Part shown: positions 1-64,000 of the stretch, piece after piece
How positions within the stretch are numbered: the first letter of the stretch is position 1
Layout of the letters: every line of letters starts with the position of its first letter
Assembly: GCF_003253995.1 (NCBI RefSeq)
Contig: NZ_QKZL01000001.1
Location: 248,001 to 312,000, forward strand
Reading direction: 5' to 3'
Source of the DNA: Palleronia aestuarii
Lineage (GTDB): Bacteria > Pseudomonadota > Alphaproteobacteria > Rhodobacterales > Rhodobacteraceae
Length of the DNA: 64,000 bases
Program-made: the position numbers and the translations under genes
Notes under the pieces: model-generated
What the model saw: only the letters and a program-made list of their open reading frames with translations
Told to the model about the DNA's origin: nothing
Databases searched by the model: none

Positions 1-1
1 G

Positions 2-781
2 GAGGACGAGCGACGGAAGTCGATCGCCGCGGCGCGCGCGATCTGGGCGGAGGGCAAGCCGATCGCGGGAACGGCCGTGGAAGTATATCTCTCCGGCCGC
101 GGGCTCGGGCCCGACATCCTGACCCCGCCCGAAGTCCTGCGGTATCACGAGGCGTTGCCATACATGGACCGGCAGGCGGGTGAGTGGGTGGAGATTCACC
201 GAGGCCCCGCCATGCTGGGCCTGATCGCCGCGCCGAATGGCGAGCTGATCGGCGTGCATCGCACCTGGCTCGATCCGGCGGAGAAGGACGGCAAGGCCTA
301 CATCCACGTGCGCGGCACCGCGCGGCCCGCGAAGAAGGTGCTGGGATCGAAGAAGGGCGCCGCCATCCGCTTGTCGGGGCAGGCCTGCGCACCAGGGACC
401 TTCGACACGCTCGTCATGGCCGAGGGGATCGAGACGACGCTTTCCGCGATGGTCGCCGATCCGGTGCCCGGCGCCGCCTACTGGGCGGGGGTAGACCTCG
501 GCAACATGGCGGGGCGGCGCCATCTGCGCGGCGAGGGCATGAAGTTCGCGGGCATGCCCGATCTCGACGATGACGAGGCCTTCGTACCGCCGCCCTGGCT
601 GCGGCGCCTGATCTTCGTCCAGGACGGTGACAGCGATCCGCGGGCCACGCGCGCCAAGCTTCAATCCGGGCTCCGCCGCGCGAAGCACCACAATCCCGGG
701 CTGGCCATCCAGATCGTCCATGCGGGCGAGGGGGTCGACCTGAATGACGTTCTGATGGGGAAGGAGGGCAAGCCATGCTGA
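2..781 (+). CDS. TOPRIM/DUF7146-like primase protein, 5'-truncated by window edge
   Basis: The reading frame is open to the first bases of the window (EDERRKSIAAARAIW), so the gene starts upstream. A GTG inside the window is unlikely to be the real start. The N-terminal pattern ARAIWAEGKPIAGT with YLSGRGL is typical of the domain that precedes TOPRIM in phage and plasmid primases. The TOPRIM core shows VMAEGIETTLSAM, carrying the catalytic Glu, and later an acidic LIFVQDGDSDPRAT motif that would bind metal. The likely role is primer synthesis for phage DNA replication, together with the helicase encoded two genes downstream. The next gene overlaps its 3' end by 7 bases, so translation is probably coupled. 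The missing N terminus may hold a zinc-binding or AEP-type domain that cannot be assessed here. Confidence 0.85.
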   Translation, partial: EDERRKSIAAARAIWAEGKPIAGTAVEVYLSGRGLGPDILTPPEVLRYHEALPYMDRQAGEWVEIHRGPAMLGLIAAPNGELIGVHRTWLDPAEKDGKAYIHVRGTARPAKKVLGSKKGAAIRLSGQACAPGTFDTLVMAEGIETTLSAMVADPVPGAAYWAGVDLGNMAGRRHLRGEGMKFAGMPDLDDDEAFVPPPWLRRLIFVQDGDSDPRATRAKLQSGLRRAKHHNPGLAIQIVHAGEGVDLNDVLMGKEGKPC

Positions 782-1023
782 TCGCCCGTATCGAAGGCTG
801 CACGCATGTCATCGGCAAGTCGCAAGGCTATCTCGGCCTGCCGGTCCGGCGCGAAATGATCGACTGCGCTGTGAACGGGCCGGGTACGCCGTCGATGACG
901 ACTGCCTGGCATCCGACGCCCGACGAGCTCGCCGCGCTCAATGCCGGGGCCGCGGTGCACGTCCAGCTCCTCGGCGAAATGCATCCGCCCATCATCGTCG
1001 GTGTCGGGAAACCGCCCCTCTGA
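775..1023 (+). CDS. Small conserved-looking phage protein of the replication operon
   Basis: An 82-residue protein between the TOPRIM gene and the helicase. It overlaps the former by 7 bases, and its TGA shares a base with the next ATG, so it is surely translated within the operon. The sequence has no membrane segment. It contains VHVQLLGEMHPPIIVGVG near the C terminus and a WHPTPDELAALNAG stretch that may be a short helix. I do not recognise the family. Position suggests an accessory replication protein, but this is inference only. Confidence 0.75.
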   Translation: MLIARIEGCTHVIGKSQGYLGLPVRREMIDCAVNGPGTPSMTTAWHPTPDELAALNAGAAVHVQLLGEMHPPIIVGVGKPPL

Positions 1024-2852
1024 TGGACCGGCTGGAACTCATACGATCGCGCTTCGCAGCGGCAGAGGACGTGGAAAGCCTCGACCCCTCGGCCTCGCCT
1101 GGACGCGGCGACTCCCCCGCACCCCCTCAGGATGAGGGACGGTTTCCTCCCGATCCGGCGGAACCTGAAGTGGAACTGCCGGAGGCCGCGTGCGCGAACT
1201 TTCCGCTCAACGACATCGGGAACGGCCAGCGATTCGTGACCTATTTCGGGAGCGACGTGATCCGGGTCAGCAGGGTCGGCTGGTTCGTCTGGACCGAGAA
1301 GGTCTGGAAGAAGGATCAGGAGGACGGGAGGGGGTTCTCACCGCTCGTGCGCGCCCTCGCGCAGCAGATCAGCACCAAGATGGCGGCCGAGGTTCCCTTC
1401 ATCCCGATCAATCAATACGACCGCGCCCTGCTCTCGGAGGAGGACGGTCTCGTCCGTCGCCATGCCGAGCTGCGCCATCTCGACGATCCCGATGCGGAGA
1501 CGGCGGCCGAACTGGCGGAGGTCTCCGCGAAAATGCGTCGTCTCGAGCAGGCTAAGAAGATGCTCGGAACGCGCCGCCGCGAGTACCATGCCTTTGCGAA
1601 GTCGACCGGCAACAAGGCGAGGATCGACGCTCTGCTGACAGAAGGGTCCGTCTCCCTCAGCCATGCCTTCGACGAGCTCGACGCGGAGTCTCTCGAGGTG
1701 AACACCGGATCGGGTGTGCTGGCCTTCGGCGTGACCCGTGGGGACGGCATGGGCTCGGTTGCCGATGTGCGCCTGCGACCTCACGACCGATCGCAGCTGA
1801 TGACGAAAATCATGCCGGTCGATTACGATGACCAGGCACGGTCGCCGCTCTTCGATGCCTTCCTCGAGCGCGTCCAGCCCAATCCAGAAATGCGCGCCTT
1901 TCTACAGCGCTGGTTCGGGCTGAACCTCACCTCGATCACCGGCGACCAGAAGCTTGCCTTCTTCTACGGCGAGGGCGCGAATGGGAAATCCGTGCTCACG
2001 GACCTGATGGCGCGGATGATGGGCGATTACGCGGCCACGGCGCGGATCGAGAGCCTCACCGGCACAAACCGGCGCGGCGGCGGCGATGCCACGCCCGACC
2101 TCATTCCCCTCATGGGGGCCCGCATGGTGCGGGCGTCCGAGCCCGAGCAGGGCACGAAGCTCCAGGAGGGCGTGATCAAGGAACTGACGGGTGGTGAGCC
2201 GCTCCTCGTCCGCGCACTCCATAGCGACTTCGTCGAGGTCAAGCCGCAGTTCAAGCTGACGATCAGCGGCAACCACAAGCCCGACATCCGTGGCACCGAC
2301 GATGGCATCTGGCGACGCGTCATGCTGATCCCGTTCCTCGTTCAGATCCCGGAAGCCGAACGCGACCCGGACCTCCTGAAGAAGCTCTGGGAAGAGCGGT
2401 CCGGTATCCTGAACTGGATGGTGGCGGGGCTGATCGATTACCTCGAAGGCGGCTTGCAGGTGCCGAAGGAGGTCACGGAGGCGACGCAGGGCTATCGTGA
2501 GGACAGCGATCCGATCGGGGTCTTCCTCGCCGATTGCTGCGAGGTCACCGGATCGGAGCAGCACTTTACCCGCTCGAAGGAGCTGGTCGAGGCATTCCAT
2601 TTCTGGATGGATGAGCGCGGCGAGACGCAATGGACATCCGGCACGGTCACGAAGCGCCTCAAGGATCGTGCCAAGCGGTACCGTGACCCCCGGACCGGAC
2701 GGACCTTTCAGGCCGCAAAGCGCTCGATCGCGGGCTATCTCGGCGTCAAGCTCGCCGACATATTCGAGAAACGCTTGCGCGACGCAGGGGGGTCGTCCGG
2801 GCTCTCCCGCGGCTCGTCCTCGCCGTCCAGCACATCCCCGGACCCCTTCTAA
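1023..2852 (+). CDS. D5/P4-family SF3 helicase (phage primase-helicase C-terminal part)
   Basis: A 609-residue protein. Residues near 315 carry the Walker A motif GEGANGKS, followed by a D5_N/SF3-like core with LIPLMGARMVRASEPEQG and the sensor motif ISGNHKPDIRGTDDGIWRRV, where Asn and the Arg pair are typical of SF3 helicases. This is the C-terminal half of P4 alpha-type primase-helicases; the primase half is the separate TOPRIM protein upstream. The family unwinds DNA at phage or plasmid origins as a hexamer. The C terminus ends in a Ser/Pro-rich tail (SSGLSRGSSSPSS). The gene ends just before a repeat-rich non-coding region, which fits a helicase that loads at a nearby origin. Confidence 0.9.
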   Translation: MDRLELIRSRFAAAEDVESLDPSASPGRGDSPAPPQDEGRFPPDPAEPEVELPEAACANFPLNDIGNGQRFVTYFGSDVIRVSRVGWFVWTEKVWKKDQEDGRGFSPLVRALAQQISTKMAAEVPFIPINQYDRALLSEEDGLVRRHAELRHLDDPDAETAAELAEVSAKMRRLEQAKKMLGTRRREYHAFAKSTGNKARIDALLTEGSVSLSHAFDELDAESLEVNTGSGVLAFGVTRGDGMGSVADVRLRPHDRSQLMTKIMPVDYDDQARSPLFDAFLERVQPNPEMRAFLQRWFGLNLTSITGDQKLAFFYGEGANGKSVLTDLMARMMGDYAATARIESLTGTNRRGGGDATPDLIPLMGARMVRASEPEQGTKLQEGVIKELTGGEPLLVRALHSDFVEVKPQFKLTISGNHKPDIRGTDDGIWRRVMLIPFLVQIPEAERDPDLLKKLWEERSGILNWMVAGLIDYLEGGLQVPKEVTEATQGYREDSDPIGVFLADCCEVTGSEQHFTRSKELVEAFHFWMDERGETQWTSGTVTKRLKDRAKRYRDPRTGRTFQAAKRSIAGYLGVKLADIFEKRLRDAGGSSGLSRGSSSPSSTSPDPF

Positions 2853-2952
2853 GGCGATCACGCGGGAGGGAAGGGACGGAACCGGTACTCAGCGGGAGGT
2901 GGGAGGATAACGGGGGTCTGGGGGAAATGAAGCGAAGTCAGACGGTTAGGTG

Positions 2953-3093
2953 GCGATCAGGGAGAGAGGGAGGCTAGGGAGGCATTTTGCGAGGTAACAC
3001 ATGCGCGCGAGAGTATGGGTCCTCCCAAATGAAAACGCTCTTATGCGTTACCTGCAAAAATCCTCCCTACACTCCCTTACCTCCCCTGACGCC
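2953..3093. repeat. Large imperfect palindrome in a purine/pyrimidine-rich non-coding region
   Basis: The left arm (2953-3003) and the right arm (3042-3093) are imperfect inverted copies. The outer parts pair AGGGAG/CTAGGGAGG-like runs with CTCCCTA/CTCCC-like runs. The inner parts pair AGGTAACACAT (2992-3002) with ATGCGTTACCT (3043-3053), one mismatch in 11. About 38 bases form the loop. Related polypurine and polypyrimidine tracts recur at about 2885-2915 and 3170-3186. The whole stretch from 2853 to 3203 shows no convincing gene. A weak TTG-initiated frame across it is low-complexity and I do not accept it. Lying directly behind a P4-type helicase, this is a candidate replication origin or control region; that role is inferred. 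Confidence 0.6.
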
Positions 3094-3203
3094 TTATAGA
3101 ATGAACAAAATCAACAGCTTGTTAGAGAAAAGAAGGAGGGAGGAAAGGAAAATGGCGAAAACCGTCCTCCCTCACTCTCCCTCGTCGAAAAGGAGCCTCC
3201 GCG

Positions 3204-4031
3204 ATGGGTAATGGACTGTCGGAAAGCGACCGGAAGCTGATCAACGCCGCGATCGAGGAGGGGCGGGTGGTGCATGGTCCTTCGGCTTTCGGCACCGGTA
3301 CATCGCGGTCCGGCACGGCGAAGCGAACCGCGCCTGCTCCCGTCGATACTGCCTTTGCGTTCGATCCGTTCCCCATCGGGTCTGCGCCCCTCGGCCCGGC
3401 GCCGCGCGTCGTACGGCGCATGGGCGTGCGTGAAGCACTCGAATGGGCTTTCGCCTCCGAACATGCACGGCTCGACGACGATCCGGTCGCCACGAGCTCC
3501 GGCGGCGCGCGGATCGGCTTCGGCATGGAGTTCGTGCTGATGCAGCGCGCGATGCTGGGCGGCACGGCCATCGACACGTCACCTGGCCGGTCAACGCCGG
3601 CGGATGATGCAGAGATGGTGGCAGCTGCGGTCCAGGCTGCGCTGACCTGGCCGATGGCTTTGCGTGTGGCGGAGTTGGCCCGGGCCTGCCTGGTTCCCGA
3701 TGCGATGGTGGGCGCCCGCCCTCGCTGCCTGCCCGTTCGCTGGCAGCGCAACGCCCATGGTCTGCACGGCAAGTCCGAGACGATGCCGCGGCAGAGCTAC
3801 ATGCTGAATGGTCGGGTGCGGTCATTCGAGCCGAGGTTCACGCCGATCACCTATGCACCAACGGCGTCGCAGATTGCATCGGCGCGCCGAGCGTATCTGG
3901 ATTGGTGGAGCGCTCTCCTCAGCGTCATGTCGCTCTTGCGCCATGCTCCCCTACGCTGGATCGAGTTGACGCCTGAGATGCCTCCCCTGACGCCCTGGCG
4001 CGAATACAGCTTGACGGGAGCACAACCCTAG
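3204..4031 (+). CDS. Hypothetical phage protein
   Basis: A 275-residue protein starting at an ATG with GGAG about 9 bases upstream. The N terminus, LSESDRKLINAAIEEGRVVHG, looks like a helix ending in a turn, followed by a Pro/Ala-rich linker and a helical region with REALEWAFASEHARLD. The C terminus is rich in aromatic residues (LDWWSALLSVM). I do not recognise a family. It is the only larger gene between the replication genes and the packaging module, so a regulatory or late-control role is possible but unproven. Its last codons contain a 14-base match (3981-3994) to the pyrimidine-rich repeat upstream at 3080-3093. A strong hairpin follows about 30 bases after the stop. Confidence 0.75.
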   Translation: MGNGLSESDRKLINAAIEEGRVVHGPSAFGTGTSRSGTAKRTAPAPVDTAFAFDPFPIGSAPLGPAPRVVRRMGVREALEWAFASEHARLDDDPVATSSGGARIGFGMEFVLMQRAMLGGTAIDTSPGRSTPADDAEMVAAAVQAALTWPMALRVAELARACLVPDAMVGARPRCLPVRWQRNAHGLHGKSETMPRQSYMLNGRVRSFEPRFTPITYAPTASQIASARRAYLDWWSALLSVMSLLRHAPLRWIELTPEMPPLTPWREYSLTGAQP

Positions 4032-4061
4032 GGTTATTGACTTTTCCCAGACAACCGACGT

Positions 4062-4090
4062 GCGCCCGGGGCAGAGATGCCGCCGGGCGC
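4062..4090 (+). terminator. Strong hairpin, copy 1 of a duplicated terminator-like element
   Basis: Outer arms GCGCCCGG and CCGGGCGC pair perfectly. An inner GGCA/TGCC pair closes a GAGA loop, with a single unpaired G. It lies 30 bases after the stop of the preceding gene. Only a short T-poor tail (TTCGCGTT) follows, so intrinsic termination may be partial. A 28-base identical copy occurs about 800 bases downstream. Confidence 0.65.
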
Positions 4091-4238
4091 TTCGCGTTAA
4101 CACAGTCGGAAGCGGAAGCTGGTAGTTTGAAAGCGAGGTCGCGTCGATCCTCGCTGTAGAGGGGACTTCATTTTGGAACCAATACGGACTATATTCGCTA
4201 TCCAAAACAGAGTCCGGGATCGGGGAGGATCGGGACAA

Positions 4239-4469
4239 ATGCATTTTGATGTGAGTCAGTATGAGGACGTCTATAACGGGTCTGCGAGCCGAAAGGCATA
4301 CGCGGGCATGATCCTTGCGTTGTGGTTTGCGCTCGGCGGATTTGTCTGTTCCGTCATCGGCGATTTTGTCCCCGTCTTGTCTTCCGTGTTCGTTAACATT
4401 ATCGGTGGTGTCGTTGCCGTGCTCGTTGCGATGGCACTTAAGTTAGTGAGCAGGAAAAGGCCGGAATAG
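4239..4469 (+). CDS. Small membrane protein, ends at an in-frame TAG
   Basis: I chose the ATG preceded by GGAGG at a 10-base spacing; a TTG 66 bases upstream has no such site. The 76-residue product has two hydrophobic stretches (AGMILALWFALGGFVCSVIG and VFVNIIGGVVAVLVAMAL) separated by a short polar turn, and a basic end KLVSRKRPE. It therefore looks like a two-helix inner-membrane hairpin. The frame stays open for another 114 codons after its TAG, coding for more membrane-like sequence, so this may be the first half of a longer protein interrupted by an amber codon. Base composition is lower in GC than neighbouring phage genes. No family is recognised. It may be a lysogeny-expressed moron. 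Confidence 0.6.
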   Translation: MHFDVSQYEDVYNGSASRKAYAGMILALWFALGGFVCSVIGDFVPVLSSVFVNIIGGVVAVLVAMALKLVSRKRPE

Positions 4470-4586
4470 ATCGTATTCCGGGATCGGAAAATACAATTCC
4501 CGTGGAACTTCATCGCTAATGGTCCAGTTGCGCTGGCCGTCGGGGCTGCCGTTCTGTGGCTGCTGGTTCATTTTGATTTTCATAGG

Positions 4587-4814
4587 TTGAGCGACGGCTC
4601 GCTTGCTGTAAAACGGCTGGGGTCCGTTTTTACCCTTGGTTCAGCTACCTACATCCTCGCCCTCTGTTTCCTTTCAAGCCAAATCCCGACCGGTCCTTCC
4701 GTGGGTGACATGATCGATAATGGCTTCGGTTCGCAGACGACAGGGTGGGCGTTCCTGACGTTGTTGTTCAATGCGGTGTTACAGTTGTGGGATGAGTTTC
4801 GAGTGCATCCATAG
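4587..4814 (+). CDS. Small membrane protein or downstream half of an amber-split gene
   Basis: The only usual start codon is a TTG giving 75 residues, but the frame is open without a stop from just after the TAG that ends the previous gene. That upstream 117-base part reads IVFRDRKIQFPWNFIANG and then a hydrophobic helix (VALAVGAAVLWLLVHF). The later part has hydrophobic segments SVFTLGSATYILALCFL and AFLTLLFNAVLQLW. Loss of the first helix through the TTG start would be odd. Readthrough, a sense change of TAG or a recent nonsense mutation explain the layout better than two independent genes. No family is recognised. A second copy of the terminator-like hairpin follows. Confidence 0.45.
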   Translation: MSDGSLAVKRLGSVFTLGSATYILALCFLSSQIPTGPSVGDMIDNGFGSQTTGWAFLTLLFNAVLQLWDEFRVHP

Positions 4815-4869
4815 GCGTAGTTTCCGCTATAGCATTTCTCATAGGGTTAATCTTTAGACTGACTTACTA

Positions 4870-4905
4870 GCGCCCGGGGCAGAGATGCCGCCGGGCGTCG
4901 TCATT
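4870..4905 (+). terminator. Terminator hairpin, copy 2 of the duplicated element
   Basis: The first 28 bases are identical to the hairpin upstream of the membrane gene pair (outer arms GCGCCCGG/CCGGGCG, inner GGCA/TGCC). This copy is followed by TCGTCATTTTT, so it fits a Rho-independent terminator better than copy 1. It lies about 55 bases after the stop of the membrane ORF. Confidence 0.7.
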
Positions 4906-5049
4906 TTTGGGGCGGTGAGTATCCATCCTGCTCTTACAACGAGATCCTCATGGGAAAGCGCCGCAGCCCCGAGTTCAAGGAAGGCGCTCGCAGCCGAGGC
5001 TGTTTGAGCGACCCGGCGCCCGAGCGGATGCAAGGCCCGCACCGACTTT

Positions 5050-5135
5050 GGAAGGGTGGCAGAGAGGCCGATCGCGGCGAACTGTAAACTCACTGGGGAA
5101 ACCCCACGGTGGTTCGAATCCATCCCCTTCCACCA
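5050..5135 (+). tRNA. tRNA-Tyr(GTA)-like gene with encoded CCA
   Basis: The acceptor arms GGAAGGG and CCCTTCC pair fully and are followed by A and CCA. The T arm is GGTGG-TTCGAAT-CCATC (one G-T pair). A long variable arm TGGGG-AAA-CCCCA marks a class II tRNA. The anticodon loop is CTGTAAA, giving anticodon GTA (5084-5086). The anticodon stem GCGAA/CTCAC has two mismatches and the D stem is weak, so it could be a degenerate or specialised phage tRNA. The HNH gene starts 16 bases downstream. An apparent peptide on the opposite strand is the familiar antisense-tRNA artefact. Confidence 0.7.
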
Positions 5136-5151
5136 TTCGAGTAGGAGAGGC

Positions 5152-5517
5152 ATGGCGAGACTGAAGCAGTCCGCGCCGCGCCTCGGGCAATCGGCAACGC
5201 GGCTGCGGCGCGCACCGTCGCCGACGTCGGAGGCGGAGCGATTGGCGGAGCGTAACCGCATCCGGCCGAACTGGTACGGCACGGCTCGATGGCAGAAGCT
5301 CCGTTGGGCGGCACTGGTCCGCGACGGCTTCGTCTGCCGTCAGACTGGGGTCGCACTGCTTGGAACATACCCGGCCTCGGACAGTCCGGCGGTCGATCAT
5401 ATCGATCCGCACCACTGGGACCCGGTCCTGTTCTGGGACATCGAGAACCTGCAGTCGGTCACGAAGGCCTGGCACGACGGCGAGAAGCAACGGCGCGAGA
5501 AGGGCGCCGCTGGGTAG
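5152..5517 (+). CDS. HNH endonuclease of the packaging module
   Basis: A 121-residue protein with AGGAGAGG directly before its ATG. A basic N terminus precedes the HNH core: VDHIDPHHWDP (catalytic His region), then ENLQSVTKAWHDGEK (Asn and last His). The usual zinc-binding CKPCH-like element is replaced by TKAWH, and the first CxxC is also absent, so it is an HNH enzyme without the zinc knuckle. In HK97-like phages such proteins sit next to the terminase and help it cleave at cos during packaging. The gene order here (HNH, TerS, TerL, portal) fits that role. In-frame codons run back into the tRNA-like gene, but a start there is unlikely. Confidence 0.88.
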   Translation: MARLKQSAPRLGQSATRLRRAPSPTSEAERLAERNRIRPNWYGTARWQKLRWAALVRDGFVCRQTGVALLGTYPASDSPAVDHIDPHHWDPVLFWDIENLQSVTKAWHDGEKQRREKGAAG

Positions 5518-5615
5518 CGCCAACCCAGCCTCCGTCGCCGGAGGGGGGTGGTTGGAAGTCTGGCAGGGCCGTTCCGGCTAGACCCGCGCTCCCCACAATC
5601 GGAGATTTTTTTCCT

Positions 5616-6083
5616 GTGACAGACGAAAATCCCGCGGCGGAGGCCGATCTCGATCTGTTCGGCAATCCGGTGATGCCGCTGCGGGATCGGCGCGGTCGGC
5701 CGTCATTCGCGCAGAGCAAGGAAAACATGGACTTTGTCGCAGTGCGCGCGGCAGCTGGCTGGTCGCACAAGATGATTGCCGATGCGATCGGCTGCGATGA
5801 GAAGACGCTGCGGAAACATTTTTCCCGTGAGCTCCACGGCGGAGCACTGATCGTCGAGGGCATGTGCCTCGACGTTCTGATGGCGAAGGTCCGCCAGGGG
5901 CACACGCCGTCGGTGGCGAGGCTCATGGAGCGCGTGGACAAGGCGGCGCCTGCCGCGGCGACGCCGCCCTCGAAGGACGATGACGATGCGCCGAAGGGCG
6001 TGAAGGAACGCCGCCTCGAGGAGGCCGCCAATCCGGATGCCGAGTACGGCGCGCTCTACAGCCGGATCGCGCGGCCGCAATGA
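5616..6083 (+). CDS. terS: Terminase small subunit
   Basis: I chose a GTG start with GGAG 11 bases upstream, giving 155 residues (MTDENPAAEADLDLFG). The central part WSHKMIADAIGCDEKTLRKHF is a clear helix-turn-helix that would bind the packaging site. The C-terminal part is acidic and then charged (SKDDDDAPKGVKERRLEEA), as is common for the region that contacts the large subunit. The stop overlaps the TerL start by 4 bases (ATGA). The approximately 100 bases between the HNH gene and this start are the most likely place for a cos or pac site, but I see no defining motif. Confidence 0.85.
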   Translation: MTDENPAAEADLDLFGNPVMPLRDRRGRPSFAQSKENMDFVAVRAAAGWSHKMIADAIGCDEKTLRKHFSRELHGGALIVEGMCLDVLMAKVRQGHTPSVARLMERVDKAAPAAATPPSKDDDDAPKGVKERRLEEAANPDAEYGALYSRIARPQ

Positions 6084-7810
6084 GCGCGATCGATATCCGC
6101 TTCGCCTGTCCGGACTGGTGGGATCGCCTGCAGCGGGGCGAGACGCCGATCTCCGACCAGGTGCTGGACGAGGAGATGGCGGAGATCGCCGTGGCGCTCT
6201 TCGACAAGCTGCGCGTGCCGGACATTCCGGGGCAGCCGCGAATGGCCGATGCGGCGGGCGAGTGGGTGCGCGACATCGTACGGGTGGCGTTCGGATCAAT
6301 CGATCGCGAAGCTGGCCGCCGCGTGGTCGGGGAAATCTTCAACCTCGTGCCGAAGAAGAACGCGAAGACGACGAACGCGGCGGCGCTGGGGCTCGTCGCC
6401 ATGCAGATGAACACCGTCCCGAATATCGATGGGGTGATCATCGGACCGACGCAGGAGGTGGCGGACAAGTGCTTTGCCCAGGCACAGGCCATGATCGAAG
6501 CCGACGACTGGCTGAAGAAGCGGTTTCGGGTCCAAGAGCACCGCAAGACGATCATCGACCTGCACCGTGATCCGAAGACAGGGCGTCCGCTGAACGCCAA
6601 GCTGAAGGTGAAATCGTTCGACCCGGCGGTGGTAACCGGCGGTATTCCGGCCTTCGCCATCCTCGACGAGATCCATGTGATGGCAGCCAAGAGCTACGCG
6701 AGCCGGGTCCTGCGGCAGATCAGGGGCGGGATGATTACGAACCCGCTGAGCCTGCTTTTGATGATCACGACTCAATCCGAGGAGCCGCCGGTCGGCATCT
6801 TCAAGGATGAGCTCGAGTATGCGCGGAAGGTCCGCGACGGCGTCGTCTCGTCGAACGTTCGGCTGATGCCGGTGATGTACGAGTTCCCGGAGCCGTTCCA
6901 GAAGGACAAGGGCGAGCCGTGGAAGGATCCGCGGAACTGGTCACTGGTCCTGCCGAACCTCGGCCGGTCGATCACGATCGACCGTCTGATCCCGGATTTC
7001 GAGAAGGCGAAAGAGACGAGCGCGGAGGAGCTCGCGGGCTGGGCGTCGCAGCACCTGAACATCCAGATCGGGATGGGACACCATCTGTCGCAATGGGTCG
7101 GTGCCGGGCACTGGAACGGCGGGACGGATACGACACTCACGCTCGCCGAGCTGATGGCGCGGGCCGAGGTCTGCACGATCGGGATCGACGGGGGCGGGCT
7201 CGACGACTTGCTCGGCCTTTCCGTTCTCGGCCGGGAAAGGTCGACGAAGCGGTGGCTGAGCTGGTCGCGTGCCTGGGCTTACGAAACCGTGCTGCAGCGG
7301 CAGAAGCAGATCGTCGAAGCGTTACGGACATTCGAGACCGCGGGCGACCTGGTGATCTGCTCGTATCCGGGGCAGGGAATCGAAGAGCTCGTCGCGATCT
7401 GCGTCCAGCTGCGGGATGCGGGGCTGATCCCGGAGGCGGGCGGCATCGGGCTCGACAACGCCTCCGGCGTCGGCGTGATCATCGACGCACTCGAACTCGC
7501 CGGGATCGAGACGGACACTCTGAAATCGGTCTCGCAGGGATACCTGCTGACCGGGACCATCAAGTCGGTGGAGTTCAAGCTCTTCGACGGGACCTTCCTG
7601 CATGCGGATCAGCCGCTGATGACGTGGTGCGTCGGGAACGCGAAGACCGAACCGAAGGGGAATGCCGTGGTCGTAACGAAAGCCGTATCCGGCGCCGCGA
7701 AGATCGATCCGCTCATGGCCCTCTTCAACGCGGCGCAGCTGATGAGCTTGAACCCTGAAGCGGCGCGCGGTCCGAGCGTCTACGAGCGCCGTGGAATGCT
7801 GACGGTATGA
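6080..7810 (+). CDS. terL: Terminase large subunit (packaging ATPase and nuclease)
   Basis: 576 residues, the usual size. The ATPase part has a modified Walker A loop (NLVPKKNAKTT, about residue 89) and Walker B AILDEIHVM (about residue 192), as in HK97-type TerL. The C-terminal nuclease part begins near residue 365 with GIDGGGLDDLLGLSV, where Asp residues would bind metal, and a later acidic site lies near GLDNASG. The protein pumps DNA into the procapsid through the portal and cuts the concatemer. It overlaps TerS and the portal gene by 4 bases each. Confidence 0.95.
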   Translation: MSAIDIRFACPDWWDRLQRGETPISDQVLDEEMAEIAVALFDKLRVPDIPGQPRMADAAGEWVRDIVRVAFGSIDREAGRRVVGEIFNLVPKKNAKTTNAAALGLVAMQMNTVPNIDGVIIGPTQEVADKCFAQAQAMIEADDWLKKRFRVQEHRKTIIDLHRDPKTGRPLNAKLKVKSFDPAVVTGGIPAFAILDEIHVMAAKSYASRVLRQIRGGMITNPLSLLLMITTQSEEPPVGIFKDELEYARKVRDGVVSSNVRLMPVMYEFPEPFQKDKGEPWKDPRNWSLVLPNLGRSITIDRLIPDFEKAKETSAEELAGWASQHLNIQIGMGHHLSQWVGAGHWNGGTDTTLTLAELMARAEVCTIGIDGGGLDDLLGLSVLGRERSTKRWLSWSRAWAYETVLQRQKQIVEALRTFETAGDLVICSYPGQGIEELVAICVQLRDAGLIPEAGGIGLDNASGVGVIIDALELAGIETDTLKSVSQGYLLTGTIKSVEFKLFDGTFLHADQPLMTWCVGNAKTEPKGNAVVVTKAVSGAAKIDPLMALFNAAQLMSLNPEAARGPSVYERRGMLTV

Positions 7811-9114
7811 GCCGCCAGAACATGAGAGTGGTGGATCGCCCGACATCGATCCCGGCCGTAGGGCGATCCCGGCTTGCGGCTGAAACGAAACCCGCCGCTC
7901 CGAAGGCGATGGTGGGCGAGGGCGCTGCGTTCAGCGGATTTGGCGATCCGCACCTCATGGAGTTCATCCGCGGCGGCCTCGGGGCCATGACGGAGGCCGG
8001 GGTTTCGATCACGCCGAAGCTGGCGATGCGAAACACGACCGTGCTGCGGTGCGTGTCGCTGATCTCGTTCGCAATCGGCATGCTGCCGCTGCAGCTTCAC
8101 AGGCGGGAGGACAAGAGCAAGGCGACGGAGCATCCGCTTTACCGCGTCCTGCATCGTCGGCCCAACGCATGGCAAACCAGCTACGAGTTCCGGGCCTTCA
8201 TGCAGCAATCGGCCCTGGGCGCGGTTGGGGACGGACGAAAGGGAGACGCTTTTGCGCTGATCGTCCGGAGCGGCCGGAAGATCCTTCAGCTTGTGCCCCT
8301 CGATCCATCTACGGTCGAGGTTCGGCAGAGAAACGATTGGTCGCTCGAGTACGTCGTCACGCGGAAAGACCGCCAGAAGCAGACCTTCCCGCAGGCGGAC
8401 ATCTTTCACCTGCGCTTCGGATTGAGCGATGACGGGATCAGCGGGCTGTCCCTGGTAAAGCAGGCGGCGGAGGCGATCGCGCTCGCGATCCAGACGGAGA
8501 AAGCAGCGGCCCGTCTTTTTCGAAACGGCATGCTCGTAGGCGGGATGTTGAAACACCCGGCCGAGCTGACGCCCGAGTCCTACGCGCGACTTCAAGCCAG
8601 CATGGCAGATCGCGAAGGGGCGGAGAACGCGCACCGGACACTGATCCTCGAAGAGGGGATGACATTCGACACGGCCTCGGCCACCGGCCGCGACAGCCAG
8701 GCGATCGAGCAGCGCAAATTCCAGATCGAGGATATCGCGCGACCGTTCGGCGTGCCGCGGCCGCTCCTCAATGTCGACGACACGTCATGGGGGTCGGGCA
8801 TCGACGTCCTCGGCCAGTTCTTCGTGCGCTACGGGCTCAACCCGTGGTTCGAGGCCTGGCAGCAGGCGATCGAGCGCTCTCTCCTGACCGAGCCTGAGGC
8901 CGACGTCTACGAGGCAAAGTTTAACGCCGGGGGCCTGCTCCGCGGGTCGATGAAGGATCAGGCCGATTTCTTCGCCAAGGGCCTCGGCGCTGGCGGCCAT
9001 GCACCCTGGCTACATCCGGATGAGCCGCGCGACTGGATGGACCTGCCGCCGCGCACTGACCTGCCTGCAGCAATGGGGCAGACCAACAATGGGGATCGCA
9101 ATGAGCCTTCGTGA
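7807..9114 (+). CDS. Phage portal protein, HK97 family
   Basis: 435 residues. Signature regions include NTTVLRCVSLISFAIGMLPL near the N terminus, VLHRRPNAWQTSYEFRAFM, and the stem/crown region with FQIEDIARPFGVPRPLLN and WGSGIDVLGQFFVRYGLNPW, all typical of HK97-type portals. It forms the dodecameric ring at one capsid vertex that receives the terminase and later the connector. It starts inside the TerL stop (ATGA) and its own 3' end overlaps the protease gene. Confidence 0.94.
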   Translation: MSRQNMRVVDRPTSIPAVGRSRLAAETKPAAPKAMVGEGAAFSGFGDPHLMEFIRGGLGAMTEAGVSITPKLAMRNTTVLRCVSLISFAIGMLPLQLHRREDKSKATEHPLYRVLHRRPNAWQTSYEFRAFMQQSALGAVGDGRKGDAFALIVRSGRKILQLVPLDPSTVEVRQRNDWSLEYVVTRKDRQKQTFPQADIFHLRFGLSDDGISGLSLVKQAAEAIALAIQTEKAAARLFRNGMLVGGMLKHPAELTPESYARLQASMADREGAENAHRTLILEEGMTFDTASATGRDSQAIEQRKFQIEDIARPFGVPRPLLNVDDTSWGSGIDVLGQFFVRYGLNPWFEAWQQAIERSLLTEPEADVYEAKFNAGGLLRGSMKDQADFFAKGLGAGGHAPWLHPDEPRDWMDLPPRTDLPAAMGQTNNGDRNEPS

Positions 9115-9946
9115 CCTTCCGGAAATCCGCGCCGAGCGGCTGCCCACCGTCTGCGCCTTCGAGCCCGACGCGGACGCGGTCGAGCGGTGGAACGCCGCCA
9201 TCAAGGCCGAGGCCGATGACGATCAGTCGATCTCGATCCTCGAGGTGATCGGCGAGGACTTCTGGACCGGTGGCGGCGTGACGTCGAAGCGGATTTCCGC
9301 GGCACTGCGCGCGATCGGCGACCGCGACGTCATCGTGAACTTGAACAGCCCGGGCGGCGATTTCTTCGAGGGCGTCGCCATCTACAACGCCCTGCGCGCG
9401 CACCCCCGGAAGGTGACGGTGCGGATCCTCGGGCTTGCCGCCTCGGCGGCATCGGTGATCGCGATGGCGGGCGACGACATCCAGATCGGGAAGGCCGGGT
9501 TCCTGATGGTGCACAACGCGTGGGTCGTGGCCATTGGCAACCGGCACGACCTCGCGGAAGCCGCGGCTACGATGGAGCCGTTCGATGACGCCATGGCGAC
9601 CGTCTATTCGGACCGGGCCGGTGCCACGAAAGTGCAGGCTGCCGAATGGATGGACAACGAGACGTGGTTCAACGGGGAGCAAGCCGTCGCGGCCGGCCTC
9701 GCCGACGGATACCTGCCGGCCGACGCCGTGCACGAAGACAAGACGAAGGCGGAAAGCCTCCGCGGCGTGAATGCCACGCGCCGCGTTGATGCGCAGCTCG
9801 CCAAGACCGGAATGCCGAGGTCGGAACGCCGTGCGCTTCTGGCCGAAGCGAAAGGGGGCATGCGCGACGCTGTCCCGACCGTCACGCACGACGCTGACGA
9901 AATCGCAGCCCTGATCCAAGGGCTTCGTTCCACCATCGCATCCTGA
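9101..9946 (+). CDS. Head maturation protease, ClpP-like (S14 family)
   Basis: I chose the second of two close ATGs (MSLRDLPEIRAERL), with GGGGAT just upstream; the result is 281 residues. The ClpP fold is clear: NLNSPGGDFFEGVAIYNAL, then catalytic Ser in ILGLAASAASVIAM (about residue 112), catalytic His in FLMVHNAW (about 136) and a likely Asp in WMDNETWFNGEQAVAAGLAD (about 183). The enzyme cleaves the capsid scaffold domain during HK97-like head maturation. It lies between portal and capsid genes as usual. The C-terminal 70 residues are charged and probably bind the procapsid. Confidence 0.93.
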   Translation: MSLRDLPEIRAERLPTVCAFEPDADAVERWNAAIKAEADDDQSISILEVIGEDFWTGGGVTSKRISAALRAIGDRDVIVNLNSPGGDFFEGVAIYNALRAHPRKVTVRILGLAASAASVIAMAGDDIQIGKAGFLMVHNAWVVAIGNRHDLAEAAATMEPFDDAMATVYSDRAGATKVQAAEWMDNETWFNGEQAVAAGLADGYLPADAVHEDKTKAESLRGVNATRRVDAQLAKTGMPRSERRALLAEAKGGMRDAVPTVTHDADEIAALIQGLRSTIAS

Positions 9947-9957
9947 AAGGAAAGAGG

Positions 9958-11196
9958 ATGAATGTTCCGATGACCCCCGCGCGTGCGCGCGGGATCGTCG
10001 CCGTGCGCGCGGAAGCCCCCGGCGACATCAAGGCCCTTCTAGGCGACCTGCAAAAGGACTGGGATGCCTTCAAGGCCGCCGCGGCCGAGAAGGACAAGGA
10101 GCAGGCCGCGAAGTTCGACGATGTCGTCACCACCGAGAAGTTCAACCGCATCAATTCGAGCGTGTCGGACCTGCAGGCAGCCGTCGATCAGGCGAACGCC
10201 AAGCTCGCCGCCATGTCGATCAATGGCGGGTCGTCCGCTGGTCCGCGCGATCCGGAATACACCGCCGCGTTCCGATCGCACTTCCGGAAAGGTGACATCG
10301 AGGCGAGCCTGCACAAGGGATCCGATCCGGAGGGTGGCTATCTCGCGCCGGTCGAGTGGGACCGGACGATCACCGACAAGCTCGTCGAGATTTCGCCAAT
10401 GAGGCAGATCGCGCGCGTCCAGACCATTTCCGGGAACGGTTTTAGAAAGCTGGTCAATCAGAAGGGCACCGGATCGGGCTGGGTCGGCGAGACCGCGCCG
10501 CGTCCCGAAACGGCGACCCCGACCTTCGGCTCGATGACCTACGATACTGGCGAGCTCTACGCGAATCCGGCAACGACTCAGCAGATCCTCGACGACGCCG
10601 AAGTCAATCTCGAGCAGTGGCTGAGCGACGAGGTCGAGCAGGAGTTCAGTTACCAGGAGGGCATTGCTTTCGTCTCCGGAAACGGCGTCAACAAGCCTGC
10701 CGGCTTGCTGAGCTACGTCACCGGCGGCGCAAACGCGGGCGTCCACCCCTACGGCCCGATCCCAACCGGTGTGACGGCCGCGGCGGCGGATACAGTCACG
10801 GGTGACGAGCTGATCGACCTCACGGGCTCGATCCCCACCATTTACCAGGCCGACGCGCGCTTCGTTATGAATCGCGCCTCGATCTTCCGTATCCGTAAGA
10901 TGAAGGACGGGCAGGGAAACTTCCTGTGGCAGCCGTCTTTTCAGATCGGCCAGCCGCAGACCGTGCTGGGTTATCCGATCACGGAGATGGCAGCGATGCC
11001 GGGCATGGTTGCGGGCGCGTTCCCGATCGCGTTCGGCAATTTCCAGCGCGGCTACATCGTGATCGACCGGACCGGCGTCCGGGTCATGCGCGACCCGTAC
11101 ACCAACAAGCCCTACGTGCACTTTTACACGACCAAGCGCGTCGGTGGCGGGCTGCTCGACCCGCAGGTGCTGCGCGTCCTGAAGATGGCTGGCTAA
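9958..11196 (+). CDS. Major capsid protein, HK97 fold
   Basis: 412 residues with AAAGGAAAGAGG upstream of the ATG. Residues about 20-90 form a charged helical delta (scaffold) domain (DIKALLGDLQKDWDAFK onward). The mature part follows from about residue 110: RKGDIEASLHKGSDPEGGYLAP, then the typical IARVQTISGNGFRKLVN and WVGETAPRPETATPTFG motifs, and a C-terminal GYIVIDRTGVRVMRDPYT / RVGGGLLDPQVLRVLKM. These place it in the HK97 gp5-like family. The protease encoded just upstream would remove the N-terminal domain. Confidence 0.96.
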   Translation: MNVPMTPARARGIVAVRAEAPGDIKALLGDLQKDWDAFKAAAAEKDKEQAAKFDDVVTTEKFNRINSSVSDLQAAVDQANAKLAAMSINGGSSAGPRDPEYTAAFRSHFRKGDIEASLHKGSDPEGGYLAPVEWDRTITDKLVEISPMRQIARVQTISGNGFRKLVNQKGTGSGWVGETAPRPETATPTFGSMTYDTGELYANPATTQQILDDAEVNLEQWLSDEVEQEFSYQEGIAFVSGNGVNKPAGLLSYVTGGANAGVHPYGPIPTGVTAAAADTVTGDELIDLTGSIPTIYQADARFVMNRASIFRIRKMKDGQGNFLWQPSFQIGQPQTVLGYPITEMAAMPGMVAGAFPIAFGNFQRGYIVIDRTGVRVMRDPYTNKPYVHFYTTKRVGGGLLDPQVLRVLKMAG

Positions 11197-11260
11197 TCGC
11201 CGGAACATCGTGGCGCCGGCCCGTCCGGCGTCACCTTCACGTCAATGAATGGAGGCTGAC

Positions 11261-11560
11261 ATGGCCAGCAAGACGAACAGCGAAGCGGAAAGCAAGGCGG
11301 CCGCGGGCGCCGCGGGCAAGGCGGAAGACAAAACCGTCTCCGGCGCCACCACCCTGTCGGACGTCAACACCGATGCCACGACGATCACGGGCCCCTCCGT
11401 CGAGGATGCCCGCGCGGGGACAACAAAGCTGCAGAACCGGATCGACCAGAACGTGCCATCGGGTTCGATGGTCCAGTTCGATCCCGCCCGTATGGGCCTC
11501 GATCCGACGCCCTACGGAAGCGCCGCCGCGCCGTCCAAGACGGACGAAGGCGACGAATGA
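11261..11560 (+). CDS. Small hypothetical phage head protein
   Basis: I chose the ATG with GGAGG 6 bases upstream, giving 99 residues; an ATG 12 bases earlier lies inside this site. The N-terminal third is low-complexity (Ala, Lys, Glu, Ser) and the remainder is rich in Thr, Asp and Gly with no hydrophobic core, so much of it may be disordered. Its place directly after the capsid gene suggests a decoration or head-completion role, but this is inference. Its stop overlaps the next start (ATGATG). Confidence 0.7.
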   Translation: MASKTNSEAESKAAAGAAGKAEDKTVSGATTLSDVNTDATTITGPSVEDARAGTTKLQNRIDQNVPSGSMVQFDPARMGLDPTPYGSAAAPSKTDEGDE

Positions 11561-12132
11561 TGCTGAGGCCGGTCCGGGTGACGTCGCCTACCGCCGATCC
11601 GGTATTGGTCGACGACGTCAAGGCGTTCGCCCGGATCGACCACGATGACGATCAGAAGCTCATCACGGCCGCGCTTCTGACCGCTGTTGCCTATCTCGAC
11701 GGATATGACGGCATTCTAGGCCGTTGCATGGTCGAACAGACTTGGCGGCAAGCCTACCGCTGCTGGCGCTTCCGCATGAAGCTCCCGCTCCCGGACGTGA
11801 CGTCTGCGACCGTGTCTTTCCGACGGCCCGATGGTTCGGAGGCCGTGCTCGAGGACGGGTTCCACATCGAGAACGACATGCTCGGCTCGTGGGTCGTCTT
11901 CGACGGGCTTCGCCCGCTCCCGGCGCTCCTACAATCCGAGGCTGCCGTGACGATCGATTTCGTCGCCGGATACGGTCGGCCGGGGGACGTTCCGGAAACC
12001 CTGAAGACGGCGATAAAGATGCTGGCTCTTCATTGGTACGACCATCCGGAGGCGGTCACGAAGAACGACCTTTCGCTCGTGCCGCTCGGCGTTCGCGCGC
12101 TCATCGCGCGGCACAGATGGATACCGCTTTGA
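11557..12132 (+). CDS. Head-tail connector protein (gp6-like)
   Basis: 191 residues. The N-terminal half, VDDVKAFARIDHDDDQKLITAALLTAVAYLDGYDG, is the classic start of the HK97 gp6/SPP1 gp15-like connector family (first helices of the ring protein). A beta-rich insert follows (PLPDVTSATVSFRRPDGSEA), then a C-terminal helix with LKTAIKMLALHWYDHPEAV and the usual PLGVRALIARHRW ending. It is expected to form a ring under the portal. The 3' end overlaps the next gene by 16 bases. Confidence 0.88.
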   Translation: MMLRPVRVTSPTADPVLVDDVKAFARIDHDDDQKLITAALLTAVAYLDGYDGILGRCMVEQTWRQAYRCWRFRMKLPLPDVTSATVSFRRPDGSEAVLEDGFHIENDMLGSWVVFDGLRPLPALLQSEAAVTIDFVAGYGRPGDVPETLKTAIKMLALHWYDHPEAVTKNDLSLVPLGVRALIARHRWIPL

Positions 12133-12464
12133 CGACCGGGCGCCTCAACGAGCGCGTGGCCTTCGATATCGAAGATCAGACCGATGACGGCTACGGGGGG
12201 AAGAACAGATCGTGGCAAGAAACCTTTCAGGCCGCGGCGGAGATCATCTACGAGCGTGGCGGCGAGGCGACAATCGCAGGGGGGCTGACTGGCACCGCCT
12301 CGTGGAAGGTACGGATCAGGGCGCATGCGGCCTCGCGCGCCGTCACGACCGATCACCGGATGCGTGACGTGCGAAGGGGGCTCGCGTTCAACATCCGCGA
12401 GGTCGATGCGCTGAGCGACCGCCTCTACGTCTGGCTCAAGGTCGATAGCGGCGTGGCGATCTGA
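12117..12464 (+). CDS. Head-tail adaptor (head closure) protein
   Basis: 115 residues from an ATG inside the end of the connector gene. The N terminus TGRLNERVAFDIEDQTDDGYGG, followed by a Trp-containing segment (RSWQETFQAAAEI) and a C terminus with RRGLAFNIREVDALSDRLYVWLKVDSG, matches the SPP1 gp16/HK97 gp7-like head closure family (small beta-barrel stopper). It would seal the connector and provide the docking surface for the tail. Confidence 0.85.
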   Translation: MDTALTTGRLNERVAFDIEDQTDDGYGGKNRSWQETFQAAAEIIYERGGEATIAGGLTGTASWKVRIRAHAASRAVTTDHRMRDVRRGLAFNIREVDALSDRLYVWLKVDSGVAI

Positions 12465-12865
12465 TGGCCACGCCGTCCGAAGACCTTCAGAAGGTCGTCT
12501 TCGAAGCATTGATCGCCGATCCATCCGTCTCGGCAATCGTGGGGGACCGCATCGTCGACGGACGGCCGGACGCGTATCCGTGCTGTACCTTCGGGCCGCG
12601 CGATACCGTCTTCGAAGATGCGGAATGCATCATCGGCCGGACGGAGACGCTGCAGATCGATTGCTGGGTGGTCGACGGCGGCCGCACCCGTGGCGCCGCG
12701 GCGCTGGCGGACGCGGTGAAGGCCGCGCTGCATCGCCAGGATTTCGCGCTCGACACTCACGCGCTCGTCTCCCTGCGCGTCACGGCGCAACGAGCTTTCC
12801 TCGACGCGGACGGTCTGACCGGCCACGGGGTAGTGACGATCGAGGCGGATATCGAGGAGCTCTGA
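12464..12865 (+). CDS. Tail completion protein, DUF3168 family
   Basis: 133 residues. The pattern EDLQKVVFEALIADPSVSAIVGDRIVDGRP at the start, PCCTFGPRDTV in the middle and the charged ALADAVKAALH helix are characteristic of DUF3168 (SPP1 gp17/lambda gpU-like) proteins that cap the tail tube at the head interface. Its start and stop codons each share one base with a neighbour, so the cluster is translationally coupled. Confidence 0.87.
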   Translation: MATPSEDLQKVVFEALIADPSVSAIVGDRIVDGRPDAYPCCTFGPRDTVFEDAECIIGRTETLQIDCWVVDGGRTRGAAALADAVKAALHRQDFALDTHALVSLRVTAQRAFLDADGLTGHGVVTIEADIEEL

Positions 12866-13287
12866 TGGTCCAGGGATTGGCTCAATTTAATGCGCGGTGG
12901 TCGGCGATCCCGAAGAAGGTGCGGCAAGCCGCCCGCGAGACGCTCGAGCAGAACGCCGACGAGATAGTAACAGCGATGCGGCGCTCCGCCCCGGTAGGCG
13001 AGACCGGCAATCTGCTCATCTCGATCGACTGGACGTGGGGCGATCCACCCAAGGGAAGCATGATGATCGGCACGGTCGGAGGCAGCGCCAAGTCGCAGCT
13101 GCGGATCACGATCTTTGCGGGCGGCAAGATGCCCGGCGGCGGCGACGCGTTCTACGCGCGCTTCCAGGAGTTCGGGACGAAGAACATGACGGCCAATCCG
13201 TTCTTCTTCCCGGTCTGGCGGGCCAAGCGCAAGCGCGTCCGTTCCCGCCTGACGCGCAATATCAACAAGGCCATCCGGCAATCCTAA
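12865..13287 (+). CDS. HK97 gp10-like minor head-tail protein
   Basis: 140 residues. It begins with a helical region (NARWSAIPKKVRQAARETLEQNADEIVTAMRRSAPVGE) and contains RFQEFGTKNMTANPFFFPVWR, the EFGT...PFxxP element that marks the HK97 gp10 family. These proteins sit between head completion and tail tube genes and are thought to act at the neck. The end is very basic (KRKRVRSRLTRNINKAIRQS). Confidence 0.88.
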   Translation: MVQGLAQFNARWSAIPKKVRQAARETLEQNADEIVTAMRRSAPVGETGNLLISIDWTWGDPPKGSMMIGTVGGSAKSQLRITIFAGGKMPGGGDAFYARFQEFGTKNMTANPFFFPVWRAKRKRVRSRLTRNINKAIRQS

Positions 13288-13309
13288 GAAACCACCCGAG
13301 GAACAGGTC

Positions 13310-13480
13310 ATGAAGATCATCATGAAGAAAGACGACTATCACCGCATCAGCTCGGCTCTCAGCCAGTCTTTCAAGGCCGGTGAGGAGTACGACCTGCCGC
13401 AAGGCACCGCGAATGCGCTGATCGAGCGCGGTTCCGCTGCGGCTGCCAGCAAGAACACCTCCAGCGAGAAGGACGCCTGA
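13310..13480 (+). CDS. Small hypothetical protein between neck and tail tube genes
   Basis: A 56-residue reading frame (MKIIMKKDDYHRISSALSQS) with GGAACAGG upstream of its ATG. It fills nearly all of the space between the gp10-like gene and the tail tube gene, which begins 2 bases after its stop. Codon use looks coding, and the sequence has a mixed alpha/beta start and a disordered Ala/Ser-rich tail. A small protein with a similar layout occurs at this position in many HK97-like tail clusters, but I cannot name the family. Confidence 0.6.
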   Translation: MKIIMKKDDYHRISSALSQSFKAGEEYDLPQGTANALIERGSAAAASKNTSSEKDA

Positions 13481-13482
13481 TC

Positions 13483-13926
13483 ATGGCCACGGGCAAACAG
13501 ACGGAGCGGCTCATCATCCAGTTGGGCGACGGAGGGTCTCCCGAGACCTTCGCCCATACCTGCGGCGCGAACACGTTCGGCATCACGCTGACCAACAATC
13601 TGGGCGAGAACACCGTCCTTGATTGCGACGATCCGCTCGACGTGCCGGCCGTCATCATCCGTCATCTCGAAAGCCAGGACACGGCGGCGACGATCGCCGG
13701 CATGGTCATGACCGAAGCGTGGCCAACCTGGCGCGAATGGGCGGACCTCGGCACCGAGAAGAACATCAAGATGATCATGGACGAGAGCTTGGCCAACAAT
13801 GGCGGCTTCTGGACCCTGCCTGCGTACCTCGCGAGCATCGAGTTCTCGAAGGAGACGAGCGGGAAGGTGACGTTCAGCGCGACCCTGTCGGGCGCCGGAC
13901 AGCGCGTCTGGACCGACGCCACCTGA
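13483..13926 (+). CDS. Major tail tube protein
   Basis: 147 residues. The beta-rich sequence with FGITLTNNLGENTVLDCDDPLD near the N terminus and a C-terminal SIEFSKETSGKVTFSATLSGAGQRVW is typical of long-tailed siphovirus tube subunits of the GTA/HK97-like type. It would stack as hexameric rings around the tape measure. It is followed directly by the assembly chaperone and tape measure genes, the standard order. Confidence 0.85.
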   Translation: MATGKQTERLIIQLGDGGSPETFAHTCGANTFGITLTNNLGENTVLDCDDPLDVPAVIIRHLESQDTAATIAGMVMTEAWPTWREWADLGTEKNIKMIMDESLANNGGFWTLPAYLASIEFSKETSGKVTFSATLSGAGQRVWTDAT

Positions 13927-14462
13927 TGGCTGACCTGATCGCGGAATGGGCCGGGAAGGATCGTCTTTTCCGGCTCACCTTCGGCGGCGTCCTCGATCTC
14001 GAGGAAGCATGCGGCAAAGATGCGATCGGCGCGATCTTCCTGCGCGTCACCACGGGCACCTTCCGCGTGACGGACGTCTACCAGGTCATCCGCATGGCGC
14101 TGATCGGCGGCGGCGAAAACCGGGTAGAGGCGAAACGTCTCATGGAGACGCATTTCGACGCCTATCCCTACACCGACAATGCGGCACTGGCGGGCGAGAT
14201 CCTGATGGCCCTGATGACGGGTATCGAGGATGTCGCGAAGACCGACAGCGCCGAGGTGCCGGAGCCGTGGAAGTTCTCGGAGGCGTCGCAGATTTGCCGG
14301 ACGTTCCACATGTCGCCGCAGGACCTGCGCGATCTGTCCTACGCGGATTTCGTCAACATGATCGCCGGTTTCAACGCGGCCTCGCCACAGAAGGCGGAGC
14401 CGCCCACGGAGGAGGAGTTCGATGAAATCCTCGCCAAGTATGAGCCCGGGGCGCTGAAATGA
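13926..14462 (+). CDS. Tail assembly chaperone, GTA gp10-like
   Basis: 178 residues from an ATG overlapping the tube stop by one base. The start, EWAGKDRLFRLTFGGVLDLEEACGKDAIGAIFLRV, with VTDVYQVIRMALIGGG, is the pattern of the GTA gp10 family (the lambda gpG-like position). The C-terminal 60 residues (SQICRTFHMSPQDLRDLSYADFVNMIAGFN) resemble the region supplied by a second chaperone ORF in other phages, here fused in one frame. I see no separate frameshifted ORF. The tape measure start overlaps its stop by 4 bases. Confidence 0.8.
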   Translation: MADLIAEWAGKDRLFRLTFGGVLDLEEACGKDAIGAIFLRVTTGTFRVTDVYQVIRMALIGGGENRVEAKRLMETHFDAYPYTDNAALAGEILMALMTGIEDVAKTDSAEVPEPWKFSEASQICRTFHMSPQDLRDLSYADFVNMIAGFNAASPQKAEPPTEEEFDEILAKYEPGALK

Positions 14463-16885
14463 GCGAGCTCGACACCGCCCTCATTCTCCGCATGGAGGCG
14501 TCGCTCGCCAAGTTCGAGAACCAGATGGCCCGGGCGCGCAAGGCAGGCTCCGACTCTGCGACGCGCATCGAAAAGCAGTTCGCGAACAGCAACCGCAAGA
14601 TGGCCCAAAGCGCGGAGAGCAGCGCCCGCGTCATCGGGGCGGAGATGGAGCGGCTGAAGGTCAAGTACGATCCAGCCTATGCGGCGAGCAAGCGGTACCA
14701 GCAGGCCCTCGATGAGCTGAACCAGGCGCAGCGCCTGGGCGCCATCGAGACGAAGCAGTACGAGGCCGCGCTGAAAGCTCTCGACGCGGAGCACGGCCGC
14801 GTGGCGAGCAGCGCCACCCGCGCGGCGGCGGCGAACACGAAGGTGGCGACCAGTACGCGCGGCATGAGCGGCGGCATTCAGAACGTCTCGTTCCAGCTGC
14901 AGGATTTCGCGGTTCAGGTCGGGGCCGGCACGGCCGCGTCCGTCGCGCTTGGCCAGCAGCTGCCGCAGCTCCTCGGCGGGTTCGGGGTCCTGGGCGCCGT
15001 GCTCGGTGCCGTGGTCGCCATCGGCATTCCGCTCGCCGCTTCTTTCTTCAGAAGCGGTGTCGAGGCCGAGGACCTCGCCGATAGGGCCGACACGCTCCGG
15101 AAGGCCGTGGGTGATTACCAAGCTGCGGCCGAGGGCGCTCTGATCCCGACGGACGAGCTCGCGAAGAAGTACGGGACGGCCACCGCCGCCGCGCGGGAGT
15201 TCATCGACGCGCTAAAGGAGATCACCCGCGTCGACGCGCTCGACGCGCTGCAGAAATCGGCGGATGCGATCGCCAGCAGCTTCGGCAATCTCGGGTCCTC
15301 GAGCGCCGATGAGCTTAGGGAATACGGCAGGCTGATCGAAGAGTATGCCGGAAGAACGCGCGACCGGTCGAGCAACCCCGACCCCGAAATGGCCCGGCGC
15401 GTCATGGAGATCATGCAGGCGAACGAGGCGCTCGGAGAGCTGAGCACCAAGCTTGATCTCACCTATGGTCAGGCCGGTACGGTGGCCGGGGCCCTGGCGG
15501 AGCTCGCGAGCGCAGAAGGGCCGCAGGAAGCCGTCGATGCGGCACAGAACCTCCTCGACATTCTCGAGACGACGATAGGCCCCTACGAGGCCATGAACGG
15601 GGAAGCAAAGGCCCTCTACAACGAGATCAGGAATGCCGGCGATCAGGCTTCGCAGCTTCTCGGCACGAGCGAGGGTATCGCCCCGGCCATCGGTGGCGCC
15701 GTCAGCGAAGCCGGGCGTCTGGCGGACGAGCTGGGCCGGGCGGTGCAGAACGCGATCAATCTCTCGGCGCAGGGCTTGTCCGACGTGAAGCGCGCCAAGA
15801 TCGAGTACGAGTTCCGGGACGATCCGGTCCGGCGGGCCGGGGCACTCGCGAAAGCCCGCGCAGAAGAGGAGATCGTGATCCCGGAGGGGGCAGGCGGGAC
15901 GATCACCAACGAGCTGATGGATCAGCGCCGGGCCTACGTGAATGCCGCGGAGGAAGCAGAGCGTTATCGCCAGAAGGTGATCGCCTGGCGGGAGGCCGAG
16001 GCGGAAGCCGCATCTGCAGCCGCCAAATCGTCGTCGAGTGGGCGCAAGGCTGCGACCAAAGCCGCAAATAAGGCGCAGAGAGACGAGGAAAGAGCGGAGA
16101 AGGACGAGGAGAAGTTCTTCGACGCGTCCGATGCCGAGCTCGCGTCCGCGGAGCGGCGCATCACGCTGATCGGGAAGACGCAGTCCGAGATCGCGGAGCT
16201 TGAGGCGAGGTACAACCTTCTCGACGAGGCGAAGAAGCGAGGCTTGGACCTCGACGCCCGGTATGGCGGCAGCTCGGAAACGCTCGCGCAGGAGATCGAC
16301 CGTCAGTCGCAGGCGATCGGAGAGCTCGCCGAAATTTACGAGCAGGCTTCGACCAAAGCGGACTTCTTCGCCAAGATGCAGGCGGACGTCCAGTCCGGCA
16401 TACTGGATACCATTCTCGAGGGTGAAAGTCTGAAGGGCGTTCTCGGCGGCGTTGCCAAGGCGTTCGCTCGGGCTGCCGTGGAAGCGGCGCTCTTCAGCAG
16501 CGGCCCGTTCGGAAGCGGGAATGCTGGCGGCGGTCTTCTGGGCGGGCTCTTCAAGGCCATGATGCCGGCGCGGGCGGCCGGAGGACCGGTGCGAGCGGGG
16601 AGCGCCTACAAGGTCGGCGAGCATGGTCCGGAGCCGTTCCTGCCGGCCGTGAACGGCCGCATCCTCAGCACGGCGCAGGCGCAGGCGGCTCTGCGGGGGA
16701 ACGACGAGAGGCCAAACTTGAACGTCTCTTTTGCGCCCGTGATCAACGCTCCTGGCGCCGATCAGGGCGCCGCGCAGCGCATTGAAAGACATCTCGCTCA
16801 GATGGAGCGAAACCTTCCTGACGTGATCATGCAGACGCTCCGCAACGGCGGTAATCGTGGCGCAATCCGCAAGGTCGTCCGCTGA
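14459..16885 (+). CDS. Tail tape measure protein
   Basis: 808 residues. The N-terminal coiled-coil part (LILRMEASLAKFENQMARARKAGS onward) is followed by a hydrophobic segment near residues 165-195 (LLGGFGVLGAVLGAVVAIGIPLAASFF), a long charged coiled-coil middle, and a C-terminal GG(P)VRAGSAYKVGEHGPEPFLP element that is almost diagnostic of lambda-type tape measures. Length sets the tail length; by the usual rule this would be a moderately short siphovirus tail. The hydrophobic part may help DNA cross the inner membrane. Confidence 0.93.
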   Translation: MSELDTALILRMEASLAKFENQMARARKAGSDSATRIEKQFANSNRKMAQSAESSARVIGAEMERLKVKYDPAYAASKRYQQALDELNQAQRLGAIETKQYEAALKALDAEHGRVASSATRAAAANTKVATSTRGMSGGIQNVSFQLQDFAVQVGAGTAASVALGQQLPQLLGGFGVLGAVLGAVVAIGIPLAASFFRSGVEAEDLADRADTLRKAVGDYQAAAEGALIPTDELAKKYGTATAAAREFIDALKEITRVDALDALQKSADAIASSFGNLGSSSADELREYGRLIEEYAGRTRDRSSNPDPEMARRVMEIMQANEALGELSTKLDLTYGQAGTVAGALAELASAEGPQEAVDAAQNLLDILETTIGPYEAMNGEAKALYNEIRNAGDQASQLLGTSEGIAPAIGGAVSEAGRLADELGRAVQNAINLSAQGLSDVKRAKIEYEFRDDPVRRAGALAKARAEEEIVIPEGAGGTITNELMDQRRAYVNAAEEAERYRQKVIAWREAEAEAASAAAKSSSSGRKAATKAANKAQRDEERAEKDEEKFFDASDAELASAERRITLIGKTQSEIAELEARYNLLDEAKKRGLDLDARYGGSSETLAQEIDRQSQAIGELAEIYEQASTKADFFAKMQADVQSGILDTILEGESLKGVLGGVAKAFARAAVEAALFSSGPFGSGNAGGGLLGGLFKAMMPARAAGGPVRAGSAYKVGEHGPEPFLPAVNGRILSTAQAQAALRGNDERPNLNVSFAPVINAPGADQGAAQRIERHLAQMERNLPDVIMQTLRNGGNRGAIRKVVR

Positions 16886-17511
16886 TGGCGCTCGCTTTCC
16901 CGAGGGAGATGGTGTCCGCCTGGTGCTGGACGAATGCCGAGTTCAAGCTCGTTCATCGCCAGGAGGTCTCCCGTACCGCCGCGGATACCCAGGTGCGCGA
17001 TCTTGGTCCCGCTCTCTGGCACGCCTCATTCGAAAGCGATCCACTGCCCAAGACTAAGGCCGACGAGCTCGAAGCGGATTTCGAGACACTGGGCGGCGCG
17101 CTCAGGACGTTCTTCGCCGTACCCATGCTGCGGAAGGATCCTGCGCGTTGGACCGGCGAGGGCATGGCGGGCTGCTCGGTGAACGCGATCCGGAGCGATC
17201 GACGCGCCATCCGCATTGCCGGGCTGCCTGCGGGCTTCGAACTGAGCGCCGGGGATTTCGTGTCGATCCTGACATCCGTTCCGGGCCGCGAGCTGCTGAA
17301 GATCGCCGTGGGAGGGACGGCGTCGAGCACCGGCCTCTCACCATGGCTCGAGGTGACGGACGCGATCCGCGTCAGCGTGAAGGTGGAGGATTTCGCCAAG
17401 CTGCACCTGCCCTTCGTCGAGATGCGGCTCGTTCCGGGCTCCCTCGAAAAGCCGCGGGATTCCGTCGTGAGATGGCGCGTTAAATTCGATGCGACGCAGG
17501 TGGTCCGATGA
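16885..17511 (+). CDS. Distal tail protein by position
   Basis: 208 residues. No firm family match, but the gene lies where DUF2460-type distal tail proteins occur in gene transfer agents and related tails. The sequence is beta-rich: AEFKLVHRQEVSRTAADTQVRDLG at the start, and a C-terminal VEMRLVPGSLEKPRDSVVRWRVKFDAT. It is probably a baseplate ring component. Its start shares a base with the tape measure stop, and it overlaps the next gene by 4 bases. Confidence 0.75.
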   Translation: MALAFPREMVSAWCWTNAEFKLVHRQEVSRTAADTQVRDLGPALWHASFESDPLPKTKADELEADFETLGGALRTFFAVPMLRKDPARWTGEGMAGCSVNAIRSDRRAIRIAGLPAGFELSAGDFVSILTSVPGRELLKIAVGGTASSTGLSPWLEVTDAIRVSVKVEDFAKLHLPFVEMRLVPGSLEKPRDSVVRWRVKFDATQVVR

Positions 17512-18128
17512 GGCAGGTCAGCGCGGTCACACAAGCCCGCCTGGACGCGGGAGAGCTCGTCCTGCGATCCTTCGTCTGGATTGCCGCCCGCCGCCGCGAC
17601 ACGGGCGCTCTCGCCGCTAGGGGATGGTGGAACGATGTCGGCACGCTCGAGGCACAGGTGATCGATGCGCAGGACGTGGTCCGGACGCGCACGTTCATCG
17701 GAAGCGGCGACCTGATGGGGCTCGGATCAGTCCCGCTCATCCTCGGCATGACGGCGCAGGAGGTCACGATCCAGCTCTCGCTGATGTCGCAGGCGGTCGC
17801 AGAGCTCGTGCGGGAATGGGAGCCGCGCCGTGCCGCCGTTGAAATCCACCGCGGCCTATTCGACCCCTGGACCAAGCTGATGGTCGAACCAGCCGCCCGC
17901 CGCTTCATTGGTTTTGTCGACGACCCCGACATTCCGACGCCTGCCGAAGGTCAGGAAGGCACGATCACGCTTCGCTGTGCCTCCCTCTCACAGGAGCTGC
18001 AGCGGTCGAGTTCCGCGAAACGATCGAGCGCCGATCAGCGCAAGCGCCATCCAGGCGACGCCTTCCTGGATTACGCGGCGACCATCAAACACAGGAAGCC
18101 CGTCTGGGGCGATCGGGACAGCGCATGA
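17508..18128 (+). CDS. Baseplate/tail tip protein by position (GTA gp13-like place)
   Basis: 206 residues. The start QVSAVTQARLDAGELVLRSFVWIAARRR, the TRTFIGSGDLMGLGSVPL turn and the ending RSSADQRKRHPGDAFLDYAATIKHRKPVWGDRD are typical of tail hub proteins, in which the last segment describes a WG motif near the C terminus. The place between the distal tail gene and the tip genes suggests a baseplate hub. No enzymatic motif is seen. It overlaps both neighbours by 4 bases. Confidence 0.72.
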   Translation: MRQVSAVTQARLDAGELVLRSFVWIAARRRDTGALAARGWWNDVGTLEAQVIDAQDVVRTRTFIGSGDLMGLGSVPLILGMTAQEVTIQLSLMSQAVAELVREWEPRRAAVEIHRGLFDPWTKLMVEPAARRFIGFVDDPDIPTPAEGQEGTITLRCASLSQELQRSSSAKRSSADQRKRHPGDAFLDYAATIKHRKPVWGDRDSA

Positions 18129-18538
18129 TCCGGGATGCCACCTTCGTTGACTGGCCTGCCGTCGATCGAATGGCGCGCCAGTTCCGCGACAGCGCGGCGC
18201 CCTGGATCGCCTACGAGCCCGCGCGGTTCCGCCGGACCTTCGATGCCCTCGTCGTGCAGGAGCACGGCTGCGCCCTCATGCTCGAGAATGGAAAGGGGAT
18301 CCTGATGGCCATCGCTCTTCCGTCACCGTTCTCCGGCGAGCTCGTGGCGCAGGAAATCATGTGGTGGATCGAGCCGGAGGCGCGCGGCCGTGGGCGGGAA
18401 ATGCTCGATGCCTACGAGACATGGGCGCGCGCGATCGGCGCGATGCGCTGCGGCGTGACCTGTCTTGACGACCGGACGGCAAACCTCTTCGCGCGGCGCG
18501 GCTACGAGCGCGCCGAACTGGCGTACCGGGTTTACTGA
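18125..18538 (+). CDS. GNAT-like acetyltransferase in the tail module
   Basis: 137 residues. The GNAT fold is suggested by the start IRDATFVDWPAVDRMARQF, a strand EIMWWIEPEARGRGREMLDAYETWA containing the acetyl-CoA pyrophosphate loop RGRGRE, and the ending CLDDRTANLFARRGYERAELAYRVY, a standard GNAT C terminus. It lies exactly where GTA-like and lambda-like tails carry an NlpC/P60 peptidase (between the hub and J genes). It overlaps both neighbours by 1-4 bases and is therefore not a loose insertion. The substrate is unknown. Confidence 0.82.
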   Translation: MIRDATFVDWPAVDRMARQFRDSAAPWIAYEPARFRRTFDALVVQEHGCALMLENGKGILMAIALPSPFSGELVAQEIMWWIEPEARGRGREMLDAYETWARAIGAMRCGVTCLDDRTANLFARRGYERAELAYRVY

Positions 18539-21435
18539 TGGCGCTCTTTACCGCGATCGCAACGGCGGCGGGCGCCTCCGCCGCCGCAATTTCCGTGGCG
18601 GGCGCGGTCGGCCAGCTCGTCGCCGGCGTCGCGCTGAATGCCCTCGCCGGAGCGTTGTTCGCCCCCGATGTCCCGGCCGATCCCGGCGCTCGCATCCAGA
18701 CGCAGGTGCAACAGGAGATCGTGGCGCGAAACTTCGTGGTTGGTCGCACCGCACCACTGGCCTCGCTCGTCTTCCACACGACGATGGGGATCGGGGCCGA
18801 CGACGACACGGAGAACTATGTCGCTGTCTTCGCGCTGAGCGACTTGCCGGTGAAGGCGCTGACGGGCCTCTGGATCGACGGTCAGCGCTGCACGATCGAC
18901 GGGTCCGCGGGCTGGGACGAAGAGCACGGCTGGAAGATCCCCGAACTGGCCGATGATGACGGCACAGTGAAGGCGTGGTTCCGGTTCTACGACGGCACAC
19001 AGACGACGGCCGATCAGCGCCTTATCGACCATTGCTCGACTGAGGATTGGCCATGGACGGCAAACCATGTTGGCCGCGGCATCGCCTACATCATCGTGAC
19101 GACCGACTACGATCCGACCGTGTATCCGAACGGTCGGCCGTCGTTCTCCTTCGAAGTGCAGGGCCTCGAGATCGAGGATCCTTCTACCGGGTCGACCGGA
19201 ACCGCCGACAACCTGCCGGCCGCGCAGATTTACCGGCTGCTGCAGGGCGTGAGCTATGGGGGCCAATGGCTCTACGGACCGCAACGCCAGGCCGTTCTTC
19301 CATCGGCGGTCTGGAACAAGGCGATCACGGAGTGCCGCAAACCGGTCCCGGGCGCGTCCTCTTGGACCGATGCGCGCAAGCGCGAGGCATTCGGCGGAAC
19401 GACGGTGCCTGCGCGGTACCGGTCCGGCATGCAGATCAGTGTCGACCGTCCAGTGGCGGACACGATCAAGGATCTGGCCTCGGCCTGTAACGGGCGGTTC
19501 TCGGAGGTCGCGGGCGCGTTCCGGTTCCAGGTGGGTGATCCTCCCGCAACGGCAGATTTCACGTTCAGCGACGACGACTTGCTGACGACGAGGGAGCATT
19601 CGTTCACGCCGTTCTTCCCGTTGGCCGAGACGGTAAACGCGGTCACGGCGGTCTATCCGGACCCGGCGCAGCTCTACGAGGAGCAGGAGGCGCCGCCGCT
19701 ATACAGGCCCGCCCTCGAGGCGGAGGACGGCAATCGCCGCCTGACCACGACCGCGCGCATGCCCGCCGTTCCGTACAAGGAGCAGGTGCAGCGTCTCATG
19801 AAGGCGGCGCTCGACGAGGCGCGGCGGGCGCGCCGCCATACCATCGTCCTGCCGCCCAAATTCTGGGTCGTGGAGCCGGGAGACTATGGCGCCTGGACGA
19901 GCGCGCGCAACGGCTATCAGGACAAGCTCTTTCGCGTTGACGGGGTGACGGACGAGGAGGGTGGCGACGTCGTGCTCGACATCACGGAGGTCGATCCCTC
20001 CGACTATGATTTCGATGCCGACGATTTCACGCCGGTTGTCTCGGGCAGCGTGGTCCGCACCGGGCCCGCAACCTTCGTCGTTCCGGGCTTCGACGTCCGG
20101 GCCCACGTGATCAAGCTGCAGGACGGCACCCCGGTGCGGCCCGGCATCAAGATGACATGGGACAAAAGCCGCACGGGACGGCGCATCGCGTACCGGGTCT
20201 TCGCGGCCGGGACGAATGATATCGTCACGAGCGGGAATGCCGAGTATTCCGACGGCGAGATCGTCACTGGCGACAACATCGTGCGGAACGCGGACCTCGA
20301 GGTGCAGGTACGCCGCGTCATGCAGAACGGTCGCACGCCGTGGTCGTCGCGCTACGCGGTCACCGCGCCGAACGTGGGCTTCACCGAAGCGGACTTCGAC
20401 GCGATCTTTCAGGAGAAGCTGGATGCGGCGCAGGCGGTCCGGGACGACCTGGATGCCCTGACGGAGGATTTCGTCGGCAACCTCAAAGACCGCTTCGGTC
20501 TGACGGAAGAACAGATCAGCCAAGTCAACACGACGCTGAACAACAAGATCAGCGGCGTCTCATCTAACCTGACGCAGAACTATTTGACCGGCGCCGCTAC
20601 GGACCAAGCCATCGCCGCAGTCGATACTAGGCTCAGCACCCGGGCCGACAATGCCGCCGGGTTCATCAACAGCATCCTTGGTTTGGAAGTCGGACCCAGC
20701 CGCGCCTTCGGTGTCTTGCTCGATGATCTTCAGGTAGATGCGAACGGCACATCTGCGAAAGTTCGTACTCAGGGCAACGCTATCGTTGACCTGGAGGGAA
20801 ATGCAAAGGCCGGGTACCTGATCCAAGCCCAGGCAGGAAATCAGGTTGCCAAGATAGACCTGATCGCCGCCGATGGCTCGGGGCAGCGTATCAGCTCCAT
20901 CGTGTTCACGGCTGACAACATCCTCGCCAATGGAAGCCTGTATTCTCGGCACCACAGTTCGCGATCGATTGATACCGAGATCCTGAAGATCGACGGCGTC
21001 CGTTTCGAGAACATCCTGAAGGGCGCAGCGACACGAGGGGCGTCCAGCGTCAAGAACACCAAGCGGGACGTGCCCGTGATGCCCTCGCCGAACGATGATG
21101 CGACGACCGCAGATACCTTCAGCTACACCCTGAACAACTGGTCGAATTGCTCGATCTACGCTTCTGGCACCTACGACCTGTACTTCTTCATCACGCTCCA
21201 AGGCGATGATTTCGTCGCGAACGTGTCGAGGGGTAGCGACAGGTACTGCTGGGGCGGGAACACCTACCGGATTTATGCGCCCAGTGGCACGGGCGACATC
21301 AACAGTTCCTCTCTCAACGGCGTGTTCAGAGCCTGCTCGGATACGACCGTGCTTCGCCTGCACCTCGGCGGGCGCCCAACCAAAGACCCGGACATCCTGG
21401 GCGTGGTCATCAATCTTTTGGCGGTGAGGGTATGA
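18538..21435 (+). CDS. J-like tail tip/central fibre protein (host specificity)
   Basis: 965 residues. The N terminus is very hydrophobic (AIATAAGASAAAISVAGAVGQLVAGVALNALAGALF), as in lambda gpJ and GTA gp15-like tips, where it contacts the end of the tube or tape measure. Then come hub-like domains (ALTGLWIDGQRCTIDG, PNGRPSFSFEVQGLEI, FRVDGVTDEEGGDVVLDITEVDPSDYDFD), a fibronectin-like section around residues 515-620, a coiled coil (AVRDDLDALTEDFVGNLKDRFG) and a C-terminal beta-rich domain. The protein would form the trimeric tip that contacts the cell surface. Confidence 0.88.
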   Translation: MALFTAIATAAGASAAAISVAGAVGQLVAGVALNALAGALFAPDVPADPGARIQTQVQQEIVARNFVVGRTAPLASLVFHTTMGIGADDDTENYVAVFALSDLPVKALTGLWIDGQRCTIDGSAGWDEEHGWKIPELADDDGTVKAWFRFYDGTQTTADQRLIDHCSTEDWPWTANHVGRGIAYIIVTTDYDPTVYPNGRPSFSFEVQGLEIEDPSTGSTGTADNLPAAQIYRLLQGVSYGGQWLYGPQRQAVLPSAVWNKAITECRKPVPGASSWTDARKREAFGGTTVPARYRSGMQISVDRPVADTIKDLASACNGRFSEVAGAFRFQVGDPPATADFTFSDDDLLTTREHSFTPFFPLAETVNAVTAVYPDPAQLYEEQEAPPLYRPALEAEDGNRRLTTTARMPAVPYKEQVQRLMKAALDEARRARRHTIVLPPKFWVVEPGDYGAWTSARNGYQDKLFRVDGVTDEEGGDVVLDITEVDPSDYDFDADDFTPVVSGSVVRTGPATFVVPGFDVRAHVIKLQDGTPVRPGIKMTWDKSRTGRRIAYRVFAAGTNDIVTSGNAEYSDGEIVTGDNIVRNADLEVQVRRVMQNGRTPWSSRYAVTAPNVGFTEADFDAIFQEKLDAAQAVRDDLDALTEDFVGNLKDRFGLTEEQISQVNTTLNNKISGVSSNLTQNYLTGAATDQAIAAVDTRLSTRADNAAGFINSILGLEVGPSRAFGVLLDDLQVDANGTSAKVRTQGNAIVDLEGNAKAGYLIQAQAGNQVAKIDLIAADGSGQRISSIVFTADNILANGSLYSRHHSSRSIDTEILKIDGVRFENILKGAATRGASSVKNTKRDVPVMPSPNDDATTADTFSYTLNNWSNCSIYASGTYDLYFFITLQGDDFVANVSRGSDRYCWGGNTYRIYAPSGTGDINSSSLNGVFRACSDTTVLRLHLGGRPTKDPDILGVVINLLAVRV

Positions 21436-21830
21436 CTGATTTTGTCGTCTATGATGAAACCTCGGGTGAAGAGCTGCGAAGCGGAACTGCCGACACGCCC
21501 GAGATTGCGAACGTCCAGGATGCTGGCGATCCCGGCGTCGCCGTTCTCCTGGCGACATCTCAGCCGGGTCACTACGTCGATCTGTCCAGCCCACTGATAC
21601 CCACCTACGCCCCCCGCCCGACGCTCCCGGCGATCCCCGCCACCGCGACGGCACCGTGGAGCTACACCCCGCCCGCGGGCGCCACGGTGACCCTCACGAA
21701 CGAAGCGGGTATCTCGGGAACGTTCGACGATGCGGAGCCGATCACGCTGACGGATACAGGGGTCTACCGCATCAGGATCGATCCGCCGTTCCCTACGATG
21801 CCCGTCGACGCGGAGATCACCCTTGCCTGA
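21432..21830 (+). CDS. Hypothetical tail-associated protein
   Basis: 132 residues, overlapping the J-like gene by 4 bases. Pro/Thr-rich centre (PTYAPRPTLPAIPATATAP) and a C-terminal Ig-like beta pattern (WSYTPPAGATVTLTNEAGISGTFDDAEPITLTDTGVYRIRIDPPFP). It could be a short side-fibre adaptor or fibre chaperone. No family recognised. The next gene begins within its last codons. Confidence 0.7.
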   Translation: MTDFVVYDETSGEELRSGTADTPEIANVQDAGDPGVAVLLATSQPGHYVDLSSPLIPTYAPRPTLPAIPATATAPWSYTPPAGATVTLTNEAGISGTFDDAEPITLTDTGVYRIRIDPPFPTMPVDAEITLA

Positions 21831-22224
21831 ATTCGGACAGAGCCTCGAGGCTGTGCGGTTGCGGCGCATCTACCAGGAGCTCGCCGCCTACCGCTGGTCG
21901 ATCGAGGTCGGCGGGATCACTTACGAAGGCGTACCGCACGCAACCGACGACAGGAGCAAGACACTCATCAACGGTCGGGTTGCCGCGATGGAAAACGGTT
22001 CGCTCCCTGCCCCTGTGGAGTGGAAGGCGGCGGACGGCTCTACCGTGACGTTCCAAACCGCAGCCGAGTTCAACGCTTTCGCCAACGCCGTCGCTCGGCA
22101 TGTGGCGCAGTGCTTTCAGGCGGAAACATTCGTCGCACAGGAGCTCCAGTTCGCCGCCGATCCCCGCTCGGTTGATCTCGAAGGCCGCTTCGACAGCCGC
22201 TTCACGATCCTCAAAGCGCAGTGA
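21823..22224 (+). CDS. DUF4376-like tail fibre-associated protein
   Basis: 133 residues, from a TTG that overlaps the preceding gene by 8 bases. The core WSIEVGGITYEGVPHATDDRSKTLINGR, then the second half with VEWKAADGSTVTFQTAAEFNAFANAVARHVAQCF, is the pattern of DUF4376, a small domain common next to tail fibre genes. The role is not known; it may help fibre attachment or folding. Confidence 0.82.
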   Translation: MPEFGQSLEAVRLRRIYQELAAYRWSIEVGGITYEGVPHATDDRSKTLINGRVAAMENGSLPAPVEWKAADGSTVTFQTAAEFNAFANAVARHVAQCFQAETFVAQELQFAADPRSVDLEGRFDSRFTILKAQ

Positions 22225-22289
22225 CCCGCGCCTAACCCCAGCGCGTGAAGCGTGGTTTTGTCCGCGTCGAAAGGGGAGATGGAGGCTAC

Positions 22290-22577
22290 ATGCAATTGCC
22301 GACTGAAATCGGCGCGCTCTTCCTAGCGGGCGCGGCGGGCGCTTTCGTGCGCGCGGTGTACCGCCCAGAGCCCAGCTGGACACGACGGCTCCTAGAAGGT
22401 CTGGCGGGAGCCTTGAGCGCAATCTTTCTTGGTGGATTGGTCGGACATGTGATCGACGCAACGATTGGCGGAGGCACATGGGCCTATCTCGCGGCCGGAT
22501 TTCTGATGGGAGAGGCCGGTATTGCCGGTGTGCAAGCGCTTCGGAAGCGGTTCATCGAGAAGGAGGAGAAGAAGTGA
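22290..22577 (+). CDS. Small membrane protein, candidate holin (LydA-like)
   Basis: 95 residues from an ATG preceded by GGAGG. Three hydrophobic stretches can be read: IGALFLAGAAGAFVRAVY, GLAGALSAIFLGGLVGHVI and TWAYLAAGFLMGEAGIAGV, with charged ends (RKRFIEKEEKK). Size, topology and place between tail and endolysin genes fit a class I or superfamily III holin. The next gene starts at its stop (TGATG), suggesting a coupled pair. The identification rests on topology only. Confidence 0.6.
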   Translation: MQLPTEIGALFLAGAAGAFVRAVYRPEPSWTRRLLEGLAGALSAIFLGGLVGHVIDATIGGGTWAYLAAGFLMGEAGIAGVQALRKRFIEKEEKK

Positions 22578-22933
22578 TGCTTCTCACAGCGAATAACGTA
22601 AGCTCTGTGATCCTGATCGTGGCTTGCTGGTGGCTAACACATTCGTTCGCACAGCAGCGAGCGAGGTTCGTAGCCTCAGGTTTCGCCGCAATCGGTTTCA
22701 CGGTTCTTTCGACACTTCTGTCGCGGAACATCGCCTCGATTCCGGACAGCAGCGTGGCATGGCAGATCGTTGTTACGAAGATAATTACCGCAGCGACGCT
22801 GTTCGCGCTGATCGTACAGCAGGCTCGACGGGAGCTTCTGGTCCGGCACCTGATGGATCAGCCACCGAAGGAGCTCTGCTTCAGAACGATGCTCTCCCGC
22901 ATCCTCGAATTCCGCCGGCGCCACCCGCGCTGA
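22577..22933 (+). CDS. Small membrane protein of the lysis module
   Basis: 118 residues. Hydrophobic segments: VSSVILIVACWWLTHSF, FVASGFAAIGFTVLSTLL and VVTKIITAATLFALIVQQ, with a very basic C terminus (RILEFRRRHPR). AGGAGGAG lies just before the start, inside the end of the previous gene. It may be a second holin, an antiholin or a pinholin-type partner. No family recognised. A strong terminator hairpin follows and separates it from the amidase gene. Confidence 0.65.
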   Translation: MLLTANNVSSVILIVACWWLTHSFAQQRARFVASGFAAIGFTVLSTLLSRNIASIPDSSVAWQIVVTKIITAATLFALIVQQARRELLVRHLMDQPPKELCFRTMLSRILEFRRRHPR

Positions 22934-22963
22934 ACTGACCGTCCAAACAATTCATCGGCCTTG

Positions 22964-22984
22964 CCCCGCCTGCGGGGTCTTTTC
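22964..22984 (+). terminator. Rho-independent terminator between membrane genes and amidase
   Basis: Perfect stem CCCCGC/GCGGGG with a 2-base loop, followed by TCTTTTC. It lies 30 bases after the stop of the membrane gene and ends 15 bases before the amidase start. It could limit amidase expression relative to upstream genes, or act only in the lysogen. Confidence 0.7.
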
Positions 22985-22999
22985 GCATGGGAGACTGGT

Positions 23000-23533
23000 A
23001 TGCGCGACATCACCGAGATCATCGTCCACTGCAGCGCGACGCGGCCCACTTTCATGCAGGGGCAGACGACGAAAACGAAAGTCGCCGAGATCCGCCGGTG
23101 GCACATCGAGGATCGCAAGTGGTCCAACATCGGCTACCACCTCCTGATCGATCGCGATGGCACCATCGCGAACGGCCGGGACATGACGCGGACCGGAGCG
23201 CACGTTCAGGGCCACAATACCGGCACGATCGGAATTTGCCTGTTCGGCGCGCACGGCGCGGCCGCGACAGACCGCTTTTCCGACCACTTCACCGCCGCGC
23301 AAGATAAGGCGCTGCGATACGTGATCGCCGACCTGCGATCGAAGTACGGCGCCCTGCTGGTCAGCGGTCACAATCAGTACGCCAACAAAGGCTGCCCCGG
23401 GTTCTTCGTCCCCGATTGGCTCGACCAGGAGAAAACGGAATCCGCCGATCCCGTCGAGGTCGCCCGCTGGCGCCTGGCCGCGATCCGCGATGCCGCGACC
23501 GCCGCACTCACCGAACTGCCCAACCCCGCATAG
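23000..23533 (+). CDS. N-acetylmuramoyl-L-alanine amidase (endolysin)
   Basis: 177 residues; ATG with GGGAG about 7 bases upstream. The Amidase_2/PGRP fold is clear: EIIVHCSAT with the first zinc His near the N terminus, EIRRWHIEDRKWSNIGYHLLIDRDG, GAHVQGHNTGTIGICLFG and the second zinc site GHNQYANKGCPGFFVPDWL (His and Cys). The enzyme cuts the amide bond between muramic acid and L-Ala in peptidoglycan to release phage. There is no signal peptide, so it should depend on a holin. Confidence 0.93.
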   Translation: MRDITEIIVHCSATRPTFMQGQTTKTKVAEIRRWHIEDRKWSNIGYHLLIDRDGTIANGRDMTRTGAHVQGHNTGTIGICLFGAHGAAATDRFSDHFTAAQDKALRYVIADLRSKYGALLVSGHNQYANKGCPGFFVPDWLDQEKTESADPVEVARWRLAAIRDAATAALTELPNPA

Positions 23534-23543
23534 GAGTCCTCGC

Positions 23544-23930
23544 ATGGATTGGTCTACCCTCTTCGCCGATATCTGGGATGTGGTCGCGATCGCGATCTAC
23601 AACGCCTGGGTCCTCATCGTGCCCATCATCCTCGGGCAGGTCGCGCTCTATCTGCCTCCGATCCTCCGAGGCATCTGGGAGAACAAGTTGCGCGACGACC
23701 TGACAGTCGCGGCCAACAATGCCGCCCAGGCCGCGCTAGATGGCGACTGGCAGCACTTCGACTTCGACAAGGGGGATCGCGAAGCGCTGATCGCCTACAT
23801 CGTCGAGTGCATGCGTGAGGGAGCGGGAGAGGCCATCGGTCGCTTCAAGCCGTCGCTGCCGAAGCTTAAGCAATACGCGCAGAAGGCCATCGCGAACGAG
23901 CGAAAGAACATCGCCCTGACGCGCCTTTGA
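23544..23930 (+). CDS. Membrane-anchored hypothetical protein next to the endolysin
   Basis: 128 residues with AGGAG 7 bases before its ATG, 10 bases after the amidase stop. One long N-terminal hydrophobic segment (WDVVAIAIYNAWVLIVPIILGQVALYLPPILRGIW) is followed by a soluble helical domain with acidic and then basic patches (FDFDKGDREALIAYIVECMREGAGEAIGRF). Layout recalls a membrane-bound spanin-like or signal-arrest lysis protein, but there is no lipobox partner visible. Function unknown. Confidence 0.75.
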   Translation: MDWSTLFADIWDVVAIAIYNAWVLIVPIILGQVALYLPPILRGIWENKLRDDLTVAANNAAQAALDGDWQHFDFDKGDREALIAYIVECMREGAGEAIGRFKPSLPKLKQYAQKAIANERKNIALTRL

Positions 23931-24002
23931 GGCGCTGTCCCACCATCGTCTCCCCCTCTATATCGCCGGCCTTGCGGTCGGCGGGCAGTCAAGGTGCGCC
24001 GC

Positions 24003-24743
24003 ATGAAGATCATCGAAATCGACGGCCGGCCGTACGAGACGACCGGTCGCGACATCACCGAGTTTCACCACGGTGAGACCGTCACGATCCTCGTGCGGCC
24101 TCAGAACGGTCAGCGCCAGCCACTCGATCTGGCGGATCAGCAGGACATCTACATCTCGTTCGCGAGCTCGGCGGCCGGCGAGCCGATCCATCAGTTTTAC
24201 GCCTCGCTCCACGAACAAGTCGCATGGATCACGGACAGCGCGGTTCCGGCCGCGCTGATCAGGCTGGCCTACGTTGACCTGCCAAACGTCGCCGAGGCGA
24301 GCACGTTCTATTACAACATCTGGACAAAGCTGCCGGGTGAGGACCCGATCTTGCAGGAGCGCGGCAAGATCATCCTCGCGCCCTCGATCCTCGGAACGCT
24401 TCTGTCGATTGATCGCCCGACGATCACGATGAGCGCGAGTTTCGATCCTGCGGAGCCTGTCGAGGGTAGTCCGGTGACCTTCCTGCCGCCCGTTGCTGCG
24501 GGTACCGCGCCGATGCTCTCCCTTTCGGCCGTCAGCGTCGACGGCGAGAGCTTGATCGACCTCGTTGTCGAGATGGATGGCTCCTACGGGCTTACCGCGC
24601 CTCCAGCTGGCGAGCTCACGGTCACCTGGGTCGCACGCAATGCCGCAGGCGAGGTGCCCGATACCGTGACGACGACGATCGCAAAGCGGACCGCTCCACA
24701 ACCGGGCTTCTCTTCGGGCTTCTCCGAAGGCTTCGCCGCCTAA
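24003..24743 (+). CDS. Hypothetical structural protein upstream of the tail spike
   Basis: 246 residues from an ATG with AAGG about 9 bases upstream; a GTG 9 bases earlier is also possible. The first 130 residues are beta-rich (FHHGETVTILVRPQNGQRQPLDLADQQDIYI). Then comes an Ig-like section (SIDRPTITMSASFDPAEPVEGSPVTFLPPVAAG), and the C terminus has a small repeat (FSSGFSEGFAA). It probably serves as a baseplate adaptor that docks the spike encoded next. No family recognised. Confidence 0.75.
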   Translation: MKIIEIDGRPYETTGRDITEFHHGETVTILVRPQNGQRQPLDLADQQDIYISFASSAAGEPIHQFYASLHEQVAWITDSAVPAALIRLAYVDLPNVAEASTFYYNIWTKLPGEDPILQERGKIILAPSILGTLLSIDRPTITMSASFDPAEPVEGSPVTFLPPVAAGTAPMLSLSAVSVDGESLIDLVVEMDGSYGLTAPPAGELTVTWVARNAAGEVPDTVTTTIAKRTAPQPGFSSGFSEGFAA

Positions 24744-24772
24744 TACACCTCACACATCGAAAGGGTCGCACT

Positions 24773-27700
24773 ATGGCCACCAAGGATCGGTCGGTTCTCG
24801 GAACCGATCTCGACGAGAAGCTTGCCGACAATACGAATGGCGCGATCACCCCGGCGGTGCTTCGTAGCTTCCTGCGGGATTTTTTAGATACCGCTCGGGT
24901 CCCTGCGGATATCTCCGCGGCACTGGACGCCCGTGGCGTCGAGATGCGCGTCGAGGCTGATCAGATTGAGTACCGGACGAAGGTGCCGGACGGCGAAACC
25001 AAGAAGCCATGGCAGAACCTGACTTCGACAGATGTCTTCAGGGGGCCGGCCGGTCCGTCTGCGTTTGAGGTCGACCGCGAGAACGGTTTTACCGGCACCG
25101 TCGAGGAATGGTTGGCCAGTCTTCGTGGGGCGGATGGGCTTTCCAGCGAAGAAATTCAGAATGTCGTCAATGGTTTCCTCGCAGAACGGGAGGCCGCAGA
25201 TGCCGAAAGGGCCGCGAGGATCGCCGAGCTAGAGCGGAAGGTCGCGCTCCTGACGGGCAACACGGAGAACCTGAAACCAAAGCAAATCCGGACCTTCGAT
25301 TCGGTGCTCTTGCCTCTCGGCTCAGGCGATCTGGTGATCGAGGCGGCGCAGTACTTCTCCGGCGACAACCTCGAGTTCTTCCTGTCGGGACAGAACGCCA
25401 CGATCGACAGGCTCACCGGGCGGCTGGTACTGTCCGACGATACGCCTATGGAAAGCGTGCAGACGCGCATCGAAGCTCGCAACGTCTACGGCAGCGCATT
25501 CGGCGAGTTTCCGGTCACGGTTCGCGACCCTAACGTCGCGCCGCCGGAGGGCATCAACACCTCTCGCGCGCTCGGTATCGACGCTCCCGAGAGCTATTTC
25601 GACTACGACGAGAACATGCAGCGGGATCCCGAGAAGGGTAACAAGCTCGGCCGTCGGCGTTTCCCCCTCGTAGAGATCATCCGCAGCAACGACGACATCT
25701 ACGTGGACATTCGCGCTGCGGGCCGAGGAACCGCGCGGCAATTCGAGGTGCTCGATGTCGATGGCAATACCAGCTCGACGCGGGCTGTCATCGACCCCGC
25801 GATGCCGGGCCGCCTGAAAATTGATGCCCGGACCGCGTTCGAAGGGATCGTGCGTTACCGCGCCTGGAACTCGATGGGCGAGTACACGGATCGCGTTCCG
25901 ATCCGTATCGCGGAAGAGGTCACGCTGCGGCCGATGATCGTGCGTGCGATGGCCGACATTTACAGCGAGCCTGACGATGTCGGGAATAACTTGATCAGCG
26001 TGATCGACCCGGTTGTCGAGGGCGCACCGTACTATTCCGTATCTTCGCGGCAGCTCTTCACGTCCAAGGATCGGGGCAAGACGCTCAGCCCTGTTGATAC
26101 CGACGACGCAGGCCAGACCACGATCCGGGCTGATGACTGGTACTTCCTCTTCTCGGAAACCCGTATCGAGAACGGCGTGACCGAAGGAAGCAAGGTCGAG
26201 CTTCTTCGGGGTCAGAACGCCATCGAGAAGCATTTCGACGCCTGGACCTTGGAGGAGGACCTCGAGGTCGACATCCACGTCAACGGCGTCAGCGTACCGT
26301 GCGCCGTCCAGTGGGAACTGCGCGCACCGTCCTCCGTCACGGGCCAAATCCGCGGGAAGTGGTCCTGCGCGAGCATGGACGCACCCTTCAGGACGATCCG
26401 GAAATATCAGACGGATCGCTTCGGGAACAACAAGGGGGTCCACTACGGCCCCTGCGTGTCGCGCATCATGTGGAAACCGCAGGACCACCAGTGGGAATAC
26501 GAGACCTACTACACGGGGGCCGATGGCGCCCGTCACAAGAAGGTCCTCAGCGGCACTATCGCTGCGCTTCCGAACACGTTTCAAATCGCCGGGGAGCACA
26601 CGGCTTTCGCCTACTCCAACCAGGGCGTCTTTCCGTCGGAGGTGCCGACGAACCGCTGTTTCACCGACCTCGACGCCTTCATGGCCGCGTTCAAGGGCTG
26701 GTCTTCGCCGGTCAAGGCCTTGATCCGCCGGGGAGAGCGCACAAACCGGATAGGCAAGAAGTCGATCCAGTTCGACAAGATGGATAACGTCCTCTGCGAA
26801 GGATACGGATCCGGGGACAGCCACGTGCTCTACGACGAGAGTACGGTAAGCGGCGGCGGCGGGGATTCCTTCCTGGAGATCCGTGCATGCCGGTACGCGT
26901 TCCTGAAGGACTTGGACTTCGATTCCACGTGGAGGAACGCGAGCGAGACCGGCTACGCCCGCGTGGGCATCGCGGCAAGCAATAACGCCTACCTGTACAC
27001 CGACGTCAAATCGCACATCGCGATCTATAACTGCCGCGGTAACGGGCTACGAACCCTGTTCACGAACCCCGCGCCTGACAATGCCAGCGACGAGGGTGGC
27101 CCCGGCCAGAGTGGGATGCCAACCGCGTGCGGCCACCACCACACGTCGCTGCACCTTGAGTGCATGTCCGGGATCGACCCCGACCGCCACAACTGCCTCG
27201 ACTACATGATCTACTGCTCCGCTGAGCGCGGGGGCTGGGTAGACGTTCTGTGCTCGCCGGACCCGCGCTCCATCGTCGGAAACTCGGCGAAGGACTTCAA
27301 GCACAACCAGCACGCGGTCTGCCGCCACGCGGAGGGTTGGCTCTTCTGCATTGCCGGGATGGAAGGCCGGTCGATGATTACCTGGACTACGGAGAGCGTC
27401 GGCGTTCTGCAGCCCGCCTTGGGCCGTTTGGGCGCGTCGGGTCTCTTCCCCATGTCCATCACGTCCGTCTGGAACCACGTCGGCGAAAGCGGCTGGTCCA
27501 TGTTCGCCTACGGCGGCGGCGCGGGCGGCTGGATCAAGCGGTGGGGCTGGCACTACATCACCAGCCTTGCGGCCTTCGGCGACTACGCGACCCATCGTTT
27601 CTTCGGACCCGACCAGGAGGGGAGCGTGATCGAAAACGTGCTCCTAAGTCTCTCGGAGGGCAAGCGGCTACGCGAGCCTGCGGTAGATGCCTATATCGGC

Positions 27701-28897
27701 GAGGAAGAAGGGTTCCGTGACCGCGACGGCAGGAGTAACCGTCAATCGGAGCCGGGCCGTCGGAGCCGGGCCGCGCAGTTCATCACGCTGATCGACAAGG
27801 GTGACGCTTTCCCGAACAAGTCACCGGACGGGACCGTTTCGGCGGGCAATTCCTGGATCGACGAGGATACCATTGCGTATTACCAGCCGAACCTGCCCAC
27901 GCCGCGCGACGATTTTGAAGGCCAGTTCATCAAGGATGTCCTCCGGCCTCCGCACTCGGAGGGCTACCGTCTCCGAAAGGCCGACACCCTCGATACGAGC
28001 TACCGGAGCCCCGACGACGCGATCGCATTCTACTACCCGGAGCCGGACAGCCCTCTGATCGGCCGTGTCACGAAGTCCGTCGCACGTATCTGGGACGCGG
28101 CGGGCGTTTTCCTCCCCGAAGGTCCGCAGACACCCGGTGCGTTCTCCGGTAAGCCGCCGGGGCTCGTGGCTGGCGGCGGCGGCGCTGGATCGGGGGCCAC
28201 GGAGGTTTCTCTGCGGACCAGCACCCAAACGGCCCGGTGGAGCATGAGCCCGCTATCGGGCACGGATGGGGAGCGCGGTGCGATCCTCATGTGCTGCAAG
28301 ATCCCGTCGTCCGGCACCCGGTACTTCTACAACGCGGGCGACAATAGCGGCATCCTGATTACCAACGGCACGACACAGCTCGCAGTGAACTACCTAGTGC
28401 TGGACGACGACGGGGTCCGCCGCGGGCGCCAAGCCCTGTTCAACAACATCGTGCGCAACGGGTACGTCTTCGTTCTCGTTCTGCATGAACGGGGCGTTCG
28501 CTCGGATGTCTACTGTTCCGTCGAGGGGGGCGCGCTCCAGAAGGTCAGCGTCGAGAATAACGGCGGGCGGCTCGCGGTCTACGGGGTTCCGCATCACTTC
28601 ATGTCGTCGCCGAGCGGTTCCGGGGTCAACTTCGTCCTCTGGCATCAAGGGGCCGTCTGGACGGGCGTACCCCAGTTCCCGGACGTCGAAGCCATGTTTG
28701 CGGCCGGGCAAGTCCTGAACCCGGACGGCACGCCGAAACACCGGACTGTTTTCTGGGAAGACATGGATGTGCCGGTGCTGAACCTCGACGGCGATGCGAA
28801 GGGCATGGCGGCGGGTGGCGGCAGCCCGGGCACGGCTGGGTCCCTGACGTACCACGTCGGCAACCCAGACTTCCCCGTCGTCGATTCCACGGCCTAA
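24773..28897 (+). CDS. Large tail spike/fibre protein, multi-domain
   Basis: 1374 residues. Order of parts: an N-terminal attachment region; a short phage-type collagen-like/WLASL element (FRGPAGPSAFEVDRENGF, then TVEEWLASLRGADG) near residues 85-125; a coiled coil (EREAADAERAARIAELERKVALL) for trimer formation; Ig-like domains to about residue 400; a long Gly/Asn/His-rich region (about 600-1000) that looks like a right-handed beta-helix; and a C-terminal lectin/LamG-like domain (TARWSMSPLSGTDGERGAIL onward). The protein should bind and perhaps degrade a host surface polysaccharide. A catalytic site cannot be named from the sequence. Confidence 0.85.
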   Translation: MATKDRSVLGTDLDEKLADNTNGAITPAVLRSFLRDFLDTARVPADISAALDARGVEMRVEADQIEYRTKVPDGETKKPWQNLTSTDVFRGPAGPSAFEVDRENGFTGTVEEWLASLRGADGLSSEEIQNVVNGFLAEREAADAERAARIAELERKVALLTGNTENLKPKQIRTFDSVLLPLGSGDLVIEAAQYFSGDNLEFFLSGQNATIDRLTGRLVLSDDTPMESVQTRIEARNVYGSAFGEFPVTVRDPNVAPPEGINTSRALGIDAPESYFDYDENMQRDPEKGNKLGRRRFPLVEIIRSNDDIYVDIRAAGRGTARQFEVLDVDGNTSSTRAVIDPAMPGRLKIDARTAFEGIVRYRAWNSMGEYTDRVPIRIAEEVTLRPMIVRAMADIYSEPDDVGNNLISVIDPVVEGAPYYSVSSRQLFTSKDRGKTLSPVDTDDAGQTTIRADDWYFLFSETRIENGVTEGSKVELLRGQNAIEKHFDAWTLEEDLEVDIHVNGVSVPCAVQWELRAPSSVTGQIRGKWSCASMDAPFRTIRKYQTDRFGNNKGVHYGPCVSRIMWKPQDHQWEYETYYTGADGARHKKVLSGTIAALPNTFQIAGEHTAFAYSNQGVFPSEVPTNRCFTDLDAFMAAFKGWSSPVKALIRRGERTNRIGKKSIQFDKMDNVLCEGYGSGDSHVLYDESTVSGGGGDSFLEIRACRYAFLKDLDFDSTWRNASETGYARVGIAASNNAYLYTDVKSHIAIYNCRGNGLRTLFTNPAPDNASDEGGPGQSGMPTACGHHHTSLHLECMSGIDPDRHNCLDYMIYCSAERGGWVDVLCSPDPRSIVGNSAKDFKHNQHAVCRHAEGWLFCIAGMEGRSMITWTTESVGVLQPALGRLGASGLFPMSITSVWNHVGESGWSMFAYGGGAGGWIKRWGWHYITSLAAFGDYATHRFFGPDQEGSVIENVLLSLSEGKRLREPAVDAYIGEEEGFRDRDGRSNRQSEPGRRSRAAQFITLIDKGDAFPNKSPDGTVSAGNSWIDEDTIAYYQPNLPTPRDDFEGQFIKDVLRPPHSEGYRLRKADTLDTSYRSPDDAIAFYYPEPDSPLIGRVTKSVARIWDAAGVFLPEGPQTPGAFSGKPPGLVAGGGGAGSGATEVSLRTSTQTARWSMSPLSGTDGERGAILMCCKIPSSGTRYFYNAGDNSGILITNGTTQLAVNYLVLDDDGVRRGRQALFNNIVRNGYVFVLVLHERGVRSDVYCSVEGGALQKVSVENNGGRLAVYGVPHHFMSSPSGSGVNFVLWHQGAVWTGVPQFPDVEAMFAAGQVLNPDGTPKHRTVFWEDMDVPVLNLDGDAKGMAAGGGSPGTAGSLTYHVGNPDFPVVDSTA

Positions 28898-28901
28898 TAA
28901 C

Positions 28902-28931
28902 GATGGCGGCGATCTCCGGACCGCCGCCATC
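28902..28931. terminator. Hairpin between convergent spike and VPLPA-CTERM genes
   Basis: Arms GATGGCGGC and GCCGCCATC pair perfectly across a 12-base loop. It starts 4 bases after the spike stop and ends 9 bases before the end of the opposite-strand gene, so it could stop transcription from both sides. No clear T-run follows on either strand. Confidence 0.5.
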
Positions 28932-28940
28932 ACGACCTGT

Positions 28941-29507
28941 CTATGCAGGCCGCCGTCTCGCCATCCACCCAAAGCCTGCGATACCGAGCGCCAAGAGAGG
29001 CAAAGAGGCGGGCAGGGGAACGGGAGCGACTTCTGCCATGTCGGGGAGACCATCCACCGACCACGACAGCACGTTGTACTTGATCGAATCGAACAGGTCG
29101 CCGTTGGCGCCTTCCGGCAGGATTGTGGTCTGAATGAAGATTTCGCCCGTGCCGTCTGCGTTCAGCGTGTAGGAATACGCGCTGTCGTCATCCGGCATTA
29201 TGTAGGCGTAGAGCGAGCCCGTTGTGAAATCAACTTCGAACTGCTCTCGCGCATAGCTAAGCCCGTTGTTTTCGTAGAACCCGGTCTCATTATCCGCTGT
29301 CACGGGCAATAAAAGTTCTACAATGTCACCGACCGCTGGACCGGTGTAGGTCCCGTTCTTGTATTCCAGCGGATCGATTCCGCTAATTGTGGCGCGATAA
29401 GCTTCCGTCACCTCCCCCGTGATCGTGTACGTCAGGTCGATCAGCGCCGCGCTCGCACTTCCACCCACCATCATCGCCGCTGCTGCGACCGTCGCCATCA
29501 TCCGCAT
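28941..29507 (-). CDS. VPLPA-CTERM secreted protein carried by the prophage
   Basis: 188 residues. The N terminus MRMMATVAAAAMMVGGSASA is a signal peptide with an ASA cleavage site, preceded by GAGGAG at the ribosome binding position. The body is acidic and beta-rich (DLTYTITGEVTEAYRATISG). The end VPLPASLPLLALGIAGFGWM followed by ARRR is the VPLPA-CTERM sorting signal typical of Rhodobacteraceae. Such tails hold the protein in the inner membrane for processing by a sorting enzyme. It is a host-type gene inside the prophage (a moron) and could alter the surface of the lysogen. It reads opposite to the phage structural genes. Confidence 0.85.
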   Translation of the reverse strand: MRMMATVAAAAMMVGGSASAALIDLTYTITGEVTEAYRATISGIDPLEYKNGTYTGPAVGDIVELLLPVTADNETGFYENNGLSYAREQFEVDFTTGSLYAYIMPDDDSAYSYTLNADGTGEIFIQTTILPEGANGDLFDSIKYNVLSWSVDGLPDMAEVAPVPLPASLPLLALGIAGFGWMARRRPA

Positions 29508-29904
29508 ACCGCTCTCCTCATTACTCGACCCGCCAACCGTGACGAAGCGTTAACGATTCGGAAAGAGATGTCAGACGGCTTCACATTTCATTCACGCTGA
29601 CCTTGGCACGGAAGTCCCGCCGCCTACCTCATCAGTCGATGCATAGGGTCTGGATTGAATGTCGCTGCGGCATGGGGAATGGGGCCACATCGCGGTTCAG
29701 CAGCACTGTGAGGTGGCCTTTTGCGCGCAAACTTAACACCCGCTTTCAGCGTCGCAGAATGACCCAAACTCCGAACAATGTTGGCGCAGCCTGCAAAAAT
29801 GAAAGTGCCCATAGCTCATATTTAGACAACTAATCATGCAGAGAATACAGTTCATTAGCTCTTACAAAGAATATTCATAAACTTATAGATGATAATCATA
29901 TTGG
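29508..29904. other. Non-coding stretch, AT-rich toward the right
   Basis: No convincing gene on either strand. The left part contains the promoter region of the VPLPA-CTERM gene. From about 29780 the composition drops abruptly to AT-rich (CATATTTAGACAAC and onward), which continues into the three-gene cassette. It looks like a junction between DNA of different origin. No hairpin or direct repeat stood out. Confidence 0.5.
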
Positions 29905-30516
29905 TTAACTAATGCGTATAGAGGCGCGAAGCTCATCCGGCTCCAAAATATGACTCTGAAGCTCTTCCTCGCGATCAATGTAAAAATCTTCTGGCAGGCG
30001 GTTTAAGGAAAGAACACATCTAATCAAGTTGCGCGTAAGCCTTGTTCGTTCGTTTCGGCGCTTTTCTTTTGGTGTGTCCGGGTGTGGAACCAATTCAACC
30101 TGAAAATGACAGCTGGCCCCATGTTCCTCCACCCACCTTATTTTGATAGTGTGGTGTTGGGCTTCGAAGTGGTAAGCTGAAGATCCATCGATGCAATAGT
30201 GGGCAAGATATGTTGATTGCGGATCTGGGTCAGTTCCTCTGAGTTCAAAGTAGGCGTCGTTTTGGACCTGCGCTACTCCCTGCCCATACCGGTGCACCTC
30301 AAACTCACTTGGCAGAAGGCTAACAGTACATATCGAAAGCGCGTAGACCCCAGTGCCCTTCCTGCGACCCTTCTCATCCGTTCTCTTTACCTCAGAGAAT
30401 TCAAACAGTTGCTCTGAATCGAAGGTGTGTGTTTCTCTGGAGATGAACTTCGGGAACACCGCGCAGCGCGCAAAGAGATGCTCACCATAGACACCGCTAT
30501 CTTGGGATGTCCGCAT
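29905..30516 (-). CDS. Cassette gene C: hypothetical protein
   Basis: 203 residues from an ATG with AGG about 6 bases upstream; a GTG 12 bases earlier is the alternative. It overlaps the upstream gene by 20 bases. The first part (GVYGEHLFARCAVFPKFISRETHTFDSEQLFEFSEVKRTDEKG) and the rest (FELRGTDPDPQSTYLAHYCIDGSSAYHFEAQHHTIKIRW) are beta-rich, followed by a basic helix (KEKRRNERTRLTRNLIRCVLSLNRLPEDFYIDREE). No signal peptide or membrane segment; cytoplasmic. No family recognised. Third gene of an apparent operon with markedly lower GC than the phage genes. Function unknown. Confidence 0.72.
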   Translation of the reverse strand: MRTSQDSGVYGEHLFARCAVFPKFISRETHTFDSEQLFEFSEVKRTDEKGRRKGTGVYALSICTVSLLPSEFEVHRYGQGVAQVQNDAYFELRGTDPDPQSTYLAHYCIDGSSAYHFEAQHHTIKIRWVEEHGASCHFQVELVPHPDTPKEKRRNERTRLTRNLIRCVLSLNRLPEDFYIDREEELQSHILEPDELRASIRIS

Positions 30517-31069
30517 TGAACCTATCACTTAGAGCTTGTAGAAACTTATTAGCGTCGAATGCCTCGCCATCCGTATATTTTTCCTCAAATTCATCACCAT
30601 CATTGGTGATCATAAACGCGTCGACGTCGGCTTCATCGATATTCAGATAGCATTTCCCGCCGGAAACTTCCCAAGTAAATGCAAGAGCCTCGCCTCCCCT
30701 ATTCAAAATTTTGGGAATCTCAACTTCAGTATTCTGGACGATTAGAGCCAAGCAGTTCCTCGCGCCCTTCGCAATCTCATCAGGGAGAAAGTAATCATGG
30801 TCTTCTGGCAGCTTGCTCATCGAATAAAGTGAGCGATAGATTTCGAATAAGTCGCTAGAGAACTTGTTCGAGAACCGTCGCCCGTGGTTAGTCCAGTCAC
30901 ATTCAGACGCAAACTTATCAAAATCGTACGATTGACTTTCACTGTGGCCGAAATGGGAATGCCACATCTCAAATCTTGTTGGCAATCCTGACGAATTCGC
31001 GCTTGCCGGTGATCGGCTTGGCGAACTGCCTACACTTGAAGTGCTGGTCGCCTTTGACATGTTAACCAT
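30497..31069 (-). CDS. Cassette gene B: hypothetical protein with Ser-rich N terminus
   Basis: 190 residues. Residues 5-30 are low-complexity (Ser, Ala, Pro), then a soluble domain. The C-terminal half has a helix (DEIAKGARNCLALIVQN) followed by VEIPKILNRGGEALAFTWEVSGGKCYLNIDEADV. This Pro-x-Gly-x-(L/I)-x-(F/L)-x-W-x-Tyr layout is, from memory, like small unnamed partner proteins that accompany gene A-like proteins in scattered bacterial operons. It overlaps gene A by 8 bases and gene C by 20, so the three are probably translated together. An ATG three codons in is possible as start. Confidence 0.72.
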   Translation of the reverse strand: MVNMSKATSTSSVGSSPSRSPASANSSGLPTRFEMWHSHFGHSESQSYDFDKFASECDWTNHGRRFSNKFSSDLFEIYRSLYSMSKLPEDHDYFLPDEIAKGARNCLALIVQNTEVEIPKILNRGGEALAFTWEVSGGKCYLNIDEADVDAFMITNDGDEFEEKYTDGEAFDANKFLQALSDRFNADIPR

Positions 31070-31802
31070 TAGCTTCAGCCTCTTTCATCATGCCAAACAT
31101 CTCCGAAAATCTAACCCTCTGTTGTGATGAACTTATCACTCCAGTCGGCACCGAATTATAGTCAGAGACCGTGTTCAGTATGAACGATTGCTTTATCGGT
31201 TTTTGATGCATGTCGGTTTGCCCAACTAAGAAAAAAGGAGGGGGAGCTTGGTAAAGCGACATAACATCAACCCCGATCCTTTTAAGCCGATTGATCTGCG
31301 CGCCACTTTCGAGGCTAATGCGGGAGTTGAATTGCAGATTAAGGTCGGTAGCAATTAGGCCACTGCGGTCAATACCAAGGCCAGTGTATTCGCAAAAGGC
31401 GTCAATCGCTTTCCTTTCGTTTTTAAATTCGACTCCATCATTTATAACGATCGCCTGTCTATAGCAATCAGGAGTCGCTTTCGAAAGAAACTCAAAATTG
31501 CTCAACACTTTTTCCATGAACGTCTCCGCGTCCAGGAAAGGAAGTAACGTTGGGAAATTTTGACTTGAGCGAGCTCGAAAAAAAATGTCTAGGCGGCCGT
31601 CTTGTGTTTGAACGGTAACTTCCGTTTCACCAATTTGGCCGCTCGCTTGGGCTAAAAATGGCTTATCTGGGCGTGCAAATTTATTGGTTTGGGAGGTGAT
31701 ACACTCCTCCCCGAGCAGGGCCTCGTAACATGCGGTGGCCGAAACATCTGTTGCAGATGGTGCAAATATTGCAATCTGAAGCTCTTGAACGTTCCAAGCC
31801 AT
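31062..31802 (-). CDS. Cassette gene A: hypothetical protein of an unnamed sporadic family
   Basis: 246 residues, first gene of the cassette, GGGAAG 7 bases before ATG. The N terminus WNVQELQIAIFAPSATDVSA starts a beta-rich half; the second half reads IATDLNLQFNSRISLESG then AQINRLKRIGVDVMSL, and later SFILNTVSDYNSVPTGVI. The D-x-x-x-Q-x-N and INRL blocks, with a following short polar C terminus, recall an uncharacterised family of about 250 residues that occurs sporadically beside small gene B-like proteins; this is from memory and needs a search. No catalytic motif, signal peptide or membrane segment. A defence, toxin or immunity role is possible but unproven. Confidence 0.72.
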   Translation of the reverse strand: MAWNVQELQIAIFAPSATDVSATACYEALLGEECITSQTNKFARPDKPFLAQASGQIGETEVTVQTQDGRLDIFFRARSSQNFPTLLPFLDAETFMEKVLSNFEFLSKATPDCYRQAIVINDGVEFKNERKAIDAFCEYTGLGIDRSGLIATDLNLQFNSRISLESGAQINRLKRIGVDVMSLYQAPPPFFLVGQTDMHQKPIKQSFILNTVSDYNSVPTGVISSSQQRVRFSEMFGMMKEAEANG

Positions 31803-32511
31803 AAATTCTTCCCTTAGGTCGACTCGCGGCGAAAGCGTACACGCGCTGCGGACCGTGCGTTTTGTCTATATCTAACGATCGACTGCGGTGAAAAGAAGAG
31901 TCATCGTTGTTTCCCCACGATGTGTTGCTCGTCTCCTAGCAGCAGCTACATCTAGTGTTAAATCGCGAAGGCATTGCCCTAGTGGTCCTTACTGGTCAGG
32001 CGGCATGCCCAGTACGATCGAATCGGGAAGATTGAACTGATGGTGTACGAGGTGAGAGACGAGAATTTTGAGGCGGAACAGATTTATAAGAGGTTATCAT
32101 CGTGTACGGCCTAGGAACGAAATGCTAACTGTAGTTGATTCGATGCGCTGTTTTGGCAAGTTAGACGAGCGCGATGAATAGGCCGTATTTGCCCGCTACG
32201 GCATAACCAGACCAACGTGTCAGGTGCACCGCTAACTTTCCGGGCGTCGTTTACTGCTGATTTGATGGATGGGGACACGACTTGTTCCGCTTCGGATGGT
32301 GGTTGCGCTGGTGGCCTTGCGGTTTTCTTGCTTGAGGTCTTCTAGGTATACTGCAAACTCTATCCCCACCTGTCTCGACGATGCTGTTCACGCGCGCTAC
32401 CGGCCGCTCTGAGGTAGAACCCGGTTGGCCGCAGTTTTGGTGCTATCACCGGATTTTCGCTGCATTGGTCATTCGTGGCGTCAGGTTCGAAGGACGGCTC
32501 TCGATCAATTA
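31803..32511. other. Non-coding stretch between cassette and integrase
   Basis: About 700 bases without a gene I can support. The left end should hold the promoter of the minus-strand cassette; a TAGACA box on the minus strand lies about 70 bases upstream of gene A, but no matching -10 element is convincing. The rest contains only short frames (for example a 24-codon MVYEVRDENFEAEQIYKRL start near 32040 that could be a fragment). No tRNA, strong hairpin or long repeat was seen. Confidence 0.5.
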
Positions 32512-33705
32512 TTAACGACTACGGTCAACGATGTCTGCTCGCATGGCAGCCGCTCCTGTCACAAAATCCGCCCACGCCTGCATGACGGGTGTGCGCCGTT
32601 CGAGGAGGTCCGAGCGAGCATAGGATCGTTGCACCTTCTGATCGACCTTATGCGCCATGATCGTTTCGGAGACCTCGTAATCGCAGGCGTTCGTATCCTG
32701 CACCCAAGTCCGGAAGCTGGTCCGAAAACCGTGTGGCCGCCCGTCTTCACCCAAGGTCCGCAATCGTTTCTCGAGGGCCGCGGAACTGATCGCTCGTCCC
32801 GTCGAGCTGGCGAACATCAGATCGCTGGGGAAGCGCCCGGCCTCTTGGACCATGTCGAGGCACGGCCTGGAAAGCGGCACGCGGAAATCCGTGACGTGAT
32901 CCACGCCGCCTTTCATGCGGTCCTGCGGTACGGTCCAGACCGTTCCATCGATCTCAGACAACCGAGCCCCCGAACAGCCATTCAGGCGCACCACAGTCAG
33001 GATCATCCATCGCAGACAATCGTCCGAGACGTTCGGCTCCGACAAGGCGCGGAACAGTGCGGGGATTTCTTGCCAAGGCGTCGCGGGTGTTGGTTTGGCC
33101 ACGTAAATCAGCGGACCCAGCATATCCTTCGCAGTGTCTGCGGTCGCCGGGTCACAGAGCGCGCCTTCGGCCCGCATCTCCCGAAAGATAATCCGCAGCC
33201 GATTAATCGCCTTCGTGGCGACGCTCGGCTTGTTGGTCCAGATCGGCCGCAGGACGTCGACGAGATCGGACGCTGCGATGATCGAGATTGGCCGGCGCCC
33301 CAAGCGCGGGAGGACATGGGTGTCGAGAGGGCTAGTCCACCGGCCACGGCCGCCGCCGTCTCGCAGCTTGTGGCCAATACGCCCAAGCGTTCGCGTCACG
33401 GCGTCAGATAGCTTGGGATCGAACCGCGCTGCAGCGGCCTTCTCAGCCGCTCTACGCGCATCCCGCTCGCTCAAAGGGTCACGGCCATCCGCGAGGACCG
33501 CCGCCCACTCGTCGCGCCTCTTGCGCGCCGCCGCGAGCGTCACGATTGGCCAAGGCCCGAGGCCCATTTCTCGACGTCTGCCAATGTGGGAATAGCGGAA
33601 CACCCATTTGCCGGTCGCGCCCTTTTTCACGAGGGCCAAGCCGCCGCCGTCGAACAGCTTTCCAGCCGGCGCGTTCTTTACGGCGATCGCGGTTAGTTTG
33701 CGCAC
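32512..33705 (-). CDS. int: P4-type tyrosine integrase
   Basis: 397 residues from a GTG. The N terminus (KLTAIAVKNAPAGKLFDGGGLALVKKG) is the arm-binding DUF4102 domain. The catalytic domain shows Arg I in GCSGARLSEIDG, the HGFR box in GRPHGFRTSFRTW, and the terminal His in IMAHKV with the nucleophile Tyr in QRSYARSD, so the active site looks intact. It catalyses site-specific insertion and excision of the prophage. The gene reads away from the chromosome, and its 5' side holds short direct repeats. About 24 residues after the Tyr region form the usual C-terminal tail. Confidence 0.95.
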   Translation of the reverse strand: MRKLTAIAVKNAPAGKLFDGGGLALVKKGATGKWVFRYSHIGRRREMGLGPWPIVTLAAARKRRDEWAAVLADGRDPLSERDARRAAEKAAAARFDPKLSDAVTRTLGRIGHKLRDGGGRGRWTSPLDTHVLPRLGRRPISIIAASDLVDVLRPIWTNKPSVATKAINRLRIIFREMRAEGALCDPATADTAKDMLGPLIYVAKPTPATPWQEIPALFRALSEPNVSDDCLRWMILTVVRLNGCSGARLSEIDGTVWTVPQDRMKGGVDHVTDFRVPLSRPCLDMVQEAGRFPSDLMFASSTGRAISSAALEKRLRTLGEDGRPHGFRTSFRTWVQDTNACDYEVSETIMAHKVDQKVQRSYARSDLLERRTPVMQAWADFVTGAAAMRADIVDRSR

Positions 33706-33706
33706 T

Positions 33707-33728
33707 CAGTCCCCCAGCCAGTCCCCCA
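33707..33728. repeat. Tandem direct repeat immediately upstream of the integrase start
   Basis: Two copies of CAGTCCCCCA (33707-33716 and 33719-33728) are separated by 2 bases, so they are spaced one helical turn apart. They lie between the integrase start and the expected attachment site. Arm-type integrase binding is a reasonable guess; they also form part of the 5' untranslated region. Confidence 0.4.
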
Positions 33729-33904
33729 AGAAGCGTCGCGCTGCGGTGCTTCCTGGTGCAACATCGAGCGACAGGCAGCACTCGAATCGTCCAGTATTTG
33801 TTGGGGTATCTGACGCGCGGCGCAACCTTAGCCTACGCGGGTGTGATGTCCTCCTCGGGCACCATTCCACCATCGCGTGAAATCCGCCTGGCGATCGGGC
33901 GACG

Positions 33905-34045
33905 CTATTTCCGGCGCCAGCGCGCGAGGATGACCGCGCCGGCGGCGGCGCCAGCCAGCGCGACGGTGGCGAAGCTCACCAGGATCGAGACCCCGGTGAA
34001 GGTCAGGATGAACTCGGCGGTTCGGTCGATCGTGTCGTGGATCAT
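33905..34045 (-). CDS. Small single-span membrane protein downstream of the TRAP operon
   Basis: A 46-residue frame (MIHDTIDRTAEFILTFTGVS start), with AGGGG about 10 bases upstream of the ATG on the minus strand. One transmembrane stretch (FTGVSILVSFATVALAGAAAGAVILA) and a basic cytoplasmic end ARWRRK, obeying the positive-inside pattern. It lies about 100 bases after the TRAP large permease gene on the same strand. It is the first chromosomal-looking gene next to the prophage junction. No family recognised. The coding call rests on the start site and the clear membrane pattern. Confidence 0.5.
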   Translation of the reverse strand: MIHDTIDRTAEFILTFTGVSILVSFATVALAGAAAGAVILARWRRK

Positions 34046-34147
34046 TCATGCATCCCCTGATTGCCGATAGCATAGATAGTGAGGATTTCGATCCGCTTAA
34101 GACCGGTCCGGACCTCGCGCTGACAAAGGCTTACCGCGATCGTCCCG

Positions 34148-35446
34148 TCAGCGCGTCTGGACCACGAGCCAGGTCGCGAGGCCGGGGAAGAGGGTGAGCA
34201 GGACCACCGCGAGGAGCAGGAGCAGGAAGAACGGGATCACCATGCGCGTGATCTCGAAGATGCCGCGCCCCGTCAGGCCCTGGATGACAAAGAGGTTGAA
34301 CCCCAGGGGCGGCGTGATCTGGGCCATTTCCACCACGATGATGAGATAGATGCCGAACCAGATCGGATCGATCCCGACCGCGGCGATCGCCGGCATGATG
34401 ACGGAGGTGGTCAGCACGACGATCGAGATCCCGTCGAGAAAGAAGCCCAGGACGATGAAGAAGACGGTCAGCACCGCGATCAGCCCGTTCGCCGAGAGGC
34501 CGCTCTCGCTGATGATGCCCGCAAGCCCGCGCGGCAGTCCCGAAAAGCTCATGGCCGCGGTCAGGAACGCCGCCCCGAGGATCAGGAAGCCGATCATCGC
34601 GGAGGTCCGCGTGGCGCCGAGAAGGGCGGCGCTGAAGCTTTCCCATGTGAGCGAGCGGCCGATCGCCGCGATGGCGAGGGAGCCCGCGACGCCGACGGCT
34701 GCGGCTTCCGTCGCGGTGGCGATGCCCGCGTAGATCGACCCCACGACCGCGACGATCAGGCCGATGACCGGGATGAGGAGACGCATGCGGCGCAATTTCT
34801 CGGCAAGGCCAAGTTCCGCCTCCACCATCGGATTGGCCGTTCTGTCGAGGCTCGAGGCGATGGCGATGTAGGTCGAGAACAGCACCATCAGGAGCAGCCC
34901 GGGAAGGATGCCCGCGATGAAGAGACGGTTGATCGAGACCTGTGCCGCCACGCCGTAGACGATCATCACGATTGAGGGGGGGATGAGGAGGCCCAGCGTT
35001 CCGGAACCGCCGAGCGAGCCGATGGAGATGCGCTCGTCGTAGTTCCGCGCCTTGAGCTCGGGTAGCGAGATGCGCCCGATCGTGGCGGTAGTGGCCGCGG
35101 AGGACCCGGAAACCGCCGCAAAGACCCCGCAGGCGAGCACGTTGACGTGGACGAGGCCGCCTGGCAGGCGCCCGAGCCAAGGCGAGAGACCGTTGAAGAG
35201 GTCTTCGGCCAGTCGCGTGCGATAGAGGATCTCCCCCATCCAGATGAAGAGCGGCAGCGCGGTCAGCGTCCAGCTCGCGCTGTCGCTCCACATCGTCGTG
35301 GGAAAGACGGCGTCCGCCGGGCTCGACGTGAACACCGCGATGATGACGAGGCCCGTTGCGATGAGCGCCACGCCCACCCAGACGCCGAGTGCGAGAAGGA
35401 CGAGGAGGACGCCCGCGAGCGTCAGCGATTGCAGCAGGATATCCAT
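34148..35446 (-). CDS. dctM: TRAP transporter large permease (DctM family)
   Basis: 432 residues from the ATG (MDILLQSLTLAGVLLVLLAL) that follows a GAGGGG site at the end of the small permease gene; longer frames upstream overlap that gene and are not credible. About twelve membrane segments. Family motifs are visible: SGSSAATTATIG with the GLLIPPSIVMIVYG loop, and ITPPLGFNLFVIQG near the end. The protein is the ion-coupled channel of a TRAP transporter that takes up a carboxylate or sugar acid, with the small permease and receptor encoded next. The substrate cannot be read from it. Confidence 0.93.
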   Translation of the reverse strand: MDILLQSLTLAGVLLVLLALGVWVGVALIATGLVIIAVFTSSPADAVFPTTMWSDSASWTLTALPLFIWMGEILYRTRLAEDLFNGLSPWLGRLPGGLVHVNVLACGVFAAVSGSSAATTATIGRISLPELKARNYDERISIGSLGGSGTLGLLIPPSIVMIVYGVAAQVSINRLFIAGILPGLLLMVLFSTYIAIASSLDRTANPMVEAELGLAEKLRRMRLLIPVIGLIVAVVGSIYAGIATATEAAAVGVAGSLAIAAIGRSLTWESFSAALLGATRTSAMIGFLILGAAFLTAAMSFSGLPRGLAGIISESGLSANGLIAVLTVFFIVLGFFLDGISIVVLTTSVIMPAIAAVGIDPIWFGIYLIIVVEMAQITPPLGFNLFVIQGLTGRGIFEITRMVIPFFLLLLLAVVLLTLFPGLATWLVVQTR

Positions 35447-35448
35447 GT

Positions 35449-35958
35449 TCAGAGCCCCTCCGGCCCGTCGGCCTCGTGTCCGACTTCGACGGGCAGCCCG
35501 AGGAAAAGCCGCACCAGGCGCTCGGCGAAGGCGAGCGCGAAGAGCGTCGCGCCGATCGCCATGGCCGATTGCGGGATCCAAAGGGGCGTGGCGACGATGC
35601 CCTGGCTCACGTCACCGTAGGTGTAGCTCTCCATCACGTAGCCAATGATCGTCCATGCGCCCCATCCCATGATGCCGAGCGCCAGCGCGGAAGCGACGAG
35701 ATCGGCGGCGCGGTCGATGCGCGGCGGCAGGAGCTGCCGCAGGGACGTGACCTGGATGTGATCGCCGTGGGTCAGCGCCATCGGCAAAGCGAGGAAGATC
35801 GACGCGCTGAGCGACCAGGCGGCGAAATCGTCGGCCGACGGGATCTGCCGCCCAACGAGGCGGAGGGCGATCTGCGCGAGGATCAGCGCCGCGATCATGA
35901 AGAGCGCCGCGCCGGCCAGCCAGCCGCAGACGCGAAACACGAGACGGGAAAAGGGCAT
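35449..35958 (-). CDS. dctQ: TRAP transporter small permease (DctQ family)
   Basis: 169 residues with four hydrophobic segments (LAGAALFMIAALILAQIAL, WSLSASIFLALPMAL, LVASALALGIMGWGAW and SAMAIGATLFALAFAERLV). The motif THGDHIQVTSL after the second segment is typical of DctQ proteins. It links the receptor to the large permease, whose gene begins 2 bases downstream. Same operon as the receptor upstream. Confidence 0.9.
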   Translation of the reverse strand: MPFSRLVFRVCGWLAGAALFMIAALILAQIALRLVGRQIPSADDFAAWSLSASIFLALPMALTHGDHIQVTSLRQLLPPRIDRAADLVASALALGIMGWGAWTIIGYVMESYTYGDVSQGIVATPLWIPQSAMAIGATLFALAFAERLVRLFLGLPVEVGHEADGPEGL

Positions 35959-36022
35959 ATGGATCCTTGGCGGATGAACGGGCCGCGCGACGGATGGTTC
36001 GTCGCGCGGGATTGCGGGGAAC

Positions 36023-36982
36023 TCAGTTCAGCGCGTCGACGACCTGCTGACCTTCTTCTCCGGTATCTTCCAGCCATTCGGAACGCATCGTGTCGGCGAT
36101 GCTCTGCAGCATGTCCTCGATACCCGGGGGCGTTTCCGAGACCGTCATGCCGTTCTCGGCAAGCTCGTCGGTATAGGCCTGCGTCTGGTCCTGCGCCATC
36201 TGCCAGCCGCGTTCCTGCGCGGTCGCGGCGGCCTCCGTCAAAGCTGTCTGCGCCGCTTCGTCGAGACCGTCGAAGGCACCCTGGTTCACGATCACCATGT
36301 TCTTCGGGATAAAGGCACGGACGTCGTAGTAGTAGTCCACGTAATCCCAGGCCTGGCTGTCCACGCCCGTCGCAGGCGAGGTCAGCATGCCGTCGATCAC
36401 GCCGGTCGAGAAGGCCTGCGCGACTTCGGGCGCCGCGACGTTCGTGGGTACCGCACCGAGGAGTTCCGCGAAGCGCGACGTGGCCGGGCTGTAGGCGCGG
36501 AAGCTGATCCCGTCGAAGGCCGACGCGTCCATGACCTCGTTCTCCATGTAGATGCCCTGCGGCGGCCACGGCACCGCGAAGAGCAGCATGAGGCCCTCCT
36601 CGGCAAGCATCTCCTCGTAGATCGGTCGGGTCGCGTCCCAGAGCGTGCGGGCTTCCTCGAACGTGGTCGCCAGGAGCGGCACGGCATCGGCGGCATAGAG
36701 GGCGTTTTCGTTCGCGAGAGCAGAGATCAGGACCTCCCCGATCGGAACGATCCCGCGCTGCACGCCGCGCTTGAGCTCGGCACGGCCGAGAAGGACGCTG
36801 TTGCCGACGACGTCGATCTGGAACGCGCCATCCGTCGCCTCCGACACGTCGTCCGCGAACTCGATGAGGTTCTGGGTGAGGTAATTGCCCTCCGGCGCAT
36901 CGGCCGACAATTGCCAGTTCTGCGCGCCCGCAGCGCTTGCCAACACCGTCAGGCAGGCTGCCGTCATCGCGATCTGTCGCAT
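36023..36982 (-). CDS. dctP: TRAP transporter substrate-binding protein (DctP family)
   Basis: 319 residues from the ATG that has GGAAG about 8 bases upstream. Signal peptide MRQIAMTAACLTVLASAAGA with an AGA site. The family signature GISFRAYSPATSRFAELLGAVPTNVAAPEVAQAFSTG carries the conserved Arg that pairs with the substrate carboxylate (SFRAYS). It is a periplasmic receptor that hands a carboxylate to the membrane part. The upstream side faces a divergent lyase gene. Confidence 0.92.
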   Translation of the reverse strand: MRQIAMTAACLTVLASAAGAQNWQLSADAPEGNYLTQNLIEFADDVSEATDGAFQIDVVGNSVLLGRAELKRGVQRGIVPIGEVLISALANENALYAADAVPLLATTFEEARTLWDATRPIYEEMLAEEGLMLLFAVPWPPQGIYMENEVMDASAFDGISFRAYSPATSRFAELLGAVPTNVAAPEVAQAFSTGVIDGMLTSPATGVDSQAWDYVDYYYDVRAFIPKNMVIVNQGAFDGLDEAAQTALTEAAATAQERGWQMAQDQTQAYTDELAENGMTVSETPPGIEDMLQSIADTMRSEWLEDTGEEGQQVVDALN

Positions 36983-37409
36983 ACAGTCTCTTCCTTTCAC
37001 TCGGTGGTGTCCGTCAATCCGAGGGAACCACATCCCCCCGACGCTCCTGCGGAATGTCGTCTGGGGTCAAGACCCATCGGGCCGCGGTCGCCCTTTCTTC
37101 GGGTGGAATGCCCGTGATTTATTCTCCGAGGCGGGCAGGAAAACGCTTTCTCTACCGCTAGGAAAAACGCGAGGTCGCGGTCGACTTGCATCTCCGGTCC
37201 AGCGAGCGGTCCCTGTCCCGTGCTTCTTTTTCCGACATGGTTGCAGATGGTCTTCGGGAACGCGACCGGCGGATCCGACTTTGCAATCGCGGTCGTGCAA
37301 GTGAGGCTCCTGCGCACGTTCGCCCCCTGCGGCGCGTTGCGGTGTCAATCGTTGCGCCCTATGCCGTCCGGACGCCCGCCGCGATCCTTCTGCCCCAGGA
37401 GAAACGGAA
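36983..37409. other. Divergent intergenic region between dctP and the DapA-like gene
   Basis: About 430 bases, no supported gene. It must hold promoters for the TRAP operon (leftward) and the lyase (rightward). A short dyad TTGCA (37281-37285) with TGCAA (37296-37300), 10 bases apart, could be a regulator site. No regulator gene is encoded in the region. Confidence 0.4.
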
Positions 37410-38333
37410 ATGCCCCTTTTCCATGGACTTTCGGCCTTCCCGCTTACGCCCACCGATATGGATGGCCGCGTCGATACCGACAGTCTTCGCCGGATCCTCG
37501 ACCGGCTCGTCGCGGCCGAGGTCCATTCGGTGGGACTGCTGGGCAGCACGGGGGGCTATGCCTATCTCGATCGCGCCGAGCGGCGCCGCGCGGTCGAGGC
37601 GGCGGCCGGACACCTCGCCGGACGGGTGCCGCTCGTCGTGGGGGTGGGAGCGCTGCGCACCGATGCAGCGATGGCGCTCGCGCAAGATGCGCGCGCGGCC
37701 GGTGCGGACGGCCTGCTCCTCGCGCCGGTATCCTACACGCCCCTGACCGAGGATGAGGTCTTCGTCCATGTCCGGGCCGTTGCGGAGGCCGGGGGGTTGC
37801 CGCTCTGCCTCTACAACAATCCATCGACAACGCATTTCATCTTCACGACGGAGCTGATCGCCCGTCTTGCGGCGCTCGACGAAATCGTTGCAATTAAGAT
37901 GCCGCTGCCCGCGGGTCGGACCATCGCGGACGAAATCGTGGAGCTGCGCGGGCGCGTGCCCGACGGTTTCGCGATCGGCTATAGCGGCGATTGGGGCTGC
38001 GCCGAGGCGCTCCTTGAGGGGGCGGATGCCTGGTTCAGTGTTCTCGGCGGTCTTTTCCCGCGCACGTCCATGAGGATCGTCGCGGCCGCGAGAGACGGAG
38101 ATGCCGCGACGGTCCACGAGATCGATGCCCGGCTCGGTTCGACATGGGATCTCTTCCGCCAGCATGGCAGCCTTCGCGTGGTCTATGCCATGGCGCGGAT
38201 GCTGGACCTGACGAAGGCCGAACCGCCCCGCCCGATCCTGCCGTTGCCGACCGAAGAGGAGCCGCGGATCCGCGCGGCGATGGCGGAGATCGACGAGCTA
38301 GAGGGAAAAGCGAAAAGCGCGATCGGCGAATAG
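37410..38333 (+). CDS. DapA/NanA-family aldolase or dehydratase
   Basis: 307 residues. TIM-barrel family features: N-terminal GLSAFPLTPTDMDGRVDTDSLRRILDRLV, the substrate loop GSTGGYAYLDRAER (normally GTTGE), the Tyr region CLYNNPSTTHF, and the Schiff-base Lys in EIVAIKMPLPAG. This family includes dihydrodipicolinate synthase, N-acetylneuraminate lyase and keto-sugar-acid aldolases or dehydratases. The loop GSTGG, unlike GTTGE, argues against true DapA. Lying divergent to a TRAP operon, it probably acts on the imported sugar acid or keto acid. Exact substrate unknown. Confidence 0.85.
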   Translation: MPLFHGLSAFPLTPTDMDGRVDTDSLRRILDRLVAAEVHSVGLLGSTGGYAYLDRAERRRAVEAAAGHLAGRVPLVVGVGALRTDAAMALAQDARAAGADGLLLAPVSYTPLTEDEVFVHVRAVAEAGGLPLCLYNNPSTTHFIFTTELIARLAALDEIVAIKMPLPAGRTIADEIVELRGRVPDGFAIGYSGDWGCAEALLEGADAWFSVLGGLFPRTSMRIVAAARDGDAATVHEIDARLGSTWDLFRQHGSLRVVYAMARMLDLTKAEPPRPILPLPTEEEPRIRAAMAEIDELEGKAKSAIGE

Positions 38334-38365
38334 GCCGACCGCGTCACATCGCAACATTGCGAAGA

Positions 38366-38402
38366 GAGGCGAGGCCGCGAATTTAGATCGCCGCCTCGCC
38401 TC
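38366..38402. terminator. Bidirectional hairpin between convergent lyase and phosphatase genes
   Basis: Arms GAGGCGAGGC and GCCTCGCCTC form a perfect 10-base stem with a 17-base loop. The element lies 32 bases after the lyase stop and 20 bases before the phosphatase gene end. GGCCGTTTCT follows on the plus strand. Confidence 0.6.
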
Positions 38403-38421
38403 GGCCGTTTCTCCGTAGCGA

Positions 38422-40497
38422 TCAGCCGATGCGACCGCCGCCCTGCTTGGTGATCGCGACGACGGCCGGGCGGACCGGCATGTCATCGCGGAAATCCGGC
38501 CAGCGGGTGGAGAGATCCTCGTAATAGCTCGGGCGGCCGAACGGCTCCCAATCCTCGCCGCCATCGCCCGGATGCTGCACGGCGACGAAGAAGGTGGCGA
38601 GGTCGGGCGTGGGGCAGGGACCGCACATCTCGGCCCCGATCGGTACCCGGTAGAAGAGCCGCGAGGTCCCGCGGGCTTCGCCTTCCGTATCCATCGCCCA
38701 GAGACCGTCGGTCCGCCCCGTCGCCGCGGGCGAGTTCCCGTCGGTGGAGATCCAGAGCCGCCCATCACTGTCCACGGCGCAATTGTCGGGCATGCCGAAC
38801 CAGCCGTTCTCGGTCGTCGCGGTCGAGAAGGTCGCCCCCACTTCGGCGATGGACGGATCGCCGCATTGCACGAGAATTTCCCAGGTCCCGGACGTGGCGG
38901 CGAAATCGCCGCCCTCCTCGGCGATCTCGACGATGTGGCCGAAGGCGTTGTCGATGCGGGGATTGGCATCGTTGGCCTCTTCCCGCCGCGTGTTGTTCGT
39001 CAGCATGACGTAGACGCGTCCATTGGCGCCGTTGGGCTCGATATCCTCGGGCCGATCCATGGGGGTGGCCTCGAGAAGATCGGCCGCGTGGCGCGTCTCG
39101 ATCAGCACGTCGGCCTGGCTCTCGAACCCGTTCTCTGCCGTCAGCGGACCTTCGCCGTGGGTGAGCGGCAGCCATGCGACCGTCCCGTCCTCCTCGAAGC
39201 GCGCGACGTAGAGCGTGCCGTCGTCGAGGAGGTCCATGTTGGCGGCGCGATCGTCGGGGTTGTAGGTGCCCGCGGTGACGAACTTGTAGACATAGTCGAA
39301 CCGTTCGTCGTCGCCGAGATAGAAGACGACCTGACCGCCCGGCGCGACGATGCTTTCCGCCCCTTCATGCTTGAAGCGGCCGAGCGCGGTGCGCTTTTTC
39401 GGCGTCGATTGCGGATCCTCGACATCGACCTCGACCACCCAGCCGAAGCGGTTCGGCTCGTTGGGCTCGGCAGAGAGGTCGAAGCGATCGTGGAACCGGC
39501 CCCACTCGTAGCTCTCGCCCGGCACGCCGTAGCGCTCGTAATTGGCGGTCTCGGGATGGCCTTCGGGGAGGGTCCCGATGAAGTAGCCGTGGAAGTTCTC
39601 CTCGGCCATGATGTAGGTGCCCCAGGGCGTTACGCCGCCAGCGCAATTGTTGATTGTCCCCAAAACCTCGCGGCCGGTCGGATCGGCGGAGGTCTGCAGG
39701 CGGGCATGGCCCGCGACGGGGCCCGTCACTTCCATCGGCGTCTTCGCGGTGATGCGCCGATTGCGCGCGCCGTCGAGTACCGGCGTCCACGCTCCGTTGT
39801 CGCGGCGGATCTCGATGATCGTGCCGCCATGCGCGGCCATCTCCACGTCCGCGCGCCATTGGTCGGCGGGTGCGACCACGACCTCGGGCTCGACCGGTTC
39901 GGCGGGGGTGAGCTCGGCCTCGGTGGACGTCTGCTCGCCAGCCTCCGCGGTCTCCTCGTCGGGTGCGACGGCCGGCGGGGTCTGGGCGTTGCGGATCGTC
40001 ACGATGCCGGGGAACATCAGGTGTTCATTGGTGTATTCGTGATTGACGACGAGGATGCCGTGCTCCGACGATCCATCGATCGGGATGTATCCCACGAAAT
40101 CGTTGTTGTAGCCGAATTGCCGTTCCTGCGCGGCCGCGCTCTGGTTCGTCGGATCGAAGTCCGGCGCGTCGGCGAAGATCGGATCGCCCCAGCGCAGCAG
40201 CACGTCCGCGTCGTAGCCCTCGGCGACGTGATGCGTCTCGTCGACGCCCGCCACGACTTCGGAGAAGTCGAAGGCCGATCCCTGCTGGGCCTGGGCGGGC
40301 CGGGCCGACATCAGCGCCGCGGGGCTGACCGTCGCGCTGATCGCCGTCGCCGCCATCGACCCTTTCAGAAATCCCCGGCGGGTGAAACGGGCGGCGATGA
40401 TCTCTCCCATCGTCCGGTTGCTCGACGGATTCGTTCCGGGTCCATCGGCGGCTTCGAGTTGGCTGGTCTGAAAGAATCGACGTGAATGTTCGGTCAT
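38422..40497 (-). CDS. phoX: PhoX-type alkaline phosphatase (DUF839), Tat-exported
   Basis: 691 residues from MTEHSRRFFQTSQLEAADG. A Tat motif (FTRRGFLKGS, about residue 41) with a hydrophobic stretch and an AQA-like cleavage site sends it folded to the periplasm. DUF839 signatures include GILVVNHEYTNEHLMFPG, TPWGTYIMAEENFHGYF and WISTDGNSP. PhoX enzymes use calcium and iron to release phosphate from organic esters. An acidic Glu/Thr/Pro-rich insert (VAPDEETAEAGEQTSTEAEL) lies near residues 180-220 and could be a flexible surface loop. A phosphate-responsive promoter is expected, but I found no convincing Pho box. Confidence 0.88.
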   Translation of the reverse strand: MTEHSRRFFQTSQLEAADGPGTNPSSNRTMGEIIAARFTRRGFLKGSMAATAISATVSPAALMSARPAQAQQGSAFDFSEVVAGVDETHHVAEGYDADVLLRWGDPIFADAPDFDPTNQSAAAQERQFGYNNDFVGYIPIDGSSEHGILVVNHEYTNEHLMFPGIVTIRNAQTPPAVAPDEETAEAGEQTSTEAELTPAEPVEPEVVVAPADQWRADVEMAAHGGTIIEIRRDNGAWTPVLDGARNRRITAKTPMEVTGPVAGHARLQTSADPTGREVLGTINNCAGGVTPWGTYIMAEENFHGYFIGTLPEGHPETANYERYGVPGESYEWGRFHDRFDLSAEPNEPNRFGWVVEVDVEDPQSTPKKRTALGRFKHEGAESIVAPGGQVVFYLGDDERFDYVYKFVTAGTYNPDDRAANMDLLDDGTLYVARFEEDGTVAWLPLTHGEGPLTAENGFESQADVLIETRHAADLLEATPMDRPEDIEPNGANGRVYVMLTNNTRREEANDANPRIDNAFGHIVEIAEEGGDFAATSGTWEILVQCGDPSIAEVGATFSTATTENGWFGMPDNCAVDSDGRLWISTDGNSPAATGRTDGLWAMDTEGEARGTSRLFYRVPIGAEMCGPCPTPDLATFFVAVQHPGDGGEDWEPFGRPSYYEDLSTRWPDFRDDMPVRPAVVAITKQGGGRIG

Positions 40498-40686
40498 GTC
40501 TGGCTTTTCCTCGATCACGGCAGAAGGTCGCGGCCTCCGGGCGCGCAACCTTCGCCGGGTTCTAGGAGCGGTTTGTAACAGGCCGGTGATGACCGACGTG
40601 GTTTTCCCTCGCGAAAAGGTCGCCGAGGAAAATGTCACTGTTCGACCGGAATGCCGCGCTTTCTATCCGCGTGCGACACGTATCGT

Positions 40687-41469
40687 TCAGCGCCCGGTAT
40701 AGGTCGAGACGGCCTCTTCCGCGATCTCCTGAAGGAACGCGACGTCCTCGGACGGGATCGCGCCGTAGTAATCGTAGGCATTGCCAACGACCGACTTGTC
40801 GTAGAGCGCCGCATAGACCGTGGCCGAGGCGAGATAGGTTCCCAGGAGCGTCGGGTGGCTGCCGTCGAAGGATTTGTGCAGCTCGATCTCCGGCCGCGCC
40901 TCGTAGGCGAGCTCGAAGGCGAGGCCCACGGGGATGACGAGGGCACCCACCTCGTTGCCCGTCTCCGTATAGGTCCGGTCGATCATCGAGAACATCTCGG
41001 GATCGTACGAATCGTTGGCCTCGGTATAGGCGGGCGTCATGTAGAGCGCGACCTCGGCGCCATGCTCCTCGATCTGCCCGGCATCCTCCTCGACAGCGGT
41101 GGCGAAGCGCTCGCGCTTCTCCTCGGTCGTGGCCGCGGTGCTATGGCCTTGCAGGATCACGACGTCGAACGGTTCGTCGATCCCCAGGTGCCCGGGCTCG
41201 AGAAGGACCGAGAGGTCGTGCTGATCGAGATAGGCCCCCGAGATCGTCGCGGACTTGTAGCTGAAATCGCCATCCGGATAGGCTTCGCGGGCCAGGCGGA
41301 CGACGTGGTTGTGAACGGAGTCCCCATAATAGAGATAACTGTTTCCGACGAAGAGGATCCGCTCGGGTGTTTCCTCCGACAGCGTCGTCTTATCGGGGGC
41401 CGGAGCGTCCTGGGCCAGGCCCGGCGTGGCCAGGGCCATCATGGCGGCCAGCATGAAGGTCGTGCGCAT
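40687..41469 (-). CDS. Secreted SGNH/GDSL-type hydrolase (DUF4886-like)
   Basis: 260 residues with GGAGG before the ATG. Signal peptide MRTTFMLAAMMALATPGLAQ. Block I is ILFVGNSYLYYGD (the Ser of the NS(Y) motif is the likely nucleophile), a middle block is DVVILQGHSTAA, and block V is SFDGSHPTLLGTYLAS with the Asp/His pair (DGSH). Esterase or lipase activity on an unknown periplasmic substrate is expected. It shares strand with the phosphatase downstream, separated by 190 bases, so co-transcription is uncertain. Confidence 0.8.
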   Translation of the reverse strand: MRTTFMLAAMMALATPGLAQDAPAPDKTTLSEETPERILFVGNSYLYYGDSVHNHVVRLAREAYPDGDFSYKSATISGAYLDQHDLSVLLEPGHLGIDEPFDVVILQGHSTAATTEEKRERFATAVEEDAGQIEEHGAEVALYMTPAYTEANDSYDPEMFSMIDRTYTETGNEVGALVIPVGLAFELAYEARPEIELHKSFDGSHPTLLGTYLASATVYAALYDKSVVGNAYDYYGAIPSEDVAFLQEIAEEAVSTYTGR

Positions 41470-41722
41470 CGATGTTTCCTCCCAATCGACAATGCGGCCC
41501 GTGGCCGCAAAAGCCACTACGGCACATCGATCCGCGCGAGGGAAGGACCCGCTGAGGTAGAACGGTCGGTGACGATGCCGGCGGCCATGGCACGAGGGCG
41601 CGGGCCCGATCGTGCCGCATCGCGCTTGCTGGACCGGGATGGGCCCGTGTACCTTGGCGCGATCCTCTGCCGTTCTAGCGCGGTAAAAGGTATCAGGTAG
41701 GGCAGACGGCGCGGGGAGGGGC

Positions 41723-43585
41723 ATGATCGGCAGTGGCATGGGGAGGTTGGCTGCCATCGGCAGGCGCTATCCGGTGACGTTCGTGTTGCCGGTCGTCCTT
41801 GCGGTCGCGACGCTCGCCTTTTTCAGCTTTGCGCAGCACGCGCGCGACAATGTTGCCGACGAGGCCGAGGCGATGCTCGACCGGGCGCGGGTCACGCTCG
41901 ACAACTGGTTTGACCGGTACCGTGCGCTTCCCGCCCTCTACGCGCGCGACCCCCGCATCATCGACGCGCTCGCCGGTGATCCGCAGCCGGGCACGCTCGA
42001 TCCGGTGAGCCGGGAACTCGCCGCCTGGAACGACGTCGCGAACACGCTCGACACCTATATCCTGAACCGCGCCGGGACCGCCGTCGCCGCGTCCAACTGG
42101 CAGAAGAACCAGAGCTTTGTCGGCCAGAACTACGCGTTCCGGCCATACTTCGCCGAAGCGATCTCCGGCCGGGAGACGGGCTTCTTCGGGCTCGGGACGG
42201 TTTCGGGGCTGCGCGGCTACTTTCTCTCCGCGCCCGTGGTGCGCGACGGGCGGATCCTCGGGGTCGTGGTTCTCAAGATCCCGATCTTGGGCCTCGAAGA
42301 GGCACTCGATTACGCGCCTCATTCGATTTTCGTCACCGACACGGCGGGGGTCGCCATCATTTCGGGTAATCCGGTCCTGCGGATGACGGCGACGGGGCCC
42401 GTAGACGCCCAAGAGCAGCAGGTGATCGACCGGACCCGGCGCTACGATCTCGCCGAGATCGGCCCGGCGCCTCTCGAGGTGGCGGGGCGTTGGGCGGACG
42501 GTTACGTGCTCTCCCATGCGCCGATGGCCGCCGATCCCGACATGATGGGTACGCATCTGAGCCTGTCGCGGGAATTGGAGATCGACGATTGGCGGTTGCA
42601 GCTCCTCTACGATCTCGGCGCCTTCCGTGGCCGGCTCTGGTCCGTGGGAGCGGCCATCGCGGCGAGCGCCGTTGCGGTCATAGCTCTCGTCATGCTGGCC
42701 CTGCAGCGGCGGCAGAGGCTGATCGACCGGCTCGCAGACCGCGAACGCGACCGTGCGAAGCTTGCCCGGCGGGTCGAGCGGCGGACCCGCGAACTCTCCA
42801 CGGCGAATGTCCGGCTCGAGGCCGAGGTCGTCGAACGCCGCACGGCGGAGGAGACGTTGCGCCGGACGCAGAACGAACTCGTGCAGGCCGGAAAGCTCGC
42901 GGCGCTGGGTCAGATGTCAGCGGCGCTGAGCCACGAGTTCAACCAACCGCTGACGGCGATCCGCACCTACACGGAGAACGCCGCCGCCTTCTACGAGGCG
43001 GGCCGCGGCGACCGCGCGGCGGAGAATCTCGCGCGGGTCCTGCGGCTGACGGAAAGGGTGGCGCAGCTGTCCAAGCACCTGACGCGGTTCGCGCGGCGTT
43101 CCGGCGACGACGTGACGCCCACGGCGCTCGCTCCGATCGTGGAGGAGGCGCTGGGTCTTCTCGCGGCACGGATCGGACGGTCGGGAGCGCGCGTCTGCGT
43201 GACGGGAACCGAGGACGTCGTCGTGCTCGGCGGTGCCGTCCGTCTCCAGCACGTGCTGATGAACCTTATCACAAACGCGATCGATGCGGCCCGGCCCGAT
43301 GCGACGCCAGAAATTGAGATCGACGTGGCGCGACACGGCGCGGATGTCGAAATATCGGTCTGCGACGACGGTACCGGGATCGCGGACGAGACGCTGCCCA
43401 AGATCTTCGACCCGTTCTTCACGACGAAGGAGGTCGGCCGGGGATTGGGCCTCGGGCTGTCGATCTGCTTTAATATCGTGAGGGATTTCGGCGGCACGAT
43501 GCGCGCGGAGCCTCGCCCCGGCGGCGGAACGCGGATGGTGGTCCTGCTCCGCTCCGTGCCCGCCGAGCGGCTGGCGGCCGAATGA
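41723..43585 (+). CDS. dctB: DctB-like sensor histidine kinase
   Basis: 620 residues, GGGGAGGGG before the ATG. A first membrane segment (YPVTFVLPVVLAVATLAFFSFA), a periplasmic sensor of about 260 residues with double-PAS (dCache) features (FVGQNYAFRPYFAEAISGRETGFFGLGTVSG), a second membrane segment (VGAAIAASAVAVIALVMLAL), a coiled coil and the kinase core follow. The H box is SAALSHEFNQPLTAIRTYTENA, the N box LMNLITNAIDAARPD, and G boxes are DDGTGIADETLPKIFDPFFTTK and GLGLGLSICFNIV. It should sense an external dicarboxylate-like ligand and phosphorylate the regulator encoded next (4-base overlap). Confidence 0.92.
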   Translation: MIGSGMGRLAAIGRRYPVTFVLPVVLAVATLAFFSFAQHARDNVADEAEAMLDRARVTLDNWFDRYRALPALYARDPRIIDALAGDPQPGTLDPVSRELAAWNDVANTLDTYILNRAGTAVAASNWQKNQSFVGQNYAFRPYFAEAISGRETGFFGLGTVSGLRGYFLSAPVVRDGRILGVVVLKIPILGLEEALDYAPHSIFVTDTAGVAIISGNPVLRMTATGPVDAQEQQVIDRTRRYDLAEIGPAPLEVAGRWADGYVLSHAPMAADPDMMGTHLSLSRELEIDDWRLQLLYDLGAFRGRLWSVGAAIAASAVAVIALVMLALQRRQRLIDRLADRERDRAKLARRVERRTRELSTANVRLEAEVVERRTAEETLRRTQNELVQAGKLAALGQMSAALSHEFNQPLTAIRTYTENAAAFYEAGRGDRAAENLARVLRLTERVAQLSKHLTRFARRSGDDVTPTALAPIVEEALGLLAARIGRSGARVCVTGTEDVVVLGGAVRLQHVLMNLITNAIDAARPDATPEIEIDVARHGADVEISVCDDGTGIADETLPKIFDPFFTTKEVGRGLGLGLSICFNIVRDFGGTMRAEPRPGGGTRMVVLLRSVPAERLAAE

Positions 43586-44919
43586 GCGGCGGTCAGGTCT
43601 TCCTCGTGGACGACGACGAGGACGTGCGGATTTCCGTCGTCCAGACGCTCGAGATGCGTGGATTCGAGGCGACGGGCTTCGCGCGGGCAGAGGCCGCGCT
43701 CGAGCGGATCGGGCCGGATTTCGCGGGGATCGTCGTGTGCGACATGCGGATGCCCGGGATGGACGGCATGGCGTTCCTCGACGCGGCGCTGGGCCGCGAT
43801 GCCGACCTGCCCATCCTGCTGATCACGGGGCACGGGGAGGTCGCCCTTGCCGTCGAGGCGCTTGGGCGGGGGGCCTACGATTTCATCGAGAAGCCCTTTG
43901 CGCAGGATCGACTGATCGGCGCGGTGGAGCGTGCGCTCGACAAGCGTCGCATGACGCTGGAACTGCGCGCATTGCGTCGCGGCGCGACGGACGCGGGGCC
44001 GCTCGAGGGCATGGTGCTCGGCCGGACGCCGGAGATCGAGGCGTTGCGCCAGAAGATCCGGACGATCGCCGCGAGCCATCTCGACGTGCTGATCGTCGGG
44101 GCCACCGGGACCGGGAAGGAGCGAGTGGCCCGCGCGATCCATGCGCTCTCCGACGCCTCCCACCGGCCTTTCGTCGCGATCAATCTCGCGGCCCTCCCCC
44201 TCGATCAGGTGGAGACGGAACTCTTCGGTTTCGTCAGCAACGCCTTTCCGGGTGCGAGCCGGGCGCGGATCGGCCGTCTCGAGCATGGCAGGGGAGGCAC
44301 GATCCTCCTCGACGAGATCAGCTCCGCTCCGCTCTCCACGCAGGCAAAGCTCCTTCGCGTGCTCGAGGAACGGGCGGTGACGCCGATCGGGGCGAGCGAG
44401 GCGGTGCCGCTCGACGCGCGATTCATCACGTCGAGCCGCATTTCCCTGGAGGAGCAGGCGGCCGACGGTCGGTTCCGCGACGATCTGCTCTACCGCCTCA
44501 ATCCGGTGACATTGCACGTGCCCGACCTGACCGAGAGGCGCAGCGACATTCCCTACCTTTTCACGGCTTTCGTGGGCGAGGCGGCCGAGCGGCTGGAGCG
44601 GGACGTACCGGAAATATCGCCCGATCTCCTGCTGCGAATGTCGAGCCGCGACTGGCCCGGCAATCTGCGCGAGTTGCGCAATGCGGCCGAACTTTTCGTG
44701 CTGGGCCTCGACGGCGGTGCGCGGGCGACGGGAGAGGTGGAGACGCTGGCCGCGCGGCTCGACCGGGTCGAGCGCGACATCATCGCGAGTACGCTCGCCA
44801 TTCACGGCGGCAATCTCAAGGCGACTTACGAGCGGCTCGGGATAGGCCGCAAGACGCTATACGAGAAGCTGCAGAAACACGGTCTGCGGCGCGAGGATTT
44901 TGCCGGTCCGACCGAATGA
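43582..44919 (+). CDS. dctD: DctD-like response regulator with degenerate GAFTGA loop
   Basis: 445 residues. The receiver domain (LVDDDEDVRIS; phospho-acceptor Asp in VVCDMRMPGMDG; Lys in FIEKPF) is complete. The AAA+ domain has Walker A VGATGTGKERVARAIH and Walker B GGTILLDEIS, but the sigma-54-contacting loop reads LFGFVSNAFPGASRARIG, so GAFTGA has become NAFPGA. The C-terminal Fis-like helix-turn-helix is good (GGNLKATYERLGIGRKTLYEKLQKHGL). It should still bind DNA but may not activate sigma-54 promoters in the usual way. Its likely target is the TAXI-TRAP operon that converges on it. Confidence 0.92.
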   Translation: MSGGQVFLVDDDEDVRISVVQTLEMRGFEATGFARAEAALERIGPDFAGIVVCDMRMPGMDGMAFLDAALGRDADLPILLITGHGEVALAVEALGRGAYDFIEKPFAQDRLIGAVERALDKRRMTLELRALRRGATDAGPLEGMVLGRTPEIEALRQKIRTIAASHLDVLIVGATGTGKERVARAIHALSDASHRPFVAINLAALPLDQVETELFGFVSNAFPGASRARIGRLEHGRGGTILLDEISSAPLSTQAKLLRVLEERAVTPIGASEAVPLDARFITSSRISLEEQAADGRFRDDLLYRLNPVTLHVPDLTERRSDIPYLFTAFVGEAAERLERDVPEISPDLLLRMSSRDWPGNLRELRNAAELFVLGLDGGARATGEVETLAARLDRVERDIIASTLAIHGGNLKATYERLGIGRKTLYEKLQKHGLRREDFAGPTE

Positions 44920-44920
44920 C

Positions 44921-44950
44921 GCGCGGGCCCCCGGGGAGAGGGGCCCGTGC
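44921..44950. terminator. Bidirectional terminator hairpin after dctD
   Basis: Core arms CGGGCCCC (44924-44931) and GGGGCCCG (44940-44947) extend to 11 pairs with one wobble around an 8-base loop. It lies between the convergent ends of the regulator gene and the TRAP permease gene. No long T-run follows on either strand. Confidence 0.6.
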
Positions 44951-44965
44951 AAAGGCTCGGCGCGA

Positions 44966-47215
44966 TCAGCTCGCGCTTTCGCCGGCGTTCTTTGAGAGAA
45001 GTTCGCGCGCGGTGATGTTCGCGTCCATCATCCGGTGCGTGCCATAGGCGATGGCTACGAGAAGGATGCCCAGGAGGTCGCTCAGGATGCCGCCCTCGAT
45101 GAGCGACAGTGCCGCGAGGATCAGTGCGATGCGCGTGATCCAGCCCGACCGGCCGAGGATGAACCATCCCTGCACGCCCGAAGACAGCAGGTAGACGCCG
45201 ATGATCGCGGTCACTGCGGCCCGCAGGATCTCGAGGATCGTACCGTCCATCAGGATGGCCGCGTTGTAGAAGAACATGAACGGCACGATGAAGGCCGCGA
45301 TGCCGATCTTGAACGAGGCTGTCGACGTCTCCATCGCGTTCGCGCCCGAGATACCTGCCGCGGCATAGCTCGCGAGCGCCACGGGCGGCGTGATCGCGGA
45401 GAGAACCGCGAAGTAGAACACGAAGAAATGGGCGACCAGCGGCTGGATCCCGAGCTGAACGAGCCCCGGCGCCACGACGGAGGCCGCCACGGCATAGGCC
45501 GCCGTGGTGGGCATCCCCATCCCGAGAAGGATCGAGATGCACATCGCGAAGAACAGCGCCAGAAGCTGCGAGGTCGAGGCGAGGTTCAGCAGCACCGAGG
45601 AGAAGCGCGCGCCGACGCCGGTGAGGCTGATGACGCCCACGATGATGCCCGCACAGGCGCAGACCGCGATGATCTGGATCGACATGATCCCCGCGAGTTC
45701 GAACGCCTTGCCGACCTGCTTCGGTCCCATCCAGTGCACGGTGAACCAGGAGACGACCATCGCGGCAAGCGTGGCGTAGACGCCCGCACGGATCACCGAA
45801 TAGCCCATGAAAAGCGCGATGATCAGGATCACGATCGGGATGAAGAGGAAGATCCTCTTCACCAGCTTGCGGGCCTGCGGGATCTGATCCTCGGGCATCC
45901 CTTTCATGCCCAGCTTCGCCGCCTCGAAATCGACCATGAAGTAGACCGAGACGAAGTAGAGGATCGCAGGAATGATCGCGGCGATGGCGATCTCGGTGTA
46001 GGGGATGCCGGTGATCTCGGCCATGATGAACGCGCCCGCGCCCATGATCGGCGGCACGATCTGTCCCCCGGTGGAGGCCGCGGCCTCGATCGCGCCCGCG
46101 GTCTTGGGCTTGTAGCCCACGCGCTTCATCAGCGGGATCGTGAGCGAGCCCGTGGCCACGACGTTGCCTGCGGAGGTGCCGTTGATCATGCCCATGAGGC
46201 CGGAGGCGAAGATCGCCACCTTGGCCGGGCCGCCCCGCGCCTTTCCGGCGAGCGAGAAGGCGAAGTTGACGAAGTAGTCGCCGACCTTCGAGGCCTGTAG
46301 GAAGGCCGCGAAGATAATGAAAAGGATGATGTAGGTCGAGGAGACCGCCGTCGTCGGCCCGAGGATCCCGGCATCGGTATAGAGCTGGCTGAAGAAGCGG
46401 CCCCACTCGATGGGCGGAGAGTTGAGAAAGCCCGGCAGGTACTGACCGGTGAAGACGTAGACGAGGAAGACGAGCGAGATGACGACGAGGGCGAGGCCCG
46501 CCACGCGGCGCGTCATCTCCATGATGAGCACGGATCCCGCCACCGCGGCCATCGAGATGCCGATGGGCGCGAAGGGCGTGCCGGTGGAGTTGCGCATCAG
46601 CGTGCCGAAGATCGTGATGAGGTAGACGGCCACGGCCACGGCGCAGATGCAGAGCACCAGATCGGGGACAGCGAAGCCGGACCGGATGCGCCGATGCTGC
46701 CAGCTGAGCGCCGTCGCGCCCGCGGTCGCGACCCAGAGCGGGACACCGTAGAGCCAGATTTCGTTGAAGCGGATGGAGGCGTCCATCCCGTTCCACATGA
46801 CGCCGCCGGAAATCTGCAGGGCAAACCAGATCGCGACGCCGAGCGACAGGAGCGCTGGCGCGGCGAGCACGAGTGCGATCATGCCGAGAACCCGCGTCTC
46901 GCCCTCCTCATGGTCGGGGAACGCGTTCGGCGCGTAGAGCAGGAAGCCCAGGATCAGGGCGCCGGCCACGTGGACGATGCGGAAGTTCCAGGTTTCCATC
47001 GGGAAGGTCGGCAAGAAGGGGATCGAGATCCCCGTCATGCTCGAGATCGACACGCCGGTCAGGGCGGCCATGTGGAACGCGGCGTAGAGCCCCGCGGCAA
47101 CGGAGATCGCGATCAGCTGCCAGCCCTCGAACAGGCGACGATTGTCCTCGATCGCCTCCTCGTCCACGCCCTCTGCGATCACGCGTTCTTCTTCTATTCG
47201 CTGGCTGTCGGCCAT
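44966..47215 (-). CDS. TAXI-type TRAP transporter fused permease (DctQM fusion)
   Basis: 749 residues, the length of fused 4TM/12TM TRAP permeases. An acidic N-terminal tail (SQRIEEERVIAEGVDEEAIEDNRRL) precedes about 17 membrane segments. The large-subunit motifs are visible: SAGNVVATGSLTIPLMKRVG, GGQIVPPIMGAGAFIMAEI and GMGMPTTAAYAVAASVVAPGL, with ITPPVALASYAAAGI near the C terminus. This fused form pairs with TAXI-family receptors, and such a receptor is encoded 70 bases upstream. It probably imports a carboxylate such as a dicarboxylate or amino acid-like compound. Confidence 0.92.
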   Translation of the reverse strand: MADSQRIEEERVIAEGVDEEAIEDNRRLFEGWQLIAISVAAGLYAAFHMAALTGVSISSMTGISIPFLPTFPMETWNFRIVHVAGALILGFLLYAPNAFPDHEEGETRVLGMIALVLAAPALLSLGVAIWFALQISGGVMWNGMDASIRFNEIWLYGVPLWVATAGATALSWQHRRIRSGFAVPDLVLCICAVAVAVYLITIFGTLMRNSTGTPFAPIGISMAAVAGSVLIMEMTRRVAGLALVVISLVFLVYVFTGQYLPGFLNSPPIEWGRFFSQLYTDAGILGPTTAVSSTYIILFIIFAAFLQASKVGDYFVNFAFSLAGKARGGPAKVAIFASGLMGMINGTSAGNVVATGSLTIPLMKRVGYKPKTAGAIEAAASTGGQIVPPIMGAGAFIMAEITGIPYTEIAIAAIIPAILYFVSVYFMVDFEAAKLGMKGMPEDQIPQARKLVKRIFLFIPIVILIIALFMGYSVIRAGVYATLAAMVVSWFTVHWMGPKQVGKAFELAGIMSIQIIAVCACAGIIVGVISLTGVGARFSSVLLNLASTSQLLALFFAMCISILLGMGMPTTAAYAVAASVVAPGLVQLGIQPLVAHFFVFYFAVLSAITPPVALASYAAAGISGANAMETSTASFKIGIAAFIVPFMFFYNAAILMDGTILEILRAAVTAIIGVYLLSSGVQGWFILGRSGWITRIALILAALSLIEGGILSDLLGILLVAIAYGTHRMMDANITARELLSKNAGESAS

Positions 47216-47285
47216 CGCGCCCTCCCTAGTGTCTGACGGGCCCCGGCAAGCGGCGCCGGGACCCGAACCGGATCAAGTTTTTGCG

Positions 47286-48269
47286 TCAGCCGCCGTGGAT
47301 CATGTCGTCGGAGATCTCGACATCGGTGTTTTCCCGGAACCACCGCGCGGCGCCCGGATGCCAGGGCAGGACGGTGTTCTGGCTCGCATTCTCCGGGATC
47401 GTTGCCTGCGCGGAGCGATGGATGTTCACCATCCGCTCGTTGTCCGACATCACCACGTCGACGACGGCGTTGACGAGGCTCTCGGGCAGGTCGCAATTGG
47501 CGATAGCGAAGTTCCACATCGCCACGGAATTCGCCGGCTCGCTCAGCGACGAATAGGTTTCCGCCGGGATCTCGAACTCGGAAACCGGGAACGTGTCGAT
47601 GAGCTGCTGCTGCTGCTCGTCGGTGAAGGGGATGATGTTCACATCCGTCTGCACCTCGAGCTGGCTCACGGCCGGGATCGGGATGCCCGCCGCGAAGGCG
47701 ATGACGTCGAGGAGCCCGTCCTGAAGCTGGCCGCCGAGATCGGACCAGCCGCCGTTGCGCCGTTCGTAGCTCACGCCGAGCTCTTCGAGCATCCGCGGGA
47801 AATACGTGTCGGACGTCGAGCCTGCGGGGCCGAAGCCGATCCGTGCGCCGTCGGGGATGCTCTCGATGCTGTCGATGCCAGATGCGGAAAGGGCGGTCAC
47901 CGAGAACGGCGTCTGGTACATCGGGAAGATGGCGCAGGCATTGTCCATGGCGAGGCCGGGCGCGATCGGGTTCTGCCCTTCCATGCTTTCGCGTGCCGGC
48001 CCGAGCGTCGTCAGTCCGAAGGCGAGATCGCCGGTATGGACGAGTGCCATGTTCTGCATGGGTCCGCCGGTGACTTCCGCCCCGCCGGAGATGCCGAGCT
48101 CGTCGCCGACGAGGTTCGCCCAGCCGGAGCCATAGGCGAAATAGGTTCCGCCCTGGCTCGCCGTGCCGACGGTGAAGCTCGACGGCCAGTCCGAGCGGTC
48201 CGCTTCCTGTGCGGTGGCAAAACCGGCTGCGAGGGTGCAGGCCGCTGCGATCGTGAATTGAGTCTTCAT
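47286..48269 (-). CDS. TAXI-family TRAP substrate-binding protein
   Basis: 327 residues. Signal peptide MKTQFTIAAACTLAAGFATA, then the family start FTVGTASQGGTYFAYGSGWANLVGDELG (TAXI proteins open with a GT...GGTY motif). Further typical elements are NMALVHTGDLAFGLTTLGPA and a C-terminal PENASQNTVLPWHPGAARWFRE. The protein binds its ligand in the periplasm and feeds the fused permease. A ribosome site GGAGGAG precedes the ATG, and an operator-like dyad lies 85-115 bases upstream. Confidence 0.92.
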   Translation of the reverse strand: MKTQFTIAAACTLAAGFATAQEADRSDWPSSFTVGTASQGGTYFAYGSGWANLVGDELGISGGAEVTGGPMQNMALVHTGDLAFGLTTLGPARESMEGQNPIAPGLAMDNACAIFPMYQTPFSVTALSASGIDSIESIPDGARIGFGPAGSTSDTYFPRMLEELGVSYERRNGGWSDLGGQLQDGLLDVIAFAAGIPIPAVSQLEVQTDVNIIPFTDEQQQQLIDTFPVSEFEIPAETYSSLSEPANSVAMWNFAIANCDLPESLVNAVVDVVMSDNERMVNIHRSAQATIPENASQNTVLPWHPGAARWFRENTDVEISDDMIHGG

Positions 48270-48353
48270 GTGCTCCTCCAGAATTCTGGCCGACCGGGAA
48301 TGAGGTCCGGGGTCGGCCGGTGTCGAGACAGAACCTCACTGCATACCGGCATT

Positions 48354-48383
48354 GCAACATTCGTGGGTCACGAATTTGTTGGC
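48354..48383. promoter_or_regulatory. Operator-like dyad upstream of the TAXI-TRAP receptor gene
   Basis: The core ATTCGTG (48359-48365) and CACGAAT (48369-48375) is a perfect 7-base dyad with a 3-base spacer. Outer GCAACA (48354-48359) and TGTTGGC (48377-48383) extend it. The dyad lies 85-115 bases before the receptor start. This is a fitting place for an enhancer or operator. DctD-like control of the nearby operon would make this its candidate site. I see no clear sigma-54 -24/-12 element beside it. Confidence 0.5.
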
Positions 48384-48454
48384 TTCCGCAGCGGCAGGGG
48401 GCCGGATGTTCCGGAATCGACCCGTTCGCTGGGTTTGCTGGGTGGAGACTCACA

Positions 48455-48488
48455 CGAACACCCGGCGCGTCGTCGCGCCGGGTGTTCG
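48455..48488 (-). terminator. 15-base perfect hairpin at the end of the glucan operon
   Basis: Arms CGAACACCCGGCGCG and CGCGCCGGGTGTTCG pair perfectly around a TCGT loop. A second palindrome, GGTCCCG/CGGGACC (48506-48521), lies between it and the stop of the TreS-maltokinase gene. On the minus strand the two form a tandem terminator just downstream of that gene. There is no T-run, so a Rho-dependent or mRNA-stabilising role is also possible. Confidence 0.6.
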
Positions 48489-48528
48489 TTCCGACCGGAA
48501 AGAGCGGTCCCGTGCGGGACCAGGATCC

Positions 48529-51836
<3,308 letters not shown>

Positions 51837-51837
<1 letters not shown>

Positions 51838-53858
51838 CAGATCGTCTCTCCGGGCGTCAGTTTCCAGATCGCATAGGGCCGTTCTTCGGGATGGAGGCGC
51901 AACGTCTGGAACTTGCCCCACCAGTCGAAGGAATTGCCTTGCAGCATGTCGGTCACCCCGATCGCGGCGTCATCGGGCAGTCCGAACTCCCACAGCGGCA
52001 CCTCGAACTGGAACTCCGCCGGGTTCAGGGGATCGATGAGCACATGGAACAGCAGGTAGTTCCGCGAGGCGGGGTCGAACCGCGCGTAATAGAGCACGCG
52101 ATCCTCGAAGGCGTTGAAGAAGCGCAGGTTGCGGAAGTCCCGCATCGCCGGTTCCGTCTGCCGCAGATGGTTGATCATCCGGATGTCGGTCTTGATGTGG
52201 CCCGGCGCGTCGAAATCGCGGTGGCGCAGCTCGTATTTCTCGGAATCGAGATATTCCTCGCGTCCGGGAAGCGCCGCGCCTTCGCAGAGCTCGAACCCCG
52301 AATACATGCCGTAATTGCCCGCGAGCGTCGCCGCCATGACGAGACGGGTGCGGAACCCGGCACGGCCCGATGTCTGAAGGAAGACCGGATTGATGTCCGG
52401 CGTGTTGGTAAAGAAGTTCGGCCGCATGTAGTCGCGGCATTCCTCCGTCGTAAGCTCCGTCAGGTAATCGGTCAGCTCCGACTTCGTGTTGCGCCAGGTG
52501 TAGTAGGTATAGCTCTGATTGAAGCCCAGTTTTGCGAGCCGCTTCATCACCTTGGGCCGGGTGAAGGCCTCGCTGAGGAAGATCGCGCCCGGATACTGCG
52601 CCCGCACTTCCGCGATGATCCACTCCCAGAACGGGAACGGCTTCGTATGGGGATTGTCGACCCGAAAACTCAGCACGCCGTGTCCGGCCCAGAAGAGGAA
52701 GAGGTCGCGCACCGCCTCCCAGAAGGGGGCATTCGGCGTGCCGTTGTCGTTGTAGTAGCGGAAGTTGACGATGTCCTCGTACTTCTTCGGCGGGTTCTCC
52801 GCGAACTTGATCGACCCGTCGGGCCGACGCTCGAACCAGTCGGGATGCTCCTCGATCCAGGGATGGTCGGGGGACGCGTTGAGCGCGATGTCGAGCGCGA
52901 TCTCGAGACCGTGCTCGGATGCCGCCGCAACGAGGGCGTCGAAATCCTCGAGCGTGCCGAGCTCGGGATGGACCGCCATCATCCCGCCCTCGGGCGAGCC
53001 GATCGCGTAGGGCGACCCGATATCGCCGGGCTCCGCCTTCAGGGAGTTGTTCTTGCCCTTTCGGTTCGTCGTGCCGATCGGATGGATCGGTGGGAAGTAG
53101 AGTACGTCGAAGCCGAGATCCCGGACATAGGGCAGACGCTCGATCACGTCGCGGAAGGTGCCATGTTGCCCTTCCGGCCCGGTGGAGCGGGGAAAGAGCT
53201 CGTACCAGGCGGAGAATGCCGCCCGCTCGCGGTCGACCCAGATCGGAACGGGCGCGGAACTCGTCGTGTTCGCCCGGGGACCGATTTCCCCCATCACGAC
53301 CGCGCTCTCGGTCGCGAGCAGCGTCTCGATTTCACCTGCGCTCGCGGCCTGCCGCAGCGCCTTGAGTTCCGGGGCGCGATCCTTGGGCGCCTTGGTCGCC
53401 GCAAGGATCTGGCGTGCCTCCTCGATTTCCACGGTCACGTCCTGCCCGGCATCGACTTTCTTGCGGGTGTCGCGCGCCCAGCTCCCCCAGAGATCGCGCC
53501 AGGCGATCACCGAGTAGGAGGAGGGGCCGGCCTGTGCGAAGGCGATTTCCGCGCCCCAGCGGTCGTTGTCGAGATACGCCATGCGCGTTTCGGCGCCATC
53601 CGCTCCCCGCACTGCCGCACCGATGACCTCGTGGCCGTCGGAAAAGATGTCCGCCTCCACGGCGAACGGCCAGCCCTCCACGGCTTTCGCCGCAAAACGC
53701 CCCGCGTCGATGCGCGGCGATATCGCCTCGATCACCAATCGGCTCTTCGCCAGATCCTTCAGATCTCGTCCGGTGTCATTCTTGCGCGGCGGCATGCCCG
53801 GTCCTTTCCCGTCGTCTTGCAACTGCCCATTGTGACGCGGCAACGTGGCCTCCGCCAT
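51837..53858 (-). CDS. glgE: Alpha-1,4-glucan:maltose-1-phosphate maltosyltransferase
   Basis: 673 residues if started at MAEATLPRHNGQLQ; an in-frame ATG 21 codons later (MPPRKNDTGRDLKDLAKSR) with AAAGGA upstream is equally possible. An N-terminal beta domain precedes the GH13 barrel: FPPIHPIGTTNRKGKNNSL, nucleophile Asp in LSFRVDNPHTKPFPFWEW, Glu acid in IFLSEAFTRPKVM and a binding site near GHIKTDIRMINHLR. GlgE extends alpha-1,4-glucan with maltose from maltose 1-phosphate. With TreS-maltokinase it forms the complete trehalose-to-glucan route except for a branching enzyme, which is not in this window. Confidence 0.94.
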
Positions 53859-54305
53859 CTCTGTTCCGCCTTCGGCCCACGGATCGCGCTTCCAAGGGGC
53901 GGCAACGCACCGCTGCATGGGCCGTTCACGCGCGATACGACACGGCCCGCTGGCACCCGTACTGCGCGAGGAAAGGTCCGGCAGGCCGCGCAAATCCCAC
54001 CTTGGAGTTCTGCCTAGGACGTTCTGGCTATGATTTTGGGAACCGACGAAGCGCCGTTCGTTCGAAAGGATGGCCGATCTCGCCGGCATCAAGCGTTCTG
54101 GGGAACAAGTATCGTCCGGTCACCCGCTGGCAGACCGACGCGGTTCGCGATTGATTGTCGGCGGAGACCGATTTTCGAACACAGGATTGCTGGGCAGAAA
54201 AGCAGTAGTGCCGCGATGGTGACCGACGGCCGCTTCCTTCGATGGCGACATCGGCGCGAATGAACCTAAGCTTTCACGGCGTCCCCCGTGCCGGAGTTCC
54301 TCACG
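53859..54305. other. Divergent intergenic region between glgE and the RND adaptor gene
   Basis: About 450 bases, no supported gene. It must contain promoters for the leftward glucan operon and the rightward efflux operon. A longer glgE frame runs into it, but its sequence is not like a protein N terminus. No regulator gene, clear dyad or terminator was seen. Confidence 0.4.
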
Positions 54306-55394
54306 ATGACACCGACCCTGAAAGCCGCCGTTGGATTGATCGTGGCCGCGGCGCTTGGTGCCGGAGGGCTCTACGGGACGGATTATCTCCTGTCCCGGAG
54401 CGGCTCTGCCGAGGCCGAAGAGGATCGCCGCGGGGATCCCACGCCCGTCAGGGTGGCGTCGCCGGACGTCCGGATGGTCGATGACGACGTCGATACGGTC
54501 GGGTCGATCAGGCCCATCAGGGCGGTCGATATCGCGCCGTCCGTCTCCGGCCGCGTGACGGAGGTGCCCGTACGCTCCGGCCAGGCGGTCGCGTCCGGCG
54601 ATGTCCTGATCAGGCTTGACGACAGGGCGGAACGCGCGGCGCTGAGGGACGCGGAGGCGACGCTCTCGGCGGCGCGCCAGGACGTCCTGAGACAGAGGGA
54701 ATTGTCGAGCGAGGGCACGATCGCGGAGACGCGGCTCGAGACGGCCGAGGCGGCCTACGGACGTGCCGAGGCCGGGGTCATGACCGCGCGGGCGGATCTC
54801 GAGGACCGTCTGATCGAGGCGCCCTTTGACGGAATTCTCGGCATCGTCGATCTGGAACCCGGCGCCTTCGTCGAGGCCGGTCTGGTCGTCATGCGGCTGG
54901 TCGATGTCAGCCGCGTCGAGGTCGATGCCTCGATCCCGGAAAGGCATTTCGACAAGGCGGCGCCGGGGCAGATCCTGCGGGTCGTCGTGCCGAGCTATCC
55001 GGGCCGGACCTTCGAAGGCCGGCTCAGCGTCAGATCGCCAGAGATCGACCGGACTTCGCAGTCCTTCGACATCAGGGCAGTGATCGACAATGCCGACAGG
55101 CGGCTGGCCGGTGGAATGTTCGCCGACGCGACACTGGTCCTGGGGTCGTCGGAAGGGCTCGTCGTGCCGGACGATGCGATCATCGGCGAGGGGCTGACGA
55201 GCTATGTCTTCGTGGTGGAGGACGGCACCGCCCGGCGTCAGGACGTCCGGATCGGCGCGTCGCTGGGCGAGATGACGGAGATCGTCGAAGGGGTGTCGGC
55301 CGAGGATCAGGTGGTCGTCGCCGGTTGGGACGGCCTGTCCGACGGCGCCGAGGTGACCATCGACGGGAATGACGCGGGAGGGGAGCTCGAATGA
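54306..55394 (+). CDS. RND efflux periplasmic adaptor (membrane fusion protein)
   Basis: 362 residues from the ATG with GGAG 9 bases upstream; a GTG 18 bases earlier contains that site. The N-terminal membrane anchor (LKAAVGLIVAAALGAGGLYGTDYLL) lacks a lipobox. Then come beta-barrel and lipoyl parts (IAPSVSGRVTEVPVRSGQAVASGDVLIRLDD), a helical hairpin (ATLSAARQDVLRQRELSSEGTIAETRLETAEAAYGRA), the second lipoyl half (LIEAPFDGILGIVDLEPGAFVEAG) and a membrane-proximal domain. It links the RND pump to an outer-membrane channel, which is not encoded here. The pump gene overlaps by 4 bases. Confidence 0.92.
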   Translation: MTPTLKAAVGLIVAAALGAGGLYGTDYLLSRSGSAEAEEDRRGDPTPVRVASPDVRMVDDDVDTVGSIRPIRAVDIAPSVSGRVTEVPVRSGQAVASGDVLIRLDDRAERAALRDAEATLSAARQDVLRQRELSSEGTIAETRLETAEAAYGRAEAGVMTARADLEDRLIEAPFDGILGIVDLEPGAFVEAGLVVMRLVDVSRVEVDASIPERHFDKAAPGQILRVVVPSYPGRTFEGRLSVRSPEIDRTSQSFDIRAVIDNADRRLAGGMFADATLVLGSSEGLVVPDDAIIGEGLTSYVFVVEDGTARRQDVRIGASLGEMTEIVEGVSAEDQVVVAGWDGLSDGAEVTIDGNDAGGELE

Positions 55395-58300
55395 CCCTTC
55401 CCGACCTCTGCGTGCGAAGGCCGGTTCTCGCCACGGTCCTGTCGATCCTGATCGTGGTCGCGGGCATCGCGGCGCTCCTTCGGATGCCGGTGCGGGAATT
55501 GCCGCAGATCGCCTCCACGCAGGTGGAGGTCTCCGTTCCCTATACCGGCGCCGGCCCCAACGTGGTCGACAGCGAGCTTGCCACGGTGATCGACGGCGCG
55601 GTGTCGTCCGTGGCCGGTGTCGACCGAATCTCCACATCCTCGGAACTGGGCGGTCTTCGAACGGTCATCACCTTCCTCCAGGGGCGCGACATCGACCAGG
55701 CGGCGGCCGACGTGCGCGCCGCGGTTCAGGCCGTCATCGGCGACCTGCCGGACGAGGCCGAGGAGGTGGAGGTCGAGAAGAACGATTCCGAAGGCAGTCC
55801 GATCATGAGGTTGACGCTGACCTCCGAGACAATGTCGGCGCCCGCCCTGACGGACTATGCCGACCGGTTCGTCGTCGACCGGCTCGCGACGCTGGCCGGC
55901 GTCGCTCTGGTCTCGCTGAACGGTGACCGCCCCTATGCGATGCGCATTCGCCTGCGGCCCGACGCCATGACTGCGCGTGGCGTGACGCCCGGCGACATTG
56001 CCGATGCGCTGGAGGCCAACAATTTGCGTCTGCCCGCCGGTCGGCTCGAAAGCGCGTCGCGCACCTATCTCCTTAGGACGGAAACGCGGCTTGGCGACGT
56101 CGCCGAGTTCGAGGACCTCATCGTGGCGCAGACCGATGCAGGGCGGATCACCCTCGGGGACGTGGCCGATGTGGAACTCGGGGTCGAGGACGACGACAGC
56201 CTCTTCCGCTCGACCGGAGAGACCGCCATCGGCATGGAGGTGCTGCGTCAATCCGCGGCCAACACGCTCGAGATATCCGACGCGGTCCGGGCCGAGCTCG
56301 AGAACGTCCGACGGGATCTCCCGCGGGGGACCGAGATCGAGGTCGTCTCCGACGATGCCGAATACATTCGCGCCTCCATCTACCAGGTGCTCAGCACGCT
56401 CGGCATCGCCGTCGTCGTCGTTCTCGCGGTGATCTACCTGTTCCTGACCTCGGTCCGCGCGACGATCATGCCCGCCGTCACCATCCCCGTGGCGCTTCTC
56501 GGGGCCTGCGCGGGGATGTGGATCGCGGGCTATTCGGTGAACGTCCTCACCCTTTTCGCCCTGATCCTCGCGATCGGGCTGGTGGTCGACGACGCTATCG
56601 TGGTGCTGGAGAACATCGAACGCCGTATCGAGGAGGGCGACCCGCCGCGGCAGGCGGCGATCACCGGGGCGAACCAGGTCTTCTTCGCGGTGGTCTCCAC
56701 GTCCGCGACCCTCATCGCCGTCTTCGTGCCGCTGTCGTTCCTGCCCGGAGAGATCGGTCGGCTCTTTAGCGAGTTCGGCGTGACGCTCGCCATCGCCGTG
56801 GCGCTGTCGACCTTCGTGGCCCTCTCGCTCTGCCCGGTCATCGCGAGCTTCGTGCTGGCGCATGACAAGACGCCGGGCCGTTTCACGAGGCTCGTAAGGG
56901 GCGCGACGCGGCGCATCACGAACGCCTACCGGTCCGTGCTGACCCGGGCGATCGGGATGCCCTATGTCGTTCTCGGCATTGCGGCGGCGCTCTCGGGCAT
57001 GTCCTGGGCGCTCTACCAGCACCTCCCCTCGCAGCTCGTCCCGGAGGCCGATCGAGGGACCTTCTTCGTCTCGATCGAGGGGCCGCCCGGATCGGCCCTC
57101 GGGCTGACCGATGCGGCGACGAAGGAGGTGGAGGCGCTTCTCCAGCCCTACGTGGACGAGGGCCTCGTCGAGAATGTCATCTCCATCGTCGGCCGGTACG
57201 GCGAAACGGGCCAAGCCTTCGTCGTCGTGAACATGCCCCCGTGGTCCGACCGCGATATCGGTCCTAGGGAACTGATCTCCGAATTGCGGCCACGTTTCGA
57301 CGCGATCACGCTGGCGGACATCCGCAGCTTCGCGCCCTCGGGCCTCGATGCGGGCAGCGGATCGGGGCTGGAGATCATCGTGACCGCCCCGAGCTTCGAC
57401 GCGGTCGCCGAGTACTCCGCACAGATGGAGGATCGCCTGCGCGCGAGCGCGGATCTTACCGGCGTGCGACGGTCCTACGCGCCGAACACGCCCGGATACG
57501 ACATCACCGTCGATCGCGACCTGGCGCGGCAGATCGGCGTCGATGTCCAGGCGATCTCCGATACCGTGAGGTTCTTCCTCGCCTCGGCCGAAGTGACGGA
57601 TTTCATCGCACAGGACCGGCAGTATCCGGTGATCCTGCAGGCCCCCGACGACCTGCGCGCCTCTCCCGACGATCTGCGCGGGCTGAACGTGCGGACCGGA
57701 TCCGGCGGCCTCGTGCCGCTCGACGGCCTCGTCGAACTCGAGCGCCGTGCCACGGTGCGGGAGCTGACGCGGTTCAACCGCCAGCCCTCGGTGGAAATCT
57801 CCGCCTCCCTGGCCGACGGCGTCGATCTGGGCACGGCCATCGCGGAGGTCGAGCGGATCGCGGCCGAGATGCCGACGGACATGAGCATCGCCTATTCCGG
57901 GCAGGCGGAGAGTTACGAGGAAACATCGGGTGGCATCGGCGTGATCTTCGGACTGGCGCTCCTCGTCGTCTTTCTGGTTCTGTCCGCGCAATTCGAAAGC
58001 TTCGTGCTGCCCGTCGTGATCCTTCTTTCCGTGCCGCTCGCCGCGGCCGGCGCACTCCTGACGCTGCTGGCACTCGATCAGGCAGTGAACATCTATACCC
58101 AGGTCGGGATGATCATGCTGATCGGGCTGACGGCGAAGAATGGCATCCTGATCGTCGAATTCGCCAATCAGCTTCGGGAGCGTGGCCACAAGGTGCGGGA
58201 GGCGGTAATCGAGGCGTCCGCCGTGCGGTTGAGGCCGATTCTGATGACGGTCGCCTCCACGATCCTCGGCGCCGTGCCGCTGATCCTGTCGAGCGGCGCG

Positions 58301-58492
58301 GGGGCGGAAAGCAGGTTCTCCATCGGCATCGTCATCATCGGCGGCTTTCTCGGCGCGTCCCTGATGACCCTGTTCCTCACGCCGGTCCTCTACGATCTCC
58401 TTCAGGGCGATCCGGAGGAGGCGCGGGACCCCTCCGATCCGCAGTCCGCGCTCGATGCCGATGGCGCGGTGCCGGGGCCGCAATCGGGTTAG
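55391..58492 (+). CDS. RND efflux pump, HAE1-like
   Basis: 1033 residues, with the twelve-segment RND plan and two large periplasmic loops. Proton-relay motifs are visible: LILAIGLVVDDAIVVLENIERR (Asp pair in TM4) and GLTAKNGILIVEFANQLRERG (Lys in TM10). The start LPDLCVRRPVLATVLSILIVVAGIAALLRMPVRELPQI is typical. Porter-domain text such as LVPEADRGTFFVSIEGPPGS agrees with hydrophobic and amphiphilic efflux pumps of the AcrB/MexB type. Substrates cannot be inferred; a drug, bile or lipid-like compound is possible. Confidence 0.93.
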   Translation: MTLPDLCVRRPVLATVLSILIVVAGIAALLRMPVRELPQIASTQVEVSVPYTGAGPNVVDSELATVIDGAVSSVAGVDRISTSSELGGLRTVITFLQGRDIDQAAADVRAAVQAVIGDLPDEAEEVEVEKNDSEGSPIMRLTLTSETMSAPALTDYADRFVVDRLATLAGVALVSLNGDRPYAMRIRLRPDAMTARGVTPGDIADALEANNLRLPAGRLESASRTYLLRTETRLGDVAEFEDLIVAQTDAGRITLGDVADVELGVEDDDSLFRSTGETAIGMEVLRQSAANTLEISDAVRAELENVRRDLPRGTEIEVVSDDAEYIRASIYQVLSTLGIAVVVVLAVIYLFLTSVRATIMPAVTIPVALLGACAGMWIAGYSVNVLTLFALILAIGLVVDDAIVVLENIERRIEEGDPPRQAAITGANQVFFAVVSTSATLIAVFVPLSFLPGEIGRLFSEFGVTLAIAVALSTFVALSLCPVIASFVLAHDKTPGRFTRLVRGATRRITNAYRSVLTRAIGMPYVVLGIAAALSGMSWALYQHLPSQLVPEADRGTFFVSIEGPPGSALGLTDAATKEVEALLQPYVDEGLVENVISIVGRYGETGQAFVVVNMPPWSDRDIGPRELISELRPRFDAITLADIRSFAPSGLDAGSGSGLEIIVTAPSFDAVAEYSAQMEDRLRASADLTGVRRSYAPNTPGYDITVDRDLARQIGVDVQAISDTVRFFLASAEVTDFIAQDRQYPVILQAPDDLRASPDDLRGLNVRTGSGGLVPLDGLVELERRATVRELTRFNRQPSVEISASLADGVDLGTAIAEVERIAAEMPTDMSIAYSGQAESYEETSGGIGVIFGLALLVVFLVLSAQFESFVLPVVILLSVPLAAAGALLTLLALDQAVNIYTQVGMIMLIGLTAKNGILIVEFANQLRERGHKVREAVIEASAVRLRPILMTVASTILGAVPLILSSGAGAESRFSIGIVIIGGFLGASLMTLFLTPVLYDLLQGDPEEARDPSDPQSALDADGAVPGPQSG

Positions 58493-58989
58493 GTAATCGC
58501 GACGCCTGACGGGTCCCGGACCGTGCAATCGTCAAAACATTGGAAGTTGGACGAGCCCAGACCGGTCGGGCGCCAGGCCAAGGCGTACCTCAAGACAGGC
58601 TACCATGATATAAGTTGCGCCGAGCTCTGCCAGTCTGATCGATAGGATTGCGTTATCTTTGAAGGCCGTGGCCCCGGCGACGTCCATGCGTTCCGATCCG
58701 GTGGCGTTCGCGCACGCGCCAATGCGTTGTCGCTAGGAGAACCGACGATGCGCACACCAGGTTCAGATGGAACGTGGGACCGGTGCCAATCACCCAAGGT
58801 GCATTTGATTATGGATCTCGTCATATCGGACATCCGCGCGGTCGGATTCACTCCAGCCCCAGCGGTGACGGACCCGTGCTGCCGGTAGCTCACGCCATGG
58901 CAGTCGATCGGCACTGTGCCGGCAGATGACGCCTGCGACACCCGCAGGAGTCGCTCGTCGTCATCCGAAAGCGTCGCAACCGGCCCGGA
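58493..58989. other. Intergenic stretch with a possible IS5-like transposase remnant
   Basis: About 500 bases between the pump gene and the convergent ABC ATPase gene. A short frame on the plus strand (58748-58888, 46 residues) reads GSDGTWDRCQSPKVHLIMD and then AVGFTPAPAVTD. This recalls the DG...KVH...D...TPA block of IS5-family transposases and may be a decayed fragment. The match is by eye and weak. No other feature is seen. Confidence 0.3.
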
Positions 58990-59721
58990 TCAGGCAACCC
59001 TGCGCAGGAACCGTCGGAGGCGTTCGTCCTGCGGCGCGTCGAGGAGGGCGTCTGGGGGGCCTTCCTCGACGATGCGCCCGCCTTCCATGAAGAGCACGCG
59101 GTCGGCGATCTCGCGGGCGAATTGCATCTCGTGGGTGACGATGAGCATCGTCTGACGCTGCTCGGCGACCTGCCGCATGAGATCGAGCACTTCTCCGACC
59201 CATTCGGGATCGAGTGCGGAGGTCGGTTCGTCGAAGAGCATGAGATCGGCACCGATCGCCATCGCCCGGCCGATGCCCACGCGCTGCTGCTGCCCGCCCG
59301 AGAGCGCGGCAGGGTAGCTTTCCGCCTTATCTGCGAGGCCCGTCTGGCCCAGGACCTCGAGCGCGCGGCGCTCCGCGTCCGACCGCGGATGGCCCTGAAC
59401 GGTGACGAGCGCTTCCATGATGTTCTCCTTCGCCGTCTTGTTGGCGAAGAGGGCGTAGTTCTGGAACACGAAGGCCGTGGCGCGGCGCAGCGCGAGGATG
59501 TCGCGCTTCGAGGCGCGGGCGGCGTCGACGCGCACGTCGCCGATCTCGATGCGGCCCGCTTCCGGTCGGTCGAGGAAATTCAGGCAGCGCAGCAAAGTGG
59601 ACTTGCCGGTGCCCGAGGGGCCGATGATCACGACGCGTTCGCCATCCGCGATGTCGAGGTCGATCGCGTCGAGGACCGTGGTGTCGCCGAAACGCTTGGT
59701 GAGATCGCGGACGGAGATCAT
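58990..59721 (-). CDS. Polar amino acid ABC transporter ATP-binding protein
   Basis: 243 residues from MISVRDLTKRFGD; longer frames overlap the permease gene. Walker A GPSGTGKST, Q-loop VFQNYALF, signature LSGGQQQRVGIGRAMA, Walker B LMLFDEPTSALD and H-loop VTHEM are all intact, and the length is typical of the HisP/GlnQ family. It powers uptake of the amino acid delivered by the binding protein encoded two genes upstream. The start overlaps the permease stop by 4 bases. Confidence 0.94.
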   Translation of the reverse strand: MISVRDLTKRFGDTTVLDAIDLDIADGERVVIIGPSGTGKSTLLRCLNFLDRPEAGRIEIGDVRVDAARASKRDILALRRATAFVFQNYALFANKTAKENIMEALVTVQGHPRSDAERRALEVLGQTGLADKAESYPAALSGGQQQRVGIGRAMAIGADLMLFDEPTSALDPEWVGEVLDLMRQVAEQRQTMLIVTHEMQFAREIADRVLFMEGGRIVEEGPPDALLDAPQDERLRRFLRRVA

Positions 59722-60392
59722 CGCGCATATGCCCTGTTGAGGCGGATTTCGAGCTGCTTCTGACCCTGGTTCAGCGTCTCCACGATGATCCAGTAGAGGA
59801 TCGCGACGACCAGGAACGCCTCGAAATAGAGGAAGCTCCCCGACGCCTCCTTCTGCGTCGCGCCCATCATCTCGGTAACGCCGAGCGTGAAGGCCAGCGA
59901 GGTGCCCTTGATCATGTCGATGAAGTAATTGACCAGCGTCGGCGCCGCGATCCGACCGGCCTGTGGCAGAACGATCCGGCGCATCGTCTGCGCTTGCGTC
60001 ATGCCGATCGATTGCGCGGCCTCCCATTGGGAGCGGTCGACGCCGGTGATCGCGGCCCGGATCGCCTCGGCCATGTAGGCCGAGAAGTGCAGCGTAAGAC
60101 CCATGATCGCCGCCGTCACCCCGTTGATCTGCGTCAGGAACGCCAGCACCTGGGGCAGTCCGTAATAGAACAGGAAAAGCTGCACGAGGAGCGGCGTGCC
60201 GCGAAAGAAGCTGATGAAGAGGACCACCAGCCAGTCGAGCCCCGGCACGCGGATCACCCGCTCGACCGCGAGGAGCGAGGCGAGGACCAGCGCGCAGACC
60301 ATGGCCACAACCGCCATGAAGAGCGTCAGCGGGACGTAGCTCAGGATGACGGGTACCAGCCCCAGCATGTAATCAAGGTCGAGCCCCCGCAT
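59718..60392 (-). CDS. Polar amino acid ABC transporter permease (HisMQ/GlnP family)
   Basis: 224 residues with five membrane segments. The start DYMLGLVPVILSYVPLTLFMAVVAM and the EAA loop region SQWEAAQSIGMTQAQTMRRIVLPQAGRIAAPTLVNYFIDMIKGTSL are diagnostic for the family. It is expected to act as a homodimer because only one permease gene is present. It lies between the receptor and ATPase genes on one operon. Confidence 0.93.
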   Translation of the reverse strand: MRGLDLDYMLGLVPVILSYVPLTLFMAVVAMVCALVLASLLAVERVIRVPGLDWLVVLFISFFRGTPLLVQLFLFYYGLPQVLAFLTQINGVTAAIMGLTLHFSAYMAEAIRAAITGVDRSQWEAAQSIGMTQAQTMRRIVLPQAGRIAAPTLVNYFIDMIKGTSLAFTLGVTEMMGATQKEASGSFLYFEAFLVVAILYWIIVETLNQGQKQLEIRLNRAYAR

Positions 60393-60400
60393 CGGTCAGA

Positions 60401-61165
60401 TCACTCCGTTGCAGATGTGGTGATGTCGCTGCCGAACCATTTCTGCGAGATCTCCCGCAGGGTGCCATCGTCCTTGAGCGCGGTGAGCGCGGTATCCACC
60501 CGGTCCCGCATGACATGGCCGTCCTCGTCGTCGCGGAATGGAAGGGCGTTCTCGATCTCCGAGAACGGCTCACCGGCGAGTTGCAGGGGCAGGGGGCTTT
60601 CCTTGATCACCTGCGCAGAGGAGACGCGGTCCATCACGAAGGCATCGACGCGACCAAGCGCGGTATCCTGCTCGATATTGGATTCGTAGGTCCGGATGTC
60701 GATTTCGTCCGCGAAGGGAAGGTCGCGTAAGAGTTGCTCGAAGTTCGAGCCAAGGTTCACCGCCACCGTCTTGCCGCGCAGATCCTCCACGCCCCCGATC
60801 TCTTCGTTGCCATCCTTCGTGACCACCTGCGCGCCGTCGAAGACGTAGGGCTGCGTGAAGGCGAAGGCCGCCTCGCGCTCCGGCGTGATGGTGATCTGGT
60901 TGGCGATCGTGTCGATGCGGCCCGCTTCGAGCGCCCCGACGAGGCCCGAGAAGGACATGGTCTCGAATGCGATGTCGAGGCCGGCTTCCTCGCCCACCGC
61001 GTTCATCACGTCGACCTCGAAACCTTGCAGCTCGTCCTGTCGCACGAAGGTGAAGGGAAAGTATCCGCCCGACATTCCGACACGCAGGACATCATCGTCC
61101 TGTGCGATGGCCGCGCCGGATAGGCCTGCCGCCGCGATTGCAGCGGCAACGATCGTTCTCAGCAT
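60401..61165 (-). CDS. ABC transporter substrate-binding protein, family 3 (cystine/FliY-like)
   Basis: 254 residues. Signal peptide MLRTIVAAAIAAAGLSGAAIAQ. Family motifs: FVRQDELQGFEVDVMNAVGEEAGLDIAF (ligand-side FxGFDVD-like), LVGALEAGRIDTIANQITITPEREAAFAF (Arg of TPER) and a final LKDDGTLREISQKWFG. The ANQITITPER text is close to cystine-binding FliY/TcyA proteins, so cystine or a related polar amino acid is the favoured ligand. The operon reads leftward from a dyad-bearing divergent promoter. Confidence 0.9.
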   Translation of the reverse strand: MLRTIVAAAIAAAGLSGAAIAQDDDVLRVGMSGGYFPFTFVRQDELQGFEVDVMNAVGEEAGLDIAFETMSFSGLVGALEAGRIDTIANQITITPEREAAFAFTQPYVFDGAQVVTKDGNEEIGGVEDLRGKTVAVNLGSNFEQLLRDLPFADEIDIRTYESNIEQDTALGRVDAFVMDRVSSAQVIKESPLPLQLAGEPFSEIENALPFRDDEDGHVMRDRVDTALTALKDDGTLREISQKWFGSDITTSATE

Positions 61166-61274
61166 GAAATCAGTCCTCGGTGTTTGAGCTCACACGTGCC
61201 GTTCGCTCACCGGGAGTTCAATGTACGCAGGCGAAATAGGTTCGATGTTCCGGGTGACGATAAGACGGCCGAAA

Positions 61275-61297
61275 CATTGTCCTCCCTTGCGACAATG
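61275..61297. promoter_or_regulatory. Perfect dyad in the divergent ABC/reductase promoter region
   Basis: CATTGTC (61275-61281) and GACAATG (61291-61297) are perfect inverted arms with 9 bases between, so their centres lie about 16 bases apart. It lies 110 bases before the ABC receptor start and about 150 before the reductase start. Such spacing fits a dimeric repressor of the GntR, LacI or MarR type, but no regulator gene is next to it. Role inferred. Confidence 0.5.
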
Positions 61298-61448
61298 GTG
61301 AAGATACCCGTTCTGCGCTGTACGGTCCCACGTGAAGTCTCGACCGTGACCTGCGCATATCGGTTCGTCGGGCACCGTTTCCGTGCATCGGGTCATCCCG
61401 GTTCCCGACGCGGACCGACGATTGGGAATTCGAATGGAGGGACGGCGA

Positions 61449-62474
61449 ATGGGACACGTATCGTATCAGGACCTGGAGGACGTCATTGCGGAGGCCTTCG
61501 AACGGGCGGGAATGCAAGCCGACAAGGCCCGAACCAGCGCCCGCGTCCATGCTGAGTCGAGCCGGGACGGTATCTCGTCGCACGGCTTGAACCGGGTTCC
61601 GCGCTTCGTCGAATACCTCGGCAAGGGCTGGGTGACACCCGAGGCCGAGCCCGTCTCGGTGCGCCAGATCGGGCCGATCGAGGTTCTGGACGGGCAGCAG
61701 GGCCCCGGTATCCTGAATGCCCTCCATGCCACGGACAGGGCCATGGAACTGGCCGCGAAGCACGGGATCGGGCTGATCGCCATGCGCAACACGACGCATT
61801 GGATGCGGGGCGGGTCCTACGGCTGGCGGGCCGCGGAGCGTGGCAAGATCCTCATCGCCTGGACGAACACCGAATCCTGCATGCCGGCCTGGGGCGGCAC
61901 GGATACGCGTGTGGGCAACAATCCCCTGGTGATGGCGGTGCCGCGTCCCGATGGGCCGTTGGTGCTGGACATGGCGATGTCGCAATATTCGTACGGCAAG
62001 CTGCAGACCACGCGGCTCGCGGGTGACGAACTGCCCTATCCCGGCGGCTTCGACGCGGAGGGACGACTGACCTCCGATCCCGGCGCGATCGAGGCGACGC
62101 GGCGCATTCTGCCGACCGGATACTGGAAGGGTTCCGGTCTCGCGATCCTGCTCGACGTGCTGGCCGCGGCGCTGTCGGAAGGGCTGGCGACGCATCAGAT
62201 CGACGAGGTGGACCGGGGAAGTTCCACCGGATGCTCGCAGATCTTCATCTCCTTCGATCCCGAGAGGCTCGGCACCGCAGAGCATGTCCAGGAAATCGTC
62301 GACGGAATGGCCGCATTCGTGAACGGCTCCACGCCCGCGTCGCCTGGCCGCGGAGTGACCTATCCGGGCCAGAATACCATGCGGACACGGGAGGATCAGC
62401 TTGCGAATGGCGTCCGCGTGGACGACGACATCTGGGCGGAAGTCCAGGGGCTGGCGGGTCGAATGAGCAGCTGA
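61449..62474 (+). CDS. YiaK/DlgD-type reductase (3-dehydro-L-gulonate 2-dehydrogenase family)
   Basis: 341 residues from the ATG (MGHVSYQDLEDVIAEAF) with GGAGGG 7 bases upstream. Family Ldh_2 (malate/L-lactate dehydrogenase type). Motifs: SRDGISSHGLNRVPRFVEYL, THWMRGGSYGWRAAERGKI, SQYSYGKLQTTRLAGDELP and RRILPTGYWKGSGLAILLD, closely like E. coli YiaK. YiaK reduces 2,3-diketo-L-gulonate with NADH; relatives act on other 2-oxo sugar acids. It may use a sugar acid as substrate, though its neighbours do not say which. Confidence 0.9.
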   Translation: MGHVSYQDLEDVIAEAFERAGMQADKARTSARVHAESSRDGISSHGLNRVPRFVEYLGKGWVTPEAEPVSVRQIGPIEVLDGQQGPGILNALHATDRAMELAAKHGIGLIAMRNTTHWMRGGSYGWRAAERGKILIAWTNTESCMPAWGGTDTRVGNNPLVMAVPRPDGPLVLDMAMSQYSYGKLQTTRLAGDELPYPGGFDAEGRLTSDPGAIEATRRILPTGYWKGSGLAILLDVLAAALSEGLATHQIDEVDRGSSTGCSQIFISFDPERLGTAEHVQEIVDGMAAFVNGSTPASPGRGVTYPGQNTMRTREDQLANGVRVDDDIWAEVQGLAGRMSS

Positions 62475-62795
62475 CCGGAGGCGCCATACCGCGACGAGAG
62501 CCCGTCGGTCTTCCCGCTCACTGCGAGAAACGCCACGACTGCTGGGCGCGTCGGGGAGCGCCTTGCATCACAGGGCGCTGATCGCTCGTTCCGACCACCC
62601 GATCGTTGCGCGCCCATCGGCCTGGGGGTTGCCGATCGTCACGAGGAATTCGGATGAGTTCGGGCGGGGGCGGAGGCCCGTGATACGGAAACGGGAGATG
62701 ACGGGGTACCGTCGTCTCGATCTTGCCCCGTCCTCCCCTCCGACGATTTTGCAATTGCCGAGATGGTCGGGATCGATCGTCCCCGACCGCGACGA
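62475..62795. pseudogene. Intergenic stretch with a possible VapC/PIN C-terminal remnant
   Basis: About 320 bases between convergent genes. One frame on the plus strand near 62608-62670 encodes PSAWGLPIVTRNSDEFGRG. This resembles the end of VapC-type PIN toxins (GLxLVTRNxxDF), where the Asn/Asp pair is conserved. No antitoxin, start site or upstream PIN sequence is seen, so it would be a decayed fragment. The match is short. Confidence 0.3.
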
Positions 62796-64000
62796 CTAGA
62801 GCGAGGACGCCTTCTTCACCACGGCGCCGTCCTTCATGATGAGCGGCATGTGCGCTCCCTGTCCCGTCAGGAGATCGAGATCGGCAAGCGGATTGCCGTC
62901 CACGGCGACGATATCGGCAAAGGCGCCCGGCGCGATGGTTCCGATCTGCCCCTCCATCCGAAGCACGCGCGCCGCGTCGACCGTCGCCGAGCGGATGACG
63001 GCGTCCGCGGGCAGGAAGCGGCCGCGCAGCGGGAATTCGCCCGATTGCTCGGCCTGCATCCCCCCGAGCAGGTCCGAGCCGTATCCCATGAGGACACCCG
63101 CCGCGTGCATTTTCTCCAGCCGTTCGAGCCCGGCCTCCCGCACGTCCTCGATCTTCGCCACGGATTCCGGCTGCAGGCCGAACTCCGCTCCGGACCTCGC
63201 GAGGACGTCGTAGGTGATGTTGGTCGGCACAACGGGAATGCCCTTCCTCGCCACCCGGGCGATCGTCGCGTCCGACATGAGGTTGCCGTGCTCGATGCAC
63301 TCGAAACCGCAATCGAGCGCCCGCACGATCGCCTCGTCGGCATAGAGATGGCCGGAAGCGTAAGTGCCGAAGCCGCGGGCGATCTCAACCATCGCCTTGA
63401 GTTCCTCGACGGAGAAGACGAGGTAGCCGACCGGATCGGACGGCGAGGACACGCCGCCATCGGCCATCGCCTTCACGAACTGAGCGCCGTTCTTCAGTTC
63501 CTCACGCACCGCGCGCTGCACCTCTGGCACGCCGTCGCATATCCGACCCATCGAGCCCAGGCTCTGGGCATACCAGCCGACGTCGCGGCTGTCGTAAGGG
63601 CCGCGATAATCGGTGTGCCCGCCGCTCTGCGACAGGGCCTTTCCACAGATCACCAGGCGGGGTCCGAGGAATGCTCCTTCTTCCACGGCGATCTGCAATC
63701 CGCGATCTGCGCCTCCGAGATCGCGAACGGTGGTGAACCCGCGCATGAGCATGTCGCGCATCAGGAGACTGCTGCGTGCCGCGACCAGCGAGGATGGAAG
63801 CGCCGCGTTCAGCCCCAGATTGGCGGTCGTCGCGATGACATGGACATGACAATCGATGAGGCCTGGCATCACCGTCAACCCGTCCATATCCAGCACGTCG
63901 GCCTCCGCGATGCCGGCATCCGGTCCGACATCGCGGATCCGCCCGTCCTCGATCACGATGGTGACCGGATCGGTCGGCTCCGGGGCGGTTCCGTCCACGA
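62796..64000 (-). CDS. Amidohydrolase, N terminus cut by window edge
   Basis: The frame is open from the window end and ends at TAG; 400 residues are visible from a GTG that is probably internal. Motifs: MPGLIDCHVHVIAT (metal-binding HxH), LGGADRGLQIAVEEGAF, FVKAMADGGVSS (Lys that is often carbamylated), SGHLYADEAIVRALDCGFECIEHGN (metal His residues) and a late MGYGSDLLGG (Asp). This is the imidazolonepropionase-like or Xaa-Pro-dipeptidase-type group. Substrate unknown. The gene converges on the reductase. Confidence 0.9.
   Translation of the reverse strand, partial: VDGTAPEPTDPVTIVIEDGRIRDVGPDAGIAEADVLDMDGLTVMPGLIDCHVHVIATTANLGLNAALPSSLVAARSSLLMRDMLMRGFTTVRDLGGADRGLQIAVEEGAFLGPRLVICGKALSQSGGHTDYRGPYDSRDVGWYAQSLGSMGRICDGVPEVQRAVREELKNGAQFVKAMADGGVSSPSDPVGYLVFSVEELKAMVEIARGFGTYASGHLYADEAIVRALDCGFECIEHGNLMSDATIARVARKGIPVVPTNITYDVLARSGAEFGLQPESVAKIEDVREAGLERLEKMHAAGVLMGYGSDLLGGMQAEQSGEFPLRGRFLPADAVIRSATVDAARVLRMEGQIGTIAPGAFADIVAVDGNPLADLDLLTGQGAHMPLIMKDGAVVKKASSL

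Follow-up and report, generated by a model that had tools for sequence, protein, structure and literature searches.

The DctD-like response regulator encoded at positions 43582-44919 of the window, the 64,000-nucleotide stretch of Palleronia aestuarii DNA that was analysed, is probably a sigma-54-independent activator of the adjoining TAXI-TRAP transporter operon, comparable to the NtrC protein of Rhodobacter capsulatus and belonging to a DctD-derived clade. This clade would have left sigma-54 through replacement of the threonine in its sigma-54 contact loop by proline or, less often, alanine. In the proposed scheme the Cache-domain kinase of the preceding gene is the probable phosphate donor for Asp54, and the regulator, judging by comparison among relatives, would bind two palindromic operators, spaced by 32 bp and on the same face of the helix, before the TAXI-TRAP operon, from where it would activate RNA polymerase carrying a sigma-70-type factor at a fixed distance. 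The -35 element would be a TTG box found 47-48 bp beyond the proximal operator, and the operator centres would then fall near -94 and -126. As the genome yielded no sigma-54 gene, this factor would have no part in the process, and the AAA+ domain has probably been retained for ATP binding and oligomerisation, not for sigma-54 remodelling. The features concerned are as follows.

41723-43585, plus strand: partner sensor histidine kinase (Cache domain, HisKA, HATPase), with a 4-base overlap with the regulator gene
43582-44919, plus strand: DctD-like response regulator (receiver, AAA+, Fis-type HTH), 445 aa, with an intact open reading frame and domain matches
44098-44121, plus strand: Walker A motif GATGTGKE
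44239-44256, plus strand: L1 loop codons, residues 220-225, NAFPGA instead of GAFTGA
44966-47215, minus strand: TRAP fused permease, gene 2 of the predicted target operon
47286-48269, minus strand: TAXI-family TRAP solute-binding protein, gene 1 of the predicted target operon
48352-48357, minus strand: TTGCAA, predicted -35-type box lying 48 bp past the proximal operator
48406-48425, minus strand: predicted proximal operator ACGGGTCGATTCCGGAACAT, 137-156 nt upstream of the TAXI start
48438-48457, minus strand: predicted distal operator TCGTGTGAGTCTCCACCCAG, a weak site of 8.2 bits at a distance of 32 bp from its proximal counterpart

Family membership of the regulator is supported by a domain match of 176 bits, and the domain search places the receiver at residues 6-115, the Sigma54_activat AAA+ domain at 146-311, followed by the AAA+ lid, and the Fis-type HTH at 393-433; the receiver matches the solved DctD receiver structures 1qkk and 1l5y. 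The initial annotation had described the Walker motifs, receiver and DNA-binding domain as sound and the loop as NAFPGA in place of GAFTGA, and both observations hold: Walker A, Walker B (GGTILLDE), Asp54, the arginine-finger segment GRFRDDLLYRL, sensor II (WPGNLRELRN) and the HTH are all present, and the altered loop occupies the residues listed. That a proline loop would be unable to contact sigma-54 rests on a mutant of Bradyrhizobium japonicum NifA, inactivated by the same Thr-to-Pro exchange at this site (cited in the available text of PMC4641369). Within the genus the regulator is encoded by an accessory gene, present in 3 of 14 genomes. A kinase homologue lies upstream in all 20 orthologue neighbourhoods examined, and TAXI and TRAP permease genes adjoin 16 of these, with a DctP solute-binding protein at the remaining 4; the kinase-regulator pair thus has the DctB/DctD-family feature of adjoining a secondary (TRAP or similar) transporter. 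The transporter operon in the window is inverted relative to most relatives.

The probable operator, which emerged from a search limited to palindromes, is 20 bp long and reads ATGKGTCG-N4-CGACMCAT; a further copy lies at a distance of 32-33 bp. Its information content is 15.4 bits, whereas none of 12 shuffles, drawn as Markov samples, exceeded 9.2. With a matrix built without the window site, the proximal operator scores 18.7 bits, the best in the 64 kb, the next best reaching 13.7. In 17 of 17 cases the strongest additional match within 60 bp is this further copy at 32-33 bp, and in all nine held-out clade loci with transporter genes the best site lies directly upstream of those genes, with thin margins in some (in L134, for instance, 13.1 against 12.1 bits). 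At L154 the operator beside the regulator ranks second in its 15 kb (17.1 bits against 18.1 elsewhere). No operator was found near either of two Sinorhizobium members of the clade, nor near the genome's second DctD-like regulator (L291), and among Thr-type loci the operator adjoins the regulator in only 3 of the 12 scanned. In Sinorhizobium meliloti 1021 a clade member with the loop GAFPGA is encoded on pSymB.

What lies behind the operator separates the two kinds of regulator. Of the Thr-type loci, the 3 with the operator, including the clade's sister, all show a -24/-12 promoter behind it; the 26 Pro-type loci show none. This contrast is based on only three Thr-type loci. The loci of the analysis are related, so that p-values are not independent. 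In the window, a scan of the 420 bp upstream of the TAXI start, and of the interval between operator and TAXI start, revealed no -24/-12 element, as the initial annotation had claimed for the likely target operon. Both sigma-54 and sigma-70 matrices were built from consensus sequences. Instead, 20 of the 26 Pro-type loci have a TTG at 47-48 bp beyond the operator, whereas no position exceeded 6 in 300 shuffles of the same Markov kind; setting the anchor by hand for three loci that have a single strong site (L134, L287, L289) raises the count from 20 to 21. The box was also considered as the -12 half of a sigma-54 promoter and rejected, there being no conserved column upstream and the best sigma-54 score across the 26 loci being 8.4 bits. 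The sigma-70 scan was not significant in the window (p=0.52) or in 23 of 25 other loci, and it gave no convincing -10 element; the sole column standing out besides the TTG was T at +25 (13 of 23).

It could be argued that the regulator binds these operators but chiefly represses, and this is the alternative that survives best, although it is unlikely. Activation in the present case is a prediction, and repression by loop-less relatives is possible, as the NtrC-repressed genes of Caulobacter described in the available text of PMC10274813 indicate. However, the operators precede the TTG box by a fixed 47-48 bp without overlapping it, an arrangement that suits an activator, and three Thr-type relatives have the same operator upstream of -24/-12 promoters.

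The loss of the loop threonine is not private to the window gene, a possibility that was considered and rejected, and is found throughout the clade. In a 66-row tree the clade forms one side of a branch with support 100/99 (36 clade rows against 30 other homologues), and loop position 4 in those 36 rows is Pro in 30, Ala in 5 and Val in 1, never Thr. An earlier tree, which included L165 and L156, both left out of the 66-row tree, split 34 clade rows from 13 Thr-type rows with the same support of 100/99; in both trees the Thr-type rows are uncharacterised homologues, and L032, which carries an in-frame stop, was retained. The loop alignment that the initial annotation had proposed therefore gives Thr at position 4 in 0 of the 35 other clade rows, the opposite of a normal GAFTGA in most close homologues (at least 30 loci, window included), which it had named as evidence against its reading. 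The rows next after the close homologues fall outside the clade in the 66-row tree (L093 with GAFTGA, L094 with an altered loop), and the closest Thr-type homologues share 40-48% identity with the regulator. Among clade members, Asn at position 1 is confined to the window protein and a single congener copy (NAFPGS, L283), and a Gly-to-Asn change there was rejected as the key event: the Thr-type Pseudomonas relative L158 reads NAFTGA, so that Thr-to-Pro is the informative change. Replacement of the threonine most simply dates to the common ancestor of the clade.

The possibility that the loop is merely decaying after loss of sigma-54, with the regulator on its way to becoming a pseudogene, is improbable. 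The rest of the loop is indeed eroded further in the window's sub-clade (NAFPGA, NAFPGS, GALPGT, GAGPGT; in L015 a single residue is deleted), and beside the in-frame stop of the L032 orthologue there is an altered arginine-finger segment in L041. Yet the window frame is open, the phospho-acceptor, ATP-site, arginine-finger and HTH residues are conserved, and so are the operator and the TTG box. Pro or Ala loops also occur in genomes that have rpoN, which argues that the change is more than decay following its loss: of 29 orthologue genomes, 13 retain rpoN, and among orthologue genomes at least 90% complete (n=25) there are 12 with and 13 without it, G103 not being scored as positive (23 bits, barely above the cut-off) and matches below the cut-off counting as absence. 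A one-to-one correspondence between loop change and rpoN loss was rejected on the same count. In rpoN-lacking genomes, the loops GALSHA (L089) and GDPTRP (L240) have Ser or Thr at position 4 and are otherwise unrecognisable.

No rpoN was found in the genome itself, a 100% complete assembly in 77 contigs, with either PF04552 or PF04963 (0 matches), each model being positive in 4 of 14 control genomes, and PF04552 is also without a match in 12 of 13 congeners. Three further NtrC-type AAA+ proteins were found in the genome, and all show a deletion of the loop. Since no rpoN was found, independence of sigma-54 is close to forced, and together with the clade-wide loss of Thr this supports the initial suggestion of a regulator working without sigma-54 in the manner of R. 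capsulatus NtrC. Continued use of a sigma-54 too divergent for detection or absent from the assembly can be given very little credence, for although the assembly is in 77 pieces and congener G008 retains rpoN alongside a GAFTGA-type protein, the completeness, the two silent domain models, the negative congeners, the missing -24/-12 element and a Pro where Thr or Ser is needed (according to the available texts of PMC4641369 and PMC3162934) all stand against it.

A broader and more tentative proposal, doubtful as it stands, is that in an ancestral DctD the exchange in the loop converted an ATPase that remodels sigma-54 from a variable distance into a sigma-70 activator acting at fixed distance, the kinase, operator pair and kind of target remaining unchanged, with GAF(P/A)GA kept in most of the clade because of the new partner and ATP hydrolysis dispensable. 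The basis for the last element is the Walker B glutamate, which all 13 Thr-type rows retain but 10 of 34 clade rows have lost (9 Asp, 1 Gln). Evolutionary shifts in promoter-class dependence are rarely visible; here, operator and kind of target gene being alike, related Thr-loop regulators sit at a -24/-12 promoter and Pro/Ala-loop regulators at a promoter without one, a contrast that makes the switch testable by exchanging loops and promoters. In public records the name given to clade members, including one in Palleronia sp. LCG004, a congener in which no rpoN was found, is 'sigma-54 dependent transcriptional regulator', which is a naming problem.

Relatives with defective loops and a preference for Pro are already known: Francke et al. 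(2011) described about 110 homologues with loop deviations, Pro being the preferred replacement for Thr/Ser at position 4, and suggested sigma-70 dependence for a homologue with Glu as replacement in the sigma-54-less Jannaschia sp. CCS1; the present clade, operator, promoter comparison and target were not found in the available text of that paper (PMC3162934). The same text names HupR, TyrR, DhaR and VpsR as former sigma-54 activators that have lost the contact, and these differ from the window regulator in family and in target. Domain order, kinase partner and a site beside secondary transporters liken the regulator to DctD, the sigma-54-dependent regulator of C4-dicarboxylate transport, from which it differs in the missing loop threonine and in that neither a -24/-12 promoter nor, in the genome, an rpoN was found. 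R. capsulatus NtrC uses tandem upstream sites, and paired predicted operators upstream of a promoter, a feature of regulators of this type, are present here by sequence only. That protein is reported to activate with sigma-70, ATP binding and not hydrolysis being essential (cited in the available text of PMC10274813). Both are NtrC-family response regulators that do not have a normal GAFTGA loop, but in R. capsulatus NtrC the loop is deleted, whereas here it is present with its Thr replaced, in a DctD-type protein with adjoining transporter genes.

By descent the regulator is a DctD-like bEBP, and the sigma-54-independent, NtrC-like switch proposed for it in the initial annotation is favoured by three observations: no rpoN was found, the loop change extends across its clade of loop-altered relatives, and a -24/-12 element is lacking at the predicted target. 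The loop does read NAFPGA in place of GAFTGA, and the claim that Walker motifs, receiver and DNA-binding domain are intact also stands: the domains were found, and alignment recovers Walker A, Walker B, the arginine-finger segment, sensor II and Asp54. The regulator lacks three of the four sigma-54 activator features tested. The locus is laid out as follows.

Features of the regulator locus (window positions)
41723-43585, + strand: Cache-domain histidine kinase, upstream of the regulator gene with a 4-base overlap (ORF and domain search)
43582-44919, + strand: response regulator, 445 aa, with receiver, sigma-54-type AAA+, lid and Fis-type HTH (ORF and domain search)
44239-44256, + strand: L1 loop NAFPGA, residues 220-225 (translation)
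44966-47215, - strand: TRAP fused permease (ORF and domain search)
47286-48269, - strand: TAXI solute-binding protein (ORF and domain search)
48352-48357: TTGCAA box, the window's copy of a conserved TTG
48406-48425: predicted proximal operator, 137-156 nt before the TAXI start, 18.7 bits
48438-48457: predicted distal operator, 8.2 bits

Profile searches with PF04552 and PF04963 gave no match in the window's own genome (G000, given as 100% complete), while each profile had matches in 4 of the 14 genomes used as controls. PF04552 is missing from 12 of 13 congeners by profile search; the sole rpoN found among them (G008, contig C1; L286, L237) has as its neighbour the gene of a GAFTGA-type AAA+ protein, a pairing that might reflect joint arrival or joint retention. 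The other three NtrC-type AAA+ proteins found in G000, NtrX-like (L002) and NtrC-like (L004/L005) by similarity and a second DctD-like regulator (L003), all have the loop region deleted. The last of these (L003, L291) lies at C17:29752-31065, and GAFTGA occurs in none of 20 sampled homologues from other genomes of the family, mostly of 38-42% identity, which come from genomes with and without rpoN alike.

Loop and rpoN were also compared across the family sample of 198 genomes, in which PF04552 matched at E <= 0.001 in 67 and above the cut-off in 61, with 60 counted as rpoN-positive. The top PF00158 score per genome is higher where rpoN is present (p ~2e-24, relatedness ignored), and 27 of the best 30 PF00158 loci belong to rpoN-positive genomes, all 27 reading GAFTGA or GSFTGA. 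Neither loop appears in any of 26 rpoN-lacking genomes (completeness at least 90%, top PF00158 match at E <= 1e-57), which instead carry Pro, Ala, Val, Asn, a deletion or, once, GALSHA. The survey covered no more than the top one or two loci of each genome; 50 further loci from 45 of 46 genomes yielded a single GAFTGA, in G008, the only rpoN-positive genome among them. Three assemblies of 73-76% completeness (G096, G150, G175) have Thr loops although rpoN was undetected, a pattern compatible with the gene having been lost during assembly.

The close homologues share the loop change. The best 29 matches besides the window in the 198 genomes (L014-L042, 46-65% identity) lack Thr at position 4 in 28 cases, L042 alone reading GAFTGA. 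In a first tree the clade comprised 34 rows (28 Pro, 5 Ala and 1 Val at position 4), among them three copies from congeners and two sequences from Rhizobiaceae, and a single branch (100/99, recovered in all 200 bootstrap trees) split off 13 Thr-type relatives. A second tree of 66 rows took in two members from Sinorhizobium as well as 30 other homologues, the next in rank among them. The clade, now of 36 rows (30 Pro), was again set apart by a branch with 100/99 support, and the Thr-type L154, with GAFTSA, came out as its nearest neighbour (100/96). Loops of the window's sub-clade are more eroded (NAFPGA, NAFPGS, GALPGT, GAGPGT, and a one-residue deletion in the rpoN-positive G158). The orthologue L032 (G193) has a Val loop and an in-frame TAG within Walker A; the gene is probably broken or was misread in sequencing. 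Because rpoN is found in 13 of the 29 orthologue genomes, the regulator is retained with or without it; at 90% completeness or more the count is 12/25, against 42/150 other genomes (Fisher p=0.06). Text searches of the open-access literature found no publication on the clade or its operator.

Pro at position 4 is limited neither to this clade nor to rpoN-lacking genomes. A second, distinct group with GAFPGA (L085, L091, L100-L103, L108) occurs in genomes of both kinds, and further cases are L077, L079, L081-L084 and L088; L077 reads GSFPGA where similar proteins in rpoN-positive genomes read GSFTGA. Since that other group sits apart from the clade in the 66-row tree, Thr seems to have given way to Pro on more than one occasion. 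Francke et al. 2011 (PMC3162934) had already described Pro as preferred at position 4 among around 110 deviating homologues and suggested sigma-70 dependence for a Glu variant of the sigma-54-less Jannaschia. According to PMC4641369, Thr-to-Pro inactivated B. japonicum NifA; the paper leaves open what DVU2960, a protein with GAFPGA, does.

Kinase and regulator adjoin a TAXI protein and TRAP permease at 16 of 20 orthologues; by Pfam, a DctP solute-binding protein is next at the other four and a TctC-type one in two Rhizobiaceae members, and a second copy in congener G007 stands before an annotated DctP-TRAP operon. A palindromic motif search of 17 regions upstream of TAXI returned ATGKGTCG-N4-CGACMCAT, with 15.4 bits where 12 shuffles gave no more than 9.2. 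With a matrix built without the window, 48406-48425 ranks first in the 64 kb (next, 13.7 bits), and in nine of nine held-out clade loci (L134, with a thin margin, L135, L140, L152, L153, L164, L287-L289) the top site lies directly upstream of transporter genes. A second copy at 32-33 bp is the best other match within 60 bp in all 17 discovery regions. At about 48455-48488 the weak distal site is bordered by a G+C-rich hairpin that may be the upstream gene's terminator; compared with most relatives the TAXI-TRAP operon has the opposite orientation, a possible reason for that weakness. No operator was found near L291, which is what a specific site would predict. Evidence to the contrary comes from the two Sinorhizobium clade members, which adjoin peptide ABC transporter genes and showed no operator nearby when scanned (0/2); one is L293 (pSymB of the laboratory strain S. 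meliloti 1021), a GAFPGA protein with a kinase-length ORF upstream. Five loci (L137, L142, L145, L146, L148) carry GCGC-centred motifs upstream of TAXI, such as TTGCGCAAAC and TTAGCGCAACCA, which we take to resemble LacI-family operators and which possibly serve a second regulator.

Promoter class differs between the two loop types at the loci compared. Matrices for both sigma classes were written from consensus sequences. The operator lies beside the regulator in 3 of 12 Thr-type loci scanned (L154, L157, L290; DctP gene next), each with a -24/-12 element behind it (13.9-15.3 bits, at +83, +117 and +50; scores reached in 0 of 200 shuffles each), and L154 is also the clade's nearest neighbour. 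None was found behind the operator in 26 Pro-type loci (best 8.4 bits; Fisher p=0.0003, relatedness ignored), in line with the earlier failure to see one at the target operon. Instead, 20/26 Pro-type loci have a TTG on the downstream side of the proximal operator at a distance of 47 or 48 bp (21/26 once the anchor was set by hand in three loci), whereas 300 shuffles gave no more than 6 at any position; mere common descent is an unlikely source, because adjacent columns are not conserved. Direct contact with RNA polymerase would fit the constant distance, and looping the varying distance of the -24/-12 elements. No -10 element emerged: a sigma-70 scan was notable in 2/26 loci (L136, L164) and not in the window. 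Upstream of TAXI, L133, L138 and L141 have repeated TTGCA(T/A) boxes around the predicted promoter, with a spacing of 22 bp in L133.

Of the 34 clade rows, 10 have another residue in place of the Walker B glutamate, against none of the 13 Thr-type rows (p=0.04, relatedness ignored): Asp in nine, all of one sub-clade, and Gln in one, which makes two changes on the tree. This loss hints that ATP hydrolysis may be dispensable in parts of the clade; the window regulator retains Asp-Glu. The second G007 copy (L285/L294), on a 204-kb plasmid, reads LDQ rather than LDE, which would be expected to impair hydrolysis.

In the proposed scheme the upstream kinase would phosphorylate the regulator, which would bind the predicted operator pair and activate transcription with a sigma-70-type factor. 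What the sequences themselves show is the absence of a detected rpoN, the clade-wide loop change, the operator pair, the missing -24/-12 element and the TTG box. By analogy the regulator most likely acts in the manner of R. capsulatus NtrC, for which PMC10274813 reports hydrolysis to be dispensable, as is hinted here for parts of the clade.
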